From: Devosia sp. 67-54
GTDB taxonomy: Bacteria > Pseudomonadota > Alphaproteobacteria > Rhizobiales > Devosiaceae
Assembly: GCF_001899075.1 (NCBI RefSeq)
Contig: NZ_MKVA01000005.1
Coordinates: forward strand, 186,001 to 250,000
Length of the DNA: 64,000 nucleotides
Reading direction: 5' to 3'
Every line of letters begins with the position of its first letter. Position 1 is the first letter of the stretch. Below, in pieces: positions 1 to 64,000 of this stretch. The notes under the pieces are model-generated. The model saw only the letters and a list, made by a program, of their open reading frames with translations, was not told the DNA's origin and searched no databases. The position numbers and the translations under genes were made by a program.

Positions 1-957
1 CGTCGTGCCGGTTTCGCGGCGGCGCTGGCGCGCGACAAGGATTTTTCGGCGGCGGCAGAGGTGATGGCAAGCGCCATGGAGGAACGGCCGGGCTGGACGG
101 CCGGCTGGAGCCTGCTCGGCGACTATCGCGCCGAGGCGGGCGACAGCGCCGGCGCCATCGCCGCCTACGAGCAATTGGCGCGGCTCGACGCCGACGGCGT
201 GTTCGGCGCCGGGCTGAAGCTCGCCGCGCTCGGCGCCACGCCGCCGCCGCGCGGCACCGAGATCGCCTATGTGGAATCGCTGTTCGACGACTATGCGGGG
301 CGCTTCGACCGCGAGCTGGTGGTGGGCCTCGGCTACACCGCGCCGGCGCGGCTGGCGGCGCTGGTCGAGGCCGAGCTCAGGCGGCGCGGCGTGGAGCAGG
401 CCGGCCACGCGCTCGATCTGGGATGCGGCACCGGGCTGATGGGCGAGCGGCTGCGGCGGCGGGCGTCGTTCCTCGAGGGCGTCGACCTGTCGGGCGCGAT
501 GGTGGAGGCGGCGGGGCGCAAGCGCGTCTATGACCGGCTGCACAAGGCGGAACTCACGGCTTTCCTCGCCGGACACGCCGGCGGGGTGGATTTGATGGCC
601 GCCGCCGACGTGCTGAACTATTGCGGCGCGCTGGCGCCGATCCTCGGCGCGGCGTTCGGGCGGCTGGCGCCGGGCGGGCTGTTCGCGTTCACGCTGGAAC
701 GGCACGAGGGGCCCGAGCCGATGCTGCTGCAGGCGTCGCTGCGCTATGCCCACAACGAGACGGCGGCGCTGGCGGCGTGCCGCGACGCCGGCTTCGCGAT
801 CGTCGCCAGCGAGGCGTCGCCCCTGCGCACCGACCGCGGCGCACCGGTGCCGGGCCTGCTGCTGCTGGTGCGAAAGCCGGACCGGGCCATGGCGGAGCTC
901 AGCGCCGCCGAGGCGGAGCTGGTGGCGGAGACGATGCCGCTGGTGGCGCTGAAATAG
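1..957 (+). CDS. TPR-containing class I SAM-dependent methyltransferase (5' end outside window)
   Basis: The frame is open from the first base of the window, so the true start lies upstream. The visible N-terminal part (about 60 residues) has TPR-like helices, including a segment reading AGAIAAYEQLARLDADG. It is followed by a Rossmann methyltransferase domain with the SAM-binding motif I LDLGCGTGLMGERL and a later acidic motif near VDLMAAADVLNY. TPR plus methyltransferase fusions of this type are common in alphaproteobacteria and their substrates are mostly unknown; small-molecule or protein methylation are both possible. The next gene begins immediately after the stop codon, so co-transcription is possible. 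The methyltransferase call is firm; the substrate is not identifiable. Confidence 0.85.
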   Translation, partial: RRAGFAAALARDKDFSAAAEVMASAMEERPGWTAGWSLLGDYRAEAGDSAGAIAAYEQLARLDADGVFGAGLKLAALGATPPPRGTEIAYVESLFDDYAGRFDRELVVGLGYTAPARLAALVEAELRRRGVEQAGHALDLGCGTGLMGERLRRRASFLEGVDLSGAMVEAAGRKRVYDRLHKAELTAFLAGHAGGVDLMAAADVLNYCGALAPILGAAFGRLAPGGLFAFTLERHEGPEPMLLQASLRYAHNETAALAACRDAGFAIVASEASPLRTDRGAPVPGLLLLVRKPDRAMAELSAAEAELVAETMPLVALK

Positions 958-962
958 ATGCG

Positions 963-982
963 TGGTATCCTGTGCGATACCA
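963..982. promoter_or_regulatory. perfect palindrome at the antitoxin start, probable operator
   Basis: TGGTATC, a 6-base spacer, then GATACCA form a perfect 7-bp inverted repeat whose last base is the first base of the ATG at 982. A palindrome lying on the promoter/start of an HI1420-like antitoxin gene is what an autoregulated toxin-antitoxin operator looks like. Its function here is inferred. Confidence 0.5.
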
Positions 983-1311
983 TGGCGCAAAGAATGCCGC
1001 TGACTCGTGAATTCAAGGACACGGTGCAGGCTCGAGCCAAGGCCGATGCGGCTTTTCGCGCGGCCCTGCTGAGCGAGGTCATCGACCTTTTCCTCGCCGG
1101 TGACATGGCAACCGGCAAGTCGGTCCTGCGCGACTACATCAACGCCACGATCGGGTTTGCGACCCTCGCGGACGTGACTGGCGTGCCCGCCAAAAGCCTG
1201 ATGCGGATGGTCAGCGCGTCGGGCAATCCGCGTGCGGACAATCTGTTTGCGATCATCAGCGCGCTACAGGACGCGACCGGCGTGCAGCTCAGCGTGAGCG
1301 CCGCAGCTTAG
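982..1311 (+). CDS. orphan antitoxin-like DNA-binding protein (HI1420/HigA-like addiction-module antidote family)
   Basis: A protein of about 109 residues with a helix-turn-helix region in its second half (IGFATLADVTGVPAKSLMRM, then SGNPRADNLFAIISALQ). The ending resembles the addiction-module antidote family, whose members repress their own promoter and neutralise a RelE/HigB-like toxin. No toxin-sized ORF is adjacent: upstream is the methyltransferase and downstream is carB on the opposite strand. It therefore appears to be solitary. The start is uncertain. ATGs at 958, 982 and 994 share the frame; 994 (MPLTREFKDT) best resembles family members, and none has a clear Shine-Dalgarno. The palindrome at 963-982 argues against 958. 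Confidence 0.7.
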   Translation: MAQRMPLTREFKDTVQARAKADAAFRAALLSEVIDLFLAGDMATGKSVLRDYINATIGFATLADVTGVPAKSLMRMVSASGNPRADNLFAIISALQDATGVQLSVSAAA

Positions 1312-1330
1312 AGCGTTTCGGTGAACCGCT

Positions 1331-1336
<6 letters not shown>
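1306..1336. terminator. symmetric inverted repeat between convergent genes
   Basis: GCTTAGAGCG, an 11-base spacer, then CGCTCTAAGC form perfect 10-bp arms. The stop codon of the antitoxin-like gene lies in the left arm and the carB stop lies in the right arm. It resembles a bidirectional terminator or a small dispersed palindromic repeat. There is no long T-tract. Confidence 0.5.
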
Positions 1337-4648
<3,312 letters not shown>

Positions 4649-4836
4649 ATCTGGGCTCTGGCGTTGACGCGCGCGGAAAGACCGGTGGGGCCGGGCGTGC
4701 TCGGACGGATTCTTCAGGTTAAGGCGGCTCTCTAGCGGAGTGCCGCCGAGAAGGGAAGGGCAGGCGGCGCGTAGGCGCCTTGCCCTCGCCGCAGAAGCGG
4801 CCGATGATCGGCCAGACCACGCTGCGGGAGGCCAGG

Positions 4837-5124
4837 ATGTGCCGCAATATCAAGCCGTTGTTCAATTTCGAGCCGCCGGCGACGAAAAACGAGATGCACG
4901 ACGCCGCGCTGCAGTTCGTGCGCAAGATTTCGGGCTATGCGCACCCGTCGCAGGCCAACGAGGCGGCGTTCCACGAGGCGGTGGAGGAGATCGAGACGGT
5001 GGTGCGCAAGCTGCTCAAATCGCTCGAAACCAACGCGCCGCCGCGCGACCGCGAGGTGGAGGCGGAAAAGCGGCGCGAGCGCTCGAAGCTCAGGTTCGCC
5101 AACCAGCAGCGGGTGCCGGCCTGA
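4837..5124 (+). CDS. DUF2277 family protein
   Basis: A 95-residue protein with the characteristic DUF2277 beginning [16 protein letters not shown] and a downstream helical part ([18 protein letters not shown]). The family is widespread in proteobacteria and actinobacteria and has no established function. An in-frame ATG at 4780 would add 19 residues. The start at 4837 is preferred because it matches the family N-terminus and sits a few bases behind a GGGAGGCCAGG ribosome-binding region. The gene is divergent from carB. Confidence 0.85.
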
Positions 5125-5136
5125 CGCGGCGCCGGC

Positions 5137-5619
5137 CTATTTGCTGAAGGTGATGTGCGAGGTGGTCTTTTCGCCGTGCCGGTCGATGATGGTGAAATTT
5201 ACCGAGAGGCTCGCGGGCGACAGGGTCATGGTCGAGTAGGACGAGCCGGCCGCGCTGGTGTCCTTGGTGGTGAAGACCAGCGAATTGCCGCGCTTCACCC
5301 CCGGCACGGTGCCGCTGATGGAGCGGATTTCGTAGCGCCTGGTCTTGTCGTTGTAGCTGATGGCGCCGTTGAAGGCCTGGCTCGCCATGTCGGGAATGGT
5401 GCAGCGTCCCTGATATTTGGCGCTCTGGCCGCCGGCGGTGATGACGATGCGGCAGGCGACGGGACCGGACTGGGCCCCCACCAGCTTGCCCTTGCCGACC
5501 CAGTTGGCCGTGAGCTTCTGCAGGAAGGCGGTCTCGGCCGGGCCGGCGACGGCGGGCATGGCCGACACCGCCAGCAGCGCGGCCGTGAGAATGGAGAGGA
5601 GCTTGGTGCGCTGACGCAT
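5137..5619 (-). CDS. exported protein of unknown function
   Basis: A 160-residue protein with a clear Sec signal peptide (MRQRTKLLSILTAALLAV, cleavage expected after AVA). The mature part is beta-rich, with alternating patterns such as YEIRSISGTVPG and SVNFTIID, suggesting a small lipocalin-like or beta-barrel fold. Two cysteines (VACRIVI and GRCTIP) could form a disulfide. An in-frame start 12 codons upstream would put basic non-signal sequence in front of the signal peptide, so 5619 is chosen. The family was not recognised. Confidence 0.75.
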   Translation of the reverse strand: MRQRTKLLSILTAALLAVSAMPAVAGPAETAFLQKLTANWVGKGKLVGAQSGPVACRIVITAGGQSAKYQGRCTIPDMASQAFNGAISYNDKTRRYEIRSISGTVPGVKRGNSLVFTTKDTSAAGSSYSTMTLSPASLSVNFTIIDRHGEKTTSHITFSK

Positions 5620-5733
5620 GGTCGATATCCCGGATCTTGAGGCTTTTGGGTGCACCTAGCGGGCGAATGTGGCAAGCGCACGGAGCCAAGAGGGTTAATC
5701 CTGGACGGGTTAACGCAAGGCGCGGGCTTTGGT

Positions 5734-5772
5734 TGAGCACGGCCGGCGATTTGTGCCGGCGCGGCGTGCTCA
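5734..5772 (-). terminator. hairpin at the clpS 3' end
   Basis: Read on the minus strand, TGAGCACG...GCCGGC pairs with GCCGGC...CGTGCTCA, with a 7-base loop and a short bulge. The clpS stop codon is inside the first arm. There is no T-tract, so it may stabilise the mRNA rather than terminate transcription. Confidence 0.4.
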
Positions 5773-6075
5773 GGTCTCGGGCTCGGTGGTGAAGAGCAGC
5801 GGGAAGCCTTCGTTGCGCGCCATTTCGGTGGCGCGCGTCGCCTTGTCTTCGGCGACCTCGCGGGTGAACACGGCGACGACGCAACTGCCCTTGGTGTGCG
5901 CAGTGATCATGACGCGCAGCGCCTGGTCCTCGGTCATGCGGAATTCGGCCTTGAGGACGGTGACGACGAAATCGCGCGGGGTGAAGTCGTCGTTGACGAG
6001 GATGACCTTGTAGAGCGGCGGTCGTGCCGTGCGCGTCCGGGTCTTCGGTCTGGTCTTGGTGTCGCTTTCGGCCAT
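5770..6075 (-). CDS. clpS: ATP-dependent Clp protease adaptor ClpS
   Basis: ClpS delivers N-degron substrates to the ClpAP protease. The 101-residue protein shows the family core: YKVILVNDDFTPRDFVV (the NDD residues contact the substrate N-terminus), a helix with MITAHTKGSCVVAVFT carrying the conserved His, and the C-terminal EGFPLLFTTEPE. The start MAESDTKTRP is preferred over an in-frame ATG ten codons upstream because only a short basic linker normally precedes the core. ClpA is not in the window. Alphaproteobacteria often carry two clpS paralogues; which one this is cannot be decided here. Confidence 0.95.
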   Translation of the reverse strand: MAESDTKTRPKTRTRTARPPLYKVILVNDDFTPRDFVVTVLKAEFRMTEDQALRVMITAHTKGSCVVAVFTREVAEDKATRATEMARNEGFPLLFTTEPET

Positions 6076-6122
6076 CGGAGTCTCCGACGGAGATATTTGT
6101 ATCACGCGCGCGGGCGCAAGTG

Positions 6123-7538
6123 TCAGAGGCCGGTGTCGGTCCCGGTGGCGGCGCGCGGGGCGGGCTGGCTGCGCTGGGCGGCGGGGGCGGCCGAGCGGCC
6201 GACGCGCTGGGCGGCGATCGCGGCGGGCATGGGGAACGGCACCGGCGTCGTGGCCGGCGCGGCGGCCTGGCTGTCAGCGGGCGTTTCGGTGGAGGCGGAG
6301 TCGTCCGGGGCGAGGGCGGGAGGCGGTTCGGCGGCGCTGTCGAGCGAGGGGCCGTCGGCGACCACGACGCCGGGGTAGGCGAACGGCTGCTGCTGCGCTG
6401 GCTGTGGCTGCGCCGCGGGGGCGCGCAGCTCGGCCGGAACGCTGGGGGCGGTGGCGATCACCGGCGCGGCGGCGCCGGCGGCGGGGACCGCGAGGCCGCC
6501 CGGGCGGGCGAGGACCGGCGGCGATGGCGGTGCGGACGGCAGCTCAACCGCGGGCAGCGCCGGCGCGATGGCCGGAGTCTCGGCGGCCGCTGCGGGCGCT
6601 GCCGAGGACGAGACCGGGGCCGGGGCGGAGGGGGTGCTGGCGGAGGCCTCGATGCGGGTGGCGGTGGCGCGCCCGTTCCCTTCGCGCAGGCTGAAGATCA
6701 CCAGCAGCACGGCGACCGCGAGAGTGGCGTAGAGGCCGAAGCTCAGCACGCCGCTGCTGATGCGGGCGAATTGCGAGAGGCCGGATTCCTCGTCCTCGTA
6801 TTCGTCCTCGGGCGGGCGGAACATCGGCTTCTGGCGCGGCGGCTCGACGCGGCGGCGGACCGGCTGCCAGTCATGCGGGTCGCCGGAGCGGCGGTCGCCG
6901 CGCCCGAGACCGCGCAGCAGCTTCTCGTCGGCATGGGAGGGCATGGCGCCGCGCAGCGGCATGGCCGTGCCGGCATCGCCGAAAAAGCTGGCGCCGACCG
7001 AGATCGAGCCGCGGTCGTCGGTCTCGCGGGCGGCCTCGTCGGCGTCGTCTGGCTCGTCCACCACCTCGTCGGCCAGCCGGCGGGGGGCGACGGCCGGGAC
7101 GGCGCGGCGCTGCGGAGCGGCACGCCGGCGCTCGTAACGGTCATCATCCTCGTCATCCTCGTCGCGCCGCGCGCGGGGGCGGACGGGCGGCCGGCGGTGG
7201 CGGCGGAAAACGGCAATTCCGGCGAGGATGGCAGCGACCGCCAGCAAAGCGGGCGAGGTGAGCATCACGTAGTCGGGCCCATGGCGCAGCACGATGGCGG
7301 CGGCGAGCCAGCCAAGGGCGCCGAGGACGAACAGGCTGGCGCCGGCGATCGGCGCCGCGAGCACGAGACCCGCCCCGAGCACGCCGAGATTGGCGATGAC
7401 GAACAGGACGAAGGCGACGAGCTGGGCCTGCCGGGCGTCGAAATGCACCAGCTCTGACGCGTCCAGGCCGCCCAGCGCCAGGATGAAGGAGGCGACCAGG
7501 CCGGCGAGAATTCCGAAGGCTAGGGCCGCGATGCGCAA
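6123..7538 (-). CDS. multi-pass membrane protein with long Pro/Ala-rich tail, function unknown
   Basis: About 471 residues. The N-terminal third has four predicted membrane helices (for example LLRIAALAFGILAGLVASFI and AQLVAFVLFVIANLGVLGAG). An Arg/Asp-rich cytoplasmic stretch (RRDEDDEDDDRYERRR) follows, then a fifth helix (YATLAVAVLLVIFSL) and a roughly 170-residue Pro/Ala/Ser-rich, probably periplasmic tail. The frame is open further upstream, but the TTG at 7538 has a GGAG ribosome-binding site at good spacing and starts right before the first helix, so it is preferred over 7676. No family was recognised. The low-complexity tail suggests an envelope-spanning linker. Confidence 0.65.
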   Translation of the reverse strand: MRIAALAFGILAGLVASFILALGGLDASELVHFDARQAQLVAFVLFVIANLGVLGAGLVLAAPIAGASLFVLGALGWLAAAIVLRHGPDYVMLTSPALLAVAAILAGIAVFRRHRRPPVRPRARRDEDDEDDDRYERRRAAPQRRAVPAVAPRRLADEVVDEPDDADEAARETDDRGSISVGASFFGDAGTAMPLRGAMPSHADEKLLRGLGRGDRRSGDPHDWQPVRRRVEPPRQKPMFRPPEDEYEDEESGLSQFARISSGVLSFGLYATLAVAVLLVIFSLREGNGRATATRIEASASTPSAPAPVSSSAAPAAAAETPAIAPALPAVELPSAPPSPPVLARPGGLAVPAAGAAAPVIATAPSVPAELRAPAAQPQPAQQQPFAYPGVVVADGPSLDSAAEPPPALAPDDSASTETPADSQAAAPATTPVPFPMPAAIAAQRVGRSAAPAAQRSQPAPRAATGTDTGL

Positions 7539-7780
7539 TAGGCTGCTCCGGTTGCTTCGAATGGGCCCCGGGGCCCAAGGTCGGCAGTGTTTCTCTTCCG
7601 CAGTCCAGGCAATTAGCGGCGAAATCCGGCGCAAAATAGCAGTGAAGCCGCGGAAAACAAGGTAATGCCCGGACATGTTGACGGCATGGCGAGGGCAGCC
7701 GCGCCGTCGCCGGGCGGCAAAGAATGAACTTTCGCGGCGCGGACAGGTTCATTGGCAAAGTTCAGCCAAAGGAGCCTCAC

Positions 7781-8653
7781 ATGCCCGCGACCGCAGCAGC
7801 CGCCACCGAAACGCCGAACCAGGTGCCGCATATCCGGCTCAGCGACGGCAACTCCATCCCGCAGCTGGGGATGGGGGTGTGGGAGGTCGACCCCAAGGTC
7901 ACGGCGCGGGTGGTGCGCGACGGCATCGACGCCGGGTTCCGCCTGATCGACACCGCCGAAGGCTACGACAACGAAGCCGGCGTGGGCGAGGCGATCCGCA
8001 GTTGCGGGCTGCCGCGCGGCGAGCTGTTCATCACCTCCAAGCTGCGCAATGGCGCGCACGACCGCGACGCGGCGCTGAAGAGCTTCGATGCGACCATGGC
8101 GGCGCTCGGGCTCGAGCAGCTCGATATGTTCCTGATCCACTGGCCGGTGCCGGCGCAGGACAAATATGTCGAGGCGTGGCGGACGCTGGTCGAGCTGCAG
8201 CAGCAGGGGCGGGTGAAATCGATCGGGGTCAGCAATTTCAACGCGGAGCACCTCGAACGCATCATCGGCGAAACCGGGGTGACGCCGGTGGTCGACCAGA
8301 TCGAGATGCATCCGTATTTCCAGCAGGCCGACAAGCTGGAGATGCTGAGGCACAAGGGCATCGCCGTCGAATGCTATTCGCCGCTCGGGCACGGCGAGGT
8401 GCTCAAGGACAAGGTGGTGGAGGGGATCGGCAAGGCGCACGGCAAGAGCGTGGCGCAGGTGGTGATCCGCTGGCACCTGCAGATGGGCCACATCGCCATC
8501 CCGCGCTCGGTGCATGCCGAGCGGCTGCGCGAGAATTTCGACGTGTTCGACTTCACGCTGAGCGACGACGAGATGCGGCAGATGGCCGGGCTCGACAAGG
8601 GCGAAGCCGGCCGCACCGGGTCCAACCCGGCGACGGCGAATTTCACGTTCTAG
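7781..8653 (+). CDS. aldo/keto reductase
   Basis: A 290-residue NADPH-dependent aldo/keto reductase of the 2,5-diketo-gluconate reductase type. The (beta/alpha)8 signatures are present: GFRLIDTAEGYDNEAGVG with the catalytic Asp and Tyr, ELFITSKL with the catalytic Lys, and MFLIHWPVP with the catalytic His. Later come IGVSNFNAEHLE and IAIPRSVHAERL, the latter contributing to NADP phosphate binding. The start at 7781 follows AAAGGAGCCTCAC; the upstream in-frame ATG at 7724 lacks such a site. The physiological substrate is unknown. It is divergent from the membrane protein gene. Confidence 0.93.
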   Translation: MPATAAAATETPNQVPHIRLSDGNSIPQLGMGVWEVDPKVTARVVRDGIDAGFRLIDTAEGYDNEAGVGEAIRSCGLPRGELFITSKLRNGAHDRDAALKSFDATMAALGLEQLDMFLIHWPVPAQDKYVEAWRTLVELQQQGRVKSIGVSNFNAEHLERIIGETGVTPVVDQIEMHPYFQQADKLEMLRHKGIAVECYSPLGHGEVLKDKVVEGIGKAHGKSVAQVVIRWHLQMGHIAIPRSVHAERLRENFDVFDFTLSDDEMRQMAGLDKGEAGRTGSNPATANFTF

Positions 8654-8703
8654 GGCTGGTAAGCGGCCGTCGTGGTGGGTTGGCGCTTGGCGACTTGCCC
8701 GTA

Positions 8704-9648
8704 TCAGAGATCACGATAAGCCGCGTCGTCTTCCGGCGAGTTCCACTCGCTGAGAAGAACCTCCTCCGTTCGCCGGCGGCGGAACAGCAGGTCGCTGGCG
8801 GCGAGGAGGGCGCCGGCGGTGATCAGGAGGCAGGCGATGAGCAGGGTGTTGGAATAGGCGGCGTAGCCGGTCAGCACCAACAGGCCGGTCGAGAGCAGCG
8901 GCGCCGAGTAGGAGACGGCGCCGAGCACCTGGATGTCGCCATGCTTGACGCCGATGTCCCACACATAGAACGCCAGTCCAACCGGGCCGAGGCCGAGCGC
9001 GACGACAGCGAGCCATTGCCAGGGGCCGGCCGGCCAGATCGTGGGCTCGATGGCGACATGGACGAGCGCGGCAAGGAGCGCGGTGACGAGGCAGAAGCCG
9101 GTGATGGCGTCGCTCGATACGTGGGCGGTGCGGCGCGAGGCGACGGAATAGACGCCCCAGGCGATGGCGGCGAAGAGGGCGGCGAGGTAGCCGGGAAGAT
9201 AGGCCGTGTCGAAGGCGAAGCCCTGGCCTTTGGTGACGACCAGCACGGCGCCGGCGAAGGCGAGGATGCAGCCGGCGATGTGCTGCCATTTGAGCCGTTC
9301 GCCGGGCAGCAGCGCCGAGAACACCACGATCAGCAGCGGCCAGAGGTAGTTGATGAGGCCGGCCTCGACCACCGGGGCGTGGCGCAGCGCGACGAAATAG
9401 GCGGCGTGGTAGCCGAAGAGGCCGCCGACGCCGAGCAGATAGACCGGCCAGGGCTGGCGGATGGCCTTCGCGGCGGCGGGCCGGACCAGCCACAGCGCGA
9501 CGCCGGCGAGGCCGCCGATGCCGAAGGTCATGGCCAGCAGCTGGAAGGGCGGCACGTCGCCGCTGGCGGCGGTGAGCACGGCGAGCGAGGCCCAGAGCAG
9601 CACGGCGAGAAAGCCGATGCCGGTAGCGGTGCGGGGCGACAGGGTCAT
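8704..9648 (-). CDS. DMT superfamily (EamA) transporter
   Basis: A 314-residue inner-membrane protein with about ten hydrophobic helices arranged as two EamA repeats (for example GIGFLAVLLWASLAVLTAAS and, in the second half, AITGFCLVTALLAALVHVA). Proteins of this class export amino acids or other small metabolites; similarity to aromatic amino acid exporters of the YddG type is plausible but not certain. It is divergent from the DUF6665 gene, with about 70 bp of shared upstream sequence. Confidence 0.9.
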   Translation of the reverse strand: MTLSPRTATGIGFLAVLLWASLAVLTAASGDVPPFQLLAMTFGIGGLAGVALWLVRPAAAKAIRQPWPVYLLGVGGLFGYHAAYFVALRHAPVVEAGLINYLWPLLIVVFSALLPGERLKWQHIAGCILAFAGAVLVVTKGQGFAFDTAYLPGYLAALFAAIAWGVYSVASRRTAHVSSDAITGFCLVTALLAALVHVAIEPTIWPAGPWQWLAVVALGLGPVGLAFYVWDIGVKHGDIQVLGAVSYSAPLLSTGLLVLTGYAAYSNTLLIACLLITAGALLAASDLLFRRRRTEEVLLSEWNSPEDDAAYRDL

Positions 9649-9718
9649 GCCGTGCAGTTAGCGGATTTGCCGCGGGAAGGGAAATTGCCGAATGTGATGG
9701 GGCCGATTAGGGTTCGGC

Positions 9719-10069
9719 ATGACCTACGACCTGCCCGATCGCTTCAGCCGGCTGCGCCCGGGCGCCGCCTTCGACCTGCTGGAAGCCGACATCGTCGCCG
9801 AAAAGGCGTCGTCGCTCGGCCATCACGGGCGGCTGGTGGAGCAGGCGATGGCGGCGCTCAAGGCGTTCGACGCGGCGCCGGGCGGCGATCCGGCGCAGCG
9901 GGCGGCACTCCTGCGCAGGGCGGCGCGGGAGGTCTGGGCGTTCTTCGTGCAGCGCGAATTGTGCGGGCTGCGCGACCAGAAGCAGGTCATCCGCGACTAC
10001 GGCATTCCCGGCGATGTGCTGGCGCGGCTGGGCGCCAGCGAGACGCTCAGGGCGCCGGCTCAGAAGTAG
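9719..10069 (+). CDS. DUF6665 family protein
   Basis: A 116-residue, mostly helical soluble protein. The core contains ADIVAEKASSLGHHGRLVEQ and, near the end, FFVQRELCGLRDQKQVIRDY followed by GIPGDVLARLG, matching what I recall of DUF6665; the family assignment is from memory. No function is known. Its last 10 bp overlap the end of the convergent acetyltransferase gene. Confidence 0.75.
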   Translation: MTYDLPDRFSRLRPGAAFDLLEADIVAEKASSLGHHGRLVEQAMAALKAFDAAPGGDPAQRAALLRRAAREVWAFFVQRELCGLRDQKQVIRDYGIPGDVLARLGASETLRAPAQK

Positions 10070-10518
10070 AATTTGAAGCCTTCGTGGCTCCTGGCGAAGC
10101 CGAGCCGCTCGTAGAAGCGGTGGGCGTCGGGGCGCTTCTTGTTGGAGGTGAGCTGCACCATGCCGCAGCCCTTTTCGCGGCAGCGCTCGACCGCCCAGCG
10201 CATCATCTCGGAGCCATGGCCGCGGCCGCGCACCCCGTCGGCGACGTGCACCACCTCGATCTGGCCGCGCCACATGCCGCGGCGCATCAGGCCGGGCAGG
10301 TAGGTGAGCTGGAAGCAGCCGATGGGCGTGCCGGCCTCCTCGACCACGAACATCTCCTGGTGCGGATCGGCATCGATGGCGGCGAGCGCCGCGGTGTAAT
10401 CGGCATGGCCGGCGTCGGCGACGCTGTCATTGGTGGTGATGACGCTGTCCTCGACGATGAGGCCGATGATGAAGGGCAGGTCGGCAGGCGTGGCGTGGCG
10501 GTAGGTGAGCGCGGGCAT
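10060..10518 (-). CDS. GNAT family N-acetyltransferase
   Basis: A 152-residue GCN5-related acetyltransferase. After an N-terminal RHATPADLPFIIGLI it shows the acetyl-CoA binding motif A (VVHVADGVRGRGHGSEMMRW, with the R/Q-x-x-G-x-G/A pattern as RGRGHG) and the terminal motif HRFYERLGFARSHEGFKFYF. The substrate cannot be told. A much longer open frame continues upstream but runs antisense-like over the ABC permease in another frame. The start is placed at MPALTYRHA, where GNAT homology begins. It converges with DUF6665, overlapping by 10 bp. Confidence 0.9.
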   Translation of the reverse strand: MPALTYRHATPADLPFIIGLIVEDSVITTNDSVADAGHADYTAALAAIDADPHQEMFVVEEAGTPIGCFQLTYLPGLMRRGMWRGQIEVVHVADGVRGRGHGSEMMRWAVERCREKGCGMVQLTSNKKRPDAHRFYERLGFARSHEGFKFYF

Positions 10519-10571
10519 GATGCAGTTGGTACTGGTGACTGCTGAGTCGAGGAAGACGGCAGGCGCCGGTG

Positions 10572-12112
10572 CTACACCCGCCTGCCCTTGGGGCTCAACC
10601 ACCAGGCGATGGCGAGGGTGACGAGGGCGAGTGTGCCGGGGAGGGCGGCGATGGTGTACTGGTCGCCGGCGACGAGCACGGCGGTGCCGGCCCAGAAGAT
10701 CGAGCTCAGCGCTTCGGCGATGGTGGAGACGCGCGAGGCGACCTGGCGGCGGCGGAACATGGCGCGCCGCATGGGGACGCGGAACCAGAGCTGGATGGCG
10801 GTGGCCGAGCCCGAGGAGAGCGCGGCGAACACGGCGGTGGTCGCGGCGAGGTGCAGCGAGGCGAACAGCATCAGGATGATGATGGGGGCGAGCAGCACCA
10901 GCACGACGGTGGCGACGGCCTCGATCTTGGCCTGCGTCACCGCCGCCGGCGGGACGGGGGCGGTGACGACGAGATCGTGCGCGTCCTCGCCGGAGATGGC
11001 GAGCCAGCTGAGGCCGCCCGAGAGCTGGCCGGTCGCCATCACCAGCACCGGGATGACGACGACATAGGTGCCGGCGGACTGGCCGTAGCTGATCCACAGG
11101 TAGAGCGCCGGCGGCAGCAGATACAGCACCTGCATCAGCGTCTGGCTGAGGAGCCAGGGGTCGCGGGCGAGGAGCTTCCATTCCTTGACGCGCAATTGCT
11201 GCTTCTGGCTGCGCGGGCGGAAATGCACCGGTCGGGCGCGGCGCGCCACCTGCTGCTGGCCGATGCCGGCGGCGGCGATGGCGTGGCGGCCGAAGCTCGA
11301 GGCAGCGAAAGCGATGGTGCCGCCGAGGCCGAGGGCGCCGAGCGCGACGACGCCGACGAGCGAGGGCCAGTCGCCGAGCACGGCACGGGCCGGGGCCCAG
11401 ACGAGAGAGTCGAGCGGTGGCATCGCGGCGATGAAATCGGGATCGCCGAACAGCGCGAAGCGCGAGGCCATGTTGCCGAAATGCAGGATGGCGATGGCCT
11501 GGATGCCGATGACGAAGCCGGCGCCGACGAGGGCGGCGATGATCTGGGCGAAGAGGCGCGTGCGACGCGGTCCGGCGAGACGGAACAGGGCGACGGTGAT
11601 CAGCACCGCGAGGGCGGTCGAGAGCGCCGAGAGCGCGGCGAGCACGAGGTAGGCGGTGAGCCAATGGGCGCCGTCGTGCAGCACCAGCACGTCGACGACG
11701 GGGCTCGCGAGCAGGCAGGCGAGCAGCAGCGTGGTGGCGGCGGTGATGCCGGTGCGCACCGCGAACAGGGTGTGCGAGGAGGCGGGCGAGCTCAGGATCA
11801 GGTCGAGGTCGGCGCGCGAATAGTAGGCGCGGGTGACCGATTCCAGCGCCTGGCTCAGCATCACCGTCCAGAACAGGAATCCGGTGCCGGTGATGGCGAC
11901 CAGCGTGGCCTTGTCGGGGGCGATGCCGTGTTCGACCCAGGGGCCGACGATGGCGTTGGCCATCAGATGCAGGACGATGGCGACGACGATGACGAAGATC
12001 GTGAGCGCGATGCGGCGGGCGGGATAGCCGCCGGTCAGCATGGCGATGCCGTCGCGCCACATCAGCCGCGCTTCGTGCGCGGCGAACCAGGGCATGGACG
12101 CCGGCGCCAGCC

Positions 12113-12116
<4 letters not shown>
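10572..12116 (-). CDS. ABC transporter permease (ABC-2 type exporter)
   Basis: A 514-residue inner-membrane protein with roughly twelve hydrophobic segments (for example IALTIFVIVVAIVLHLMANA and TYVVVIPVLVMATGQLSGGL). It has no ATPase motifs. It directly follows the ATP-binding subunit, with a 4-bp ATGA overlap, so the two are translationally coupled and form an ABC exporter. The substrate is unknown; no periplasmic binding protein is nearby, which fits export. Confidence 0.88.
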
Positions 12117-12898
<782 letters not shown>

Positions 12899-13082
12899 CG
12901 CGGGTGATTTCTGTTGGCTGCGCGCGGGGGTGCGCGCAGTTCGCGGCAGTCGCAGGAGGCTAGCGCCGGCGGATTGAAGGCGCGTGAACTGCTTGGGTTA
13001 AGAATTTGCAACCGGGGCGGCGCGGAACTTCGGCATGGCCTTGGCCATTAGCCAAGGGAAGGAGATTGACGGAGCAGGACCG

Positions 13083-13268
13083 ATGATGGATCGCGAGAGT
13101 TTCGACGCTGACGACGGGGGCGCAATGGCCGTCGTGGCAGGGTTGCTGGTGGTCGTCGCCCTGCTGCTGGGCGGCGTTTTCTTCTATTTCGAGCTGGGCA
13201 ATGCGCAGCCGCGCCACATCGATCTCGACGTCAAGCGCGCGGCGCTGACCGAGGCGGCCGTGCGCTGA
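13083..13268 (+). CDS. small single-pass membrane protein, unknown
   Basis: A 61-residue protein with a short acidic N-terminus (MMDRESFDADDG), one strong hydrophobic helix (AVVAGLLVVVALLLGGVFF) and a polar C-terminus. An AAGGGAAGGAG region and GGAGCAGG lie shortly upstream of the tandem ATGs. Its position between two minus-strand units and its compositional pattern support a real small membrane protein. Function is unknown. An in-frame ATG at 13035 would extend it by 16 residues. Confidence 0.6.
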   Translation: MMDRESFDADDGGAMAVVAGLLVVVALLLGGVFFYFELGNAQPRHIDLDVKRAALTEAAVR

Positions 13269-13282
13269 AGCGGCGCCGGCCG

Positions 13283-14287
13283 CTATTGCAGGCCGGCGGG
13301 ATCGACGATGCCGCCGGTGCAGCCGGGGTCGGTGCGCGGAGCGGCGGCGATGAGTTCGCCGATGCTGCCGCTGCCGAGCACGTCGCCGCGCAGGCCGATC
13401 GTGATCTCGGTGATGATGCGGCGGCTCCCATCCTGATCGCAGGCGATGCGCACGCGGTCGCCGGCGCCCCTGCCGAAGGCGGTATCGAAGGCCTGCCGGA
13501 TGGCGGCGCCGTCGAGGCGGCGGCCGATGTTGCGCGCGAACAGGTCGGCGATGGCGGTGTTGTTGACGGTGCCGGCGAACAGCGCGGCGCGGTGGAAATA
13601 GAGGTCCGGAGCGGCGCCGGAGCAGGTGCCGTGCTCGATCCATTCATGGCGCTCGAGGCGCGATTGCGTGCCGGGCATGACGGCCCGCAGCTCGGCCCAG
13701 GTGGCGGCGCTGAGCTCGACCGCGGGCAGGGCGTCCCAGTCATGCGCCTTGTCGGCCTCGCGGTCGGCGGCGGCGACGCTGCAATAGGCGGCGCTGCGCG
13801 GCTGCGGCCAGAGACCGTGCAGCGAGAAATGCGTCGCCTCATACGATCCGGAGGTCTGCCGGCGGCATTCGGTGGCGCGCGGCACGCCTTCGCAGAAGGC
13901 CGGCTCCCAGCTCAAGGCGAGCACGTAGTCGGCCCTTTTCGCGGGCGCCGGTGACGGCGGCGCGATCGGCGCCGGCCGTGGCGGCGGTGCGGCGTCGGGC
14001 GTGCCGGTGGTCAGCGTGCCGCAGCTCACCGCCACCCAGCGCTCGGGCGGCACGGCGTCTGGAACGATGATCTGGTCAAAGCTCGCGGGCGTGTTGTTGG
14101 TGGTGACGAATTTGTAGCTCGCGCCGGGCACGGTGCGGATGTCGCCCGGATTGGTCTGCTTCTTGATCGACTGATAGGCGGGGCAGGCCTTGCTGGCGAC
14201 GAACATCTGCGCGCTGGCCGCAGTGGAGGGTGCGGCGCTGCCGAATGCAGCGAGCAGAGCGAGAGCCATGGCGGCCAGCAAGCGCAT
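13283..14287 (-). CDS. secreted ribonuclease T2 family protein
   Basis: RNase T2 enzymes cleave single-stranded RNA through 2',3'-cyclic phosphate intermediates in the periplasm or outside the cell. The 334-residue protein has a signal peptide (about 1-24). A region of about 70 residues with two cysteines follows, then a Pro-rich linker (about 98-117) and the RNase T2 domain. Both catalytic motifs are intact: CAS I HGLWP at 157-161 and CAS II HEWIEHGTC at 214-222. The N-terminal extension before the Pro linker is not part of the standard domain. The start at 14287 immediately precedes the signal peptide. The neighbour upstream is cfa, 5 bp away, so they are probably co-transcribed. Confidence 0.93.
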   Translation of the reverse strand: MRLLAAMALALLAAFGSAAPSTAASAQMFVASKACPAYQSIKKQTNPGDIRTVPGASYKFVTTNNTPASFDQIIVPDAVPPERWVAVSCGTLTTGTPDAAPPPRPAPIAPPSPAPAKRADYVLALSWEPAFCEGVPRATECRRQTSGSYEATHFSLHGLWPQPRSAAYCSVAAADREADKAHDWDALPAVELSAATWAELRAVMPGTQSRLERHEWIEHGTCSGAAPDLYFHRAALFAGTVNNTAIADLFARNIGRRLDGAAIRQAFDTAFGRGAGDRVRIACDQDGSRRIITEITIGLRGDVLGSGSIGELIAAAPRTDPGCTGGIVDPAGLQ

Positions 14288-14292
14288 GATCG

Positions 14293-15423
14293 TCACCGGG
14301 CGAAGACGTAGCCGTCGGGAACGCCGGTCGGCGACAGCACGAACTGCCAGACCTGCAGCACCTTGGCGCGGAAGCCGCCGGCGCAGCACAGCAAATAGTA
14401 CTTCCACAGCCGGTAGAAGCGGACCTCCTCGGGCGTGTTGCGGCGCGTCCATTTCTTGTCGAAATTCTCGTACCAGGCGCACAGCGTCTTGTCGTAATGC
14501 GGCCCGATATTGTGGGTGTCGACCACCGTCCACAGCCCGTCGATGGCCTTGCCGACCTGCGCCATCGAGGGGATGACGCCGCCGGGGAAGATGTATTTTT
14601 CGAGCCAGGGCTCGATGGTGTCGGTCGACCATTGCGCGCCGATCGAGTGCAGCATGAACAGGCCGTCGTCCTTGATCACCGAGCGCGCCTTCTCGAAATA
14701 GGTGCGGTAGTTCTTGTGGCCGACATGCTCGAACATGCCCATCGACACGATGTGGTCGGTCTTGCCGTCGAACTCGCGGTAGTCCTTGACCTGGAACTCG
14801 ATGGGCAGGTCCTTGTAGCGCTCGCGGCCATAGGCGGCCTGGTCGGGCGAGACGGTGACGCCGACGCAGCGGGCGCCGTATTTTTCGGCGGCAAAGCCCA
14901 TGAAGGCGCCCCAGCCGCAGCCGATGTCCCAGACGAGCTGGCCGGGCTTCACCCCGATCTTGCGGCACACCAGGTCGAGCTTGGCCTCCTGCGCCTCGTC
15001 GACATTGGTGACGCCGGCCGGCCAGTAGCCGCACGAGCCGGTCATGCGCTTGTCGAGCGAGGCCTTGTAGGCTTCGGTCTCGTTGTAGTGCATGCGGGCG
15101 ACGCGGCGCGAGCGCTCGACGCTCTGCATGTTGAGCAGCTTGGCCTGCACCACCTGCCAGAGCAGATTGGGGGTGAGCTTGAGCTTGTCGGCGACGCCGC
15201 CGCGCAGCACCTTGTTGAAGAATTCGGCGAGGTCGGCGGCATCCCACCAGCCGTCCATATAGGCTTCGCCGAGGCCCAGCGAGCCCTGGGCGAAGACGCG
15301 GGTCCAGACGCGCTCATCGTGGATCTGGATGTCCCAGGCGTTGGGGCCGTTGACGGTCACCCCCGCATCCTTGAGCAATCCGACGATCCGGTCTTTCTCA
15401 GTCACGATTTCACGTCCCCGCAC
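14293..15423 (-). CDS. cfa: cyclopropane-fatty-acyl-phospholipid synthase
   Basis: Methylates cis double bonds of membrane phospholipid acyl chains using SAM, producing cyclopropane fatty acids typical of stationary phase or acid stress. The 376-residue protein matches CFA synthases. It has the N-terminal lipid-binding part (GSLGLGEAYMDGWWDAADL), the SAM motif LVWDIGCGWGAFMGFAAEKY, GVTVSPDQAAYGRER, the VSMGMFEHVGHKNYRTYF region, and a C-terminal lipid-binding stretch ending in FDKKWTRRNTPEEVRFYRLW. GTG codons at 15423 and 15405 are both possible starts. The downstream RNase T2 gene follows after 5 bp. Confidence 0.95.
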   Translation of the reverse strand: MRGREIVTEKDRIVGLLKDAGVTVNGPNAWDIQIHDERVWTRVFAQGSLGLGEAYMDGWWDAADLAEFFNKVLRGGVADKLKLTPNLLWQVVQAKLLNMQSVERSRRVARMHYNETEAYKASLDKRMTGSCGYWPAGVTNVDEAQEAKLDLVCRKIGVKPGQLVWDIGCGWGAFMGFAAEKYGARCVGVTVSPDQAAYGRERYKDLPIEFQVKDYREFDGKTDHIVSMGMFEHVGHKNYRTYFEKARSVIKDDGLFMLHSIGAQWSTDTIEPWLEKYIFPGGVIPSMAQVGKAIDGLWTVVDTHNIGPHYDKTLCAWYENFDKKWTRRNTPEEVRFYRLWKYYLLCCAGGFRAKVLQVWQFVLSPTGVPDGYVFAR

Positions 15424-15510
15424 ATCCAGAAAATTGTGGCGGGAAGCAAAACGCTCAGGGCCGACAAGTCAATAGGGCAATCGCCCTGGCGCGGGGAGAG
15501 CCTCAGATCG

Positions 15511-16002
15511 TCACGTCTGGGAAAGCGGCTGGAAAAATTCCATGCGGCCGGTGTGCTTCCAGCCCAGGTTCACGTCGCGAACCGTCACTTTGCGCACGCC
15601 GTCGTTCTGGTGGATGAGCTTGGCGACGGACCCGCTCCAGGCCAGCACGATGGCGGTGTGCTGGCCGCCCGGCGCGGTGCCCCAGGTCGAGCGGCCGTCG
15701 GGGCTGGTGAATTTGGTGTCCCAGAACTGGATGATGATGCCGGGCTGGATGCCGTTGGCGGGCAGGCCCCAGACATAGCCCTTGTGAAAGCAATTCAGCA
15801 TGTTGAGCACCTTCTCGACGAAATCGGTGCATTCGCCGCGGCCGACTTTCGTGCCCAGGAATTGGGTGGCCAAGCCGCCGACGCGCTCGCGCGTCAGCTG
15901 ATTCTTGATCGCTATCGGGTCGAAGGCGGCGAGAGCCGGGCCGGTGGCGGCGAAGGCGGCGGCGCCGGACAGGACGGCGCGGCGGGAGAGAAATCTGGTC
16001 AT
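15511..16002 (-). CDS. exported CHAP-like / NlpC-P60-fold protein
   Basis: A 163-residue protein with a signal peptide carrying an Arg-rich n-region (MTRFLSRRAVLSGAAAF), possibly Tat-type. The mature part contains GRGECTDFVEKVLNML and later GGQHTAIVLAW followed by LIHQN. This Cys...His...polar arrangement resembles CHAP amidase/peptidases (QCTxYV...HVAIV...EQN). If so, it would cleave peptidoglycan peptides or another amide. The assignment is by motif only. The start at MTRFLS is preferred over an in-frame ATG 15 codons earlier because the signal peptide begins there. Confidence 0.6.
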   Translation of the reverse strand: MTRFLSRRAVLSGAAAFAATGPALAAFDPIAIKNQLTRERVGGLATQFLGTKVGRGECTDFVEKVLNMLNCFHKGYVWGLPANGIQPGIIIQFWDTKFTSPDGRSTWGTAPGGQHTAIVLAWSGSVAKLIHQNDGVRKVTVRDVNLGWKHTGRMEFFQPLSQT

Positions 16003-16101
16003 GGCGATGCCTTTCTCGGATGCCTGCTCTGGGCGGGAGCAGAGCACCGTGGGCGCCGCGTGTCGTCCACCACCCGGTGGACGGGACGCGGAAAGGGCCG
16101 G

Positions 16102-16620
16102 CTATTGCACGCGCTGCCAGGCGCCGCTGCCGGCGTCGGAAAAGCCGCCATTGCCCAGCCGGATGGTCTGGCTGAAGCAGGTGTTGGAGCGGCTGAGGTC
16201 GGAGAAATGGATCATCAGGAAGATGCTGCCGTCGTTGAGGCCGTAGGCGGCCCAGAGGCCGGCGCCCTGGTTCTGCGAACAGGTCAGGTAGCCGAGATTG
16301 TCGGTGGGGCAGGTCTGGTCGCGGTACTGCCAGAGGCCGTTCGCCTCGTAGCTGCGGTAGACCTGCTCGTACATGCGGCCGTCGGGCGAGGGGAACTGGC
16401 CGTAATAGACGCCGGCCACCGCCTGCATGACCTTGGGGTCGGCGTTGCGGCGCGTCTGCAGCCAGTTCTGCGTCACCGAGGGGTTGTAGAAGGTGTTGCC
16501 GCAATAGTCGCCGCTGCAGCGCGGATCGGCGGTGGTGTAGCAGCGGTCGGGCTCGTCGGCGGCCAGCGCCGGGGCGGCGGCCAGGACGGCAAGGACGAGG
16601 GCGGGCAGGATTTTCGGCAT
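16102..16620 (-). CDS. Cys-rich exported protein, unknown function
   Basis: A 172-residue protein with a signal peptide (MPKILPALVLAVLAAAPALA). The mature part has six cysteines, several in close pairs (RCYTTADPRCSGDYCGNTF), suggesting disulfides in the periplasm. It is rich in Tyr, Asn and Gln. No family was recognised. The start at MPKILP is preferred to an in-frame ATG 17 codons upstream because a signal peptide starts there. It lies about 100 bp upstream of the CHAP-like gene on the same strand. Confidence 0.65.
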   Translation of the reverse strand: MPKILPALVLAVLAAAPALAADEPDRCYTTADPRCSGDYCGNTFYNPSVTQNWLQTRRNADPKVMQAVAGVYYGQFPSPDGRMYEQVYRSYEANGLWQYRDQTCPTDNLGYLTCSQNQGAGLWAAYGLNDGSIFLMIHFSDLSRSNTCFSQTIRLGNGGFSDAGSGAWQRVQ

Positions 16621-16703
16621 GTCGGGGCTCCCAGGCGGCGGGAGAGTTCCACATGCGGCGGGGAGCGCCAACCTGACGGAAACGACAGGCCGGCGCCGCC
16701 AGA

Positions 16704-16796
16704 TCAGGTCACCGATGGAATCGGTGCCCTGACCTGAGCTTTTGTTCTGTCGCGCTTCCGAACCGGAAAACCGTTGCCAATTTTCCTGGAAACGCT
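16704..16796. repeat. composite dispersed palindromic repeat, copy 1
   Basis: Two parts. At 16704-16732 an imperfect hairpin pairs TCAGG/CACCGAT with ATCGGTG/CCTGA. At 16742-16796 a 55-bp block follows that is 47/55 identical by eye to 45057-45111. The block starts TTGTTCTGTCGCG and ends GGAAACGCT; its ends are inverted (GCGCTTCC against GGAAACGC). The same hairpin-plus-block order recurs in copy 2, so it is a dispersed intergenic element. Confidence 0.75.
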
Positions 16797-16805
16797 CCGG
16801 GGCGC

Positions 16806-18791
<1,986 letters not shown>

Positions 18792-19002
18792 GTCGATCTC
18801 CCTGTTGCGGTCGACTCGCGGGCGGAACGGGCGGCAGCAGTCGCTTGTTATAGGTGCCGCAGGCGAGCGACTTGTCTTGCCGGTTCGAGGTGACGCCGCG
18901 ATGACCGGCAGCGGGGAGACTGTCAAAATTAGACCGGTTGGTCAAATTCTGGATTTGCGCCGGCGGCCAGCGTAAGCTCGCCTTCAGCTTGGGAGTCGAA
19001 AC

Positions 19003-19923
19003 ATGAAGTGGCAGGGACGCGAGGAGAGCTCGAATATCGAGGATCGCCGCGGCGAAGGCGGAGGCGGTCTCGGTGGCGGCGGCTTCGGCGGGGGGCTCGG
19101 CTCGAACCCGTTCGGGCGCGGCGGCGGCATCCAGTTGCCGAGCGGACGTTCGGGATCGAGCCTGGGCGGCCTCCTGGTCATCGTGATCTTCATCGTCATC
19201 GCCATGGCGTTCGGCATCAATCCGCTCAGCATCCTGACCGGCGACGACGGCACCAGCTCGCCCTTCGGCAATGCGCAGACGATGCCGCCGCGCAGCGCCG
19301 ACGAGGAGCAGCTCAAGCAGTTCGTGGGCGTGGTGGTGAAGGACACCGAGACGTTCTGGGGCAATTATTTCAGCCAGCACGGGGCGACCTATACCGACCC
19401 CAAGGTGGTGCTGTTCTCGGGCCAGACCGCATCGGGCTGCGGCACGGCGGACGCGGCCTCGGGACCGTTCTACTGCCCCGAGGACCAGAAGGTTTACATC
19501 GATTTGAGCTTCTACCAGCAATTGCGTGACCAGTTCGGCGCGCCGGGCGATTTCGCGCAGGCCTATGTGATCGCGCACGAGGTGGGCCACCACGTGCAGG
19601 ACCTGCTGGGCATCCTGCCGAAATTCAACCAGCGCCGGCAGTCGATGAGCCAGGACCAGGCCAACGCCTATTCGGTGAAGGTGGAACTGCAGGCCGACTG
19701 CTTCGCCGGCATGTGGGCGCGCGGCGAGCAGCAATATCTCGACAATGGCGACGTCGAGGAGGCGATCAACGCGGCCAACCAGATCGGCGACGACACGCTG
19801 ACGCACAACACCATCTCGCCGCGGCAATATACGCACGGCACCTCGGCGCAGCGCATGCAGTGGTTCAAGACCGGCCTGCAATCGACCGACGTCAGCCAGT
19901 GCGACACCGGCATTCCGCGCTGA
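19003..19923 (+). CDS. ypfJ: YpfJ-family neutral zinc metallopeptidase
   Basis: A 306-residue membrane-anchored protein. An N-terminal Gly-rich cytoplasmic segment (EGGGGLGGGGFGGGLGSNPF) is followed by one membrane helix (SLGGLLVIVIFIVIAMAFGI). The periplasmic peptidase domain has the HExxH zinc motif in YVIAHEVGHHVQDLLG and a downstream ELQADCFAGMWA. The family is widespread in proteobacteria; its substrate is not established. The gene is divergent from cpdB with a 211-bp intergenic region and is followed by a strong terminator. Confidence 0.92.
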   Translation: MKWQGREESSNIEDRRGEGGGGLGGGGFGGGLGSNPFGRGGGIQLPSGRSGSSLGGLLVIVIFIVIAMAFGINPLSILTGDDGTSSPFGNAQTMPPRSADEEQLKQFVGVVVKDTETFWGNYFSQHGATYTDPKVVLFSGQTASGCGTADAASGPFYCPEDQKVYIDLSFYQQLRDQFGAPGDFAQAYVIAHEVGHHVQDLLGILPKFNQRRQSMSQDQANAYSVKVELQADCFAGMWARGEQQYLDNGDVEEAINAANQIGDDTLTHNTISPRQYTHGTSAQRMQWFKTGLQSTDVSQCDTGIPR

Positions 19924-19976
19924 GCGGCAATCACAAAGAGTTCAGCATCCGACTAGATTAGAGCGACGTTACAGTG

Positions 19977-20003
19977 AAACCCGCGGCAGGCCCGCGGGTT
20001 TTT
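19977..20003 (+). terminator. rho-independent terminator after ypfJ
   Basis: AAACCCGCGG, a 5-base loop, then CCGCGGGTTT form a perfect 10-bp stem followed by TTTC. It stands 54 bp after the ypfJ stop and has the classic GC stem plus T-run. Confidence 0.85.
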
Positions 20004-20172
20004 CGCGCGCGGCCGGAACACCCGCGGATTTTGTCTCGAATTCTCCCCGTAATCGTCACAATCGAAGGCGCAACCATCGTGCGCCCGAGAGGTTTTGTGG
20101 TCGACGCCATCAACAGGCGTCAAGCGCGCCGCGGCGCTTCAAACAAAACCGTAAATCCTGAAGGGAAGACCA

Positions 20173-20532
20173 ATGCAGAAGATCGCAATCCTCGCTGCTG
20201 CGGCGGCAACACTGATGTCGGTCGGCATCGGGGGCGCCCTCGCCCAGAACAACAGCAATGAAGACTTCAACACCGCCGACGCCAACCATGACGGCTTCGT
20301 GACGATGGAAGAGGCGATGGGCATCTATTCGACGCTGACGCCAGACCTCTTCGCCAAGGCCGACGCCAATGGCGACCAGAAGCTCGACGAGGCGGAATAC
20401 TCCGCCCTGGTGGGCCTGACTGCCGCCATCACCGGCGACAAGGCCGATAGCGGCAGCAGCGCGAGCGGCGCCGATACCGGTGCGTCGTCGAGCCAGGACA
20501 TGTCGTCCAGCTCGTCGCCGACGAACCCGTAA
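20173..20532 (+). CDS. exported EF-hand calcium-binding protein
   Basis: A 119-residue protein with a signal peptide (MQKIAILAAAAATLMSVGIG). It has two EF-hand loops, DANHDGFVTMEE and DANGDQKLDEAE, both with the D-x-N/D-x-D/N-G calcium pattern. A Ser-rich low-complexity tail (SGSSASGADTGASSSQDMSS) ends it. It probably binds Ca2+ in the periplasm; no specific role can be given. It is preceded by AAGGGAAGACC and followed by a terminator. Confidence 0.85.
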   Translation: MQKIAILAAAAATLMSVGIGGALAQNNSNEDFNTADANHDGFVTMEEAMGIYSTLTPDLFAKADANGDQKLDEAEYSALVGLTAAITGDKADSGSSASGADTGASSSQDMSSSSSPTNP

Positions 20533-20558
20533 GTTCGGCGTTCGGACGCTGACCGTTC

Positions 20559-20593
20559 GGAGGCCGCCCCACGTGGGCGGCCTCCGCTATTTT
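20559..20593 (+). terminator. terminator between EF-hand gene and carA
   Basis: GGAGGCCGCCC, a 5-base loop, then GGGCGGCCTCC form a perfect 11-bp stem, followed by GCTATTTT. It lies 26 bp after the EF-hand stop and near the convergent carA stop, so it may serve both genes. Confidence 0.85.
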
Positions 20594-20601
20594 CACGGGG
20601 C

Positions 20602-21807
20602 TCAGGCGGAAGGGGCGGGGCGCTCGGGCTCGGGCGGCAGGCCCTTGTCGGCGCGGATGCGGTTCACGAAGCGGGTGAACAGATAGTGGCTGTCGTGCGG
20701 GCCGGGCGACGCCTCGGGATGGTACTGCACCGAGAAGATCGGCTTGCCGTCGACGCTGAGGCCGGCGTTGGAGCCGTCGAACAGCGACACATGGGTCTCG
20801 GTGACGCCGGCCGGCAGGCTCGCCGTATCCACCGCGAACCCGTGGTTCATCGAGGTGATCTCGACCTTGCCGGTGGTGAGGTCCTTGACGGGATGGTTGG
20901 CGCCATGGTGGCCCTGGTGCATCTTGCTGGTGGTGCCGCCCAGCGCGAGGCCGAGAAGCTGGTGGCCGAGGCAGATGCCGAAGATCGGCTTGCCGGTCTC
21001 CATCAGCGCCTTGATGGTGGGCACGGCATATTTGCCGGTGGCGGCCGGATCGCCGGGGCCGTTGCTGAGGAAGATGCCGTCGGGGTTGTGCCCCATGATG
21101 TCCTTGGCTGTGGCCGTCGCCGGCACCACGGTGACGCGCGCGCCCTGGTCGGCGAGCTGGCGCAGGATGTTGCGCTTGGCGCCGTAGTCGACGGCGACGA
21201 TGTGGAATTTCGGGTCCTCGAGCGTGCCGTAGCCCTTGTTCCACTGCCACGGGGTCTGGTCCCATTTGTAGGTCTGGGCGGTGGTGACTTCCTTGGCGAG
21301 ATCCAACCCTTCGAGGCCGGGGAAGGCCTTGAGCTCGGCGGCGATCGAGGGCTCGTGGAAGAAGCCGTCGGGCGCATGCGCGACGACGCCGTTGGGCATG
21401 CCCTTCTCGCGGATCATGGCGGTCAGCGCCCGGGTGTCGATGCCGGCGATGCCGACGATGTTGCGCTTCTTCAGCCAGGCGTCGAGCCGCTCGGCCGCCC
21501 GGTAATTGGCGGGGTTGGTGATGTCGGCCTTGAGCACGACGCCGCGGACGCCCGACAGCGCCGCCATGTTGACGGTCTCGATGTCCTCGTCATTGGTGCC
21601 GACATTGCCGATGTGCGGGAAGGTGAAGGTGACGATCTGGCCGGCATAGGAGGGATCGGTGAGGATCTCCTGGTAGCCGGTCATGGCGGTGTTGAAGCAG
21701 ACCTCGCCGGCGGCGTGGCCGACGGCGCCGATGCCGCGGCCCTCGAGGCGGGTCCCGTCCTGCAGGATCAGAAGGGCGGTCGCAGGCGTGGGCTGCCAGC
21801 CGGACAT
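20602..21807 (-). CDS. carA: carbamoyl-phosphate synthase small (glutaminase) subunit
   Basis: Supplies ammonia from glutamine to CarB. The 401-residue protein has the N-terminal CPSase small-chain domain (GEVCFNTAMTGYQEILTDPS) and a class I glutamine amidotransferase domain. The nucleophile Cys lies in FGICLGHQLLGLALGG and the His in SVQYHPEASPGPHDSHYLF. The start MSGWQPTPATALLILQDG gives the normal length; upstream in-frame codons encode non-homologous sequence. carB is 16 kb away. Divergent yqeY and nearby dnaG/rpoD reproduce a common alphaproteobacterial neighbourhood. Confidence 0.97.
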   Translation of the reverse strand: MSGWQPTPATALLILQDGTRLEGRGIGAVGHAAGEVCFNTAMTGYQEILTDPSYAGQIVTFTFPHIGNVGTNDEDIETVNMAALSGVRGVVLKADITNPANYRAAERLDAWLKKRNIVGIAGIDTRALTAMIREKGMPNGVVAHAPDGFFHEPSIAAELKAFPGLEGLDLAKEVTTAQTYKWDQTPWQWNKGYGTLEDPKFHIVAVDYGAKRNILRQLADQGARVTVVPATATAKDIMGHNPDGIFLSNGPGDPAATGKYAVPTIKALMETGKPIFGICLGHQLLGLALGGTTSKMHQGHHGANHPVKDLTTGKVEITSMNHGFAVDTASLPAGVTETHVSLFDGSNAGLSVDGKPIFSVQYHPEASPGPHDSHYLFTRFVNRIRADKGLPPEPERPAPSA

Positions 21808-21940
21808 GGCGGGTCTCCGAGGGGTTGATGATGCGGGTTGAGGGCTTCCCATAGAAGCCCGGCGCGGCAGGCGCAAGTGGCGGCGCCTCGCGTTACGGTC
21901 TATATGGGGCCAAATCGTTGGAATTTAAGGGATGACAGCC

Positions 21941-22390
21941 ATGCGCGACGCGATCGGCGACAGCTACAAGACGGCGCTGAAGGCGCGGGACGAGCGGCGG
22001 ACGCGGACGCTACGGGCGATCAACGCGGCGATCAAGGACCGCGACATCGCCAACCGCGGCGAGGGCAAGGGCCCGGCGACCGACGCCGAGGTGCTGGCGC
22101 TCTTGCAGAAGATGGTGAAGCAGCGCGAGGAAAGCTTTGCGATCTATGCCGAAGCCGGCCGTAACGACCTGGCGACGGTGGAGAAGGAAGAGATCGACAT
22201 CCTCAACGAGTTCCTGCCCAAGGGGTTGAGCGAGGCCGAGGTGGAGGCGGCGATCACGGCGGCCATCGCCAAGACCGGCGCCGCCGGAGCCAAGGACATG
22301 GGCAAGGTGATCGCTTCGCTCAAGGCCGACTATCCGGGCCGCATCGATTTCGGCAAGGCGAGCGCCAAGGTGAAGGCGGCGCTGGGCTGA
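21941..22390 (+). CDS. yqeY: GatB/YqeY domain-containing protein
   Basis: A 149-residue protein of the YqeY family, related to the tRNA-binding tail of GatB and often encoded near dnaG/rpoD. Signatures include RTRTLRAINAAIKDRDIANR, KQREESFAIYAEAGRNDLA, EIDILNEFLPKGLSE and DMGKVIASLKADYPGRIDF. It may assist tRNA-dependent amidation or affect tRNA, but its role is not settled. The start at 21941 is preferred to 21932 because AAGGGATG lies at proper distance only from 21941. It is divergent from carA. Confidence 0.93.
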   Translation: MRDAIGDSYKTALKARDERRTRTLRAINAAIKDRDIANRGEGKGPATDAEVLALLQKMVKQREESFAIYAEAGRNDLATVEKEEIDILNEFLPKGLSEAEVEAAITAAIAKTGAAGAKDMGKVIASLKADYPGRIDFGKASAKVKAALG

Positions 22391-22396
22391 GGGTGA

Positions 22397-23551
22397 TCAG
22401 CCGGCGCGCCTCTCGCGGGCCCAGGAGACGGCGGAGATCAGGGTGGCGAGGGCGGCGCTGACGACGCCGATCCAGGGCAGGATGGCGTAGGACGAGCCGT
22501 GGTCGATCAGCGTGCCGCCGAACCAGGCGCCGAAGGCCATCGCCACGTTGAACGAGGACGGGATGAGGCTCGAGGCGAGCAGCGGCGCGTCGCGGGTGTT
22601 GATGAGGATGCGCGTCTGCGCCGGCGCGCCGAAGGCGAAGCCGAGCGCCCCCCAGACCAGCACCATCACCGCCATGGCCCACGGCATGCCGGCGAACGGC
22701 ACCATCAGCAGGTAGATCACCACCTGCGCGGCGAGGATGCCGGTGAGCGAGGCCATCAGCCTCCAGTCGGCGAGGCGGCCGCCGACCAGCACGCCGACGG
22801 TCGAGCCGAGGCCGAACAACAGCAGCAGCCAGGGCACGACGCCGATATCGATGCCCGAGACGGTGGTGAGCAGCGGCGAGATGTAGGTGAAGAGCGCGAA
22901 CTGGCCGACGGTCTGGACGATGATGATGGCGATCGAGCTCCACACCGGCTCGCGCGTCAGCACGCGCAGCTCGGCGGCGAGGTTGCCGTGCGGCGTATCG
23001 CCGGCGCCGGTCGCCGGCACCAGCAAGGCGATCAGCGCAAAGGCGACGACACCGAGGCCGGAGACGGCGGCGAAGGTCATGCGCCAGCCGAAGGCAGTGC
23101 CGATGGCAGTGCCGATCGGCACGCCGATGATGTTGGCGACGGTGAGGCCGGCAAGGATCAGGCCGACGGCGAAGCCGCGGCGCTTCTCCTCGACGATGGT
23201 GGTGGCGACGACCATGGCGGTGCCGAAATAGGCGCCGTGGATCAGGGCGATGAAGATGCGCGCGACGAGCAGCGCGGTGAAGCCCGGGGCGACGGCGCAG
23301 AAGGCGTAGCCGACGACGAAGATGCCGACATAGATGAGCAGCAGCAGCTTCTTGGGGTAGCGGCCGGTGAAGGTCGCGAGCACCGGGCCGCCGACGGCGA
23401 CGCCGAGGGCATAGAGGCTGACCAGCAGCGCCGCGGTGGGGATGGAGATGGCGAGATCGCCCGAGACCGCGGGCAGGATGCCGGCGATGACGAATTCCGA
23501 CGTGCCGATGGCGAAGGCGGCGGCGAACAGCGCGAACAAGGCGGGCGACAT
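22397..23551 (-). CDS. MFS transporter (DHA1-type efflux)
   Basis: A 384-residue, 12-helix major facilitator protein. It has FALFAAAFAIGTSEFVIAGI at the N-terminus, GRYPKKLLLL as the loop 2-3 signature, and GVPIGTAIGTAFGWRMTF in helix 5. The pattern matches the AraJ/PbuE/YdhP exporter group (sugar, purine or drug efflux). Its start codon overlaps the stop of the upstream MFS gene by one base (TGATG), so the pair is translationally coupled. The two proteins share the N-terminal and helix 5 patterns, indicating tandem duplication. Confidence 0.9.
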   Translation of the reverse strand: MSPALFALFAAAFAIGTSEFVIAGILPAVSGDLAISIPTAALLVSLYALGVAVGGPVLATFTGRYPKKLLLLIYVGIFVVGYAFCAVAPGFTALLVARIFIALIHGAYFGTAMVVATTIVEEKRRGFAVGLILAGLTVANIIGVPIGTAIGTAFGWRMTFAAVSGLGVVAFALIALLVPATGAGDTPHGNLAAELRVLTREPVWSSIAIIIVQTVGQFALFTYISPLLTTVSGIDIGVVPWLLLLFGLGSTVGVLVGGRLADWRLMASLTGILAAQVVIYLLMVPFAGMPWAMAVMVLVWGALGFAFGAPAQTRILINTRDAPLLASSLIPSSFNVAMAFGAWFGGTLIDHGSSYAILPWIGVVSAALATLISAVSWARERRAG

Positions 23552-24723
23552 CAGCCGGCCTCGGCCAGGTTGGAGGAATGCGGCAGGCGCACCGAGATCA
23601 GGGCGATGATGCCGGCGAGCGTGCTGGTGACGATGCCGATCGCGGGCAGCAGGGCGAAGCTCAGCCCGCCGCTGAGCAGCACGGCGCCGAGCGCGGCGCC
23701 GGCGGCGATGCCGGTGTTGTAGGCGGTCGACACCATGGTCGAGGCGAGGCGCGGGGCGGCGCGGGCGCCGTGCAGGATGCGCAACTGCACCGGGGTCGAA
23801 AAGCCGAAACCGAAAAACGCCGAAAAGAACAGCATGATGCCGACGGCGATGGGGTCGTACACGGCGACGAGTAGCAGGGCGAAGGTCAGGATCTGGCCGG
23901 CGATGACGATCAGGATCGAGGCGTCGATGTTCCAGTCGGCGCCCTTGCCGCCCAGCCAGATGCCGGTTACGGCCCCGGCGCCGCCGAGCAGCAGGTAGTA
24001 GGGGACGGCGGCTTCGGCGATGCCGGTCACGCGGGTCAGCATGGCGACCTGGAAGGTGCCGAAGGCGAGTTGGCCGACCATGATCACGGCGATGGCGAGG
24101 TAGGTGAGGAACACCTCCTGGTGCAGCAATTGCCGGGCCTGCAGCCGCAGCGGCGCGTCGGCCTGCGCCTCGCCCCGGGTCTGGGCCGGCAGCGCGATGA
24201 ACACGGCGACCACCGAGAGCACGGCGAGGGCGGCGATGACCACGAAGGTGATGCGCCAGCCGAAGGCGTTGCCGATGGCGGTGCCGCCGGGCAGGCCGAG
24301 GATGTTGGCGACGGTGATGCCGCCGACGAACAGCGACAGCGCCGCGCCGCGCCGTTCGGCCGGCACGAGCTGGCTCACCGCGACGCTGGCGACGCCGAAG
24401 AACACGCCGTGGCCGCAGGCCGACACCAGCCGAGCGCCGAGCAGCAGCTCGTAATTGGGGGCGAGCGCGCAGAGCAATTGCCCGATGGCGAAGATGGTCA
24501 TCACCCCCAGGATCGCCGGCTTCAGCGGGATGCGCGTCAGCAGCAGGCCGAGCAGCGGGCCGCCGATGGCCACGCCGGCGGCATAGCCGGTGACCAGGAG
24601 GCCCGCCGTCGGGATCGACACGCCGAGATCGCCCGACACCGAGAGCAGAATCCCGGAGACGATGAATTCGGTGGAGCCGATGCAGAAGGCGGCGAGGGCG
24701 AGGGCGAAGACGGCAGGAGGCAT
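23551..24723 (-). CDS. MFS transporter (DHA1-type efflux), tandem paralogue
   Basis: A 390-residue major facilitator with FALALAAFCIGSTEFIVSGI at the start and GLPGGTAIGNAFGWRITF in helix 5, clearly paralogous to the next gene downstream. The start MPPAVFAL is chosen because the first helix begins there; the in-frame codons before it are basic and non-homologous. It is coupled to the second MFS gene by a one-base stop/start overlap. Such pairs may form hetero-oligomers or simply reflect duplication. The substrate is unknown. Confidence 0.9.
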   Translation of the reverse strand: MPPAVFALALAAFCIGSTEFIVSGILLSVSGDLGVSIPTAGLLVTGYAAGVAIGGPLLGLLLTRIPLKPAILGVMTIFAIGQLLCALAPNYELLLGARLVSACGHGVFFGVASVAVSQLVPAERRGAALSLFVGGITVANILGLPGGTAIGNAFGWRITFVVIAALAVLSVVAVFIALPAQTRGEAQADAPLRLQARQLLHQEVFLTYLAIAVIMVGQLAFGTFQVAMLTRVTGIAEAAVPYYLLLGGAGAVTGIWLGGKGADWNIDASILIVIAGQILTFALLLVAVYDPIAVGIMLFFSAFFGFGFSTPVQLRILHGARAAPRLASTMVSTAYNTGIAAGAALGAVLLSGGLSFALLPAIGIVTSTLAGIIALISVRLPHSSNLAEAG

Positions 24724-24896
24724 TTGGTGACCCGGAGAGCGGGCGACATGATCACCAAGCCGCGCCTGCGGCAAGCCCTCGCGGCGCGCGCCGCCCATGC
24801 GGGGGCGCGATTGACGTGGCTAGTTGTCCGTGCCCGGATGCAAAGGCGGGTTCAGTGAGTCATAGTGGGCCCGCCAACCGAACGAGGAGCTTGGAC

Positions 24897-25460
24897 ATGG
24901 CGGCGGCTGACCTGAAGAAGCGTTGGGGACTACTCATGGGGCTCAGGGGGCTGCTGATGCTGCTCGCCGGCCTTTATGCGGTGATCTGGCCGGGAGCGGC
25001 GCTGGCCGTGCTGGTGATCGCCGGTGGCGTCATCATGCTGGTGGACGGCGTGCTCGGGCTATGGGCGCTGACTTTCGGCGGCGCCAAGACCGGCAATTTC
25101 TGGTTCGACGTGATCCGCAACGTGCTGGGCATCCTCTGCGGCCTGGTGATCCTGCTGTTCCCGATCCTGTCGACGCTGGTGACGGTGTGGTTCGTCGTCT
25201 ACCTGGTCGCCATCCAGGCGATCATCGTGGGCGTGATGGAGATCGTCATCGCCATCCGCGAGCGGGCGATGTACGCGAAGATCTGGCCGATCCTGCTGTC
25301 GGGCGCGCTCTATGTGCTGTTCGGCGTGGTGCTGCTGTTCGCGCCGCTGAGCGGAGCGATCTTCTTCGTGATCTTCGGCGGGGTGATGATGATCCTGTTC
25401 TCGGTCGGGCTGTTCGCGATGGCGTGGCGGCTCTACAAGGGCCAGAGCGCTTCCGCCTAG
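24897..25460 (+). CDS. HdeD-family (DUF308) membrane protein
   Basis: A 187-residue protein with six hydrophobic helices in three hairpin-like repeats (LLMGLRGLLMLLAGLYAV, VLGILCGLVILLFPILSTL, ILLSGALYVLFGVVLLFAP), the HdeD/DUF308 arrangement. E. coli HdeD is linked to acid resistance; the role here is inferred only by family. The start at 24897 follows AACGAGGAGC. Its last 4 bp overlap the end of the convergent YihY-like gene. Confidence 0.88.
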   Translation: MAAADLKKRWGLLMGLRGLLMLLAGLYAVIWPGAALAVLVIAGGVIMLVDGVLGLWALTFGGAKTGNFWFDVIRNVLGILCGLVILLFPILSTLVTVWFVVYLVAIQAIIVGVMEIVIAIRERAMYAKIWPILLSGALYVLFGVVLLFAPLSGAIFFVIFGGVMMILFSVGLFAMAWRLYKGQSASA

Positions 25461-26335
25461 GCCGAGGTGACGACACCGGTGGCCGGCCCTTCGCCGGCCG
25501 CATGCTCGAGCGCGGCGTTGAAGGCCGCGCCGAGCACCAGCACCTGCGCGGAATTGTACATCCACAGCAGCAGCACGACCGCCGCCGACACCGAGCCGAA
25601 GGTCGCCGAGTAGTTGCCCCAGTTCTGCACGTAGATCGAAAAGATCGCGCCGGCGAGAACCCAGAGCAGCGAGGCGAGCATTGCGCCCGGCCAGATGAAG
25701 CGCAGCTTGTGCGGATGCCGGTCGGGCCCGAAGCGGTAGAGCAGGCCCATCACCAGCGCGGAAATCAGCAGGAGCACCGGCCAGCGGACGACGAGGACCA
25801 CCCATTCGGCGCCGGTGGGGAAGGGGATGAGGGCGGGCAGCCCGGCGACGGTCACCAGCGCCGCGGCGACGAACAGCGAGCCGCCCAGGGTCATGCCGAC
25901 CGCGACCAGCACCTCCTCGACGAAGCCGCGCCGCTCGGGCGCGCCGCGGACGCGCGACATGGCAAAGAGCAGCGCCTCGACGCCGCGCGAGCCCGACCAC
26001 AGGGCCAGCGGCACGCTGACCAGCAGGCCCAGCCCGAGGGTCGCCGGCGGGGCGGCGGCGAGCATCTTCAACTGCTCGTCGAGGATGTCGAGCGCCATGG
26101 GCGGGAGCACATAAGCGAGGGCGTTGACGGTTTTCGAGGCCAGCGGCGCGTTGGCGACGATGCCGTAGAGCAGTGCGACGGTGGCGATGGCCGGAAAGAA
26201 CGACAGGAAGCCGAAGAACGCCGTGGCGGCGCAGCGCGGCGAGGTGTCGGGATCGAAAAACACCTTGATGGCGTCGAGCGCAACCGCCTTCCAGCGCGCA
26301 AAGCCGCGGGTGGACTGCGCTGCGACCAAAGCCAT
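25457..26335 (-). CDS. YihY/virulence factor BrkB family membrane protein
   Basis: A 292-residue protein with about six helices. Family motifs include CAATAFFGFLSFFPAIATVA near the N-terminus, RFIWPGAMLASLLWVLAGAIF, and YSATFGSVSAAVVLLLWMY near the C-terminus. These proteins were once annotated as RNase BN, which is incorrect, and their function is not established. The start at 26335 has a GGAGG eight bases upstream and is preferred to an in-frame codon at 26362. It ends convergently with the HdeD-like gene. Confidence 0.9.
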   Translation of the reverse strand: MALVAAQSTRGFARWKAVALDAIKVFFDPDTSPRCAATAFFGFLSFFPAIATVALLYGIVANAPLASKTVNALAYVLPPMALDILDEQLKMLAAAPPATLGLGLLVSVPLALWSGSRGVEALLFAMSRVRGAPERRGFVEEVLVAVGMTLGGSLFVAAALVTVAGLPALIPFPTGAEWVVLVVRWPVLLLISALVMGLLYRFGPDRHPHKLRFIWPGAMLASLLWVLAGAIFSIYVQNWGNYSATFGSVSAAVVLLLWMYNSAQVLVLGAAFNAALEHAAGEGPATGVVTSA

Positions 26336-26446
26336 GAGCCGAACCTCCGATACGGAAGTCAAACGATGTCGGGATCGGGCGGTTGCAGCGTGTGAATTGC
26401 GGAGAAGGCCGATGACTCCGGGTCAGCCAGCGCTTACTTACGTGAC

Positions 26447-28381
26447 ATGCGCTTTTCCGATGGCTTTCTCGACGAGATCCGGCAGCGCCTGCCGATTTCG
26501 CAGGTGGTGGGCGAGCATGTCATCTGGGACAAGCGCAAGAGCCAGCCGGGGCGTGGCGATTTCTGGGCGTGCTGCCCGTTCCATGGCGAAAAAACGCCGA
26601 GCTTTCATGCCGACGACCGCAAGGGCATCTACCACTGCTTCGGCTGCGGGGTGACGGGCGACCATTTCCGCTTCCTCACGGAAAAGGCGGGAATGAGCTT
26701 TCCGGAGGCGGTGGAAAAGCTCGCCGGGATGGCCGGGGTGCCGATGCCGGCGCGCGACGAGCGCGAGGAGGCGCGGCAGGAAGCCCGGCGCTCGCTGTTC
26801 GACGTGATGGAGGTGGCGGCGAAGTATTTCGAGGCGGCGCTGGCGCACAATATCGGGGCGCGGGCGCGCGGCTATCTGTTCGAGCGCGGCGTCAGCGCCC
26901 AGGCGCAGACGCGCTTCCGCATCGGTTTCGCCCCGGACAGCCGCAATGGCCTCAAGGAGCATCTGGCGGCCAATGGCGTGTCGGCGCAGGAGATGGTCGA
27001 CACCGGGCTGGTGGCGTCGCGCGAGGGCGATCCGCTGACCTATGACCGGTTCCGCAACCGGGTGATGTTCCCGATCACCGATTTCCGCGGCCGCATCATC
27101 GGGTTCGGCGGCCGGGCGCTGACGCCGGACGTGCCGGCGAAATACCTCAATTCGCCCGAGACCGAGCTCTTCCAGAAGCGGCTGGTGCTCTACAACGGCA
27201 TGGAGGCGCGCAAGGCGGCGCGCGACGGCCGGCCGGTGATCGTGGTCGAGGGCTATCTCGACGTGATCGCGGCCGTGATGGCGGGGTTCGAGGGGACGGT
27301 CGCGCCGATGGGCACGGCGATGACCGAGGACCATGTGGCGCTGTTGTGGCGGATGACGGACGAGCCGATCCTGTGCTTCGACGGCGACGCGGCCGGGCAG
27401 CGGGCGGCGGAGCGGGCCGCCAATCTGGTGATGCCGCTGCTGACGCCGGGCAAGACGGTGCGGATCGCGACGTTGCCCGAGGGGCTCGATCCCGACGACC
27501 TCATCCGGCAGCAGGGGCGCACGGCCTTCGCCGAAGTGCTCGACCAGGCGCGCTCGCTCAGCGACGTGGTGTGGAGCCTCGAAACCGGCGGCATGGTGCC
27601 GGAAACGCCGGAGGCGCGGGCGGCGCTGGAGGCGCGGCTGCGCGAGCGGGCCAACGGCATCGGCGACCAGTCGGTGCGGCGGCACTACATGCAGGCGTTC
27701 GACGAAAAGCTGGCGGCGTTCTTCCAGCCGGTGCGGCCGGCGTCGCGCTTCGACGGGCGGCGCGGCGAGCGCCGGAGCGGCATGCGCCGCGGCTATGGCC
27801 AGGAGCCGCTCAAATCGCCGCGGCTGGTGGTGTCGGACACGCTACGCAATTCGCGGCTGCTGAAGCCGGCGCGCAGCGAGGCCAGCCCGCGCGAGGCGGT
27901 GATCCTGATGAGCCTCGTCAACCACCCGGCGCTGGCGGAAAACCGGCTCGAGAGCCTCGCCGGGCTCGATTTCGCCTCGCCGGGCGCGCGCAAGCTCGCC
28001 GCGGCGCTGCTCGACATCATCATGGCCGACCACGATATTTCCGGGGCCGACCTGCGGGCCGCGCTGGCGGCGCGCGGCTTCGGCGCCGAGATTGAGCGGA
28101 TGGAAGCGCTGCTGCGCGGGCAGGGGGTGTGGCAGGTGCTGGCCGATGCCGCGGTCAACGACGCCGAGATCGGGCTCCGGCATGCGCTGGCCTTGCATTA
28201 CAAGTCGGTTGAGCTAAATAAGGCGCTCAAGGCAGCGGAAAACGCCCTCGACGTCGATTGGACCGAGGACTCCTTCAGGGTGCTGCAAGACATCAAGAAT
28301 CAGATCACGACCGTCGACGGCACAGAAGCGTTGATCGAAGGGTTTGGTTCGTTATCCGGACGCGCGGCCCGCAGCTTCTGA
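26447..28381 (+). CDS. dnaG: DNA primase
   Basis: Synthesises RNA primers at the replication fork. The 644-residue protein has an intact CHC2 zinc-binding domain with Cys43, His46, Cys64 and Cys67 (CPFH...CFGC). The central catalytic part contains DFRGRIIGFGGRAL, and the Toprim domain (about 264-320) has VIVVEGYLDV and ILCFDGDAAGQRAA. A C-terminal DnaB-binding helical region follows. The next gene is rpoD, the core of the macromolecular synthesis arrangement. Confidence 0.98.
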   Translation: MRFSDGFLDEIRQRLPISQVVGEHVIWDKRKSQPGRGDFWACCPFHGEKTPSFHADDRKGIYHCFGCGVTGDHFRFLTEKAGMSFPEAVEKLAGMAGVPMPARDEREEARQEARRSLFDVMEVAAKYFEAALAHNIGARARGYLFERGVSAQAQTRFRIGFAPDSRNGLKEHLAANGVSAQEMVDTGLVASREGDPLTYDRFRNRVMFPITDFRGRIIGFGGRALTPDVPAKYLNSPETELFQKRLVLYNGMEARKAARDGRPVIVVEGYLDVIAAVMAGFEGTVAPMGTAMTEDHVALLWRMTDEPILCFDGDAAGQRAAERAANLVMPLLTPGKTVRIATLPEGLDPDDLIRQQGRTAFAEVLDQARSLSDVVWSLETGGMVPETPEARAALEARLRERANGIGDQSVRRHYMQAFDEKLAAFFQPVRPASRFDGRRGERRSGMRRGYGQEPLKSPRLVVSDTLRNSRLLKPARSEASPREAVILMSLVNHPALAENRLESLAGLDFASPGARKLAAALLDIIMADHDISGADLRAALAARGFGAEIERMEALLRGQGVWQVLADAAVNDAEIGLRHALALHYKSVELNKALKAAENALDVDWTEDSFRVLQDIKNQITTVDGTEALIEGFGSLSGRAARSF

Positions 28382-28544
28382 GCAAGCTCGCGAGTGCGCG
28401 ATTTTGCTTATGGGCGAATCAGTTGCATAAGCCTCTTCCGGAAACGAATCAGGGACCACACATAAGGTCCACCCATCGCATCGCATTCTCTGCCAGTATT
28501 TGAACCGAACTCGGCCCGTCCCGGGCACCGGAGCAACAAGCCAG

Positions 28545-31184
<2,640 letters not shown>

Positions 31185-31194
31185 GGGCACAGGC

Positions 31195-31398
31195 ATGAAA
31201 GTCAAAGTTCTCGTGCATGAGGCGGAGGAGGGGGGGTACTGGGGCGAGGTCCCGGCGCTTCCCGGCTGCGCCAGCCAAGGCGAGACCATGGACGAATTGC
31301 TGCGCAATCTCCACGAGGCCATCGAAGGCTACCTTTCGGCGGATCTCGAAGATCGGCACGAGGAACGCGGAGAGCGGGTGCTCGAGATTGCGCTGTGA
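31195..31398 (+). CDS. hicB: HicB-family antitoxin
   Basis: A 67-residue protein with the HicB partial RNase-H-like fold: KVKVLVHEAEEGGYWGEVPA, LPGCASQGETMDELLRNLHE, then AIEGYL. It lacks the C-terminal DNA-binding (HTH or RHH) domain of longer HicB proteins, so it probably neutralises the toxin but regulates transcription poorly by itself. Its stop overlaps the GTG start of hicA by 4 bp (GTGA). It begins 11 bp after the rpoD stop and may be read from the rpoD transcript. Confidence 0.88.
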   Translation: MKVKVLVHEAEEGGYWGEVPALPGCASQGETMDELLRNLHEAIEGYLSADLEDRHEERGERVLEIAL

Positions 31399-31601
31399 CG
31401 CCGCTCTCGGGCCTACAATTCGCAAAGCTGCTTGAGCGGAATGGCTGGCGCCTGCTACGGGTCAATGGCAGCCACCATATCTACGGAAAAGCAGGGGTCG
31501 ATGCCCGGCTCTCCGTTCCGGTGCACGGCAACGAACCCTTGAAGCTCGGGCTCATGCGCCATCTGGCAAAGCTCGCGCAACTGACCCTCGAGCAGGAGTA
31601 A
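31395..31601 (+). CDS. hicA: HicA-family mRNA interferase toxin
   Basis: A 68-residue protein of the HicA dsRBD-like fold. LSGLQFAKLLERNGWRLLRV is followed by the conserved active-site region NGSHHIY (GSHH at 25-28, with the catalytic His) and SVPVHGNEPLKLGLMRHL. HicA toxins cleave mRNA and tmRNA independently of the ribosome. The GTG start overlaps the hicB stop. The order here is antitoxin then toxin, the reverse of the usual hicA-hicB. Confidence 0.88.
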   Translation: MTPLSGLQFAKLLERNGWRLLRVNGSHHIYGKAGVDARLSVPVHGNEPLKLGLMRHLAKLAQLTLEQE

Positions 31602-31606
31602 AGCCC

Positions 31607-31912
31607 ATGTCTTTCTGGAAAAATCTCTTTGGCGGCGGTGGCGGGGCGGCGAAGGAGGAGGCGCCGGCGGCGGGCGAGGAGTACAAGGGCTTCACCATCC
31701 GGCCGACGCCGATGGCGGCGGGCAGCGAGTACCAGCTTTCCGGCGTCATCGAAAAGACCATCGACGGCGAGACCAAGAGCTACAGCTTCGTGCGCGCCGA
31801 CCGGATGAGTTCGCGCGACGAGGCGGTGAGCTTTGCGCTGGCCAAGGGCCGGCAGATCATCGACGAGCAGGGCGAGGGCGTGTTCAGGCAGTCCTGGCCG
31901 AAGAGCAACTAG
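31607..31912 (+). CDS. HlyU-family protein
   Basis: A 101-residue protein starting MSFWKNLFGGGGG, with EYKGFTIRPTPMAAGSEYQL, then GVIEKTIDGETKSYSFVRAD and GRQIIDEQGEGVFRQSW. This is the alphaproteobacterial family annotated as HlyU transcriptional regulator. No DNA-binding motif is visible and it is not the ArsR-type HlyU of Vibrio, so the regulatory label should be treated with caution. It starts 5 bp after hicA. Confidence 0.85.
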   Translation: MSFWKNLFGGGGGAAKEEAPAAGEEYKGFTIRPTPMAAGSEYQLSGVIEKTIDGETKSYSFVRADRMSSRDEAVSFALAKGRQIIDEQGEGVFRQSWPKSN

Positions 31913-31986
31913 CGCCTGTCCAGCAGCAAGCCGGCTTGTGCCCTTGAGGCGCAGCGCGTAGAGCGCGCCGCAAAGGAGTATTCGCC

Positions 31987-32208
31987 ATGGCCAAGAAACC
32001 GACGCCGCGCAACGAATTCGTGTTCTTCGACGTGATCTACGAGGACGGCAGCCAGCGGTCGAACCGACGGGTTCCGGCCGACATCCTCGGCGGGCTGGAC
32101 GGCGACGAGCCGGCCAAGGCGGAGATCCAGGCGCAGGATCGCGCCATTGCGGAAAAGTCGGGAATGCCGCCGCTGGCGATCAAGACGATCAAGCGCAGCA
32201 AGAAATAG
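31987..32208 (+). CDS. small conserved-type hypothetical protein
   Basis: A 73-residue hydrophilic protein, basic at both ends (MAKKPTPRNEFVFFDVIYED at the N-terminus, IKTIKRSKK at the C-terminus). AAAGGAGTATTCGCC precedes the ATG, a good ribosome-binding site that supports expression. No family with a known function was recognised. It is convergent with a tiny membrane protein gene 15 bp away. Confidence 0.7.
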   Translation: MAKKPTPRNEFVFFDVIYEDGSQRSNRRVPADILGGLDGDEPAKAEIQAQDRAIAEKSGMPPLAIKTIKRSKK

Positions 32209-32223
32209 TCGCTAGCTTGTAGG

Positions 32224-32391
32224 TTAGCGCGGGACGAACTGGCTGAAGCCGGCGAGGAATTCCGCGGGGCTGATGCGCGCGTCCGAGAGCAGGGCGAAGC
32301 CGCCGAACACCAGGATCGCGGCAACCAAGGCCGCTTCCGCCAGCCAGAGGCGCCGAAGCCGGTGAACCGAACGCTGCACGTAGTGCGACAT
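32224..32391 (-). CDS. 55-residue single-pass membrane protein
   Basis: A short ORF encoding MSHYVQRSVHRLRRLWLAEA followed by a hydrophobic helix (ALVAAILVFGGFALL) and ending FSQFVPR. On the minus strand ACGGAGGGCTCGCC immediately precedes the ATG, a strong ribosome-binding site at correct spacing. The basic N-terminus before the helix suggests N-in topology. Function is unknown; the site and hydrophobicity support a real gene. Confidence 0.6.
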   Translation of the reverse strand: MSHYVQRSVHRLRRLWLAEAALVAAILVFGGFALLSDARISPAEFLAGFSQFVPR

Positions 32392-32514
32392 GGCGAGCCC
32401 TCCGTCCAGCAGAACGCCGAACGTTAAGAAAAGGTTTCTAGGATCGCGTCGTGGCCCGACCGCGACCGGAATGGGGCGATTTCGCGGCAGTGCGCTGGGC
32501 GGGGTGCTGCCGGC

Positions 32515-33564
32515 TCAACCGGCCTTGCGCGGCAGCGCCTTGTCGATGGCGGGCTTCACCACGGTGCCGAGCAGCTCGATGGCGTGCATGACCTTGGCGT
32601 GCGGCAGCGTGCCCACCGAAAGCTGCAGGCCGAAGCGGTCGTGCCCGAACCATTCGTGTTGCATCAGGATCTTGTCGATCACCTGCTGCGGCGAGCCCAT
32701 GAAATAGGCGCCCTGCGGGCCGGCGCCGGCCTCGAACTGCTCGCGCGTGGTGGGCGGCCAGCCGCGCTCCTTGCCGATGCGGCTCATCGCCGCCTGATGC
32801 GCGGGGAAGGCGATGTCCATGGCCTCCTGCGAGGTGTCGGCAATGAAGCCGTGCGAGGAGATGCCGACGGGCAGGCCGGCGACGTCGTGGTTCATCTTCG
32901 CGGCGGTGTCGCGATAGAGCCGCACCAGCGGCTGGAACTGCTGCGGCCGGCCGCCAATGATGGCGATCATCAGCGGCAGCCCGAAATAGGCGGCGCGGGC
33001 CACCGAATTGGGCGTGCCGCCGACCGCGATCCATAGCGGCAGCGGGTCCTGCACGGGCTTGGGGAAGAGCTCCATGCCGGGGATCGGCCTGGTGTGCGCC
33101 GAGCCCGGCCAGTCGACCTTGCCGCCCTTGCGGATCGCCAGCAGCTCCTGCAGCTTTTCCTCGAACAGCTCGTCATAGTCGTTGAGGTCGTAGCCGAAGA
33201 GGGGGAAGCTTTCGACGAAGGAGCCGCGTCCGGCCATGATCTCGGCACGCCCGTTGGAGAGCAGGTCGAGGGTCGAGAATTGCTGCCAGACGCGGATGGG
33301 GTCGTCGGAACTGAGCACGGTGACGGCGGTGGAGAGACGGATGGTACTGGTTCGCGCTGCGGCGGCCGCGAGAATGGTCACCGGCGAGGAGGCGACGAAA
33401 TCGGGACGGTGATGTTCGCCGAGGCCATAGAAATCGAGCCCGAGCTGGTCGGCCAACTCGATCTCCTCGAGCAGGTCGCGCAGCCGCTCGGCGGGCGATT
33501 GCAGATGGTTGCCGTTGAGCAGGTCCGGGGTGTTCTCGGCGAAGGAATAAAGGCCGATTTGCAT
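32515..33564 (-). CDS. LLM class flavin-dependent oxidoreductase
   Basis: A 349-residue bacterial luciferase-like monooxygenase. It starts MQIGLYSFAENTPDLLNG and has LGLDFYGLGEHHRPDFVASS, the typical LGEHH region. RLSTAVTVLSSDDPIRVWQQ and EIMAGRGSFVESFPLFGYDL follow, typical of the FMN-binding TIM barrel. The start at 33564 coincides with the family N-terminus; upstream in-frame codons are not homologous. The substrate is unknown; family members act on sulfonates, nitriloacetate, alkanes or F420-linked alcohols. Confidence 0.92.
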   Translation of the reverse strand: MQIGLYSFAENTPDLLNGNHLQSPAERLRDLLEEIELADQLGLDFYGLGEHHRPDFVASSPVTILAAAAARTSTIRLSTAVTVLSSDDPIRVWQQFSTLDLLSNGRAEIMAGRGSFVESFPLFGYDLNDYDELFEEKLQELLAIRKGGKVDWPGSAHTRPIPGMELFPKPVQDPLPLWIAVGGTPNSVARAAYFGLPLMIAIIGGRPQQFQPLVRLYRDTAAKMNHDVAGLPVGISSHGFIADTSQEAMDIAFPAHQAAMSRIGKERGWPPTTREQFEAGAGPQGAYFMGSPQQVIDKILMQHEWFGHDRFGLQLSVGTLPHAKVMHAIELLGTVVKPAIDKALPRKAG

Positions 33565-33915
33565 GACGATGTCCTCGTGATTGCGGCCTAGATGTCGCCT
33601 GCGGAACGGGCTTACAAGAACGCACAGGGAGGTAACTGCCATGGCCGCGACGTCGATCGTGCCGGTCACGCAGGGCGCCGATGCCGCCGAGGCCTATCGG
33701 TCGAGCCCGGGCCGCGGAGCGGATCGGGCGACCTTTACCTCGGCATTCGCGGGCCTTCGCCGAGGCGGGCTATGTCGAGGGGGGCGCGACCGCTGCCGCG
33801 GCGGCCGGTCATGCGGCGGACGAAAGCGTAGCCTGCCGCAAGCGAAAGCCCCGGCTGTGGGAGCCGGGGCTTGCTGGGCACTTCAGAGGGAGGCTGAAGC
33901 GCGGAGGACTCTCGC
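33565..33915. other. 351-bp intergenic region with a weak ORF start and a terminator
   Basis: AGGGAGGTAACTGCC precedes an ATG at 33642 whose frame reads MAATSIVPVTQGADAAEAY, a plausible start. The frame then degrades into Arg/Gly/Cys-rich sequence and runs antisense through the next gene. The +2 frame carries RAFAEAGYVEGG, reminiscent of an N-terminal segment of some ABC substrate-binding proteins. It may be a decayed gene; the evidence is weak. The 3' part holds the hairpin at 33846-33872. Confidence 0.3.
33846..33872 (-). terminator. terminator of the Thr/Pro-rich membrane protein gene
   Basis: AAGCCCCGGCT, a 5-base loop, then AGCCGGGGCTT form a perfect 11-bp stem 44 bp past the minus-strand stop at 33916. 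A short T-rich stretch (TTTCGCTT) lies at its minus-strand 3' side. Confidence 0.75.
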
Positions 33916-34338
33916 TTACTGCGCCGCCGACGAAGCGGGGGCGGCTTCAGACGGTGCCGGCGCGACCGAGCTGGCCTCAGTGGCCGGAGCCGAGCTGGCG
34001 GGCGCGGTCGACGGAGCGGCCGAGGTGCCGTTGTCGGCCGGAGCCGTGGTCGCCGGAGCCTGCGGGGTCACCGCGGTGCCGGTGTTGTCGGCCGGAGCCA
34101 TCGGCGTCGTCGTGGTGTTGGCCGGAGCCGGGGTCGTATCGGTCACGGCCGGGGTATTGTTGACCGTGGTGCTGGTCGAGGGCTGCGAGTTGGCCGAGAA
34201 GACCAGGTAGGCGATGGCCAGCAGCGCGAGGGCAACGATGATGCCCACGAACCAGCCGGTCGAATTGGACTCGCGAGAGTAGATGGTCCGGTTGGTACCA
34301 TCATTGGTATAGACGGTATCGCGATCTGGGGTAGCCAC
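33916..34338 (-). CDS. small membrane-anchored protein with Thr/Pro/Ala-rich tail
   Basis: A 140-residue protein. It has a polar N-terminus (VATPDRDTVYTNDGTNRT), one membrane helix (GWFVGIIVALALLAIAYLVF) and a long low-complexity tail (TTPAPANTTTTPMAPADNTG, then PA/S repeats). The GTG at 34338 is preferred because AAAGGAGGT lies 4 bases upstream of it; an ATG 12 codons earlier lacks such a site. The extended tail would lie in the periplasm. No family or function was recognised. Confidence 0.7.
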   Translation of the reverse strand: MATPDRDTVYTNDGTNRTIYSRESNSTGWFVGIIVALALLAIAYLVFSANSQPSTSTTVNNTPAVTDTTPAPANTTTTPMAPADNTGTAVTPQAPATTAPADNGTSAAPSTAPASSAPATEASSVAPAPSEAAPASSAAQ

Positions 34339-34475
34339 AGGGACCTCCTTTGTTTGAGTACCGTATGGCAGCAAGAACGCGGGCCTTTCCGAATTGTTCC
34401 GAGTGCTGACAAGCGCGCTGGGGACAACTCAAGAGGCGGTTTTAACCATTTGATTTCGTTTGCTTATCTTTTCCA

Positions 34476-35945
34476 TCAGGGGAGATGGAACCGCTTGCCG
34501 AGGTAGATCGTCGGCTCATAAATGGTGTGTCCGAAGGCGGTGTAGGGCACGGTTTCGAGCGGCGTGAGGGAGTCGAAATACGGCGCGACCTCGCCGAGCC
34601 CGAGCTGCGGGTCGCTGACCACCAGCGCATCCTGGCCCTGATGGGCAGCCGGATCGAACCAGTAGTCGTACTGGTCGTGGCGCGACGAGATCGCCGTCAC
34701 CTCCGGATCGTGCAGGGCAAAGCCGAGTTGCGCCGCCGTGGTGTAGCGGGTGGCGGCGACGAAGCCGATCGTGTGCGTCTTTTCGAGCGCCTCGATGCGC
34801 TCGGCGACGGCGGGCCAGCCGAAGGTCGACGACGCCGTCCAGTCGTAGCGGCCGATGAGGTTGCCGACCGGCACGATGGTCTGGTCGAAGGCAAAGCCGC
34901 CGGCGAGCAGCGTTCCGTAGAGCAGATGCAGCAGCAGCACCCAGCGGCGGCGGATCCAGCCGGCGAGCAGCGGCATCAGCGGCAGGATCGCAACGATGTT
35001 CCAGTAAAAGAAGATCTCGACGAACATCGACAGGAACAGCATGCCGAGCGAGGAGGCGGCGAAGATGCTGAGCGACAGCACGCGGGCGCGATCGGCGAAG
35101 GGCACCCCGAGCGGCCGGCGCGCCATGCCCACCAGCGCCGGCACCAGGAACGGGGACATCGCCAGCGTGGCGACGACGAGGAATTCGAGCACGTTGAGCG
35201 GGTGGAAGGTGAAGAGCGAGCCGCCCCAGCGCTCGGAGAGGTGGAATTTGTAGGAGGCGAAGCCTTCGGTGAAATTCCACCAGACGACGGGCGCCTGGAT
35301 CGCCACCGCGACCAGTGCGGCGGCGTAAAGATGCGGCGAGCGCCACATCGCCCGCACCGGCCGGTGCGCCAGGAAGAAGACCACGAGGCCGACGCCGAGG
35401 AAGACGCCGTTGTATTTGGTGAGCACGGCGAGGCCGAGGGCGACGGCACCGGCATAGAGCCAGCGCAGATTTGGCGCACCGGCCTCGTAGCGTTCGGCGA
35501 AGGTCACGAACAGGTGGATGGTGAGCGCCGAGAGGAAGATCAGCAAATGGTCGTGGAAGGAGATGCCGCTCATCAGCCAGAAGAGCGGCGAGGCGAGGTA
35601 GATGGCGGCGGTGGGCCAGAACCAGGCCGCGGGATCGTCGGGCTTCAGGCGCTTTGCCCAGAGCCAGAAGATCCACAGCGTGCCACCCAGGGTGAACCAG
35701 GTGAGGGCGCGAATGGCGAACAGGTTCCAGCCGAAGACGAGGCTCATCAGCCGCATCAGCCAGGGGTGCAGCGGCGGGTGGTCGAAATACGACCAGGCGA
35801 GCTTCTGGCCCCACATCCAGTAATAGGCCTCGTCGCCGATGGGCGGCATGAAGGCGGCAAGGTAGATCTTGAGGGCGAGCAGCAGGACGAAAAAGACCTG
35901 CGCGACGAGCACCGGACGGGAGGCGACGGAGGCGGGCGACGTCAT
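34476..35945 (-). CDS. GT39/ArnT-like membrane glycosyltransferase (array gene A)
   Basis: A 489-residue polytopic protein of the PMT_2/ArnT class, which transfers sugars from polyprenyl-phosphate donors at the periplasmic face. The acidic motif GDEAYYWMWG (DEAYYW at 38-43) and YFDHPP (53-58) lie in the first periplasmic loop, where family members carry catalytic acidic residues. Further shared landmarks are SFHDHLLIF, LTKYNGVFLG and NFTEGFASYKFHLSERWGG. About ten to twelve helices precede a soluble periplasmic tail (TRYTTAAQLGFALHDPEVTA). The start overlaps the stop of gene B by 4 bp (ATGA), and it is last in the array. The acceptor is unknown. Confidence 0.9.
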   Translation of the reverse strand: MTSPASVASRPVLVAQVFFVLLLALKIYLAAFMPPIGDEAYYWMWGQKLAWSYFDHPPLHPWLMRLMSLVFGWNLFAIRALTWFTLGGTLWIFWLWAKRLKPDDPAAWFWPTAAIYLASPLFWLMSGISFHDHLLIFLSALTIHLFVTFAERYEAGAPNLRWLYAGAVALGLAVLTKYNGVFLGVGLVVFFLAHRPVRAMWRSPHLYAAALVAVAIQAPVVWWNFTEGFASYKFHLSERWGGSLFTFHPLNVLEFLVVATLAMSPFLVPALVGMARRPLGVPFADRARVLSLSIFAASSLGMLFLSMFVEIFFYWNIVAILPLMPLLAGWIRRRWVLLLHLLYGTLLAGGFAFDQTIVPVGNLIGRYDWTASSTFGWPAVAERIEALEKTHTIGFVAATRYTTAAQLGFALHDPEVTAISSRHDQYDYWFDPAAHQGQDALVVSDPQLGLGEVAPYFDSLTPLETVPYTAFGHTIYEPTIYLGKRFHLP

Positions 35946-37423
35946 TTGGCCTTGGCCTCGGCGTGGAAGTGCCTGCCCAGATAGATCGTCGGCGCGTAGA
36001 TGGTCTGGCCGAAGGCGGTGTAGGGCACGGTCTCGAGCGGGGTGAGGGAATCGAAGCGCGGAGCGACCTCGGCGAGGCCGAGGATCGGGTCGGAGACGAC
36101 CAGCGCGTCCTGGCCGTCATGCGCGGCGGCGTCGAACCAGATGCCGTATTGGTCGTGGCGGCTGGAGAGATCGGTGACCTCGGGGTCGTGCATGGCGAAG
36201 CCCAATTGTGCGGCGGTGGTGTAGCGTGTGGTGGCCACGAAGCTCGTGTGCTCGTTCTGCTCGAGGACCGCTATGCGGGCAGCGACCTCGGGCCAGCCCC
36301 GCATGGACGAGAAGGTCCAGTCGTATTGGCCGGTGAGGTTGGCGACCGGAACCATCGTCATGTCGAACAGCATGAAGAGAATGGCGGCGATGCCGTAGCC
36401 GAAATGCACGTTGAGCATCCAGCGCCGGTTCATCCAGCCCACCAGCAGCGGCATCAGCAGCACGAAGGCCACGATGTTCCAGTAGAACAGCACCTGTACG
36501 AACAGCGACATTGCAAGCGTGATCGCGCAGGAAATGGCGAGGACCGACAGCGCCAGGGTACGGGCGCGATCGGCGAAGGGCTCGCCGAGCGGCCGGCGGA
36601 TCAGCAGGACGATCGGCGGCAGCAGCAGCGGCGACAGGTGCGAAACCGTCAGGCCGACGAAGCGCAGCAGGCTGAGCGGACCGGGCTCGAACGGTACGTC
36701 GTTCCAGCGCTCGACGAGGTGATACTCGTAGGATGCGAAATGCCGAGCAACGTTCCACCAGATGACCGGGGCTTGCACGGCAAGGCTCAGCACCGCGGCG
36801 AGGTAGAGATGCGGTGAGCGCCAAAGGGGACGCGCCGGCGGGTGTGCCACGAGAAATATCGCCAGGCCAAGTGCCAGCAGGATGGCATTGTATTTGGTGA
36901 GCGCGGCGAGCCCGAGCAGCAACGCGGCAAGGTAGAGCCAGCGCCAGCCTTTGCCGCTCGTCTCCCAATGCTCGGCGAATACCAGGAAGCAGTGGGCCGA
37001 GGCGAGGCAGAGGAAGATCAGCAGATGGTCGTGGAAGGCGATGCTGCCCATCAGAAAGAACATCGGGCTCGCCAAATACACCGCGGCGGTGGGCCAGAAC
37101 CAGGCGGCGGGGTCGTCGGGCTTCAGGCGCTTCGACCAGAGCCAGAAGATCCACAGCGTGCCGGCCAGCGTCAGCCAGGTGAGGGCGCGCAGCGCGAACA
37201 GGTTCCAGCCGAAGAGACGGCTCATCAGGCCGAGCAGCCAGGCATGCAGCGGCGGATGGTCGAAATACGACCAGTCGAGCTTTTGCCCCCACATCCAGTA
37301 ATAGGCCTCGTCGCCGACGGGCGGCATGGTGGCGGCCATGTAGACCTTGAGCAGCAGCAGCACGCCGAAGACGATCTGCGCCGCGACGATCGGGCGGTCG
37401 GTGGCGCGCTGGGGCGTGGTCAC
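35942..37423 (-). CDS. GT39/ArnT-like membrane glycosyltransferase (array gene B)
   Basis: A 493-residue paralogue of gene A and its closest relative in the window. It has VGDEAYYWMWGQKLDWSYFD, AFHDHLLIFLCLASAH, LTKYNAILLALGL and the tail TRYTTAAQLGFAMHDPEVTD. The tail of A and B is nearly the same in the region SRHDQY.WFD, suggesting a recent duplication. The GTG at 37423 overlaps the stop of the UPF0114 gene (GTGA) and is chosen over an upstream ATG whose in-frame extension is basic and out of character. It is coupled downstream to gene A by ATGA. Confidence 0.88.
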   Translation of the reverse strand: MTTPQRATDRPIVAAQIVFGVLLLLKVYMAATMPPVGDEAYYWMWGQKLDWSYFDHPPLHAWLLGLMSRLFGWNLFALRALTWLTLAGTLWIFWLWSKRLKPDDPAAWFWPTAAVYLASPMFFLMGSIAFHDHLLIFLCLASAHCFLVFAEHWETSGKGWRWLYLAALLLGLAALTKYNAILLALGLAIFLVAHPPARPLWRSPHLYLAAVLSLAVQAPVIWWNVARHFASYEYHLVERWNDVPFEPGPLSLLRFVGLTVSHLSPLLLPPIVLLIRRPLGEPFADRARTLALSVLAISCAITLAMSLFVQVLFYWNIVAFVLLMPLLVGWMNRRWMLNVHFGYGIAAILFMLFDMTMVPVANLTGQYDWTFSSMRGWPEVAARIAVLEQNEHTSFVATTRYTTAAQLGFAMHDPEVTDLSSRHDQYGIWFDAAAHDGQDALVVSDPILGLAEVAPRFDSLTPLETVPYTAFGQTIYAPTIYLGRHFHAEAKAK

Positions 37424-37938
37424 TTCCTGGCGTCTTTGCCGACGGCCTTGGTGAGGGCGGCGACGCGGTCGATGAAGGCGAGGAACAGCGCCGAGACCAC
37501 GAAGGCCAGGTGGATCAACGTGTACCACATCAGCTTGTCGCCGGCGTATTGCTCGACGTTGAGGAACACCTGCAGCAAATGGATGGAGGAGATGGCGACG
37601 ATGGTCGAGGCGACCTTGATCTTGAGCGAGCCGACGTCGATCTCGCCCAGCCAGTGCACGTCGCGGGATTCATCGAAGCGCGACACGAAGTTCTCGTAGC
37701 CGGAGATGATCACCATGACGACGAGGCTGGCGATCAGCGCCGCGTCGATCAGCCCCAGCATCTTGAGGATCGAATCGGAGTCCTCGAGGGCGAACAGATG
37801 GGTGGCGAATTCCCACAGCTTGTAGCCGAAGCTGATGGCGTACAGCGCCAGCGCGATGCCGAGCCCGATATAGAAGACCACCAGCAGCCAGCGCGAGGCC
37901 AGGATCACGCCCTCGATGAACAGCTCCAGTCGCTTCAT
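37420..37938 (-). CDS. UPF0114 (TIGR00645/YqhA) family membrane protein
   Basis: A 172-residue inner-membrane protein starting MKRLELFIEGVILASRWLLV, with GLGIALALYAISFGYKLWEF, LIASLVVMVIISGYENFVSR and IKVASTIVAISSIHLLQVFL, all diagnostic of the family. It has three to four helices. Function is unknown. It sits inside the glycosyltransferase array, overlapping gene B by 4 bp and 59 bp after gene C, so it should be co-expressed with them. An in-frame ATG 18 codons upstream is less likely because the family start is MKRLE. Confidence 0.92.
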   Translation of the reverse strand: MKRLELFIEGVILASRWLLVVFYIGLGIALALYAISFGYKLWEFATHLFALEDSDSILKMLGLIDAALIASLVVMVIISGYENFVSRFDESRDVHWLGEIDVGSLKIKVASTIVAISSIHLLQVFLNVEQYAGDKLMWYTLIHLAFVVSALFLAFIDRVAALTKAVGKDARK

Positions 37939-37997
37939 GACGCCTCGTCCGGTTGGTCGCACAGGAAATAGCGAATTTGGGCGATCCGGCAAGCCGG

Positions 37998-39473
37998 TCA
38001 GGGCTTAAAGTCGCGGCCCAGCCAGATTTCGAAGGTCCAGACGGTCTGGCCGCGGACGACCACCGGCACGTCCTCGAGCTTTTCGACGCCGGCGAAATGC
38101 GGCGCCGCCTCGGCGATGGTCGAGCCGGCGCCGGCGTCGGCGACGATCAGCGCGTCCCGGCCGGCATGGGCGGCGGCGTCCCACCAGAAATCGGCCTGCG
38201 AGGGCAGATGGTTGAGGGCGGCGATGTCGGCATCGTGCAACTGGAAGCCGAGCTGAGCGGCGTGGGTGTAGCGGGCGGCGGCGAGGAAGGCGTCGGGATG
38301 CGCCTTGTGCTGCACGACGATTTCGGCGGCGAGCTCGGGCCAGCCGAAGCTCGCCGCGGCGCCGGTGTCGCCGAAGCCGAGCAGCTTCATCGGGCCGACT
38401 GTATAGTTGAGGAGGCCGACGGTGATGATCACGAGGCCGAAGGCGATGTGCAGCAGCATCGCCAGCCGGCTGGAGACGAGGCGGAGGACCACCGGGGCGA
38501 GCACGGCATAGGCGACGATGTTCCAGTGGACGTAGATGTAGACGTAGAGTGCGATGATCGCCCAGGCGAGCGTCGACAGCAGATAGACGATGCCGGCGAG
38601 GCTGAGGCTGCGCGCATCGTCGTCGGAACGGCGGCGAAGGAAGGGAAGGCGGAACAGCGCCAGGAACAGCACCGGCGACATCGAGGCCACCATGGCGCCG
38701 AGGAAGTCGACCACCTGCCGCAGGCTGGGCGTGCCCCAGTTGAGATGGTCGCGCTCGGTGAAGTGGTAGCGCAGGCTGGCCCAGCCTTCGGTGAGATTCC
38801 AGTAGAACACCGGCGCCTGCATCAGCACGGCGAGCAGCACCGCCAGCCAGAGCTGCGGCGTGAGGTAGAGCCCGCGCAGCTTCGGGCGCCAGACGATCCA
38901 GGCGGCGAGGCCCACGCCGAGGAAGACGCCGTTATATTTGGTGAGCACGGCGAGGCCGAGCAGGGCGGCGGCGAGAAAGAGGTTGCGCCACGCCCGGATG
39001 CCGGCTTCCCAGTCGCGCGCGAAGCTGTGAAAGGCGTAGGTGGTGGCGACGACGAAGAAGATCAGCAGATGGTCGTGGTAGGCGAAGGCCGACATCATGA
39101 AGATGATCGGGACGGTGAAATAGAGCACTGCCGTCTGCACGAGCCAGCCGAGGCGGTCGTCGGGCGCCAGCAGCTTCGACCAGAGCCACAGCACGGCGAG
39201 GGTGCCGGCGAGGCTCAGCCAGGTGAGCAGCCGGACGCTGAAATTGCTCCAGCCGAACAGCGCCGCCACCAGCCCCTGCAGCCAGCCGTCGAGTGGCGGG
39301 TGGTCGAAATACGACCAGCTCAGGTGCTGGCCCCACATCCAGTAATAGGCCTCGTCGCCCATCGGCGGCACGGCGAGGTCGAACCACAGGCGCAGCGCCA
39401 GCAGATAGGCGAGCACCAGCCCGAGCAGCACCAGCCACCAGCGCGGCGCGGGGCGGGTGGCGGCCGCGCTCAT
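37998..39473 (-). CDS. GT39/ArnT-like membrane glycosyltransferase (array gene C)
   Basis: A 491-residue paralogue with MGDEAYYWMWGQHLSWSYFD, AYHDHLLIFFVVATTYAFHS, LTKYNGVFLGVGLAAW and NLTEGWASLRYHFTERDHLN. Its periplasmic tail has ARYTHAAQLGFQLHDADIAA. Unlike A, B and E it reads TERDHLNW rather than xERW at the loop after TEG. The start ATG overlaps the stop of gene D (ATGA). A much longer open frame upstream is a shadow of gene D/E. The sugar donor and acceptor are unknown. Confidence 0.9.
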   Translation of the reverse strand: MSAAATRPAPRWWLVLLGLVLAYLLALRLWFDLAVPPMGDEAYYWMWGQHLSWSYFDHPPLDGWLQGLVAALFGWSNFSVRLLTWLSLAGTLAVLWLWSKLLAPDDRLGWLVQTAVLYFTVPIIFMMSAFAYHDHLLIFFVVATTYAFHSFARDWEAGIRAWRNLFLAAALLGLAVLTKYNGVFLGVGLAAWIVWRPKLRGLYLTPQLWLAVLLAVLMQAPVFYWNLTEGWASLRYHFTERDHLNWGTPSLRQVVDFLGAMVASMSPVLFLALFRLPFLRRRSDDDARSLSLAGIVYLLSTLAWAIIALYVYIYVHWNIVAYAVLAPVVLRLVSSRLAMLLHIAFGLVIITVGLLNYTVGPMKLLGFGDTGAAASFGWPELAAEIVVQHKAHPDAFLAAARYTHAAQLGFQLHDADIAALNHLPSQADFWWDAAAHAGRDALIVADAGAGSTIAEAAPHFAGVEKLEDVPVVVRGQTVWTFEIWLGRDFKP

Positions 39474-40936
39474 TTGACGAGATACACCGAGTAGGTCTCG
39501 AGCGGATCGCCAGCGGCGTCGCGGGTGATGGCGGCGAGCAGGGTGGCGTTGGCCGGCGGCGCCCCGGCCCCGGGCGTCACCAGCAGATGCGGGGCGGCCA
39601 TGAGCGCGGGATCGGCCGGCGGCATGTACTGGTAGCGGAACGGCTCGGAGGTCTCGAACACCGGCAGCGGGTCGTGGGCCATGCGGGCATAATAGCCGAG
39701 CCAACCGTTGAGCGAATAGTTGGTGGTGTCGACCCAGCGGGCGCCGCTGTCGCGCGCCAGCGCCGAGACCTTGCTCCACAGATCCGGCCAGCCATAGACG
39801 AAGTCGAAGGCCTTCACCGGCCCGAGGACGGGCAGGGTGCGGGTTTCGATCGACTGGTAGGCGACGAGCATCAGAGCGAGGCCGAGCGGCACGTGCAGGG
39901 CGGCGATGGCGTTGAGCGCCCAGCGCAGCCAGCCGGCCCGCGGACGGACGGTCATCGCCGCCCAGGCGCCGACCAGCGCCAGTTGCGGAAACAGCGGCGC
40001 TGTCCAGTTCGGATTGACGCGGCCGAACACGGCGTCGGCGAGGAAGTAGGCGGCCATCGGCGTGGCGGTGAGCACCGGCAGAGCGAGCGGCCGCGCACGG
40101 CGGGCGAAGAACAGCACGAGGCCGAGGATGACGAAGACGTAGAGCGTGGGGAGGAGCTGGATGCCCTCTTCGACGAGGAAGCGCAGGAATTCGCCGGGCC
40201 GCACGACGTGGTCCGCGAAGTTCGAGCGGCCGAGCTGGTAGCGGAACGAGTTCCAGTCGCGCTGCGAATTGACCCAGACGACCGGGGCAAAGCAGAGCAG
40301 GGCGAGCACGCCGCCGGCCCAGACCTGCCAGAGCTTCAGCCAGGCGAGGCGGTCGCGGCTGGTAACGAGGTAGAACAGCAGTCCGGCGCCGAGAAAGACC
40401 ACGGTGTATTTCGACAGCAGGCCGAGGCCGGCGCAGAGGCCGGCCAGCAGCCACCAATTGGCGTTGCGGCTGCGGGTGAATTCGGCGACGGCCCAGATGG
40501 CCAGCACCCAGAACATGGTCGAGGGGCCGTCCGGCGTGGCGACGGCGAAGGTGATGATGACGGCCACCGTCACCGAATAGGCGATGGCGGCGGCGGCGCC
40601 GATGCGGCGATCGCCGAACAGGATGTCGCCCATGCGGTAGAGCGCGGCGCAGACCACGAGATCGGCGACGAAGAACATGCTGCGTACGGCGAGCTCGCTC
40701 TCGCCCAGCAGCGCGCGGCCGAGCCAGATCAGCCAGGCGACCGACGGCGAGTGGTCGTAGTACCAGACGCTCGGATAGAACGACCAGATGGCGTAATAGG
40801 CCTCGTCGCCGATGAGGCCGAAGCGGATGGCGAAGGCCAGCCGCGGCAGCGTCAGCAGCAGCACGATGATGCCGGCGCCGAGCGGGGTGGCCCAGCGCGG
40901 GGTGCGCGGTGCGGCGATGGGGGCGCTGGTGCTCAC
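39470..40936 (-). CDS. GT39-type membrane glycosyltransferase, divergent (array gene D)
   Basis: A 488-residue polytopic protein, the most divergent array member. The first-loop motif is GDEAYYAIWSFYPSVWYYDH followed by SPSVAW instead of the WMWG...YFDHPPL of the others. It keeps both acidic sites (DEAYY and YYDHSP), and LLSKYTVVFLGAGLLFY replaces LTKYNG. The C-terminal part has TTNYSLNGWLGYYARMAHD. It probably belongs to a different GT39 subgroup with another acceptor. GTG at 40936 overlaps the stop of gene E (GTGA); its own stop overlaps gene C (ATGA). Confidence 0.87.
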   Translation of the reverse strand: MSTSAPIAAPRTPRWATPLGAGIIVLLLTLPRLAFAIRFGLIGDEAYYAIWSFYPSVWYYDHSPSVAWLIWLGRALLGESELAVRSMFFVADLVVCAALYRMGDILFGDRRIGAAAAIAYSVTVAVIITFAVATPDGPSTMFWVLAIWAVAEFTRSRNANWWLLAGLCAGLGLLSKYTVVFLGAGLLFYLVTSRDRLAWLKLWQVWAGGVLALLCFAPVVWVNSQRDWNSFRYQLGRSNFADHVVRPGEFLRFLVEEGIQLLPTLYVFVILGLVLFFARRARPLALPVLTATPMAAYFLADAVFGRVNPNWTAPLFPQLALVGAWAAMTVRPRAGWLRWALNAIAALHVPLGLALMLVAYQSIETRTLPVLGPVKAFDFVYGWPDLWSKVSALARDSGARWVDTTNYSLNGWLGYYARMAHDPLPVFETSEPFRYQYMPPADPALMAAPHLLVTPGAGAPPANATLLAAITRDAAGDPLETYSVYLVK

Positions 40937-42420
40937 GGCTGGTAGTCGTCGCCGTGGAAGATGCGCCAGTGATAGACCTCGCGGCCGAAGCGCGTGATGG
41001 TGAAGTCGTCGACCATGGTGAGATTGGTAAAGCTCTGGGCGAGGTATTGCAGCACCGGCGAGCCGTCGTCCTCGTCGGTGAGGATGAGGGCGGATTTGCC
41101 GGCCAGCGCGGCGCGGTCGATCCAGTACTGGTATTCGAGCTCGGGTTCCCTGGTGATCGGCACGGCGGCGGTGGTGCCGAGCGCAAAGCCGATCTGCGAG
41201 GCGGTGGAATAGCGCGTGCCGGCGACGAGGTCGGCCGGGTGCGCCTGCTGCGCGGCGCGCATGTGCGCCGCCACCGTCGGCCAGTCGATGTTGATGGAGC
41301 TGCCGCGGTCGCCGTAGTTGAACAGGGGCGCTACCGGCGTCACGGCGAAGTTGAAGACCAGCAGGGCGGCGCAGACGAGGCCGTAGAGGGTGTGCAGCCA
41401 GAACTGGACTCGCGTTCCGATCCAGCGCACCAGCAGCGGCAGGATGCCGACGAAGGCGAGGATGTTCCAGTAGAAATAGCCGCCGATGGCGATGGTCATG
41501 GCGAAAAAGCCGAGCGACGAGATGGTCATGGTGGCGACCGACACGGTCTTGAGCTGGCTTTCGAACGGCGAGGCCGGTCTGCCGCGCAGCATCCTGACCA
41601 GCGGCCACAGCAGGAATGGCGACAGCATCAGGATGTTGAGGACGACGAAGGCGAGCGGTGGCAGCAGGGCGAAGTGCCAGGGCTGGTCGCCCCAGCGGTC
41701 GTGCATGTGGAAGCGGAAGGACGCGAAGCCTTCGGTGAGGTTCCAGTAGAGCACCGGCGCCTGCATGGCGACGGCGAGCAGGCCGGCGAGCCAGGGGTGC
41801 GGAGTGCGCAGGGCGCTGCGCAGATCCTGGCGGAGCAGCAGGGCGGCGGCAAAGCCGAGGCCGATCACGGCGCCGTTGTATTTGCTGAGGGTCGCGAGAC
41901 CGAGCGCGATTGCCGCGGCGTAGAGCCAGCGCGTGGCGCCGGCCGTGCCGGCGGCCCAGCGTTCGGCGAAATTCGCGAAGCCATGGAGGGCGAGCAGGCC
42001 GAAAGCGACCACGAGATGGTCGTTGTAGGCGATGCTGGTCATGGCGAAATAGAAGGGCGAGGCGAGATAGAGCACCGTCGCCGCCCAGAACCAGGTGTCG
42101 GGATCGGCGGGGGCGAGCTTCCGGCTCCACAGCCGGAACACCCACAGCACCAGCGCCAGCGCCAGCCAGGTGGTCAGCCGCACGGTGAAGCGCGACCAGC
42201 CGAACAGGTGCGACACCGCGAACAGCAGCCAGGCATGCAGCGGCGGGTGGTCGAAATACGACCAGGCCGGGTGCTGGCCCCACATCCAGTAATAGGCTTC
42301 GTCGCCGACCGGATCGGCGTTGAGGTCGAAATACAGCCTCAGCGCAAGGAACAGCAGCGCCGCCAGCGGCAGAGCGAGGTGGAGGCGTCGTTGCTGCGGG
42401 GGTGCGGCGGCGAGGGTCAT
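40933..42420 (-). CDS. GT39/ArnT-like membrane glycosyltransferase (array gene E)
   Basis: A 495-residue paralogue with VGDEAYYWMWGQHPAWSYFD, AYNDHLVVAFGLLALHGFAN, LSKYNGAVIGLGFAAALL and NLTEGFASFRFHMHDRWGDQ. Its soluble tail has TRYSTASQIGFALGTTAAVP and ends TRFGREVYHWRIFHGDDYQP. That ending closely parallels gene F (MGHPIYIWRIFRGEGYIP), so E and F are sister copies. The start at 42420 (MTLAAAP) is preferred, though ATG at 42456 is in frame. It is coupled to D by GTGA and begins 70 bp after F. Confidence 0.88.
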   Translation of the reverse strand: MTLAAAPPQQRRLHLALPLAALLFLALRLYFDLNADPVGDEAYYWMWGQHPAWSYFDHPPLHAWLLFAVSHLFGWSRFTVRLTTWLALALVLWVFRLWSRKLAPADPDTWFWAATVLYLASPFYFAMTSIAYNDHLVVAFGLLALHGFANFAERWAAGTAGATRWLYAAAIALGLATLSKYNGAVIGLGFAAALLLRQDLRSALRTPHPWLAGLLAVAMQAPVLYWNLTEGFASFRFHMHDRWGDQPWHFALLPPLAFVVLNILMLSPFLLWPLVRMLRGRPASPFESQLKTVSVATMTISSLGFFAMTIAIGGYFYWNILAFVGILPLLVRWIGTRVQFWLHTLYGLVCAALLVFNFAVTPVAPLFNYGDRGSSINIDWPTVAAHMRAAQQAHPADLVAGTRYSTASQIGFALGTTAAVPITREPELEYQYWIDRAALAGKSALILTDEDDGSPVLQYLAQSFTNLTMVDDFTITRFGREVYHWRIFHGDDYQP

Positions 42421-42490
42421 TGCGGGTTCCGTCTGGCGGCGCGAGGCATAGCCCATCGGGCGCGCCGGGCAAACATGCGGGCTGCGGCGC

Positions 42491-43984
42491 TCACGGGATG
42501 TAGCCCTCGCCGCGGAAGATGCGCCAGATGTAGATCGGGTGGCCCATGCGCACGGTCTGCCACTCGTCGATGGTGGTCAGCGTGGTGAAGTGCCGGCGCA
42601 GCCAGTCGAGGCGTTCGCCGCCGCCGAGGCCGTCGGGCTCGTCGCCGAGGATCAGCGCCGACTTGCCGGCATACTGGCTGCCGTCGCCCTGCCAGAAATC
42701 GTATTGCGAATGCTCGGGCGAAAGTTTCACCACGTCGGTGGTGCCCAGCACGAAGCCCAGTTGCGAGGTGGTGGAGTAGCGGGTGGCGCCGATGAGGTCG
42801 GCCGGCTGTGCGGCGATGGCGGCGCGCATGTGCTCGCCGATCTCGGTCCAGCCGAAATCGCTGGCCGAGCCGCGGTCGCGGCGGCCGATGAAATCGGCGA
42901 ACGGCATCCAGGTGAAGTTGAAGACGAAGGTGAGGATCAGCAGCAGGCCGACGATGTAGTGCGCCCAGCGATGGACGGGGTTGGCCATGAAGCGGGTGAG
43001 CAGCGGCATAAGGCCGATGAAGGCCACGATGTTCCAGTAGAAATAGGCGTCGAGCACGCAGGAGATGGCGAGGAAGCTGAGGCTCGAGACGGTGAAGACG
43101 GTGAGCGCGACGGCCTTGGCGCGGCTCTCGTCCGGGGTGAGCGAACGGCTGCGGATGAGGCTGATGGTCGGCCAGACGAGGAAGGGCGACCAGAACAGGA
43201 TGCACAGCAGCACGAAATTGACCGGGTGCTGCCAGTCGAAGGCGCCGGGCGTCGTCTAGCGGTCGTTGAGGTGGTAGCGGAACGAGGCGAGGCCTTCGGT
43301 GAGGTTCCAGTAGATCACCGGCACCTGCATGGCGACCGCGAGCAGCGCCGCGAGCCAGGGATGCGGGGTCCTGAGCAAAGCGCGCAGCTTCGGGCGCAGC
43401 AGGAAGGCGGCAAAGAAGCCGAGCCCGAGGAAGGCGCCGTTGTATTTGGTCAGCACCGCAAGGCCGAGCGACGCCGCCGCCAGATATAACCAGAGAGTCT
43501 GTCGTGGCCGGCCGGTCTCGACCTTGTCGGTGAAGACGACGAAGCAGTGTACCGCCAGCAGGCACAGAAAGATCAGCAGATGGTCGTTGTAGGCGACCAG
43601 CGAGATGCAGAAGAACAGCGGCGAGCTCAGATAGATCGCGGCGGTGCGCCAGAACCACAGCTGCGGCGCGTCGGGCGACAGCCGCCTGGCCCAGGCCCAG
43701 AAGATGGCCATCACGCCGGCCAGCGTGAACCAGGTGAGGATGCGCACGCTGATCGGGCGCCAGCCGAAGACGATGTCCATCAGCCGGAGCAGCCAGGCGT
43801 GCAGCGGCGGATGGTCGAAATACGACCAGCCGAGGCGCTGGCCCCACATCCAGTAATATGGCTCGTCGCTGACGAGGTCGGCGCGGAGGTCGAAATAGAC
43901 ACGCAGGGCGAGGTACAGCGCCACCAGGAGCTGCAGCGCGATGATCTCGCGCCGGCCGCGGCCGATCGTGCCCTCTGCTGCCAT
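42491..43984 (-). pseudogene. GT39/ArnT-like glycosyltransferase interrupted by an in-frame TAG (array gene F)
   Basis: A full-length paralogue of gene E from MAAEGTIGRG to MGHPIYIWRIFRGEGYIP, except for a TAG on the minus strand at 43258-43256, after residue 242. Upstream the sequence reads NLTEGLASFRYHLNDR then stop, where gene E has DRW and genes A and B have ERW, so a TGG Trp codon changed to TAG by one base. The frame is unbroken on both sides (TTPGAFDWQHPVNFVLLC follows). The first-loop motif is DEPYYWMWG with YFDHPP, so the N-terminal half is intact. It is either a pseudogene, a read error, or two fragments. The start at 43984 has GGAGTGGGC just upstream. Confidence 0.85.
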
Positions 43985-44096
43985 GCCCACTCCGAACGAT
44001 GGCGTGAGCCATAGCCCATTGGCGGCGTTGGGCAAACACCCGTTGCAGCCGCAGGCGACGCCGCTACTATGCGGGCCGCCGGGACGGGGGAACGGG

Positions 44097-45008
44097 ATGA
44101 TCAGTCCGGAAGCGCGGACGCGCATTCAGGAGATGTTTGCCAGGAAGCGCGCCGAGGCAAGGCTGTTTCCGGGCGGCAAGCCGGTGGACCGCAACCGCCG
44201 CGACTGGGAGGCCGAAAGCCGGCTCGACGTGCTGCCCAAGGGGTCGCGCTTCACCCCCGCCGATGCCGGCGGCATCAAGTCCGAATGGATGGAGATGCCG
44301 CTGATCGACAAGTCGCGGGTGTTCCTGCTGCTGCATGGCGGCGGCTACAATGCCGGCTCGCCGCGCACGCATCGCAAGATGGCCGCCTATCTCAGCCGGG
44401 CCGCGCATGCGCGGGTGCTGACGCCGGACTATCGGCTGGCCCCGGAGCATCCGTTTCCGGCGGCGGTGAAGGACGCGCTCCTGGCGTATGGCTGGCTGCT
44501 CGAGCAGGGAACGCCGGAGGCGCAGATCGTTGTCGGCGGCGATTCCGCCGGCGGCGGGCTGGCGCTGTCGATGCTGTTGGCGCTGCGCGAGGCGGGCGCG
44601 AAGATGCCGCGGGCGGCGGTGCTGCTGTCGCCATGGACGGATCTGTCGGTCTCGGGCGGCAGCTATGAGCGGCTGCGCAAGCTCGATCCGGTGATCACCC
44701 GCGAGGCGCTGCGGGAGGCCGGCCGGTGGTATGCGGGCGGGCGCGACCCGCGCGACCCGATGGCCTCGCCGCTGTTCGCGGACGCCACCGGCCTGCCGCC
44801 GCTGCTGATCCATGTCGGCGGCGACGAGACCATGCTCGACGACAGCCGGCTGTTCGCCGAGCGGGCGCGGGCGGCGGGCGTCGAGGTGACCTTCAAGGTC
44901 TATGACGGCATGTGGCACGTGCACCATTCCGGCGCCCCGGAGGTGCCGGAATCGGTGGCTGCGTACAACGACATCGCTGCCTTTATTCGCGCGCAATTCG
45001 GCGGTTGA
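44097..45008 (+). CDS. alpha/beta hydrolase, hormone-sensitive-lipase type esterase
   Basis: A 303-residue esterase of the HSL (family IV) group. The oxyanion-hole motif HGGGYNAGSPRTH, TPDYRLAPEHPFPAAVKDAL, the nucleophile elbow GDSAGGGLALSM, the Asp region LLIHVGGDETMLDDSRLFAE and the His region DGMWHVHH complete a full catalytic set. There is no signal peptide, so it is cytoplasmic. It would hydrolyse short-chain esters; the natural substrate is unknown. The start at 44097 is preceded by GGGGGAACGGG. It is divergent from array gene F. Confidence 0.92.
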   Translation: MISPEARTRIQEMFARKRAEARLFPGGKPVDRNRRDWEAESRLDVLPKGSRFTPADAGGIKSEWMEMPLIDKSRVFLLLHGGGYNAGSPRTHRKMAAYLSRAAHARVLTPDYRLAPEHPFPAAVKDALLAYGWLLEQGTPEAQIVVGGDSAGGGLALSMLLALREAGAKMPRAAVLLSPWTDLSVSGGSYERLRKLDPVITREALREAGRWYAGGRDPRDPMASPLFADATGLPPLLIHVGGDETMLDDSRLFAERARAAGVEVTFKVYDGMWHVHHSGAPEVPESVAAYNDIAAFIRAQFGG

Positions 45009-45014
45009 TGGGAC

Positions 45015-45047
45015 GCGGTCGGCCGATTTACGGAATCGGCGGACCGC
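45015..45047 (+). terminator. hairpin after the esterase gene (first half of repeat copy 2)
   Basis: GCGGTC/GGCCGATT pairs with AATCGGC/GGACCGC across a 5-base loop: 14-bp arms with one mismatch. It lies 6 bp after the esterase stop and could terminate it, but no T-tract follows at once. It is also the first module of the dispersed repeat. Confidence 0.45.
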
Positions 45048-45111
45048 TCCAGACTGTTGTTTTGTCGCGTTTCCGCACCGGAGATCCGTTGCCGCTTTTC
45101 CCGGAAACGCT
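45015..45111. repeat. composite dispersed palindromic repeat, copy 2
   Basis: Hairpin module (45015-45047) followed by a 55-bp block at 45057-45111 that matches 16742-16796 at 47 of 55 positions. In this copy the block ends form a perfect inverted repeat (GCGTTTCCG against CGGAAACGC). It occupies the gap between the esterase and the ArsR-like gene. Confidence 0.75.
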
Positions 45112-45139
45112 GCAGCCGCAGGGGCGGTGAGGGCATGGC

Positions 45140-45469
45140 ATGAGTGTGGCCGAGCGTGACGCGGTGTTTGCCGCGCTGGCCGATGAGTACAGGCGCATCC
45201 TGCTGGAGCGCCTGCGGCGCAGCAACGGGCAGACGCTGGCGCGGCTGTGCCAGGGGCTGCCGATCAGCCGGCAGGCAGTGACCAAGCACCTGCTGGCGCT
45301 GGAGACGGCGAGCCTGGTGCTGACGCAGCGCCGCGGCCGCGAGAAGCTGCACTTCCTCAATCCCGTGCCGATCAACGCCATCGCCATGCGCTGGCTCAGG
45401 CAGTTCGACGCGGTGAAGCTCGAAATGCTGGCGCCGGCACCATCGGGCAAAGCAAAAGGGCCGGAGTGA
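45140..45469 (+). CDS. ArsR-family helix-turn-helix transcriptional regulator
   Basis: A 109-residue winged-helix protein. AVFAALADEYRRILLERLRR is followed by LARLCQGLPISRQAVTKHLL (recognition helix SRQAVTKHL) and TQRRGREKLHFLNP in the wing. No metal-binding CxC motif is seen, so it is probably of the non-metal ArsR subgroup often paired with SRPBCC/AHSA1 proteins; no such partner is adjacent. It is a DNA-binding repressor of unknown signal. Confidence 0.88.
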   Translation: MSVAERDAVFAALADEYRRILLERLRRSNGQTLARLCQGLPISRQAVTKHLLALETASLVLTQRRGREKLHFLNPVPINAIAMRWLRQFDAVKLEMLAPAPSGKAKGPE

Positions 45470-45481
45470 TCTCCGGCCCTT
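45456..45481. terminator. bidirectional terminator
   Basis: AAGGGCCGGAG, a 4-base loop, then CTCCGGCCCTT form a perfect 11-bp stem between the ArsR-like gene (its stop is in the loop) and the convergent OmpA-family gene. A-rich on one side and TTCGGTT on the other. Confidence 0.8.
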
Positions 45482-45500
45482 CGGTTCGTGTGCCGCCCGC

Positions 45501-48065
45501 TCAGCGTTCGGCGGTGTAGGTGACCAGCGGCGTGATGCGCTTGATGGTGACGCGCCGGTTGAGCGGTTCGGCCGCCTGCGTCTTCACCCGCAGATAGCGC
45601 TCGCCATAGCCCTGGGTCACCAGGTTCTCCGGCGGGATATCGTAGAAGTCGGTGAGGATGCGGGCGACGGTGGCCGCGCGCTGGTCCGACAGCACCAGGT
45701 TCGAGATGTCCGAGCCGACCGCGTCGGTGTGGCCCTCGATCAGGAACACTTCGCCGGGGTTGCGGTCGAGCAGCTTCTGCATGGCGTCGGCCACCTTGCT
45801 GAGCGCGCCGACCTGGCTGCGGGCGATCGTCGCCTTGCCGGTGTCGAAGGTGAGCCCCCCGACCTCGAGACGGCGGACGCTGTCGCGCAGGCGGGCCGAG
45901 CGCTTGACCTCGTCGATCGTATAGATGCGACGGACCTGTTCGACCGGCGGCTGGTCGAGGAAGTCGGTGACCTCCTCGTCGTCGGCGCTGCGGGCGTCGA
46001 GGATGTAGTCGCTGGCCGGGATGGTCAGGTGCAGCGGCGGCAGGTCGGCGCCCGGATCGCGCCAGGTGTCGATGTCGGTGTCCTTCGGATCGTAGGTCGA
46101 GAGCAGGATCTCGCGGCCGTTGGGCAGGATCTTGCTGCGCTGCAAGACGTCGCCGTGGCGGCTGCGGATGGTCACGATCTTGGTGCCGTTGGGACGGGTG
46201 ACCGTCTCGCGGGTGCGGCCGCGGCCGAGATCCTCGTAGTAGATCTCGTCCTCGCGCGGATCGTAGTAGCGGCTCCGCTCCTGCTCCGGGTTGTTGATGA
46301 CGACGTTGACGCCGATCTGGATGATCACACCAGTGTTGTTCTGCGCCGGCGGCGGCTGCGGCGGCGGGTTGCCGTTGGCCGGCGGCTTGCCGTTCGGCGG
46401 CGGGTTGCCCTGGGGCGGGTTGCCCGGTCCCGGCGGCAGCTGGATCACCTTCACCGGCTGGTCGCCATTGCCCTGCGGCGGGGCGATCTGGATGTCCTGC
46501 ACCTTGGATTTGGTGCCCTTGTCGGTGAGCGTCGATTGCTGCTCGGGCGTCGGCTTGGCGATGTCGGCCTGCGCCTGCTGGTCGGTCTTGGGCGGCGGCG
46601 CCGGCGGGGTGGCCGGCGGCGGCGGCGCTTCGGACGACGCGGCGGGCTGCGACGGCTGGCCCTGGTCGGCCGGCTGCGTCTGCTGGTCCTTGACGCTGTC
46701 GAGGATCGGCGCAGCCTCATCGGGCTTGACCTCGGACGGCAGCACTTCGACCGCGCTCGGGGTCACCGCTTCGCTGGCGTTGGGCTGCTCGCTGATCGGC
46801 GGCACCGACGAGGCCGGCGGCGCCGGCTCGGCGCTGGACGCCGCCTGCTGCTGCTCCGACGACGCGGCCGGCTCGCCGGGGGCGGCCGGCAGCGGGCTCA
46901 GCGTCAGGCCGAACTGCGCGAGGCAGGTGGCCGTGTCGGCAAAGCCGCCATCGGTGCAGATCTTGCTGATGCTGGCGTTGGCCTTGTCGATCTTGGCCTG
47001 GCCGGCGGCATCGCCCGCGGTGAGCTCGGCGACGCCCTGGTTGTAGAGCTCGACGGCGGCGGTGAGCTTCTTCACGGCGCCTTTGGGCGGCGGCGCTTCG
47101 GAACTCGGGGCCGGGGCAGGTGCCTCGGACGAGGGCGCCGGGGCGGCCTGCTCCGAGGAGGGAGCGGGGGCCGGGGCGGGAGCCGGGGTCGGCGCCGCCT
47201 GTTCCGACGAGGAGGCCGGGGCCTCGGACGAGGGGGCAGGTGCCGGGGCCGGGGCGGGCGCCGGCTCGGCCGATGGAGCCGGGGCCGGGGCTTCGGAGCT
47301 CGGCGCGGGGGCCTCGGGAATCGGATCCAGCGTCAGGCCGTATTGCGCCAGGCAGGACTGCGCGTCGGCAAAGCCGCCGGTCTGGCACAGGACCGCGATC
47401 TGGCCGCTGGCCTTGTCGATCTCCTGCTTGCCGCGCTTCGTCTTGCCGGCGCCGATGTCGGCGGCCCCCTTGTTGTAGAGCTGCACGGCCGCCTTGAGAT
47501 CGGCGCCGATATCGGGAGCGGCTGGCTTCTGTTCGGGGGCCGGGGCCGGCTGCGCGGAGGACGGCGCCGGCGCGGGCTCGGGCGCCGGGGCGGGCTGTTC
47601 AGACACGGGAGCCGGCTGTTCGGGCGCCGGAGCCGGCTGTTCGGGCGCCGGAGCCGGCTGTTCGGGCGCCGGAGCCGACTGCTCGGGCGCGGGCGCCGGC
47701 TGCTGGGGAGCGGGCGCCGGCTGTTCCGGGGCCGGAGCGGGCTGCTCGGGCGCGGGGGCGGGCGCTTCGGACGACGGGGCCGGCTGTTCGGGAGCGGGCG
47801 CAGCCTGTTGCGGCGCCGGGGCCGGCGCGGCGGGCGGCTGGGCGCTGCTCATGGCGGCGACGCAATCGTCGAAGCTCTGGAAGCCGGCGGCGATGCAGGC
47901 CTCGGTCAGCTTCTGCTTGTTGTCGTCATTCTGGTCGGCGGCATAGGCTTGGTAGGCGGCGACGAGGTCGGCGTTGGTCGTGTCCTGGGCGCGCGCAGCC
48001 ACGGTGGGCGCAAGCGCAAGCAGAGTGACGCTGGTACCGGTGAGGAGCCAGTTTCGCAGTCGCAT
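45501..48065 (-). CDS. large OmpA-family protein with Pro/Ala repeats and three Cys-pair modules
   Basis: An 854-residue exported protein with a signal peptide (LLTGTSVTLLALAPTVAARA). Three similar short modules carry C-x3-G-F-x5-C: ACIAAGFQSFDDC (57-68), then LCQTGGFADAQSC and ICTDGGFADTATC. They are separated by long EQPAPAP/SSEAPAP low-complexity linkers. A Pro/Gly/Asn-rich section and a charged region follow (YYDPREDEIYYEDLGRGRTR). The C-terminus is an OmpA peptidoglycan-binding domain (TFDTGKATI, FLIEGHTDAVGSDISNLVLS, PLNRRVTIKR). It probably tethers the envelope to peptidoglycan. Confidence 0.88.
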   Translation of the reverse strand: MRLRNWLLTGTSVTLLALAPTVAARAQDTTNADLVAAYQAYAADQNDDNKQKLTEACIAAGFQSFDDCVAAMSSAQPPAAPAPAPQQAAPAPEQPAPSSEAPAPAPEQPAPAPEQPAPAPQQPAPAPEQSAPAPEQPAPAPEQPAPAPEQPAPVSEQPAPAPEPAPAPSSAQPAPAPEQKPAAPDIGADLKAAVQLYNKGAADIGAGKTKRGKQEIDKASGQIAVLCQTGGFADAQSCLAQYGLTLDPIPEAPAPSSEAPAPAPSAEPAPAPAPAPAPSSEAPASSSEQAAPTPAPAPAPAPSSEQAAPAPSSEAPAPAPSSEAPPPKGAVKKLTAAVELYNQGVAELTAGDAAGQAKIDKANASISKICTDGGFADTATCLAQFGLTLSPLPAAPGEPAASSEQQQAASSAEPAPPASSVPPISEQPNASEAVTPSAVEVLPSEVKPDEAAPILDSVKDQQTQPADQGQPSQPAASSEAPPPPATPPAPPPKTDQQAQADIAKPTPEQQSTLTDKGTKSKVQDIQIAPPQGNGDQPVKVIQLPPGPGNPPQGNPPPNGKPPANGNPPPQPPPAQNNTGVIIQIGVNVVINNPEQERSRYYDPREDEIYYEDLGRGRTRETVTRPNGTKIVTIRSRHGDVLQRSKILPNGREILLSTYDPKDTDIDTWRDPGADLPPLHLTIPASDYILDARSADDEEVTDFLDQPPVEQVRRIYTIDEVKRSARLRDSVRRLEVGGLTFDTGKATIARSQVGALSKVADAMQKLLDRNPGEVFLIEGHTDAVGSDISNLVLSDQRAATVARILTDFYDIPPENLVTQGYGERYLRVKTQAAEPLNRRVTIKRITPLVTYTAER
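47609..47692. repeat. 21-bp coding minisatellite in the OmpA-family gene
   Basis: Three perfect tandem copies of a 21-bp unit (47609-47629, 47630-47650, 47651-47671), with a fourth degenerate unit to 47692. Each unit encodes a Pro/Ala heptad of the type EQPAPAP. Further degenerate units extend the tract. Length variation here would stay in frame. Confidence 0.85.
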
Positions 48066-48242
48066 GTGGGGTTCCTTATTCTGGAGTCAGTTGCATGAGG
48101 AAGTGACGCTGTCCTGCTGAACCGGGCCTGAACGGCCGGCAGACCTTTCCCGGATGACAAATCCCCGCTTCGGCGCCGCAACGTCACAGCTCCGTGATCG
48201 GTTCCATCCGGTCGGGGGCTGTGCTACCGCCTTGCCTTGCAC

Positions 48243-48668
48243 ATGCAACAGATGACGACAACGGTCGAGATTGCAACCCGGGGTCCCGGGCTCTACGAAT
48301 TCACGCGTGATCTCAATCGCTTCGTCGCACAATCTAAGGTTTCGGACGGGCTGCTGACGGCGTTTTGTCGCCACACTTCGGCATCGCTGCTGGTGCAGGA
48401 GAATGCCGACCCGGACGTGCAGACCGACCTCGACGGCTTCTTCCGCCGCCTGGTGCCCGAGGGCATGGACTGGATCGTGCACCGCATCGAAGGGCCCGAC
48501 GACATGCCGGCGCACATCAAGGCGGCGCTGACGCAGACCTCGATCGGCATCCCCGTCGTCGCCGGTGCGCCCGGCTTCGGCACCTGGCAGGGCATCTACC
48601 TGTTCGAGCATCGCGCCCGGCCGCATCGCCGGCAGGTGCTGCTGCATCTCATCGGCGAGACACCATGA
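48243..48668 (+). CDS. yjbQ: YjbQ family (UPF0047) protein
   Basis: A 141-residue protein with the YjbQ signature: GLLTAFCRHTSASLLVQENA, DLDGFFRRLVPEGMDW, and the C-terminal GTWQGIYLFEHRARPHRRQV. E. coli YjbQ has weak thiamine-phosphate synthase activity, but the main role is unclear. Conserved His residues in RHTSAS and FEHRARPH suggest metal binding. The start is uncertain among TTG 48237, ATG 48243 and ATG 48252. Its stop overlaps the following gene (ATGA). Confidence 0.92.
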   Translation: MQQMTTTVEIATRGPGLYEFTRDLNRFVAQSKVSDGLLTAFCRHTSASLLVQENADPDVQTDLDGFFRRLVPEGMDWIVHRIEGPDDMPAHIKAALTQTSIGIPVVAGAPGFGTWQGIYLFEHRARPHRRQVLLHLIGETP

Positions 48669-49489
48669 ACCTGCTTCTCAGTTACTGGCCGCTGCTCGTC
48701 GGCCTGTCCGTCAGCGGCTGCGTGTCCGGCGTGTTCGCTGGCCTGCTCGGCGTGGGCGGCGGCGTCATCATCGTGCCCATCCTGTCGACCGCCTTCGAGG
48801 CGATGGGGTTTTCCGGCGATATCGCCCAGCACGTGGCGGTGGCCTCGTCGCTGGCGATCATTATGCCCACCGGGGCGATGAGCGCCCGGGCGCACTATCG
48901 GCGCGGCGCCGTCGACACCAAGGCGCTGCGGCTGTGGGCGCCGTTCGTGCTGGTCGGCACGCTGGTCGGCGGGCTGCTGGCGCGGTGGTTCACCGGCGAG
49001 ACGCTGCGCATCGTGTTCGGCGTCATTGCGCTGCTGATCGCGCTCAACATCGTGACGCCGCTGCAGCAGCGGCTGATGGGGCACCTCAAATCGTCGGCGG
49101 CGACGCACCGCGTGGCCGCCTCGATCGTGGGCTTCCTGTCGGCGCTGATGGGCATCGGCGGCGGCTCGCTGAGCGTGCCGACGATGGCGGCGTTCGGCGC
49201 GACGATGCACGAGGCGGTGGGCACGGGCGCGGCGATCGGCGTGTTCATCGCCATCGGCGGTACCATCGGCTACATCGTCTCGGGCTGGGGCCTTGCCGGC
49301 CTGCCGCCGCTCAGCCTGGGCTATGTGAACGTCATCGCTTTCGTGCTGGTTGGCGGCTTCGCGGCGCTGACGGCGCCGCTCGGCGCCGCGCTCGCGCACC
49401 GGCTCAACCAGAAGACGCTGCGCTATGTGTTCGCGGTGTTCCTGGTGCTGGTCGGCCTCAACATGATCTGGAAGGCGATCAGCGGGTGA
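48665..49489 (+). CDS. TauE/SafE family transporter (putative sulfite/organosulfonate exporter)
   Basis: A 274-residue inner-membrane protein with about eight helices in two TauE/SafE repeats. The Gly-rich GLLGVGGGVIIVPIL opens the first repeat and LMGIGGGSLSVPTM the second, both diagnostic. Substrates in the family include sulfite, sulfoacetate and other C1/C2 anions. The start overlaps the yjbQ stop by 4 bp, so the two are coupled. It is followed by a hairpin. Confidence 0.92.
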   Translation: MNLLLSYWPLLVGLSVSGCVSGVFAGLLGVGGGVIIVPILSTAFEAMGFSGDIAQHVAVASSLAIIMPTGAMSARAHYRRGAVDTKALRLWAPFVLVGTLVGGLLARWFTGETLRIVFGVIALLIALNIVTPLQQRLMGHLKSSAATHRVAASIVGFLSALMGIGGGSLSVPTMAAFGATMHEAVGTGAAIGVFIAIGGTIGYIVSGWGLAGLPPLSLGYVNVIAFVLVGGFAALTAPLGAALAHRLNQKTLRYVFAVFLVLVGLNMIWKAISG

Positions 49490-49527
49490 GCGAGCAGCGC
49501 AGGGAGCGTCCCCTGTTCGCTGCTCGC
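49490..49527. terminator. hairpin between convergent TauE/SafE and SIMPL genes
   Basis: GCGAGCAGCG and CGCTGCTCGC form perfect 10-bp arms around an 18-base loop that can itself pair GGGA with TCCC. It lies between two convergent stop codons. There is no T-tract. Confidence 0.55.
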
Positions 49528-49542
49528 TACGCGCCGATGCGG

Positions 49543-50268
49543 CTACTTTCCGCTGTTCAGCTCCCAGGTGACGTTCACGTCGATGGAGAAGGTGAGCTGG
49601 CCGGCCTCGACCGGTACCGGCGCGGCGCGGTCCTGCGCGGCGGCGGCGGCCTTGTAGAGGTAGGGCTGCGGCGGCTGGATGACGCCCGAGCTTTCGGTGA
49701 TGTTCTGGATCGAGGCGAGGCCGATGCCGGCCGCCTGCGCGTAGAGGCTGGCCTTGGCCTGGGCGTCGGCGAAAGCCGCCTTGCGGGCCTCGTCGTAGAG
49801 CGCGGACGGGTCTTCGACGGCGAAGCTGATGCCGTTGATGGTGTTGGCGCCGACGCTGACTTCCTTGTCGAGCATGGCGCCGAGGGCGGCGAGGTCGCGC
49901 ACGTGCACGGTCACCGAATTGGTGACGGTGTAGCCAGCGATCTTGGGCGGCAATTGATAGCCGTTCTGGTCGCGCTGGTCGGAATAGATGTAGTTGGGAT
50001 TGACCGAAAAGCCCGAGGTCTGGATGTCGGCCTCGGCGATGCCGGCGTCCTTGAGCACCTTGATCAGCGCCGACATGTCGGTGGTGTTGGCGTCGAGGGC
50101 CGCCTTGGCGGTGGCGCCCTGCGAGGTCACGCCGGAGGTGACGTAGGCGGTGTCAGGCTTGGCCATGACTTCGCCGTGCCCGCTCATCTGCATGGTGCCG
50201 GCAGCGAAGGCGGGGGTCGCAATCGCCATGGCGAGGGTGACGGGAAGCAGGGCAGTGGTGAGGCGCAT
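49543..50268 (-). CDS. exported SIMPL domain protein (DUF541)
   Basis: A 241-residue protein with a signal peptide (MRLTTALLPVTLAMAIATPA). SIMPL motifs are MSGHGEVMAKPDTAYVTSGV, DIQTSGFSVNPNYIYSDQ, GYTVTNSVTVHVRDL and EARKAAFADAQAKASLYAQA. Related proteins (BP26/OMP28 of Brucella) are periplasmic and may form oligomers or help oxidative-stress resistance; the function is not firm. The start at 50268 is the signal peptide Met. Confidence 0.92.
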   Translation of the reverse strand: MRLTTALLPVTLAMAIATPAFAAGTMQMSGHGEVMAKPDTAYVTSGVTSQGATAKAALDANTTDMSALIKVLKDAGIAEADIQTSGFSVNPNYIYSDQRDQNGYQLPPKIAGYTVTNSVTVHVRDLAALGAMLDKEVSVGANTINGISFAVEDPSALYDEARKAAFADAQAKASLYAQAAGIGLASIQNITESSGVIQPPQPYLYKAAAAAQDRAAPVPVEAGQLTFSIDVNVTWELNSGK

Positions 50269-50443
50269 CGATGGTCTCCTTGAGTCGTCCGGCAACACTG
50301 CCGGCAGATGCAGTCACGAGTAAGACGCCCGATGATCGACGATCCTTGGGGCGGAATTGGACAAAAGGCTGATGCACGTGCCTCGCGCCCTGCTGGACAG
50401 TGCGGGCGGGGGCGGGTTAGGTAGCGCGCGCAAGGAAACTAAC

Positions 50444-51598
50444 ATGTCAGCACCCCTCGTTCCTCAAGACGGCCTGCTGCTCGGCCGCGCCCGCGTTCCC
50501 GGATATTCCTATCCGCGCCTGGTGACGGTGCGCAATGGACGCGTGCTCGACATCACCGCGCCGGGCCTCGCGACTTCGCGCGATATCTGCGAGCGCCCCG
50601 ATGCGGCGGCCTATGTCGCCGGCGCCACGGGCACCGATCTCGGCGCGGTGGAGGCGGTGCTCGCGGCAAGCTGGGCGGACAAGGTCTCCGACAGCGCGCC
50701 GTCGCTGCTGTCGCCCATCGACCTGCAGGCGGTGAAGGCGGCGGGCGTCACCTTCGTCGTGTCGCTGCTCGAGCGGGTGATCGAGGAGCAGGCGCGCGGC
50801 GACAAGGCGCGGGCCGAGGCGCTGCGCGGCGAGATCACCGGGCTGATCGGCACCGATCTATCGAAGCTGGTGCCCGGCTCCGACACTGCGATGAAGGTGA
50901 AGCAGACGCTGATCGCGCGCGGCGTGTGGAGCCAGTATCTGGAAGTCGGCATCGGGCCGGATGCCGAGATTTTCACCAAGAGCCAGCCGATGTCGACCGT
51001 CGGCTTCGGCGCCGATGTCGGTATCCTGCCGATCAGCGAATGGAACAATCCGGAGCCCGAGGTGGCGCTGGTGGTGGCGAGCAGCGGCCGGATCGTCGGC
51101 GCGACGCTGGGCAACGACGTCAATCTGCGCGACGTCGAGGGCCGCTCGGCGCTGCTGCTGGGCAAGGCCAAGGACAACAACGCCTCGGCTTCGCTGGGGC
51201 CGTTCATCCGGCTGTTCGACGCCGGGTTCACGCTCGACGACATCAAGAGCGCCGAGGTGGCGCTGGAGGTGAAGGGCGAGGACGGCTTCGTGCTCGACGG
51301 GCACTCGTCGATGCGGCAGATTTCGCGCACGCCGGACTCGCTGGTGGCCTCGGCCATCGGCCGGCATCACCAATATCCCGACGGCTTCGTGCTGTATCTG
51401 GGCACCATGTTCGCGCCAGTGAAGGATCGCGGCGGCGCCGGCAAGGGCTTCACCCACAAGGGCAACGACATCGTGACCATCTCGACGCCGACGCTGGGTG
51501 CGCTTGCCAACCGCGTGCGCCTATCTACCGAATGTCCGCCCTGGACCTATGGCGCGAGCCATCTGATGCGCGACCTGGCGAAGGCGGGGCTGCTGTGA
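50444..51598 (+). CDS. fumarylacetoacetate hydrolase family protein, probable 2-keto-3-deoxy-pentonate dehydratase
   Basis: A 384-residue FAH-fold protein. PDAEIFTKSQPMSTVGFGAD, NNPEPEVALVVASSGRIVGA and GNDVNLRDVEGRSALLLGKA carry the acidic metal ligands of the family. The length and neighbouring ketoglutarate-semialdehyde dehydrogenase resemble AraD1-type L-2-keto-3-deoxyarabonate dehydratases of oxidative pentose pathways, which convert the keto-deoxy acid to 2-ketoglutarate semialdehyde. The specific substrate is inferred from context. The start at 50444 fits the family; an upstream in-frame ATG lacks homology. Confidence 0.82.
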   Translation: MSAPLVPQDGLLLGRARVPGYSYPRLVTVRNGRVLDITAPGLATSRDICERPDAAAYVAGATGTDLGAVEAVLAASWADKVSDSAPSLLSPIDLQAVKAAGVTFVVSLLERVIEEQARGDKARAEALRGEITGLIGTDLSKLVPGSDTAMKVKQTLIARGVWSQYLEVGIGPDAEIFTKSQPMSTVGFGADVGILPISEWNNPEPEVALVVASSGRIVGATLGNDVNLRDVEGRSALLLGKAKDNNASASLGPFIRLFDAGFTLDDIKSAEVALEVKGEDGFVLDGHSSMRQISRTPDSLVASAIGRHHQYPDGFVLYLGTMFAPVKDRGGAGKGFTHKGNDIVTISTPTLGALANRVRLSTECPPWTYGASHLMRDLAKAGLL

Positions 51599-51626
51599 GA
51601 TCGAACAGACCTCGCCCACCTACCGC

Positions 51627-51709
51627 GTGTCATCCCCCGCGAAAGCGGGGACCCATCGGCCCGCTGGCACAAGGTGTGAGTTGGGTCCCCGCTTTCGCGG
51701 GGATGACAC
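51627..51709. repeat. large inverted repeat (RPE-like) between FAH and ALDH genes
   Basis: The left arm 51627-51655 and right arm 51682-51709 are reverse complements apart from one extra C (core GCGAAAGCGGGGACCCA). A 26-base loop lies between them. This core, with CATCCCC, is a well-known intergenic palindrome in many alpha- and betaproteobacterial genomes. It separates two genes of one pathway and could attenuate read-through. Confidence 0.8.
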
Positions 51710-51752
51710 TCTTAGTTTATGACCGGGCTCGTGGCCCGAAAGGATTTGCAAG

Positions 51753-53192
51753 ATGGAAGACCTGCACAAGAATCTGATCGACGGCGAATGGGTCGGTGGC
51801 GAGGGCGTGCCCAACATCAATCCGTCCAACACCGACGAGGTGGTGGGCCTTTATGCCCGCGCCACGCTGGACGACGCGCAGCGCGCCATCGCGGCGGCGA
51901 AGGCGGCGTTTCCGGCGTGGTCGCGCTCGGGGCTATTGGAGCGGCACTCCATCCTGAGCAAGGCGGCGCATGAGATCATGGCGCGCAAGGAAGAGCTGGG
52001 GGCGCTGCTGAGCCGCGAGGAGGGCAAGACGCTGCCCGAGGGCATCGGCGAGGCGACGCGCGCCGGGCAGATCTTCGAATTCTTTGCCGGCGAGGCGCTG
52101 CGGCTCAGCGGCGAGACCATTCCGTCGGTGCGCCCGGGAGTCGGCGTCGAGATCACGCGCGAACCGATCGGGGTGGTCGGCATCATCACGCCGTGGAATT
52201 TCCCCATCGCCATCCCGAGCTGGAAGATCGCGCCGGCGCTCTGCTACGGCAACACCGTGGTGTTCAAGCCGGCCGAGCTGGTGCCGGGCTGCGCCTGGGC
52301 GATCGTCGACATCCTGCATCGCGCCGGGCTGCCCAAGGGCGTGCTCAACCTGGTGATGGGCAAGGGCTCGGTGGTCGGGCAGGCGATGCTCGACGCCAAA
52401 CAGATCAATGCCTTCAGCTTCACCGGCTCGGTGGGCACCGGGCGGCGCGTCGCCGACGCCTCGGTCAAGGTGATGCGCAAGTTCCAGCTCGAGATGGGCG
52501 GCAAGAATCCGACCGTGGTGCTCGACGACGCCGACCTCAAGGTGGCGGTGGAGACGGTGGCGCAGTCGGCGTTCTTTTCGACCGGACAGCGCTGCACCGC
52601 GTCGTCGCGCGTCATCGTCACCGAGGGCATCCACGACAAATTCGTCGCGGCGCTGAGCGAGCGGGTGCGGGCCCTCAAGGTGGGCGATGCGCTGGAAAAG
52701 GGCATCGAGATCGGCCCGGTGGTCGATCCGAGCCAGCTCAAGCAGGACACCGACTATATCGAAATCGGCAGGCAGGAGGGCGCGAAGCTCGCGGCGGGCG
52801 GCGAGGTGCTGACGCTCAAGACGCCGGGCCACTACCTGCAGCCGACGCTGTTCACGGAAGCCACCAACCAGATGCGCATCTCCCGCGAGGAAATCTTCGG
52901 GCCGGTGGCGTCGGTGATCCGCGTCAAGGATTACGACGAGGCGCTGGCGACGGCCAACGACACCGAATTCGGATTGAGCGCCGGCATCGTCACCACCTCG
53001 CTCAAATACGCGACGCATTTCAAGCGCAACGCCGAAGCCGGGATGGTGATGGTCAACGTGCCGACGGCCGGCGTCGATTTCCACGTGCCGTTCGGCGGTC
53101 GCAAGGGCTCGAGCTACGGCCCGCGCGAGCAGGGCAAATACGCAGCGGAGTTCTTCACCCAGGTGAAGACGGCGTACACGGCGGCGGGCTAG
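51753..53192 (+). CDS. aldehyde dehydrogenase, probable 2-ketoglutarate semialdehyde dehydrogenase
   Basis: A 479-residue NAD(P)-dependent aldehyde dehydrogenase. It has the cofactor-binding IITPWNFPIAIPSWKIAPAL, the general base Glu247 in FQLEMGGKNP and the nucleophile Cys281 in FSTGQRCTASSRV, with EEIFGPVASVI near the C-terminus. The size and the FAH-family neighbour support 2-ketoglutarate semialdehyde oxidation to 2-ketoglutarate, which enters the TCA cycle. It is convergent with the LacI gene, with stop codons 4 bp apart. Confidence 0.88.
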   Translation: MEDLHKNLIDGEWVGGEGVPNINPSNTDEVVGLYARATLDDAQRAIAAAKAAFPAWSRSGLLERHSILSKAAHEIMARKEELGALLSREEGKTLPEGIGEATRAGQIFEFFAGEALRLSGETIPSVRPGVGVEITREPIGVVGIITPWNFPIAIPSWKIAPALCYGNTVVFKPAELVPGCAWAIVDILHRAGLPKGVLNLVMGKGSVVGQAMLDAKQINAFSFTGSVGTGRRVADASVKVMRKFQLEMGGKNPTVVLDDADLKVAVETVAQSAFFSTGQRCTASSRVIVTEGIHDKFVAALSERVRALKVGDALEKGIEIGPVVDPSQLKQDTDYIEIGRQEGAKLAAGGEVLTLKTPGHYLQPTLFTEATNQMRISREEIFGPVASVIRVKDYDEALATANDTEFGLSAGIVTTSLKYATHFKRNAEAGMVMVNVPTAGVDFHVPFGGRKGSSYGPREQGKYAAEFFTQVKTAYTAAG

Positions 53193-53196
53193 TCCC

Positions 53197-54261
53197 TTAC
53201 GACCGGCGGATGCGGGAAATCCTCAGGTCCGGCTCACCCGGCCCCAGGCGGGCGACGGAGTTGCGCAGGATCAGCTCGCTGCGCAGCAGGACTTCGCGCC
53301 GCTCGACCTCGCGGCCTTCGAGCATGGCCAGCAGCAGCGTCATGGCGGCCTCGCCGATCTTGGAGCGGGGCTGCTTCATGGTGGTGAGCGAGGGGTTGAC
53401 GAAGCTCGCATAGGAAATGTCGTCGAAGCCCATCACCGAGAACTGCCGCGGCAGGTCGTAGCCGCGGGCGTTGAGGGCGATCATGACGCCGAGCGCGGTG
53501 GCGTCGTTGACGCACAGGAACGCCGTGGGCAGCAAATCGCGCACGAACATGTGCTCGGCCGCCTGGCGGCCGCTCTCGGTGGTGCCGTCGCCCTCGAGGA
53601 TCAGCATCGGATCGATGGCGATGCCGGCGGCGCCGAGCGCGGCGCGGTAGCCGCGTTCGCGCACCTCGTTGACGAGGCGGCTGGCGGAGCGGCCGATGAA
53701 GGCGATGCGGCGGTGGCCCTGCGAGATCAGATGCTCGGCGGCGATGCGGGCGCCCTCGAAATTGTCGACGCCGACGAACGGCACCTGGTGGTGGTCGCCG
53801 GGAATGGGCTCGTTCACCGCCACCATCGGCGGCAGCCGGGCAGGGCCCTCGGTCTGGTAGCCGAAGGGCAGATGGCCGGTGAGCAGGATCAGGCCGTCGG
53901 CCTGGTTGGAACTGATGAAGCGCAGATAGTCGGTTTCGCGCGTGGCGTCGTTCTGGGTGTTGCCGATCAGCACGCCGTAGCCGCGCTTGCTGGCCTCGGT
54001 CTCGAGCCCGACGAGGATGTTGGAGAAGTTGGGGTCGCCCACGTCCGGCGCCAGGATCAGGATCATGTTGGCGCGGCGCATGCGCAGCGAGCGCGCCATG
54101 GCGTTGGTGGTGTAGCCGGTGCGGGCGATGGCGTCGTTGACGCGGCGGCGAGTGGCGTCGGCCACCTTGGCCGGCTCGTTGATGGCGCGGCTCACGGTGG
54201 CGATGGACACGCCGGCGATGGCCGCGACGTCTTCGATCGTGGCGAGTTTCTGCTGCAGCAC
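53197..54261 (-). CDS. LacI family transcriptional regulator
   Basis: A 354-residue repressor with the N-terminal LacI helix-turn-helix (TIEDVAAIAGVSIATVSRAI, about 8-27, then hinge AMARSLRMRRANMI). A periplasmic-binding-like sugar domain follows (LILAPDVGDPNFSNILVGLE, GVDNFEGARIAAEHLISQG, VMGFDDISYASFVNPSLTTM). The start is a GTG. It is divergent from the CUT2 transporter genes, with two palindromes between them that are its probable operators. It likely senses a sugar or sugar acid handled by this cluster. Confidence 0.93.
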   Translation of the reverse strand: MLQQKLATIEDVAAIAGVSIATVSRAINEPAKVADATRRRVNDAIARTGYTTNAMARSLRMRRANMILILAPDVGDPNFSNILVGLETEASKRGYGVLIGNTQNDATRETDYLRFISSNQADGLILLTGHLPFGYQTEGPARLPPMVAVNEPIPGDHHQVPFVGVDNFEGARIAAEHLISQGHRRIAFIGRSASRLVNEVRERGYRAALGAAGIAIDPMLILEGDGTTESGRQAAEHMFVRDLLPTAFLCVNDATALGVMIALNARGYDLPRQFSVMGFDDISYASFVNPSLTTMKQPRSKIGEAAMTLLLAMLEGREVERREVLLRSELILRNSVARLGPGEPDLRISRIRRS

Positions 54262-54362
54262 CTGGTGCTCCGCCAGCGGCGATCCGGCTTGGCGTCGGGC
54301 TTTCCCCCTGCAGGCCGGTTCGGGCCGCGACGCTGGCGCAAACCTATACCTTTCGCCGGTTG

Positions 54363-54376
54363 TGTAAACCTTTACA
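54363..54376. promoter_or_regulatory. LacI-type operator, site 1
   Basis: TGTAAA CC TTTACA, a perfect 6+6 palindrome between the LacI gene and the CUT2 transporter. The half-site is typical of LacI-family operators, although the centre is CC rather than the usual CG. Confidence 0.65.
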
Positions 54377-54383
54377 TGCCGTA

Positions 54384-54397
54384 TGAAAACCTTTACA
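54384..54397. promoter_or_regulatory. LacI-type operator, site 2
   Basis: TGAAAA CC TTTACA repeats site 1 with two changes in the left half, exactly 21 bp downstream (two helical turns). It fits cooperative binding by one regulator. Confidence 0.55.
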
Positions 54398-54458
54398 TCT
54401 TTCCGCGGACGAAGATCGCAGGGTCAAAATGCGTCGCGTCCATGGGAGGCAGATCCGT

Positions 54459-55982
54459 ATGTCCGGACCCGATGGCACCGCTGTGCCGCCGATCCTTGCG
54501 GCGAACAGGATCTCGAAGTCGTTCGGCGAAATCCCGGTGCTGTTCAGCATCGATTTCGACGTCCGGCCGGGCGAGGTGCATGCCATCATCGGCGAGAACG
54601 GCGCCGGCAAGTCGACGCTGATGAAGATCCTGTCGGGGTTCGAGCAGCCGACGTCGGGCACCATCACCTATGACGGCAGGGCGGTGACGCTGCCGCCCAA
54701 TGGCGAGGCGGAAGCGCTCGGCATCGTGCTCATCCACCAGGAGCTGAACCTCGCCGAGCATTTGCGGGTGGTGGATTCGATCTTCCTTGGCCGCGAGCTC
54801 AAGCGCTTCGGGCTGCTCGACGGCCGGCAGATGCGCGACAAGGCGCGCGAGCTGCTCGAAACGCTGCATGTCGGCATCGATCCCAACGCCCGCATCGACA
54901 GCCTGACGGTCGCCGACCGGCAGATGGTCGAGATCGCCAAGGCGATCAGCCGCGACGCGCGGGTGCTGATCATGGACGAGCCGACGGCGGTGCTGTCGCT
55001 GGCCGAGACCGAGACGCTGTTCGAGCAGATCAAGCGGCTGACGGCGCGCGGCGTCGCCATCATCTTCATTTCGCACAAGCTCGACGAGGTGATGCGGATT
55101 TCCGACCGGGTCACGGTGCTGCGCGACGGGCAATTGATCGCCACGGTCGACGCCAGGGCGCTGACGCCGGATTCGGCGGCGCAGATGATGGTCGGGCGCG
55201 AATTGCACAATCTCTATCCGCCCAAGCACGAGCCGGACGTCGATGCGCCGGCGGTGCTGTCGGTCGGCCATCTCAGCGCGCGCGGCGTCGATGACGTATC
55301 GTTCGAGCTGAGGAAGGGCGAAATCCTCGGCTTTGCCGGACTGGTCGGCTCGGGGCGCACCGCGGTGGCCGAGGCGGTGGTGGGGCTCACGCATCGCAGC
55401 GGCGGCGAGATCAAGGTCAATGGCCGCGCCGTGCACTTCGCCAATGTGGCGCAGTCGCTGGCGGCGGGCATCGCCTACATGACCAAGGACCGCAAGGGCA
55501 AAGGCCTGCTGGTCAATATGGGGCTGCGGCCCAATCTGACTCTACTGACGCTGCAGCGGCATCTGCGCGGGCCGTTCCTCGACACGGCAAGCGAGGCGCG
55601 GGCGCTGGAGCGGGCGACGCGGCGCTTCGACATCCGGGCCCGCGACGCCTCGGTCAGGGTCGGGCAGCTTTCGGGCGGCAACCAGCAGAAGCTGATGCTG
55701 GGCAAGACCATGGAAAGCGAGCCCGACATCATCATCATGGACGAGCCGACGCGCGGCATCGACGTGGGCACCAAGCAGCAGATCTACCACATCATCGCGG
55801 CGCTGGCGGCCGAGGGCAAATCCATCATCGTCATCTCGTCGGAGCTGCAGGAGGTGATCGGCCTCAGCCACCGGGTGATGGTGATGCGGTTCGGCCGCAT
55901 CGTCGGCGAACTGGTCGGCGACCAGATCACCGAGGAGCAGATCGTGCGGCACCAGATGGGCATCGAGGGGAAAGCGGCATGA
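54459..55982 (+). CDS. CUT2 sugar ABC transporter, ATP-binding protein (RbsA/XylG type)
   Basis: A 507-residue double-ATPase subunit. The first domain has Walker A GENGAGKSTLMKIL (about residue 45) and Walker B VLIMDEPTAVL. The second domain has a degenerate Walker A region (FAGLVGSGRTAVAEAV) and an intact signature GQLSGGNQQKLMLGK with IIIMDEPTRGIDVG. This asymmetry is typical of CUT2 ATPases. The start at 54459 (MSGPDGTA) has GGGAGG at correct spacing; ATG at 54429 lacks one. Its stop overlaps the permease start (ATGA). Confidence 0.95.
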   Translation: MSGPDGTAVPPILAANRISKSFGEIPVLFSIDFDVRPGEVHAIIGENGAGKSTLMKILSGFEQPTSGTITYDGRAVTLPPNGEAEALGIVLIHQELNLAEHLRVVDSIFLGRELKRFGLLDGRQMRDKARELLETLHVGIDPNARIDSLTVADRQMVEIAKAISRDARVLIMDEPTAVLSLAETETLFEQIKRLTARGVAIIFISHKLDEVMRISDRVTVLRDGQLIATVDARALTPDSAAQMMVGRELHNLYPPKHEPDVDAPAVLSVGHLSARGVDDVSFELRKGEILGFAGLVGSGRTAVAEAVVGLTHRSGGEIKVNGRAVHFANVAQSLAAGIAYMTKDRKGKGLLVNMGLRPNLTLLTLQRHLRGPFLDTASEARALERATRRFDIRARDASVRVGQLSGGNQQKLMLGKTMESEPDIIIMDEPTRGIDVGTKQQIYHIIAALAAEGKSIIVISSELQEVIGLSHRVMVMRFGRIVGELVGDQITEEQIVRHQMGIEGKAA

Positions 55983-56986
55983 CGACCACGACCACCGGAG
56001 AGGCGACGGCGCAGCGGCGCCGGCCACGGCTGCGGCTCGGCGCGCTCGGGCCGCTCCTGGCCTTGCTGCTGCTGATGATCCTGGGCGCGTCGCTCAACGG
56101 CAATTTCCTCACCATCGCCAACATGGCCAATATCGTGGCCCGCGCCTCGTTCATCGGCATCATCGCCATCGGCGCGACCTTCGTCATCACCTCGGGCGGC
56201 ATCGATCTGTCGGTGGGCTCGCTCGCGGCGTTCACCGCCGGCATGATCATCATCATCATCAATTCGCTGGTGGGGCCGCTGGGGCCGGGCTGGTCGTCGG
56301 TCGGCATCGGCATTCTGGCGGGTCTCGCCATCGGCCTCGTCGGCGGCGGCGCCAACGGTGCGCTGGTGACCATCGGGCGGATCGAGCCGTTCATCGTGAC
56401 GCTGGGCACGCTCGGCATCTTCCGGGCGCTGATCACCTTCCTCGCCAATGGCGGCACGCTGAACCTCAACTTCCAGGCGTCCGACACCTATTCGCCGCTG
56501 TATTCGGGCAACGTGCTGGGCATTCCGCTGCCGATCGTGATCTTCGCGGTGGTCGCCATCATCGCCGAGCTGGCGCTGCGGCGGACGACCTTCGGCCGGC
56601 ACATCGCCGCCATCGGCTCGAACGAGCAGGTGGCGCGCTATTCGGCGATCAAGGTCGATCGCGTGCGGCTGATGACCTATGTACTGCAGGGTCTCCTGGT
56701 GGGCGTGGCGGCGGCGCTCTACGTGCCGAAATTCGGCTCGGCCAACAGCTCGACGGCGGTGCTGTGGGAGTTGCAGGCCATCGCCGCGGTGATCATCGGC
56801 GGCACCACGCTGCGCGGCGGCTTCGGCCGCATCTGGGGCACCGTGGTCGGGGTGATCATCCTCGAGCTCATCGGCAACATCCTCAATCTGCAGAATTTGA
56901 TCAGCCCCTACCTGAACCAGGCGTTCCAGGGCGCGATCATCATCGTTGCGGTGCTGCTGCAGCGGTCCCGCAAGACGACCAACTGA
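55979..56986 (+). CDS. CUT2 sugar ABC transporter, permease (RbsC type)
   Basis: A 335-residue inner-membrane permease with about eight to ten helices. Family motifs include IAIGATFVITSGGIDLSVGS, GNVLGIPLPIVIFAVVAI and TTFGRHIAAIGSNEQVARYS. In addition, VIIGGTTLRGGFGRIWGTVV is the typical C-terminal stretch. The start overlaps the ATPase stop by 4 bp. It works as a homodimer with the ATPase and the substrate-binding protein that follows. Confidence 0.95.
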   Translation: MTTTTTGEATAQRRRPRLRLGALGPLLALLLLMILGASLNGNFLTIANMANIVARASFIGIIAIGATFVITSGGIDLSVGSLAAFTAGMIIIIINSLVGPLGPGWSSVGIGILAGLAIGLVGGGANGALVTIGRIEPFIVTLGTLGIFRALITFLANGGTLNLNFQASDTYSPLYSGNVLGIPLPIVIFAVVAIIAELALRRTTFGRHIAAIGSNEQVARYSAIKVDRVRLMTYVLQGLLVGVAAALYVPKFGSANSSTAVLWELQAIAAVIIGGTTLRGGFGRIWGTVVGVIILELIGNILNLQNLISPYLNQAFQGAIIIVAVLLQRSRKTTN

Positions 56987-57043
56987 ACCAGAGTTCTACC
57001 ACGGCCCGGCGAAAGGGCCCCCAACGGGAGGAAAGACGAGCAA

Positions 57044-58003
57044 ATGAACCTGATGAAGACCACAGCGCTGGCGGCCCTCGTCGTCGGCAGCCTGACCGTC
57101 GCGGGAAGCGCGATCGGCCAGGACAAGACCTACACCATCGGCGTCTCGGTGCCGACGGCCGACCATGGCTGGACCGGCGGCGTGGATTTCTTCGCGCAGC
57201 AGGCGGTCGACCGGCTGCAGAAGGCCTATCCGAACCTGAAGTTCGTCCTGGCCACGGCGCCCGATTCGACCAAGCAGGCCGCCGATCTCGAGGACATGGT
57301 GACGACCCGCAACATCGACGGGCTGGTGATCCTGCCGGGCGATCCGGACGCGATGACCGCCTCGATCAAGAAGGTCAAGGACGCCGGCAAATGGGTGACG
57401 GTCGTCGACCGCGCGCTCAGCCAGCCGGGCATCCCCGACCTCTATGTCGCGGGCGACAATCCGGGCCTCGGCGCCACCACGGCGGCGTACTTCAAGTCGG
57501 CGCTGCCCAACGGCGGCAAGGTGGTGGTGCTGCGCGGCCTGCCGATCCCGATCGACAAGCAGCGCTTCGATGCGTTCATGGAAGGCATCAAGGACACCAA
57601 GATCCAGGTGCTCGACAACCAGTTCGCCAACTGGAACCGCGACGACGGCTACAAGGTCATGCAGGACTTCCTGACCAAATATCCCGAGATCGACGCGGTG
57701 TGGGCGCAGGACGACGATACGCTGATCGGGGCGCTGAAGGCGGCCAAGGAAGCGGGACGTGACGACAAGATGTGGTTCGTCGGCGGCGCCGGCATGAACC
57801 AGATCGTCAAGATGGTGGCCGCCGGTTCCAAGCAGGTGCCGGTGGACGTCAGCTACAACCCGAACATGGTGGCCACGGCCATCGACCTCACGGCGCTGCA
57901 CTTCGTCGCCAATTCGCAGGTCGACGGCACGATGATCATCAATTCGACGCTGATCACCAAGGACAATGCGGCGCAGTTCGACTATCCGAACACGCCGTTC
58001 TGA
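57044..58003 (+). CDS. CUT2 sugar ABC transporter, periplasmic substrate-binding protein
   Basis: A 319-residue protein with a signal peptide (MNLMKTTALAALVVGSLTVA). The mature part has the RbsB-like fold: YTIGVSVPTADHGWTGGVDF, DGLVILPGDPDAM, VTVVDRALSQPGIPDLYVAG, VVVLRGLPIPIDKQRFDAFM and IDAVWAQDDDTLIGALKAAK. An AACGGGAGGAAAG ribosome-binding site precedes it, 57 bp after the permease. The ligand is unresolved; with the FAH/KGSADH genes nearby a pentose or sugar acid is plausible. Confidence 0.94.
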   Translation: MNLMKTTALAALVVGSLTVAGSAIGQDKTYTIGVSVPTADHGWTGGVDFFAQQAVDRLQKAYPNLKFVLATAPDSTKQAADLEDMVTTRNIDGLVILPGDPDAMTASIKKVKDAGKWVTVVDRALSQPGIPDLYVAGDNPGLGATTAAYFKSALPNGGKVVVLRGLPIPIDKQRFDAFMEGIKDTKIQVLDNQFANWNRDDGYKVMQDFLTKYPEIDAVWAQDDDTLIGALKAAKEAGRDDKMWFVGGAGMNQIVKMVAAGSKQVPVDVSYNPNMVATAIDLTALHFVANSQVDGTMIINSTLITKDNAAQFDYPNTPF

Positions 58004-58028
58004 TCGGCCGCGTTCGACGTGACATGAG

Positions 58029-58058
58029 GAAGGCCGCCCGGGCGATCGGGCGGCCTTC
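58029..58058 (+). terminator. hairpin after the CUT2 operon
   Basis: GAAGGCCGCCCG, a 6-base loop, then CGGGCGGCCTTC form a perfect 12-bp stem 25 bp after the binding protein stop. It is followed by TGCGTC rather than a T-run, but its position and strength suggest termination. Confidence 0.7.
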
Positions 58059-58076
58059 TGCGTCCGGGGCGGCGCC

Positions 58077-58427
58077 TTATCTGCCGGCCTTGCGGCCCTG
58101 CATTTCGGCCTCGAAGATGTCGCGGAGGTCGCCTGAGGCGGGGGTCTCGCTGGTGGCGCCGTCGGAGGAGACGCTGAGCGTTGCGAGGCCATCCAGCGCG
58201 CTCGCTTCGTCCTGGCCGAAAATGCTGCGGCTGAGGGCATCGGCGTCGACCTTCGGCATCGGCTGCGCGCTCACCGGGCCGGGCAGGCTCATCGGCGCGT
58301 CGCGGTTGAGCCCGCGGTCGGCCGGGCCGCGATTGCCGTCGACGGAGTCGGCGGCGAGCACCGGGCTGGCTGCCAGCGCCGCGCCAACCATCAGCAGGAC
58401 GGCGATCGATCGAAGGTGAGAGGTCAT
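58077..58427 (-). CDS. small exported protein, unknown
   Basis: A 116-residue protein with a signal peptide (MTSHLRSIAVLLMVGAALAA, cleavage expected after VLA). The mature part is Ser/Ala/Asp-rich and probably disordered, ending in DLRDIFEAEMQGRKAGR, an amphipathic basic tail. GGAGCCTACG precedes the ATG at 58427, favouring it over an ATG four codons earlier. No family was recognised. Confidence 0.7.
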   Translation of the reverse strand: MTSHLRSIAVLLMVGAALAASPVLAADSVDGNRGPADRGLNRDAPMSLPGPVSAQPMPKVDADALSRSIFGQDEASALDGLATLSVSSDGATSETPASGDLRDIFEAEMQGRKAGR

Positions 58428-58644
58428 CGTAGGCTCCATGTCAGCGCGATTGGCCGCGCGGTTGTGATGCCCATGAGACGGCAGGACGGGCGAAGTCCTT
58501 GGTGGTCGTGCGAAAATGCCCGCGAGCCGCTTGGAAGGCCGCCTTTGCGGACGCCAAAAGGTTCCATGACAAAAGCTTTAATCTCTGCCTCGAAACCACA
58601 CGCGCAGTCGTCCGTTGCTCCCTCGAACCCCAAAATCGAGAGAG

Positions 58645-58944
58645 ATGAACATGAAGACGATCATTTCAGCCGTCTGCATCGCAACCCTGTCGCTGGGCAC
58701 CATGGCCGCAACGATGGCGCCGGTGCAGGCCGCGCCCTACGGCCGATCCTACGACCACTCGCACAAATGGCGGTTCGAGAAGCGCGGCAACTACGCGTAC
58801 CTCAACGGCCATCGCGGCGACCGCCACCGCCATCCGGGCTGGCGTTACTACGAGGGCTATTATTTCCCGCCGGCCGCCTTCGTGGTCGGCGCCCTGATCT
58901 TCGGCGGCATCCTGGGCAGCATCATCGCCAGCCAGCACCACTAA
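58645..58944 (+). CDS. small exported His/Tyr/Gly-rich protein
   Basis: A 99-residue protein with a signal peptide (MNMKTIISAVCIATLSLGTM). The mature part is basic and aromatic (YGRSYDHSHKWRFEKRGNYA and HRGDRHRHPGWRYYEGYYFP) and ends with a Gly-rich hydrophobic segment (VVGALIFGGILGSIIA). The composition resembles RcnB-like or small Gly-zipper envelope proteins, but no family is certain. The His-rich stretch could bind metals. It is followed by a terminator. Confidence 0.7.
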   Translation: MNMKTIISAVCIATLSLGTMAATMAPVQAAPYGRSYDHSHKWRFEKRGNYAYLNGHRGDRHRHPGWRYYEGYYFPPAAFVVGALIFGGILGSIIASQHH

Positions 58945-58969
58945 GACCACAGACGAAGCCCAAACTCGA

Positions 58970-58993
58970 CGGCGGCCCCAGGGCCGCCGCTTT
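58970..58993 (+). terminator. terminator between the small exported protein gene and hpt
   Basis: CGGCGGCCC and GGGCCGCCG form a perfect 9-bp stem with a minimal 2-base loop, followed by CTTTC. It lies 25 bp after the plus-strand stop and next to the convergent hpt stop. Confidence 0.7.
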
Positions 58994-59533
58994 CTATTTG
59001 AGGAAGCGCACGGCGCCGATATGGGGCAGGGTGCGGTTGCGCTGGGCGTAGTCGATGCCGTAGCCGACCACGAATTTGTCCGGAATCTCGAAGCCGATCC
59101 AGCGCGCCTTGACGTCGACCTCGCGGCGCGACGGCTTGTCGAGCAGGGCGCAGACCTCGACGCGGTTGGGATGGCGGGTGGCGAGGATGTCGAGGACGTG
59201 CCTGAGGGTGCGGCCGGTGTCGATGATGTCCTCGACCACCAGCAGGTCGCGGCCCTCGATCTCGCCGCGCAGGTCCTTGAGGATGCGAACCTCGCGGCTC
59301 GATTCCGTAGCGTTGCCGTAGGACGAGACTTCGAGGAAATCGACCTCGACCGGCAGGTCCAGCTCACGCACCAGATCGGCGATGAAGATGAAGGAGCCGC
59401 GTAGCAGCCCGATCACCACCAGCTTGTCGGTGCCGCGGAAATGCTCGGTGATCTCGGCCGCCAGCGCCTCGACGCGCGCGGCGATCGCCTTGGCCGAAAT
59501 GAGCTGGTCGACGGCGTAGGGCTCGATGGGCAT
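58994..59533 (-). CDS. hpt: hypoxanthine phosphoribosyltransferase
   Basis: Salvages hypoxanthine (and guanine) to IMP/GMP using PRPP. The 179-residue protein has [20 protein letters not shown], the flexible-loop region [18 protein letters not shown], and the PRPP motif [20 protein letters not shown]. Near the end [20 protein letters not shown] matches bacterial HPRT. The start MPIEPYAVD gives normal family length. It is cytoplasmic. It may link to nucleoside salvage with the RNase T2/CpdB genes, though it is far away and not co-transcribed. Confidence 0.95.
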
Positions 59534-59624
59534 GGCGTGCTGACAAATTCCGGGCAGGATAGCGCCGCACTGGTAGCAGAGTCGCCGGCGCCGCGTCAGC
59601 CCGCGGCGCCGTGAGGCATGCCGG

Positions 59625-60677
59625 CTACTGGCCGACCTTGAGATACTCGCCCATGCGGATCAGGCCCTGCATGTAGCCGATGGCGTGGGCGCGGCCGCGA
59701 TGGTTCCAGTCGCTGTCGTTGTCCATCTTGGGCACGTGGTCGTCGAGCAGGAAGCCGTCGAAGCCGTTCCTGGCGAGCAGCACCATCACTTCGGCCGGGT
59801 CGTAATTGCCGTCGCCGATGAAGCATTCGGTGAAGTTGGGAACGGTGCCGCGCACGTCGCGGAAATGGATGTAGGCAATAGCGCCCTTGGGCGCGAAATA
59901 CTCGATCATCTCGGTGACGTTGGCCTTGCCGCCGGTCATTTCCGAGCAGCAGCCGAGGCAGAGGTCGAGGGCCCAGGCCGGGCTGCCGCCCGCCAGCTCG
60001 TGAGCGTGCTTGAAGCCCCAGGGCCGGTAGAACAGGCGGGCGACGCCGCCGAGCATCGGCACCGGCGGATCGTCCGGATGCAGGGCGAGGCGGATGCCCT
60101 CTTGTTCCGCCACCGGCAGCACCGCCTTGATGAAATACTCGTAATTGGCCCACATCTGCTCTTCGCTGATCACCGGGCCGTCCTTGCCGAAGAGCGGCAT
60201 CGAGGAGGCGCGGCCGAGCGTCGTCGGCATGTAGGAGCGCAGAAGCTCGAGATTGCCGGCGTTGGCCTCGACCACCGCCATGTCGAACTGGCGGGCCACG
60301 GCGCCGCCACGGGTTTCCGCGGCGCGATCGGTGGTCCACACCGAATTGGGCATGAAATGGTAGCCGAGCACCGGCACGCCGGCGCGGGCCACGGCGCGGA
60401 TGGTCGCCTGGTAGTTCTCGATCTGCTCGTCGCGGCCGTCGAGGCCCAGCATCACCTTGTGATAGAAATGCGTGGGGACGTTCTCGATGGCTTCGAATTT
60501 GAGGCCGTAGCTCTCGACCTTCTCGACCAGGGCGCGGACGTCCTTTTCCTCCCAGCGCGCGTCGCCGGGGAGAGAGGGGTTGTTCATCTGCAGGCCCGTG
60601 GCGCCGATCTGCGCGGCAAAGCGCAACCGCTCATCGGTCAGATCGTGAAACTGGCCCACCGCAACGCGGATCTTCAT
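59625..60677 (-). CDS. uxuA: mannonate dehydratase (UxuA-like)
   Basis: Dehydrates D-mannonate to 2-keto-3-deoxy-gluconate in the hexuronate pathway. The 350-residue TIM-barrel protein has [82 protein letters not shown] and LLDDHVPKM, all resembling UxuA metal-site regions. The length is shorter than E. coli UxuA (394) but common in rhizobial forms. It begins 6 bp after the MalG-type permease stop, so it belongs to that transporter operon. Confidence 0.9.
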
Positions 60678-60683
60678 GTTGTC

Positions 60684-61565
60684 CTATCCTTTGACTGAAC
60701 CGGCCGTCATGCCAGCGACCATGAAGCGCTGGGCGACGAAATAGAGGATCATCAGCGGCACCGACGACAGCACCGCGCCCGCCATCAGCGGACCCCAGGG
60801 CAGCACGTCGGAGGTGATGAGGTAGTTGAGCGCCAGGGGCGCCGTGCGCTGGCTGTCGGAGGTGATCAGCACCAGCGCCAGCAGCAATTCGTTCCAGGCG
60901 CCGGTGAAGGTGAAGATGGCGACGGCGGCGAGGCCCGGCGCCGACAGCGGCAGCACGATGCGAAGCAGCGCGCCGAAGCGCGTCAGGCCGTCGACCATGC
61001 CCTGTTCCTCGAGTTCGCGCGGCACCGAGCGGAAATAGCCCTGCAGCAGCCAGGTCGAAAGCGGCAGCGAGAAGGTGAGGTAGACCAGGATCAGCCCGAA
61101 CAGCGAATTGCCGAGGCGGAGCTGCGCCATGACGATGGACAGCGGGATGAACAGCAGCGAGGTGGGGGTGAGGTAGGCGAACAGGATCAGCCGGCCGATG
61201 AGGCCGCGGAAACGGTAGCGGAAGCGCACCATCGAATAGGCGGCGAAGGACGAGATCAGCACCGAGATGACGGTGACCGTGGTGGCGACGATCAGGCTGT
61301 TCTTGACCGCGACGAGGAAGTCCTTTTCGAACAGCAGCGTGACGTAGTTGTTGAGCGTCGGCGCAATCGGGATGAGCGAGGGCTGGCGGAAGATCTCCTT
61401 GGGCACCTTCAGCGAGGTGGCGACCATCCAGTAGATGGGGAACAGCACCAGCAGCACGGCGAGCACCAGCGCCACATAGCTCAGGATGCGGCCGGTGAGG
61501 ACCCGGCGGCTGGCGCGGCTGATGTCGCGGCTCGCGCTGCGGGCGGTGATGGCTTCGGCGGTCAA
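60684..61565 (-). CDS. CUT1 carbohydrate ABC transporter permease (MalG type)
   Basis: A 293-residue permease with six helices. ILSYVALVLAVLLVLFPIYW and IFRQPSLIPIAPTLNNYVTL are followed by the coupling loop around EEQGMVDGLTRFGALLRIVL and a C-terminal VAQRFMVAGMTAGSVKG, diagnostic of MalG-type subunits. The TTG at 61565 is the preferred start: it overlaps the upstream stop (TTGA) and has GAGGGA just before it. The partner is the MalF-type permease. The ATPase subunit is not in the window. Confidence 0.92.
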   Translation of the reverse strand: MTAEAITARSASRDISRASRRVLTGRILSYVALVLAVLLVLFPIYWMVATSLKVPKEIFRQPSLIPIAPTLNNYVTLLFEKDFLVAVKNSLIVATTVTVISVLISSFAAYSMVRFRYRFRGLIGRLILFAYLTPTSLLFIPLSIVMAQLRLGNSLFGLILVYLTFSLPLSTWLLQGYFRSVPRELEEQGMVDGLTRFGALLRIVLPLSAPGLAAVAIFTFTGAWNELLLALVLITSDSQRTAPLALNYLITSDVLPWGPLMAGAVLSSVPLMILYFVAQRFMVAGMTAGSVKG

Positions 61566-62473
61566 TCTTCGTCCCTCAGCATCAGCGTGGTGGCGATGAG
61601 CACCAGCACGATCAGCACCGGCAGGGTATAGACCGACACCGCGGCGGCCTCGCCGAGGCGCTGCGTCTGCATGCCGAAATAGGCGAGCACCGGAAACACC
61701 ATCGTGGCGTCGGACGGGCCGCCCTGCGTCAGCAGCCAGACGTTCTCGAAGCCGTTGGCGGTCCAGATCGAGGAGAGCAGGGTGGTGACGATGATCACCT
61801 GGCGGATGCCGGGGATGGTGACGGTCCAGAATTGCTGCCAGGCGGTGGCGCCGTCGACGCGCGCCGCTTCGTAGAGTTCCTTGGGCACCGCCTGCAGGGC
61901 CGCGAGGAACGACACGAACCAGAACGGAAAGCCGCGCCAGACGGTGGCGAAGATCACTGCCGGCATGGCGGTGGAGCGCTGGCCGAGCCAGTCGATCACG
62001 CCGGAATGGATGCCGGTGGCGGTGAGGATGAGATTGATGCCGCCGCCGATCGGCTGGTACAGCACGCGCCAGGTGAGGAAGGCGACGAAGGCCGGCATCG
62101 CCCAGGGCAGCATCAGGAACGAGCGGAACAGGCCGCGGCCCGGCAGGTGCTGGTGCACGAGCAGCGCCAGGCCAAGCCCGATGCACAGCTTCAGCCCGTC
62201 CGACACCAGCACCATCGTAATAGTGTTCCAGATGGACGAGACGAAGGTCGAGTTCTTGCTGAGATAGATGAAGTTGGCGAGGCCGATCCATTTGCCGACA
62301 TTGCCCACCACCTGGTCGGTGAAGGAAATCCAGATGGCGAACAGGAACGGATAGGCGACGAGGCCGACGATCAGCAGCACCACCGGCGCCACCAGCAGAT
62401 AAGCGAAGAGGGTCAGCCGCGAAACACCGCGGCGGGCCGGCAGGGCGCCTGGGGACTGGGTGATCTCGGCCAT
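61562..62473 (-). CDS. CUT1 carbohydrate ABC transporter permease (MalF type)
   Basis: A 303-residue permease. LTLFAYLLVAPVVLLIVGLV starts the helical part, AFVAFLTWRVLYQPIGGGIN follows, then the coupling motif EAARVDGATAWQQFWTVTIP and NGFENVWLLTQGGPSDAT, standard for MalF-type subunits. The start MAEITQSPG at 62473 is preferred because the in-frame sequence upstream is Arg-rich and non-homologous. It is coupled to the MalG-type gene by a TTGA overlap. Confidence 0.93.
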   Translation of the reverse strand: MAEITQSPGALPARRGVSRLTLFAYLLVAPVVLLIVGLVAYPFLFAIWISFTDQVVGNVGKWIGLANFIYLSKNSTFVSSIWNTITMVLVSDGLKLCIGLGLALLVHQHLPGRGLFRSFLMLPWAMPAFVAFLTWRVLYQPIGGGINLILTATGIHSGVIDWLGQRSTAMPAVIFATVWRGFPFWFVSFLAALQAVPKELYEAARVDGATAWQQFWTVTIPGIRQVIIVTTLLSSIWTANGFENVWLLTQGGPSDATMVFPVLAYFGMQTQRLGEAAAVSVYTLPVLIVLVLIATTLMLRDED

Positions 62474-62534
62474 TCGTCCGCTGTCTGAGAAAAAGGGGCG
62501 GGCGGCCGGGAGGAGCCGCCCGCCTGGCCGTCGG

Positions 62535-63863
62535 CTATTTGTACTTGTCGTAGATGTTCTGCGCCTGCGCCTGCGCTTCATCCATCGCCTTGTCGAAGTC
62601 CCAGCCGTCGATCACCACGCGCTGCGCCATCTTGGGGATGATGAAGTTGGACGACATGTCGGCATAGGCGGCGTTGTAGACGTCGGGATAGGCCGGCGCC
62701 GTGCCGTTCTGCGCCAGGCCGAGCAGGCCGACGAGGATGGAGTTGGAGCCGTCGAAGGCCTTGAGCTTCTCCTGCGCCTTCAGCACCGGGCCGTAGATGG
62801 CGACGTTGAAATAGGCGTTCATGAAGTCGGGGTTCGACAGGTACTCGATCAGCGCCTTGGCCTCATCCTGCATCGGGCTCGCTTTCGGGATCACGCGCAG
62901 TTGCACGTCGATCGGCGAGACCACGCCCTTGGGGCCGCCGGGCAGCGCGGAGAAGGCGCTGCTTTCGAACAGGTCCGGGTCGTCCTTCTTGGCGGCGATG
63001 CCCACCGAGCCGGTGTTGGCAATGAAGGCGGCCTGGCCGGCGAGATAGGCCTGGTTGTCGCCGGCGCCGTCCCAGGTGGTGTTGCCCGGCGGGAACACGC
63101 CCTTGTCCCAGGCGTCCTTCAGCCATTGCAGATAGGCGCGCGTTTCCTCCGACTTGATGGTGACCTTCTTGCCTTCGTCGTCGGCGATGCGGCCGCCATA
63201 GGCCTGCATGACGTTGATCTGCACGTTGCCGTCGCCGACATTGGAGAGGGCGAGGCCGAGGCCGTAGACCGGCGGGGCGTTGACGGCGGCCGCCTGTTCG
63301 GCGAGCTCGGCCCAGGTCTTGGGCGCGTCCTTGAAGCCCTTGGGCTCGAGCAGGTCCTTGCGGCGCAACAGCAGATTGCCGTTGACGCCGAACGGGATGC
63401 CGATGCGGCCGCCGGCGGCAGCGGTGGTGTCGCTGGCCTTGTCGGTGCCCGGATACCAGCCGCCCTGGGCGTCGCCGATCTTCTTGTAGAGATCGTCGAG
63501 GGTGGTGAAGACGCCCTGCCGGCCGAGCAGCAGGCCGAGCCCGAGCCCGACGTCGAGCGCGTCCGGCATGGAGTTGGAGGCGACCGCCGCCGAGACTTTC
63601 TGCGTCGTCTCGTTCTGGTTGATCATCACCACCTCGGTGGCGACGCCGTTCTTGGCGCCCCAATCGTTGATGGTGTCGACCAGCAGCTTATTGGCGTCGT
63701 CGGAGAAGATCAGGCCGCCCCAATAGGTCAGCTTCTTGCCCTGGGCGCGCGCCGGCGCCGCCAGGCCCGCCCCAAGCGCGACGGCGGCGGTGCTCGCCGC
63801 GGCAGCGCCCAGCACCTTGCGCCGTGTCCAGGGCGTCAACTTGGACTTGTCTGCCTCACTCAT
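62535..63863 (-). CDS. CUT1 ABC transporter extracellular substrate-binding protein
   Basis: A 442-residue binding protein of family 1 (MalE/UgpB type). The Tat-type signal (TPWTRRKVLGAAAASTAAVA) has a twin Arg. The mature part contains LTYWGGLIFSDDANKLLVDT, TTAAAGGRIGIPFGVNGNLL, PKTWAELAEQAAAVN and YLAGQAAFIANTGSVGIAA, all typical. It is the first gene of the transporter operon with uxuA at the end, so a hexuronate, hexuronide or glycoside is the likely ligand. The start MSEADKSK follows GAGGAAGACCAC. Confidence 0.93.
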   Translation of the reverse strand: MSEADKSKLTPWTRRKVLGAAAASTAAVALGAGLAAPARAQGKKLTYWGGLIFSDDANKLLVDTINDWGAKNGVATEVVMINQNETTQKVSAAVASNSMPDALDVGLGLGLLLGRQGVFTTLDDLYKKIGDAQGGWYPGTDKASDTTAAAGGRIGIPFGVNGNLLLRRKDLLEPKGFKDAPKTWAELAEQAAAVNAPPVYGLGLALSNVGDGNVQINVMQAYGGRIADDEGKKVTIKSEETRAYLQWLKDAWDKGVFPPGNTTWDGAGDNQAYLAGQAAFIANTGSVGIAAKKDDPDLFESSAFSALPGGPKGVVSPIDVQLRVIPKASPMQDEAKALIEYLSNPDFMNAYFNVAIYGPVLKAQEKLKAFDGSNSILVGLLGLAQNGTAPAYPDVYNAAYADMSSNFIIPKMAQRVVIDGWDFDKAMDEAQAQAQNIYDKYK

Positions 63864-64000
63864 GTGGTCTTCCTCCCTCGGTCGCACCCCGGCCGGCCGG
63901 CCTCTCGCCGGCATCCGCCCCTTGCCGGTTGGTTGCGCGCCACCAGTTGAAATATATTTATTGGGGCGATAAAGGCGAGGCTAAGGGCCGGTCCTAGCGA
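63864..64000 (-). promoter_or_regulatory. upstream region of the CUT1/uxuA operon with AT-rich box
   Basis: The last 137 bp hold no gene. Near 63949-63962 lies TGAAATATATTTAT, a sharp AT-rich stretch in GC-rich surroundings with AAATATATTT symmetry. It is suited to a promoter -10 or operator for the minus-strand operon. No regulator gene is visible in the window. Confidence 0.35.

Follow-up and report, generated by a model that had tools for sequence, protein, structure and literature searches.

Devosia sp. 67-54 carries six ArnT-like glycosyltransferase genes side by side with a UPF0114 membrane protein gene enclosed among them, and this raises the question of how such a set arose and what it might do. 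The genes are located within the window, i.e., the 64,000-nucleotide stretch of genomic DNA that was analyzed here. Enzymes like these are known, and what is new is their arrangement; a literature search on Devosia GT39, Rgt, and GT-C arrays yielded no account of this array. The explanation that we favor is a clade-specific expansion within Devosia of inner-membrane glycosyltransferases of the ArnT-like type (GT-C, PMT_2), which took place around a UPF0114 gene that was there earlier. We give it a probability of roughly 0.62, whereby this value covers the explanation as a whole, namely the expansion, the polyprenyl-phosphate donors, the envelope acceptors, and the bringing in of one copy, D.

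The array is located on contig C5 of a 4.21-Mb genome in 12 contigs. In agreement with the preliminary description of the sequence, seven co-directional genes extend over 9.5 kb (34476–43984), all on the minus strand and with the transcription order F, E, D, C, UPF0114, B, A. They comprise copy F (42491..43984, ArnT-like/PMT_2, stop-interrupted), copy E (40933..42456, 507 aa), copy D (39470..40936, 488 aa, GTG start), copy C (37998..39473, 491 aa), the UPF0114 gene (37420..37938, 172 aa, four predicted helices), copy B (35942..37423, 493 aa, with a GTG start in the overlap with the UPF0114 stop), and copy A (34476..35945, 489 aa). The four 4-bp stop/start overlaps that had been reported, GTGA at E/D, ATGA at D/C, GTGA at UPF0114/B, and ATGA at B/A, were each found in the sequence, and the non-overlapping junctions have gaps of 34 bp (F/E) and 59 bp (C/UPF0114). 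The proposal that this is one coupled unit is borne out as far as the operon-like layout and the recurrence of overlaps in relatives are concerned, but a promoter scan of 33700–44400 yielded no promoter-like site, so that joint transcription of the array is inferred. The same region contains 9 terminator-like sites compared to 5.1 expected, none of them at the array end, and the window has no Rfam match at gathering cut-offs and no tRNA.

The upstream border of the array is formed by a divergent alpha/beta hydrolase gene (PF07859; 44097..45008, plus strand), whereby the ATG start at 44097 was assigned by reading and the homology searches took 44121–45008. Downstream follows a gene for a small conserved protein (33916..34341, minus strand, putative start), the 152-aa frame of which has no Pfam match. 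Both belong to a conserved locus frame with the order OmpA, HTH protein, hydrolase, array site, small protein, luciferase-like monooxygenase, HlyU, and RpoD. The OmpA-family protein (45501–48065, minus strand, 854 aa) is rich in Pro, Ala, Glu, and Ser in its first half, and repeated DNA units of 63 and 21 bp occur in its gene at 47529–47827. An RpoD-like frame, named by reading, at 28500–31184 (plus strand) comprises 894 aa, begins at a putative TTG start, and has an extended N-terminal part that is rich in Lys, Ala, and Pro.

With regard to the enzyme family, PF13231 (PMT_2) matches copies A to E and the N-terminal piece of F with 68.3–116 bits (74.5 bits for the F piece) at a cut-off of 26.1, whereas the C-terminal piece of F gave no Pfam match. 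PF02366 exceeds its cut-off in A, B, C, and the N-terminal piece of F; D and E are absent from this protein scan, and in a genome search with the same family a place within E scores 27.3 against a cut-off of 22.7. A model of copy A that was folded together with homologues reached a mean pLDDT of 85, and a Foldseek search of this model against the PDB listed ArnT (5f15/5ezm) on top, with E-values of 6.8e-9 and 7.7e-9 and a TM score of 0.61, followed by other GT-C glycosyltransferases. This match supports the earlier designation of the enzymes as ArnT-like membrane glycosyltransferases, whereby the GT-C fold was seen for the copy A model and the remaining copies are assigned to it by homology. 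When A, B, C, and E were aligned with seven relatives, the DE pair of the first loop (38–39), DHPP (55–58), D132-H133, and K177-Y178 turned out to be conserved. In ArnT, the first-loop acid is catalytic. A DEAYYW-type first-loop motif had been ascribed to all copies, and the acidic pair is indeed retained, but the strict motif is not, since F has DEPYYW and D has DEAYYA.

The likeness to ArnT thus consists of the GT-C fold, for which ArnT is the best structural match of copy A, the first-loop acidic pair, and presumably the use of a polyprenyl-phosphate donor. In contrast to ArnT, however, six linked copies are present here and no recognized arn genes adjoin them, copy A shares only 17–18% identity with ArnT in the structural alignment, and there is no NCBIfam ArnT call. 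D reaches 24.5 bits with the NCBIfam ArnT equivalog NF009784 (cut-off 567), C reaches 14.8 bits with another NCBIfam family (cut-off 200), and A, B, E, and both F pieces have no listed match. As none of the copies reaches any NCBIfam cut-off, no substrate is named for them. When A, D, and UPF0114 were compared with PDB chains by sequence, no meaningful match emerged. In the explanation that we favor, each intact copy would take one sugar from a polyprenyl-phosphate donor at the periplasmic face and transfer it onto an envelope acceptor, which may be lipid A/core or another surface glycan; the Asp-Glu pair of the first loop is predicted to sit in the active site.

All six glycosyltransferase copies of the preliminary description belong to one superfamily, but F is interrupted by an in-frame TAG at codon 243 (43256..43258, minus strand), so that only five copies are intact. 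As the downstream half of F (43255–42491) contains no further stop and has kept a GC3 of 0.93, the break looks like a recent mutation or a sequencing error; this C-terminal piece aligns to E with 45% over 245 aa. The in-frame stop might also be taken as a sign that the whole array consists of decaying tandem duplicates with little function, in which relaxed copies are kept by chance, and the fragmentation of the G005 copy beyond A and of the sole copy at locus L065 (both on draft MAG contigs) would fit to that. We consider such a decay quite unlikely, since A to E are open and have a GC3 of 0.88–0.92, the residues that are invariant in the alignment are conserved in A, B, C, and E, all five clade genomes have the groups A and C, and the 4-bp overlaps recur in relatives.

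The copies are not all of the same origin. A, B, C, and E share 40–64% pairwise identity, whereas D is 25–29% identical to them. A tree of 52 transferases, in which 9 forks are open and the N-terminal piece of F is the sole frame under 400 aa that was admitted, yielded the groups A/B (located just after UPF0114), C (just before it), and E/F, as well as a far-off D that belongs to an order-wide ArnT-like group. Judging from the tree, D did not arise from the other copies by a recent duplication. Over nearly its entire length, it is up to 41–42% identical to genes from other parts of the order, and D relatives occur in 118 of 397 order genomes (E ≤ 1e-20). E relatives occur in two of the 397, the own genome included (E ≤ 1e-30), whereby this draw held one member of the genus Devosia in the E search and up to three candidates per genome were scored in both searches. 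According to the favored explanation, D would be an offshoot of the order-wide group that was brought into the array, and A/B, C, and E/F would constitute a separate family that multiplied locally and may still be gaining and losing copies, with F now broken.

The cluster had been regarded as unusually large for such enzymes, and this is confirmed by the comparison with 120 order genomes, own included, where the next largest cluster among the matches listed has three members compared to six here. The count comprises 115 of the 150 listed matches of the 120-genome draw and all 91 rows of a second transferase listing; the other 35 matches showed no cluster by eye. Together with G018, G004, G006, and G005 the window genome forms a clade (100/98); G008 and G429 are placed weakly in the genome tree. 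Among the named records that contain the closest relatives, most are from Devosia, i.e., a D. nanyangense MAG, a Devosia sp. 66-22 MAG, and other Devosia MAGs. Within the genus, the array is conserved in part: only G005 has a similar set, and four relatives have two or three copies at the locus (three in G018, three in G006, two in G004, and three of divergent kinds in G008). The G005 set is split over two contigs that each end inside UPF0114, with four copies before UPF0114, the outermost of which is cut by the contig end, and one intact and one fragmented copy after it. Groups A and C flank UPF0114 also in G018, G004, G006, and G005, and a divergent set does so in G008. The idea of a fixed six-enzyme system is not supported, since the number of copies at the site ranges from two to six, F carries a stop, and the last G005 copy is fragmented. 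Overall, the array is real, unusually large, clade-limited, and of mixed ancestry, with one copy broken. Further PMT_2 transferases were observed at other sites. The own genome has a single C-like gene (L021, 6143–7624) and a tandem pair (L022, 5547–8538) with orthologous pairs in G004, G005, G006, and G018. G007 has four, arranged in two convergent pairs and including a distant D relative (L035, 7094–13413), in a genome without a UPF0114 match. In G008, the array-side alpha/beta hydrolase was matched in two pieces (L004, 5774–6630), which points to a broken gene or an assembly error.

The UPF0114 protein is identified by PF03350 (105.7 bits versus 23.1) and TIGR00645 (170.5 versus 144.4), and its gene was matched in 16 of 19 genus genomes. 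In nine genomes that are readable on both sides (G001, G002, G003, G009, G010, G011, G014, G015, and G035 from another genus), it is present at the same locus without an array-type transferase; in G012 and G013 one side of the gene is visible. Three genomes show the converse. At L065, transferase fragments are located between the hydrolase and the small protein, and at L050 the hydrolase is followed by a transferase at the contig end, with no UPF0114 match in either genome (completeness not given). In D. enhydra ATCC 23634 (L049), two transferases adjoin the HTH gene, and the sole UPF0114 match is a distant one (37%) at another site. Thus, UPF0114 is older than the array and separable from it, and its suggested role as an array-specific component is not supported; its position inside the array is retained within the clade, but not in the nine genomes where it stands at the locus without transferases. 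As the eight Devosia genomes without transferases also have neither the hydrolase nor the HTH gene at the locus, and G035 keeps both, a loss of hydrolase, HTH gene, and transferases on one branch is as likely as a repeated gain; the genome tree does not separate loss from repeated gain of the transferases.

A 4-bp overlap between UPF0114 and the next transferase is present in G018, G004, G006, and G005 if the start nearest to the UPF0114 stop is taken, and one of the two near start options in G008 yields it too. These starts were picked among in-frame options, and each UPF0114-to-transferase junction has another one. The gap from C to UPF0114 is 58–61 bp in G018, G004, G006, and G005. The recurring overlap may speak, though weakly, against a pure accident and would keep a link between UPF0114 and the array open. 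It might be that UPF0114 is a working partner of the transferases in the clade, which for instance presents or recycles the polyprenyl-phosphate carrier, but we regard this as unlikely. The fold search for UPF0114 gave a best E-value of 2.6, and the available excerpts of the UPF0114/YqhA literature name no role.

It had been suggested that the sugar donor is supplied from elsewhere, and candidate genes were indeed found on other contigs of the own genome: a GT2-GtrA fusion on contig C3 at 30.9 kb, a stand-alone GtrA gene about 5 kb away from it, and an ArnC/PgfS-like GT2 gene on contig C6 at 302.8 kb, which scores 137.5 bits with the ArnC model (cut-off 529) and 219.6 with PgfS (cut-off 500). 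Counting the own genome, 18 of 19 genus genomes have a match to the fusion. In the favored explanation, the donors would come from such synthases, i.e., from the GT2-GtrA fusion and perhaps from the ArnC-like GT2. For D, this is suggested by its relatives: in 12 of 15 D-type neighborhoods from 14 genomes, hand-chosen mostly from the top of the D match list, a GT2-GtrA synthase with 45–49% identity to the own fusion adjoins the D homologue, and in five of the 15 a YdjC-like gene, Pfam-confirmed for two, is located on the other side. Three neighborhoods are without synthase (L142, L143, L145) and ten without YdjC. At L135–L138 and L140, which belong to other genomes of the order, the D-type transferase has both the synthase and the YdjC-like gene as neighbors, and the three likely constitute a lipid-modification cassette. 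In the own genome, the presumed synthase of D is on another contig, and YdjC had no match in the window or in the examined Devosia stretches. For A/B, C, and E/F no synthase adjoins at the array sites of Devosia, so that their donor class is deduced from the fold and from distant relatives. Among 80 superfamily loci, an ArnC-like GT2 gene is present within 300 bp downstream of the transferase at L094, L103, and L106, and a GtrA-type GT2 gene within 700 bp upstream at L109 and L112. We infer from the fold and these five loci that A, B, C, and E use polyprenyl-phosphate donors. In G011 (L043), a synthase about 5 kb from an A-like gene presents a weak link.

The neighborhoods of D bear on the acceptor. 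In rhizobia, Rgt enzymes constitute a multi-gene set with rgtABC linked. By description, they resemble the present case in that ArnT-like transferases are paired with a GT2 synthase in related bacteria, but here the synthase is unlinked to the array. In an excerpt of PMC7663294, genes of other genomes are assigned by homology as the GalA transferases rgtD and rgtF and the bactoprenyl-phosphate GalA transferase rgtE, and an excerpt of PMC5644692 has rgtE and rgtF as neighbors in Phyllobacterium. According to excerpts of PMC11279074 and PMC6434125, the YdjC-superfamily protein NaxD of other bacteria removes the acetyl group from undecaprenyl-phosphate GalNAc, and the sugar is then transferred to lipid A. 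Based on this role and on the synthase/YdjC neighborhoods, the substrate of D is most likely a sugar, possibly an amino sugar, carried on polyprenyl phosphate, and the most likely acceptor for D is lipid A/core. The D homologues with both a GT2-GtrA and a YdjC-like gene resemble a NaxD-type hexosamine system, but the window locus has neither synthase nor YdjC. A narrower form of the favored explanation would be that different copies decorate several sites of one LPS at lipid A/core, after the model of the rhizobial Rgt enzymes or of a hexosamine system with a NaxD-type deacetylase. The fold match of copy A to ArnT would agree with this as well as the company of the D group and the GalA transferases named above. 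However, the other five copies are outside the D group. We consider this form possible but hold it with less than even confidence.

Another narrower form of the favored explanation is a decoration of side branches on a surface polysaccharide (capsule or O-chain) by transferases of a strain-specific type. Copy number and content vary among the relatives, as would be expected for surface-glycan variation, and stand-alone GtrA, GT2-GtrA fusion, and ArnC-like GT2 are all present in the genome, which would fit to the three-component logic given in an excerpt of PMC11127046. The genome thus contains GtrA-type, GtrB/ArnC-like, and GT-C proteins as in the Gtr systems, but these are not in one cluster, since both GtrA-domain places are on contig C3 and the array is on contig C5, and the transferases are multiplied here. 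Furthermore, no recognized polysaccharide genes were found beside the array (34–48 kb and 28.5–34 kb). This form is rather doubtful.

In mycobacteria, GT-C enzymes build arabinan. Since Devosia submarina makes a D-arabinan, according to an excerpt of PMC8707391, the donor pathway was searched for in the genome, as the array might polymerize D-arabinan from a polyprenyl-phosphate arabinose made the mycobacterial way. The fold search with copy A also lists AftD, AftA, and Emb. However, PF01040 (UbiA) has just two matches in the genome, which are heme O synthase and 4-hydroxybenzoate octaprenyltransferase, so that no UbiA-family phosphoribosyl-lipid synthase was found, and the sole ALO-domain protein reaches 38.8 bits compared to a DprE1 cut-off of 500. 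The mycobacteria-like arabinan route is disfavored by these data and appears highly improbable.

What the array offers is five intact linked ArnT-like enzymes from two distinct lineages in one genome, together with relatives that have two or three copies, which makes it a good system for asking how ArnT-like enzymes change their sugar or acceptor. If UPF0114 were a partner of the transferases, a widespread protein without a role would gain a readable function by its enclosure in the array, and the recurring 4-bp overlap would mean a coupled synthesis with the next transferase. At the same time, the locus shows that a UPF0114 gene can have been resident before an operon-like array enclosed it, so that guilt by association alone could mislead.
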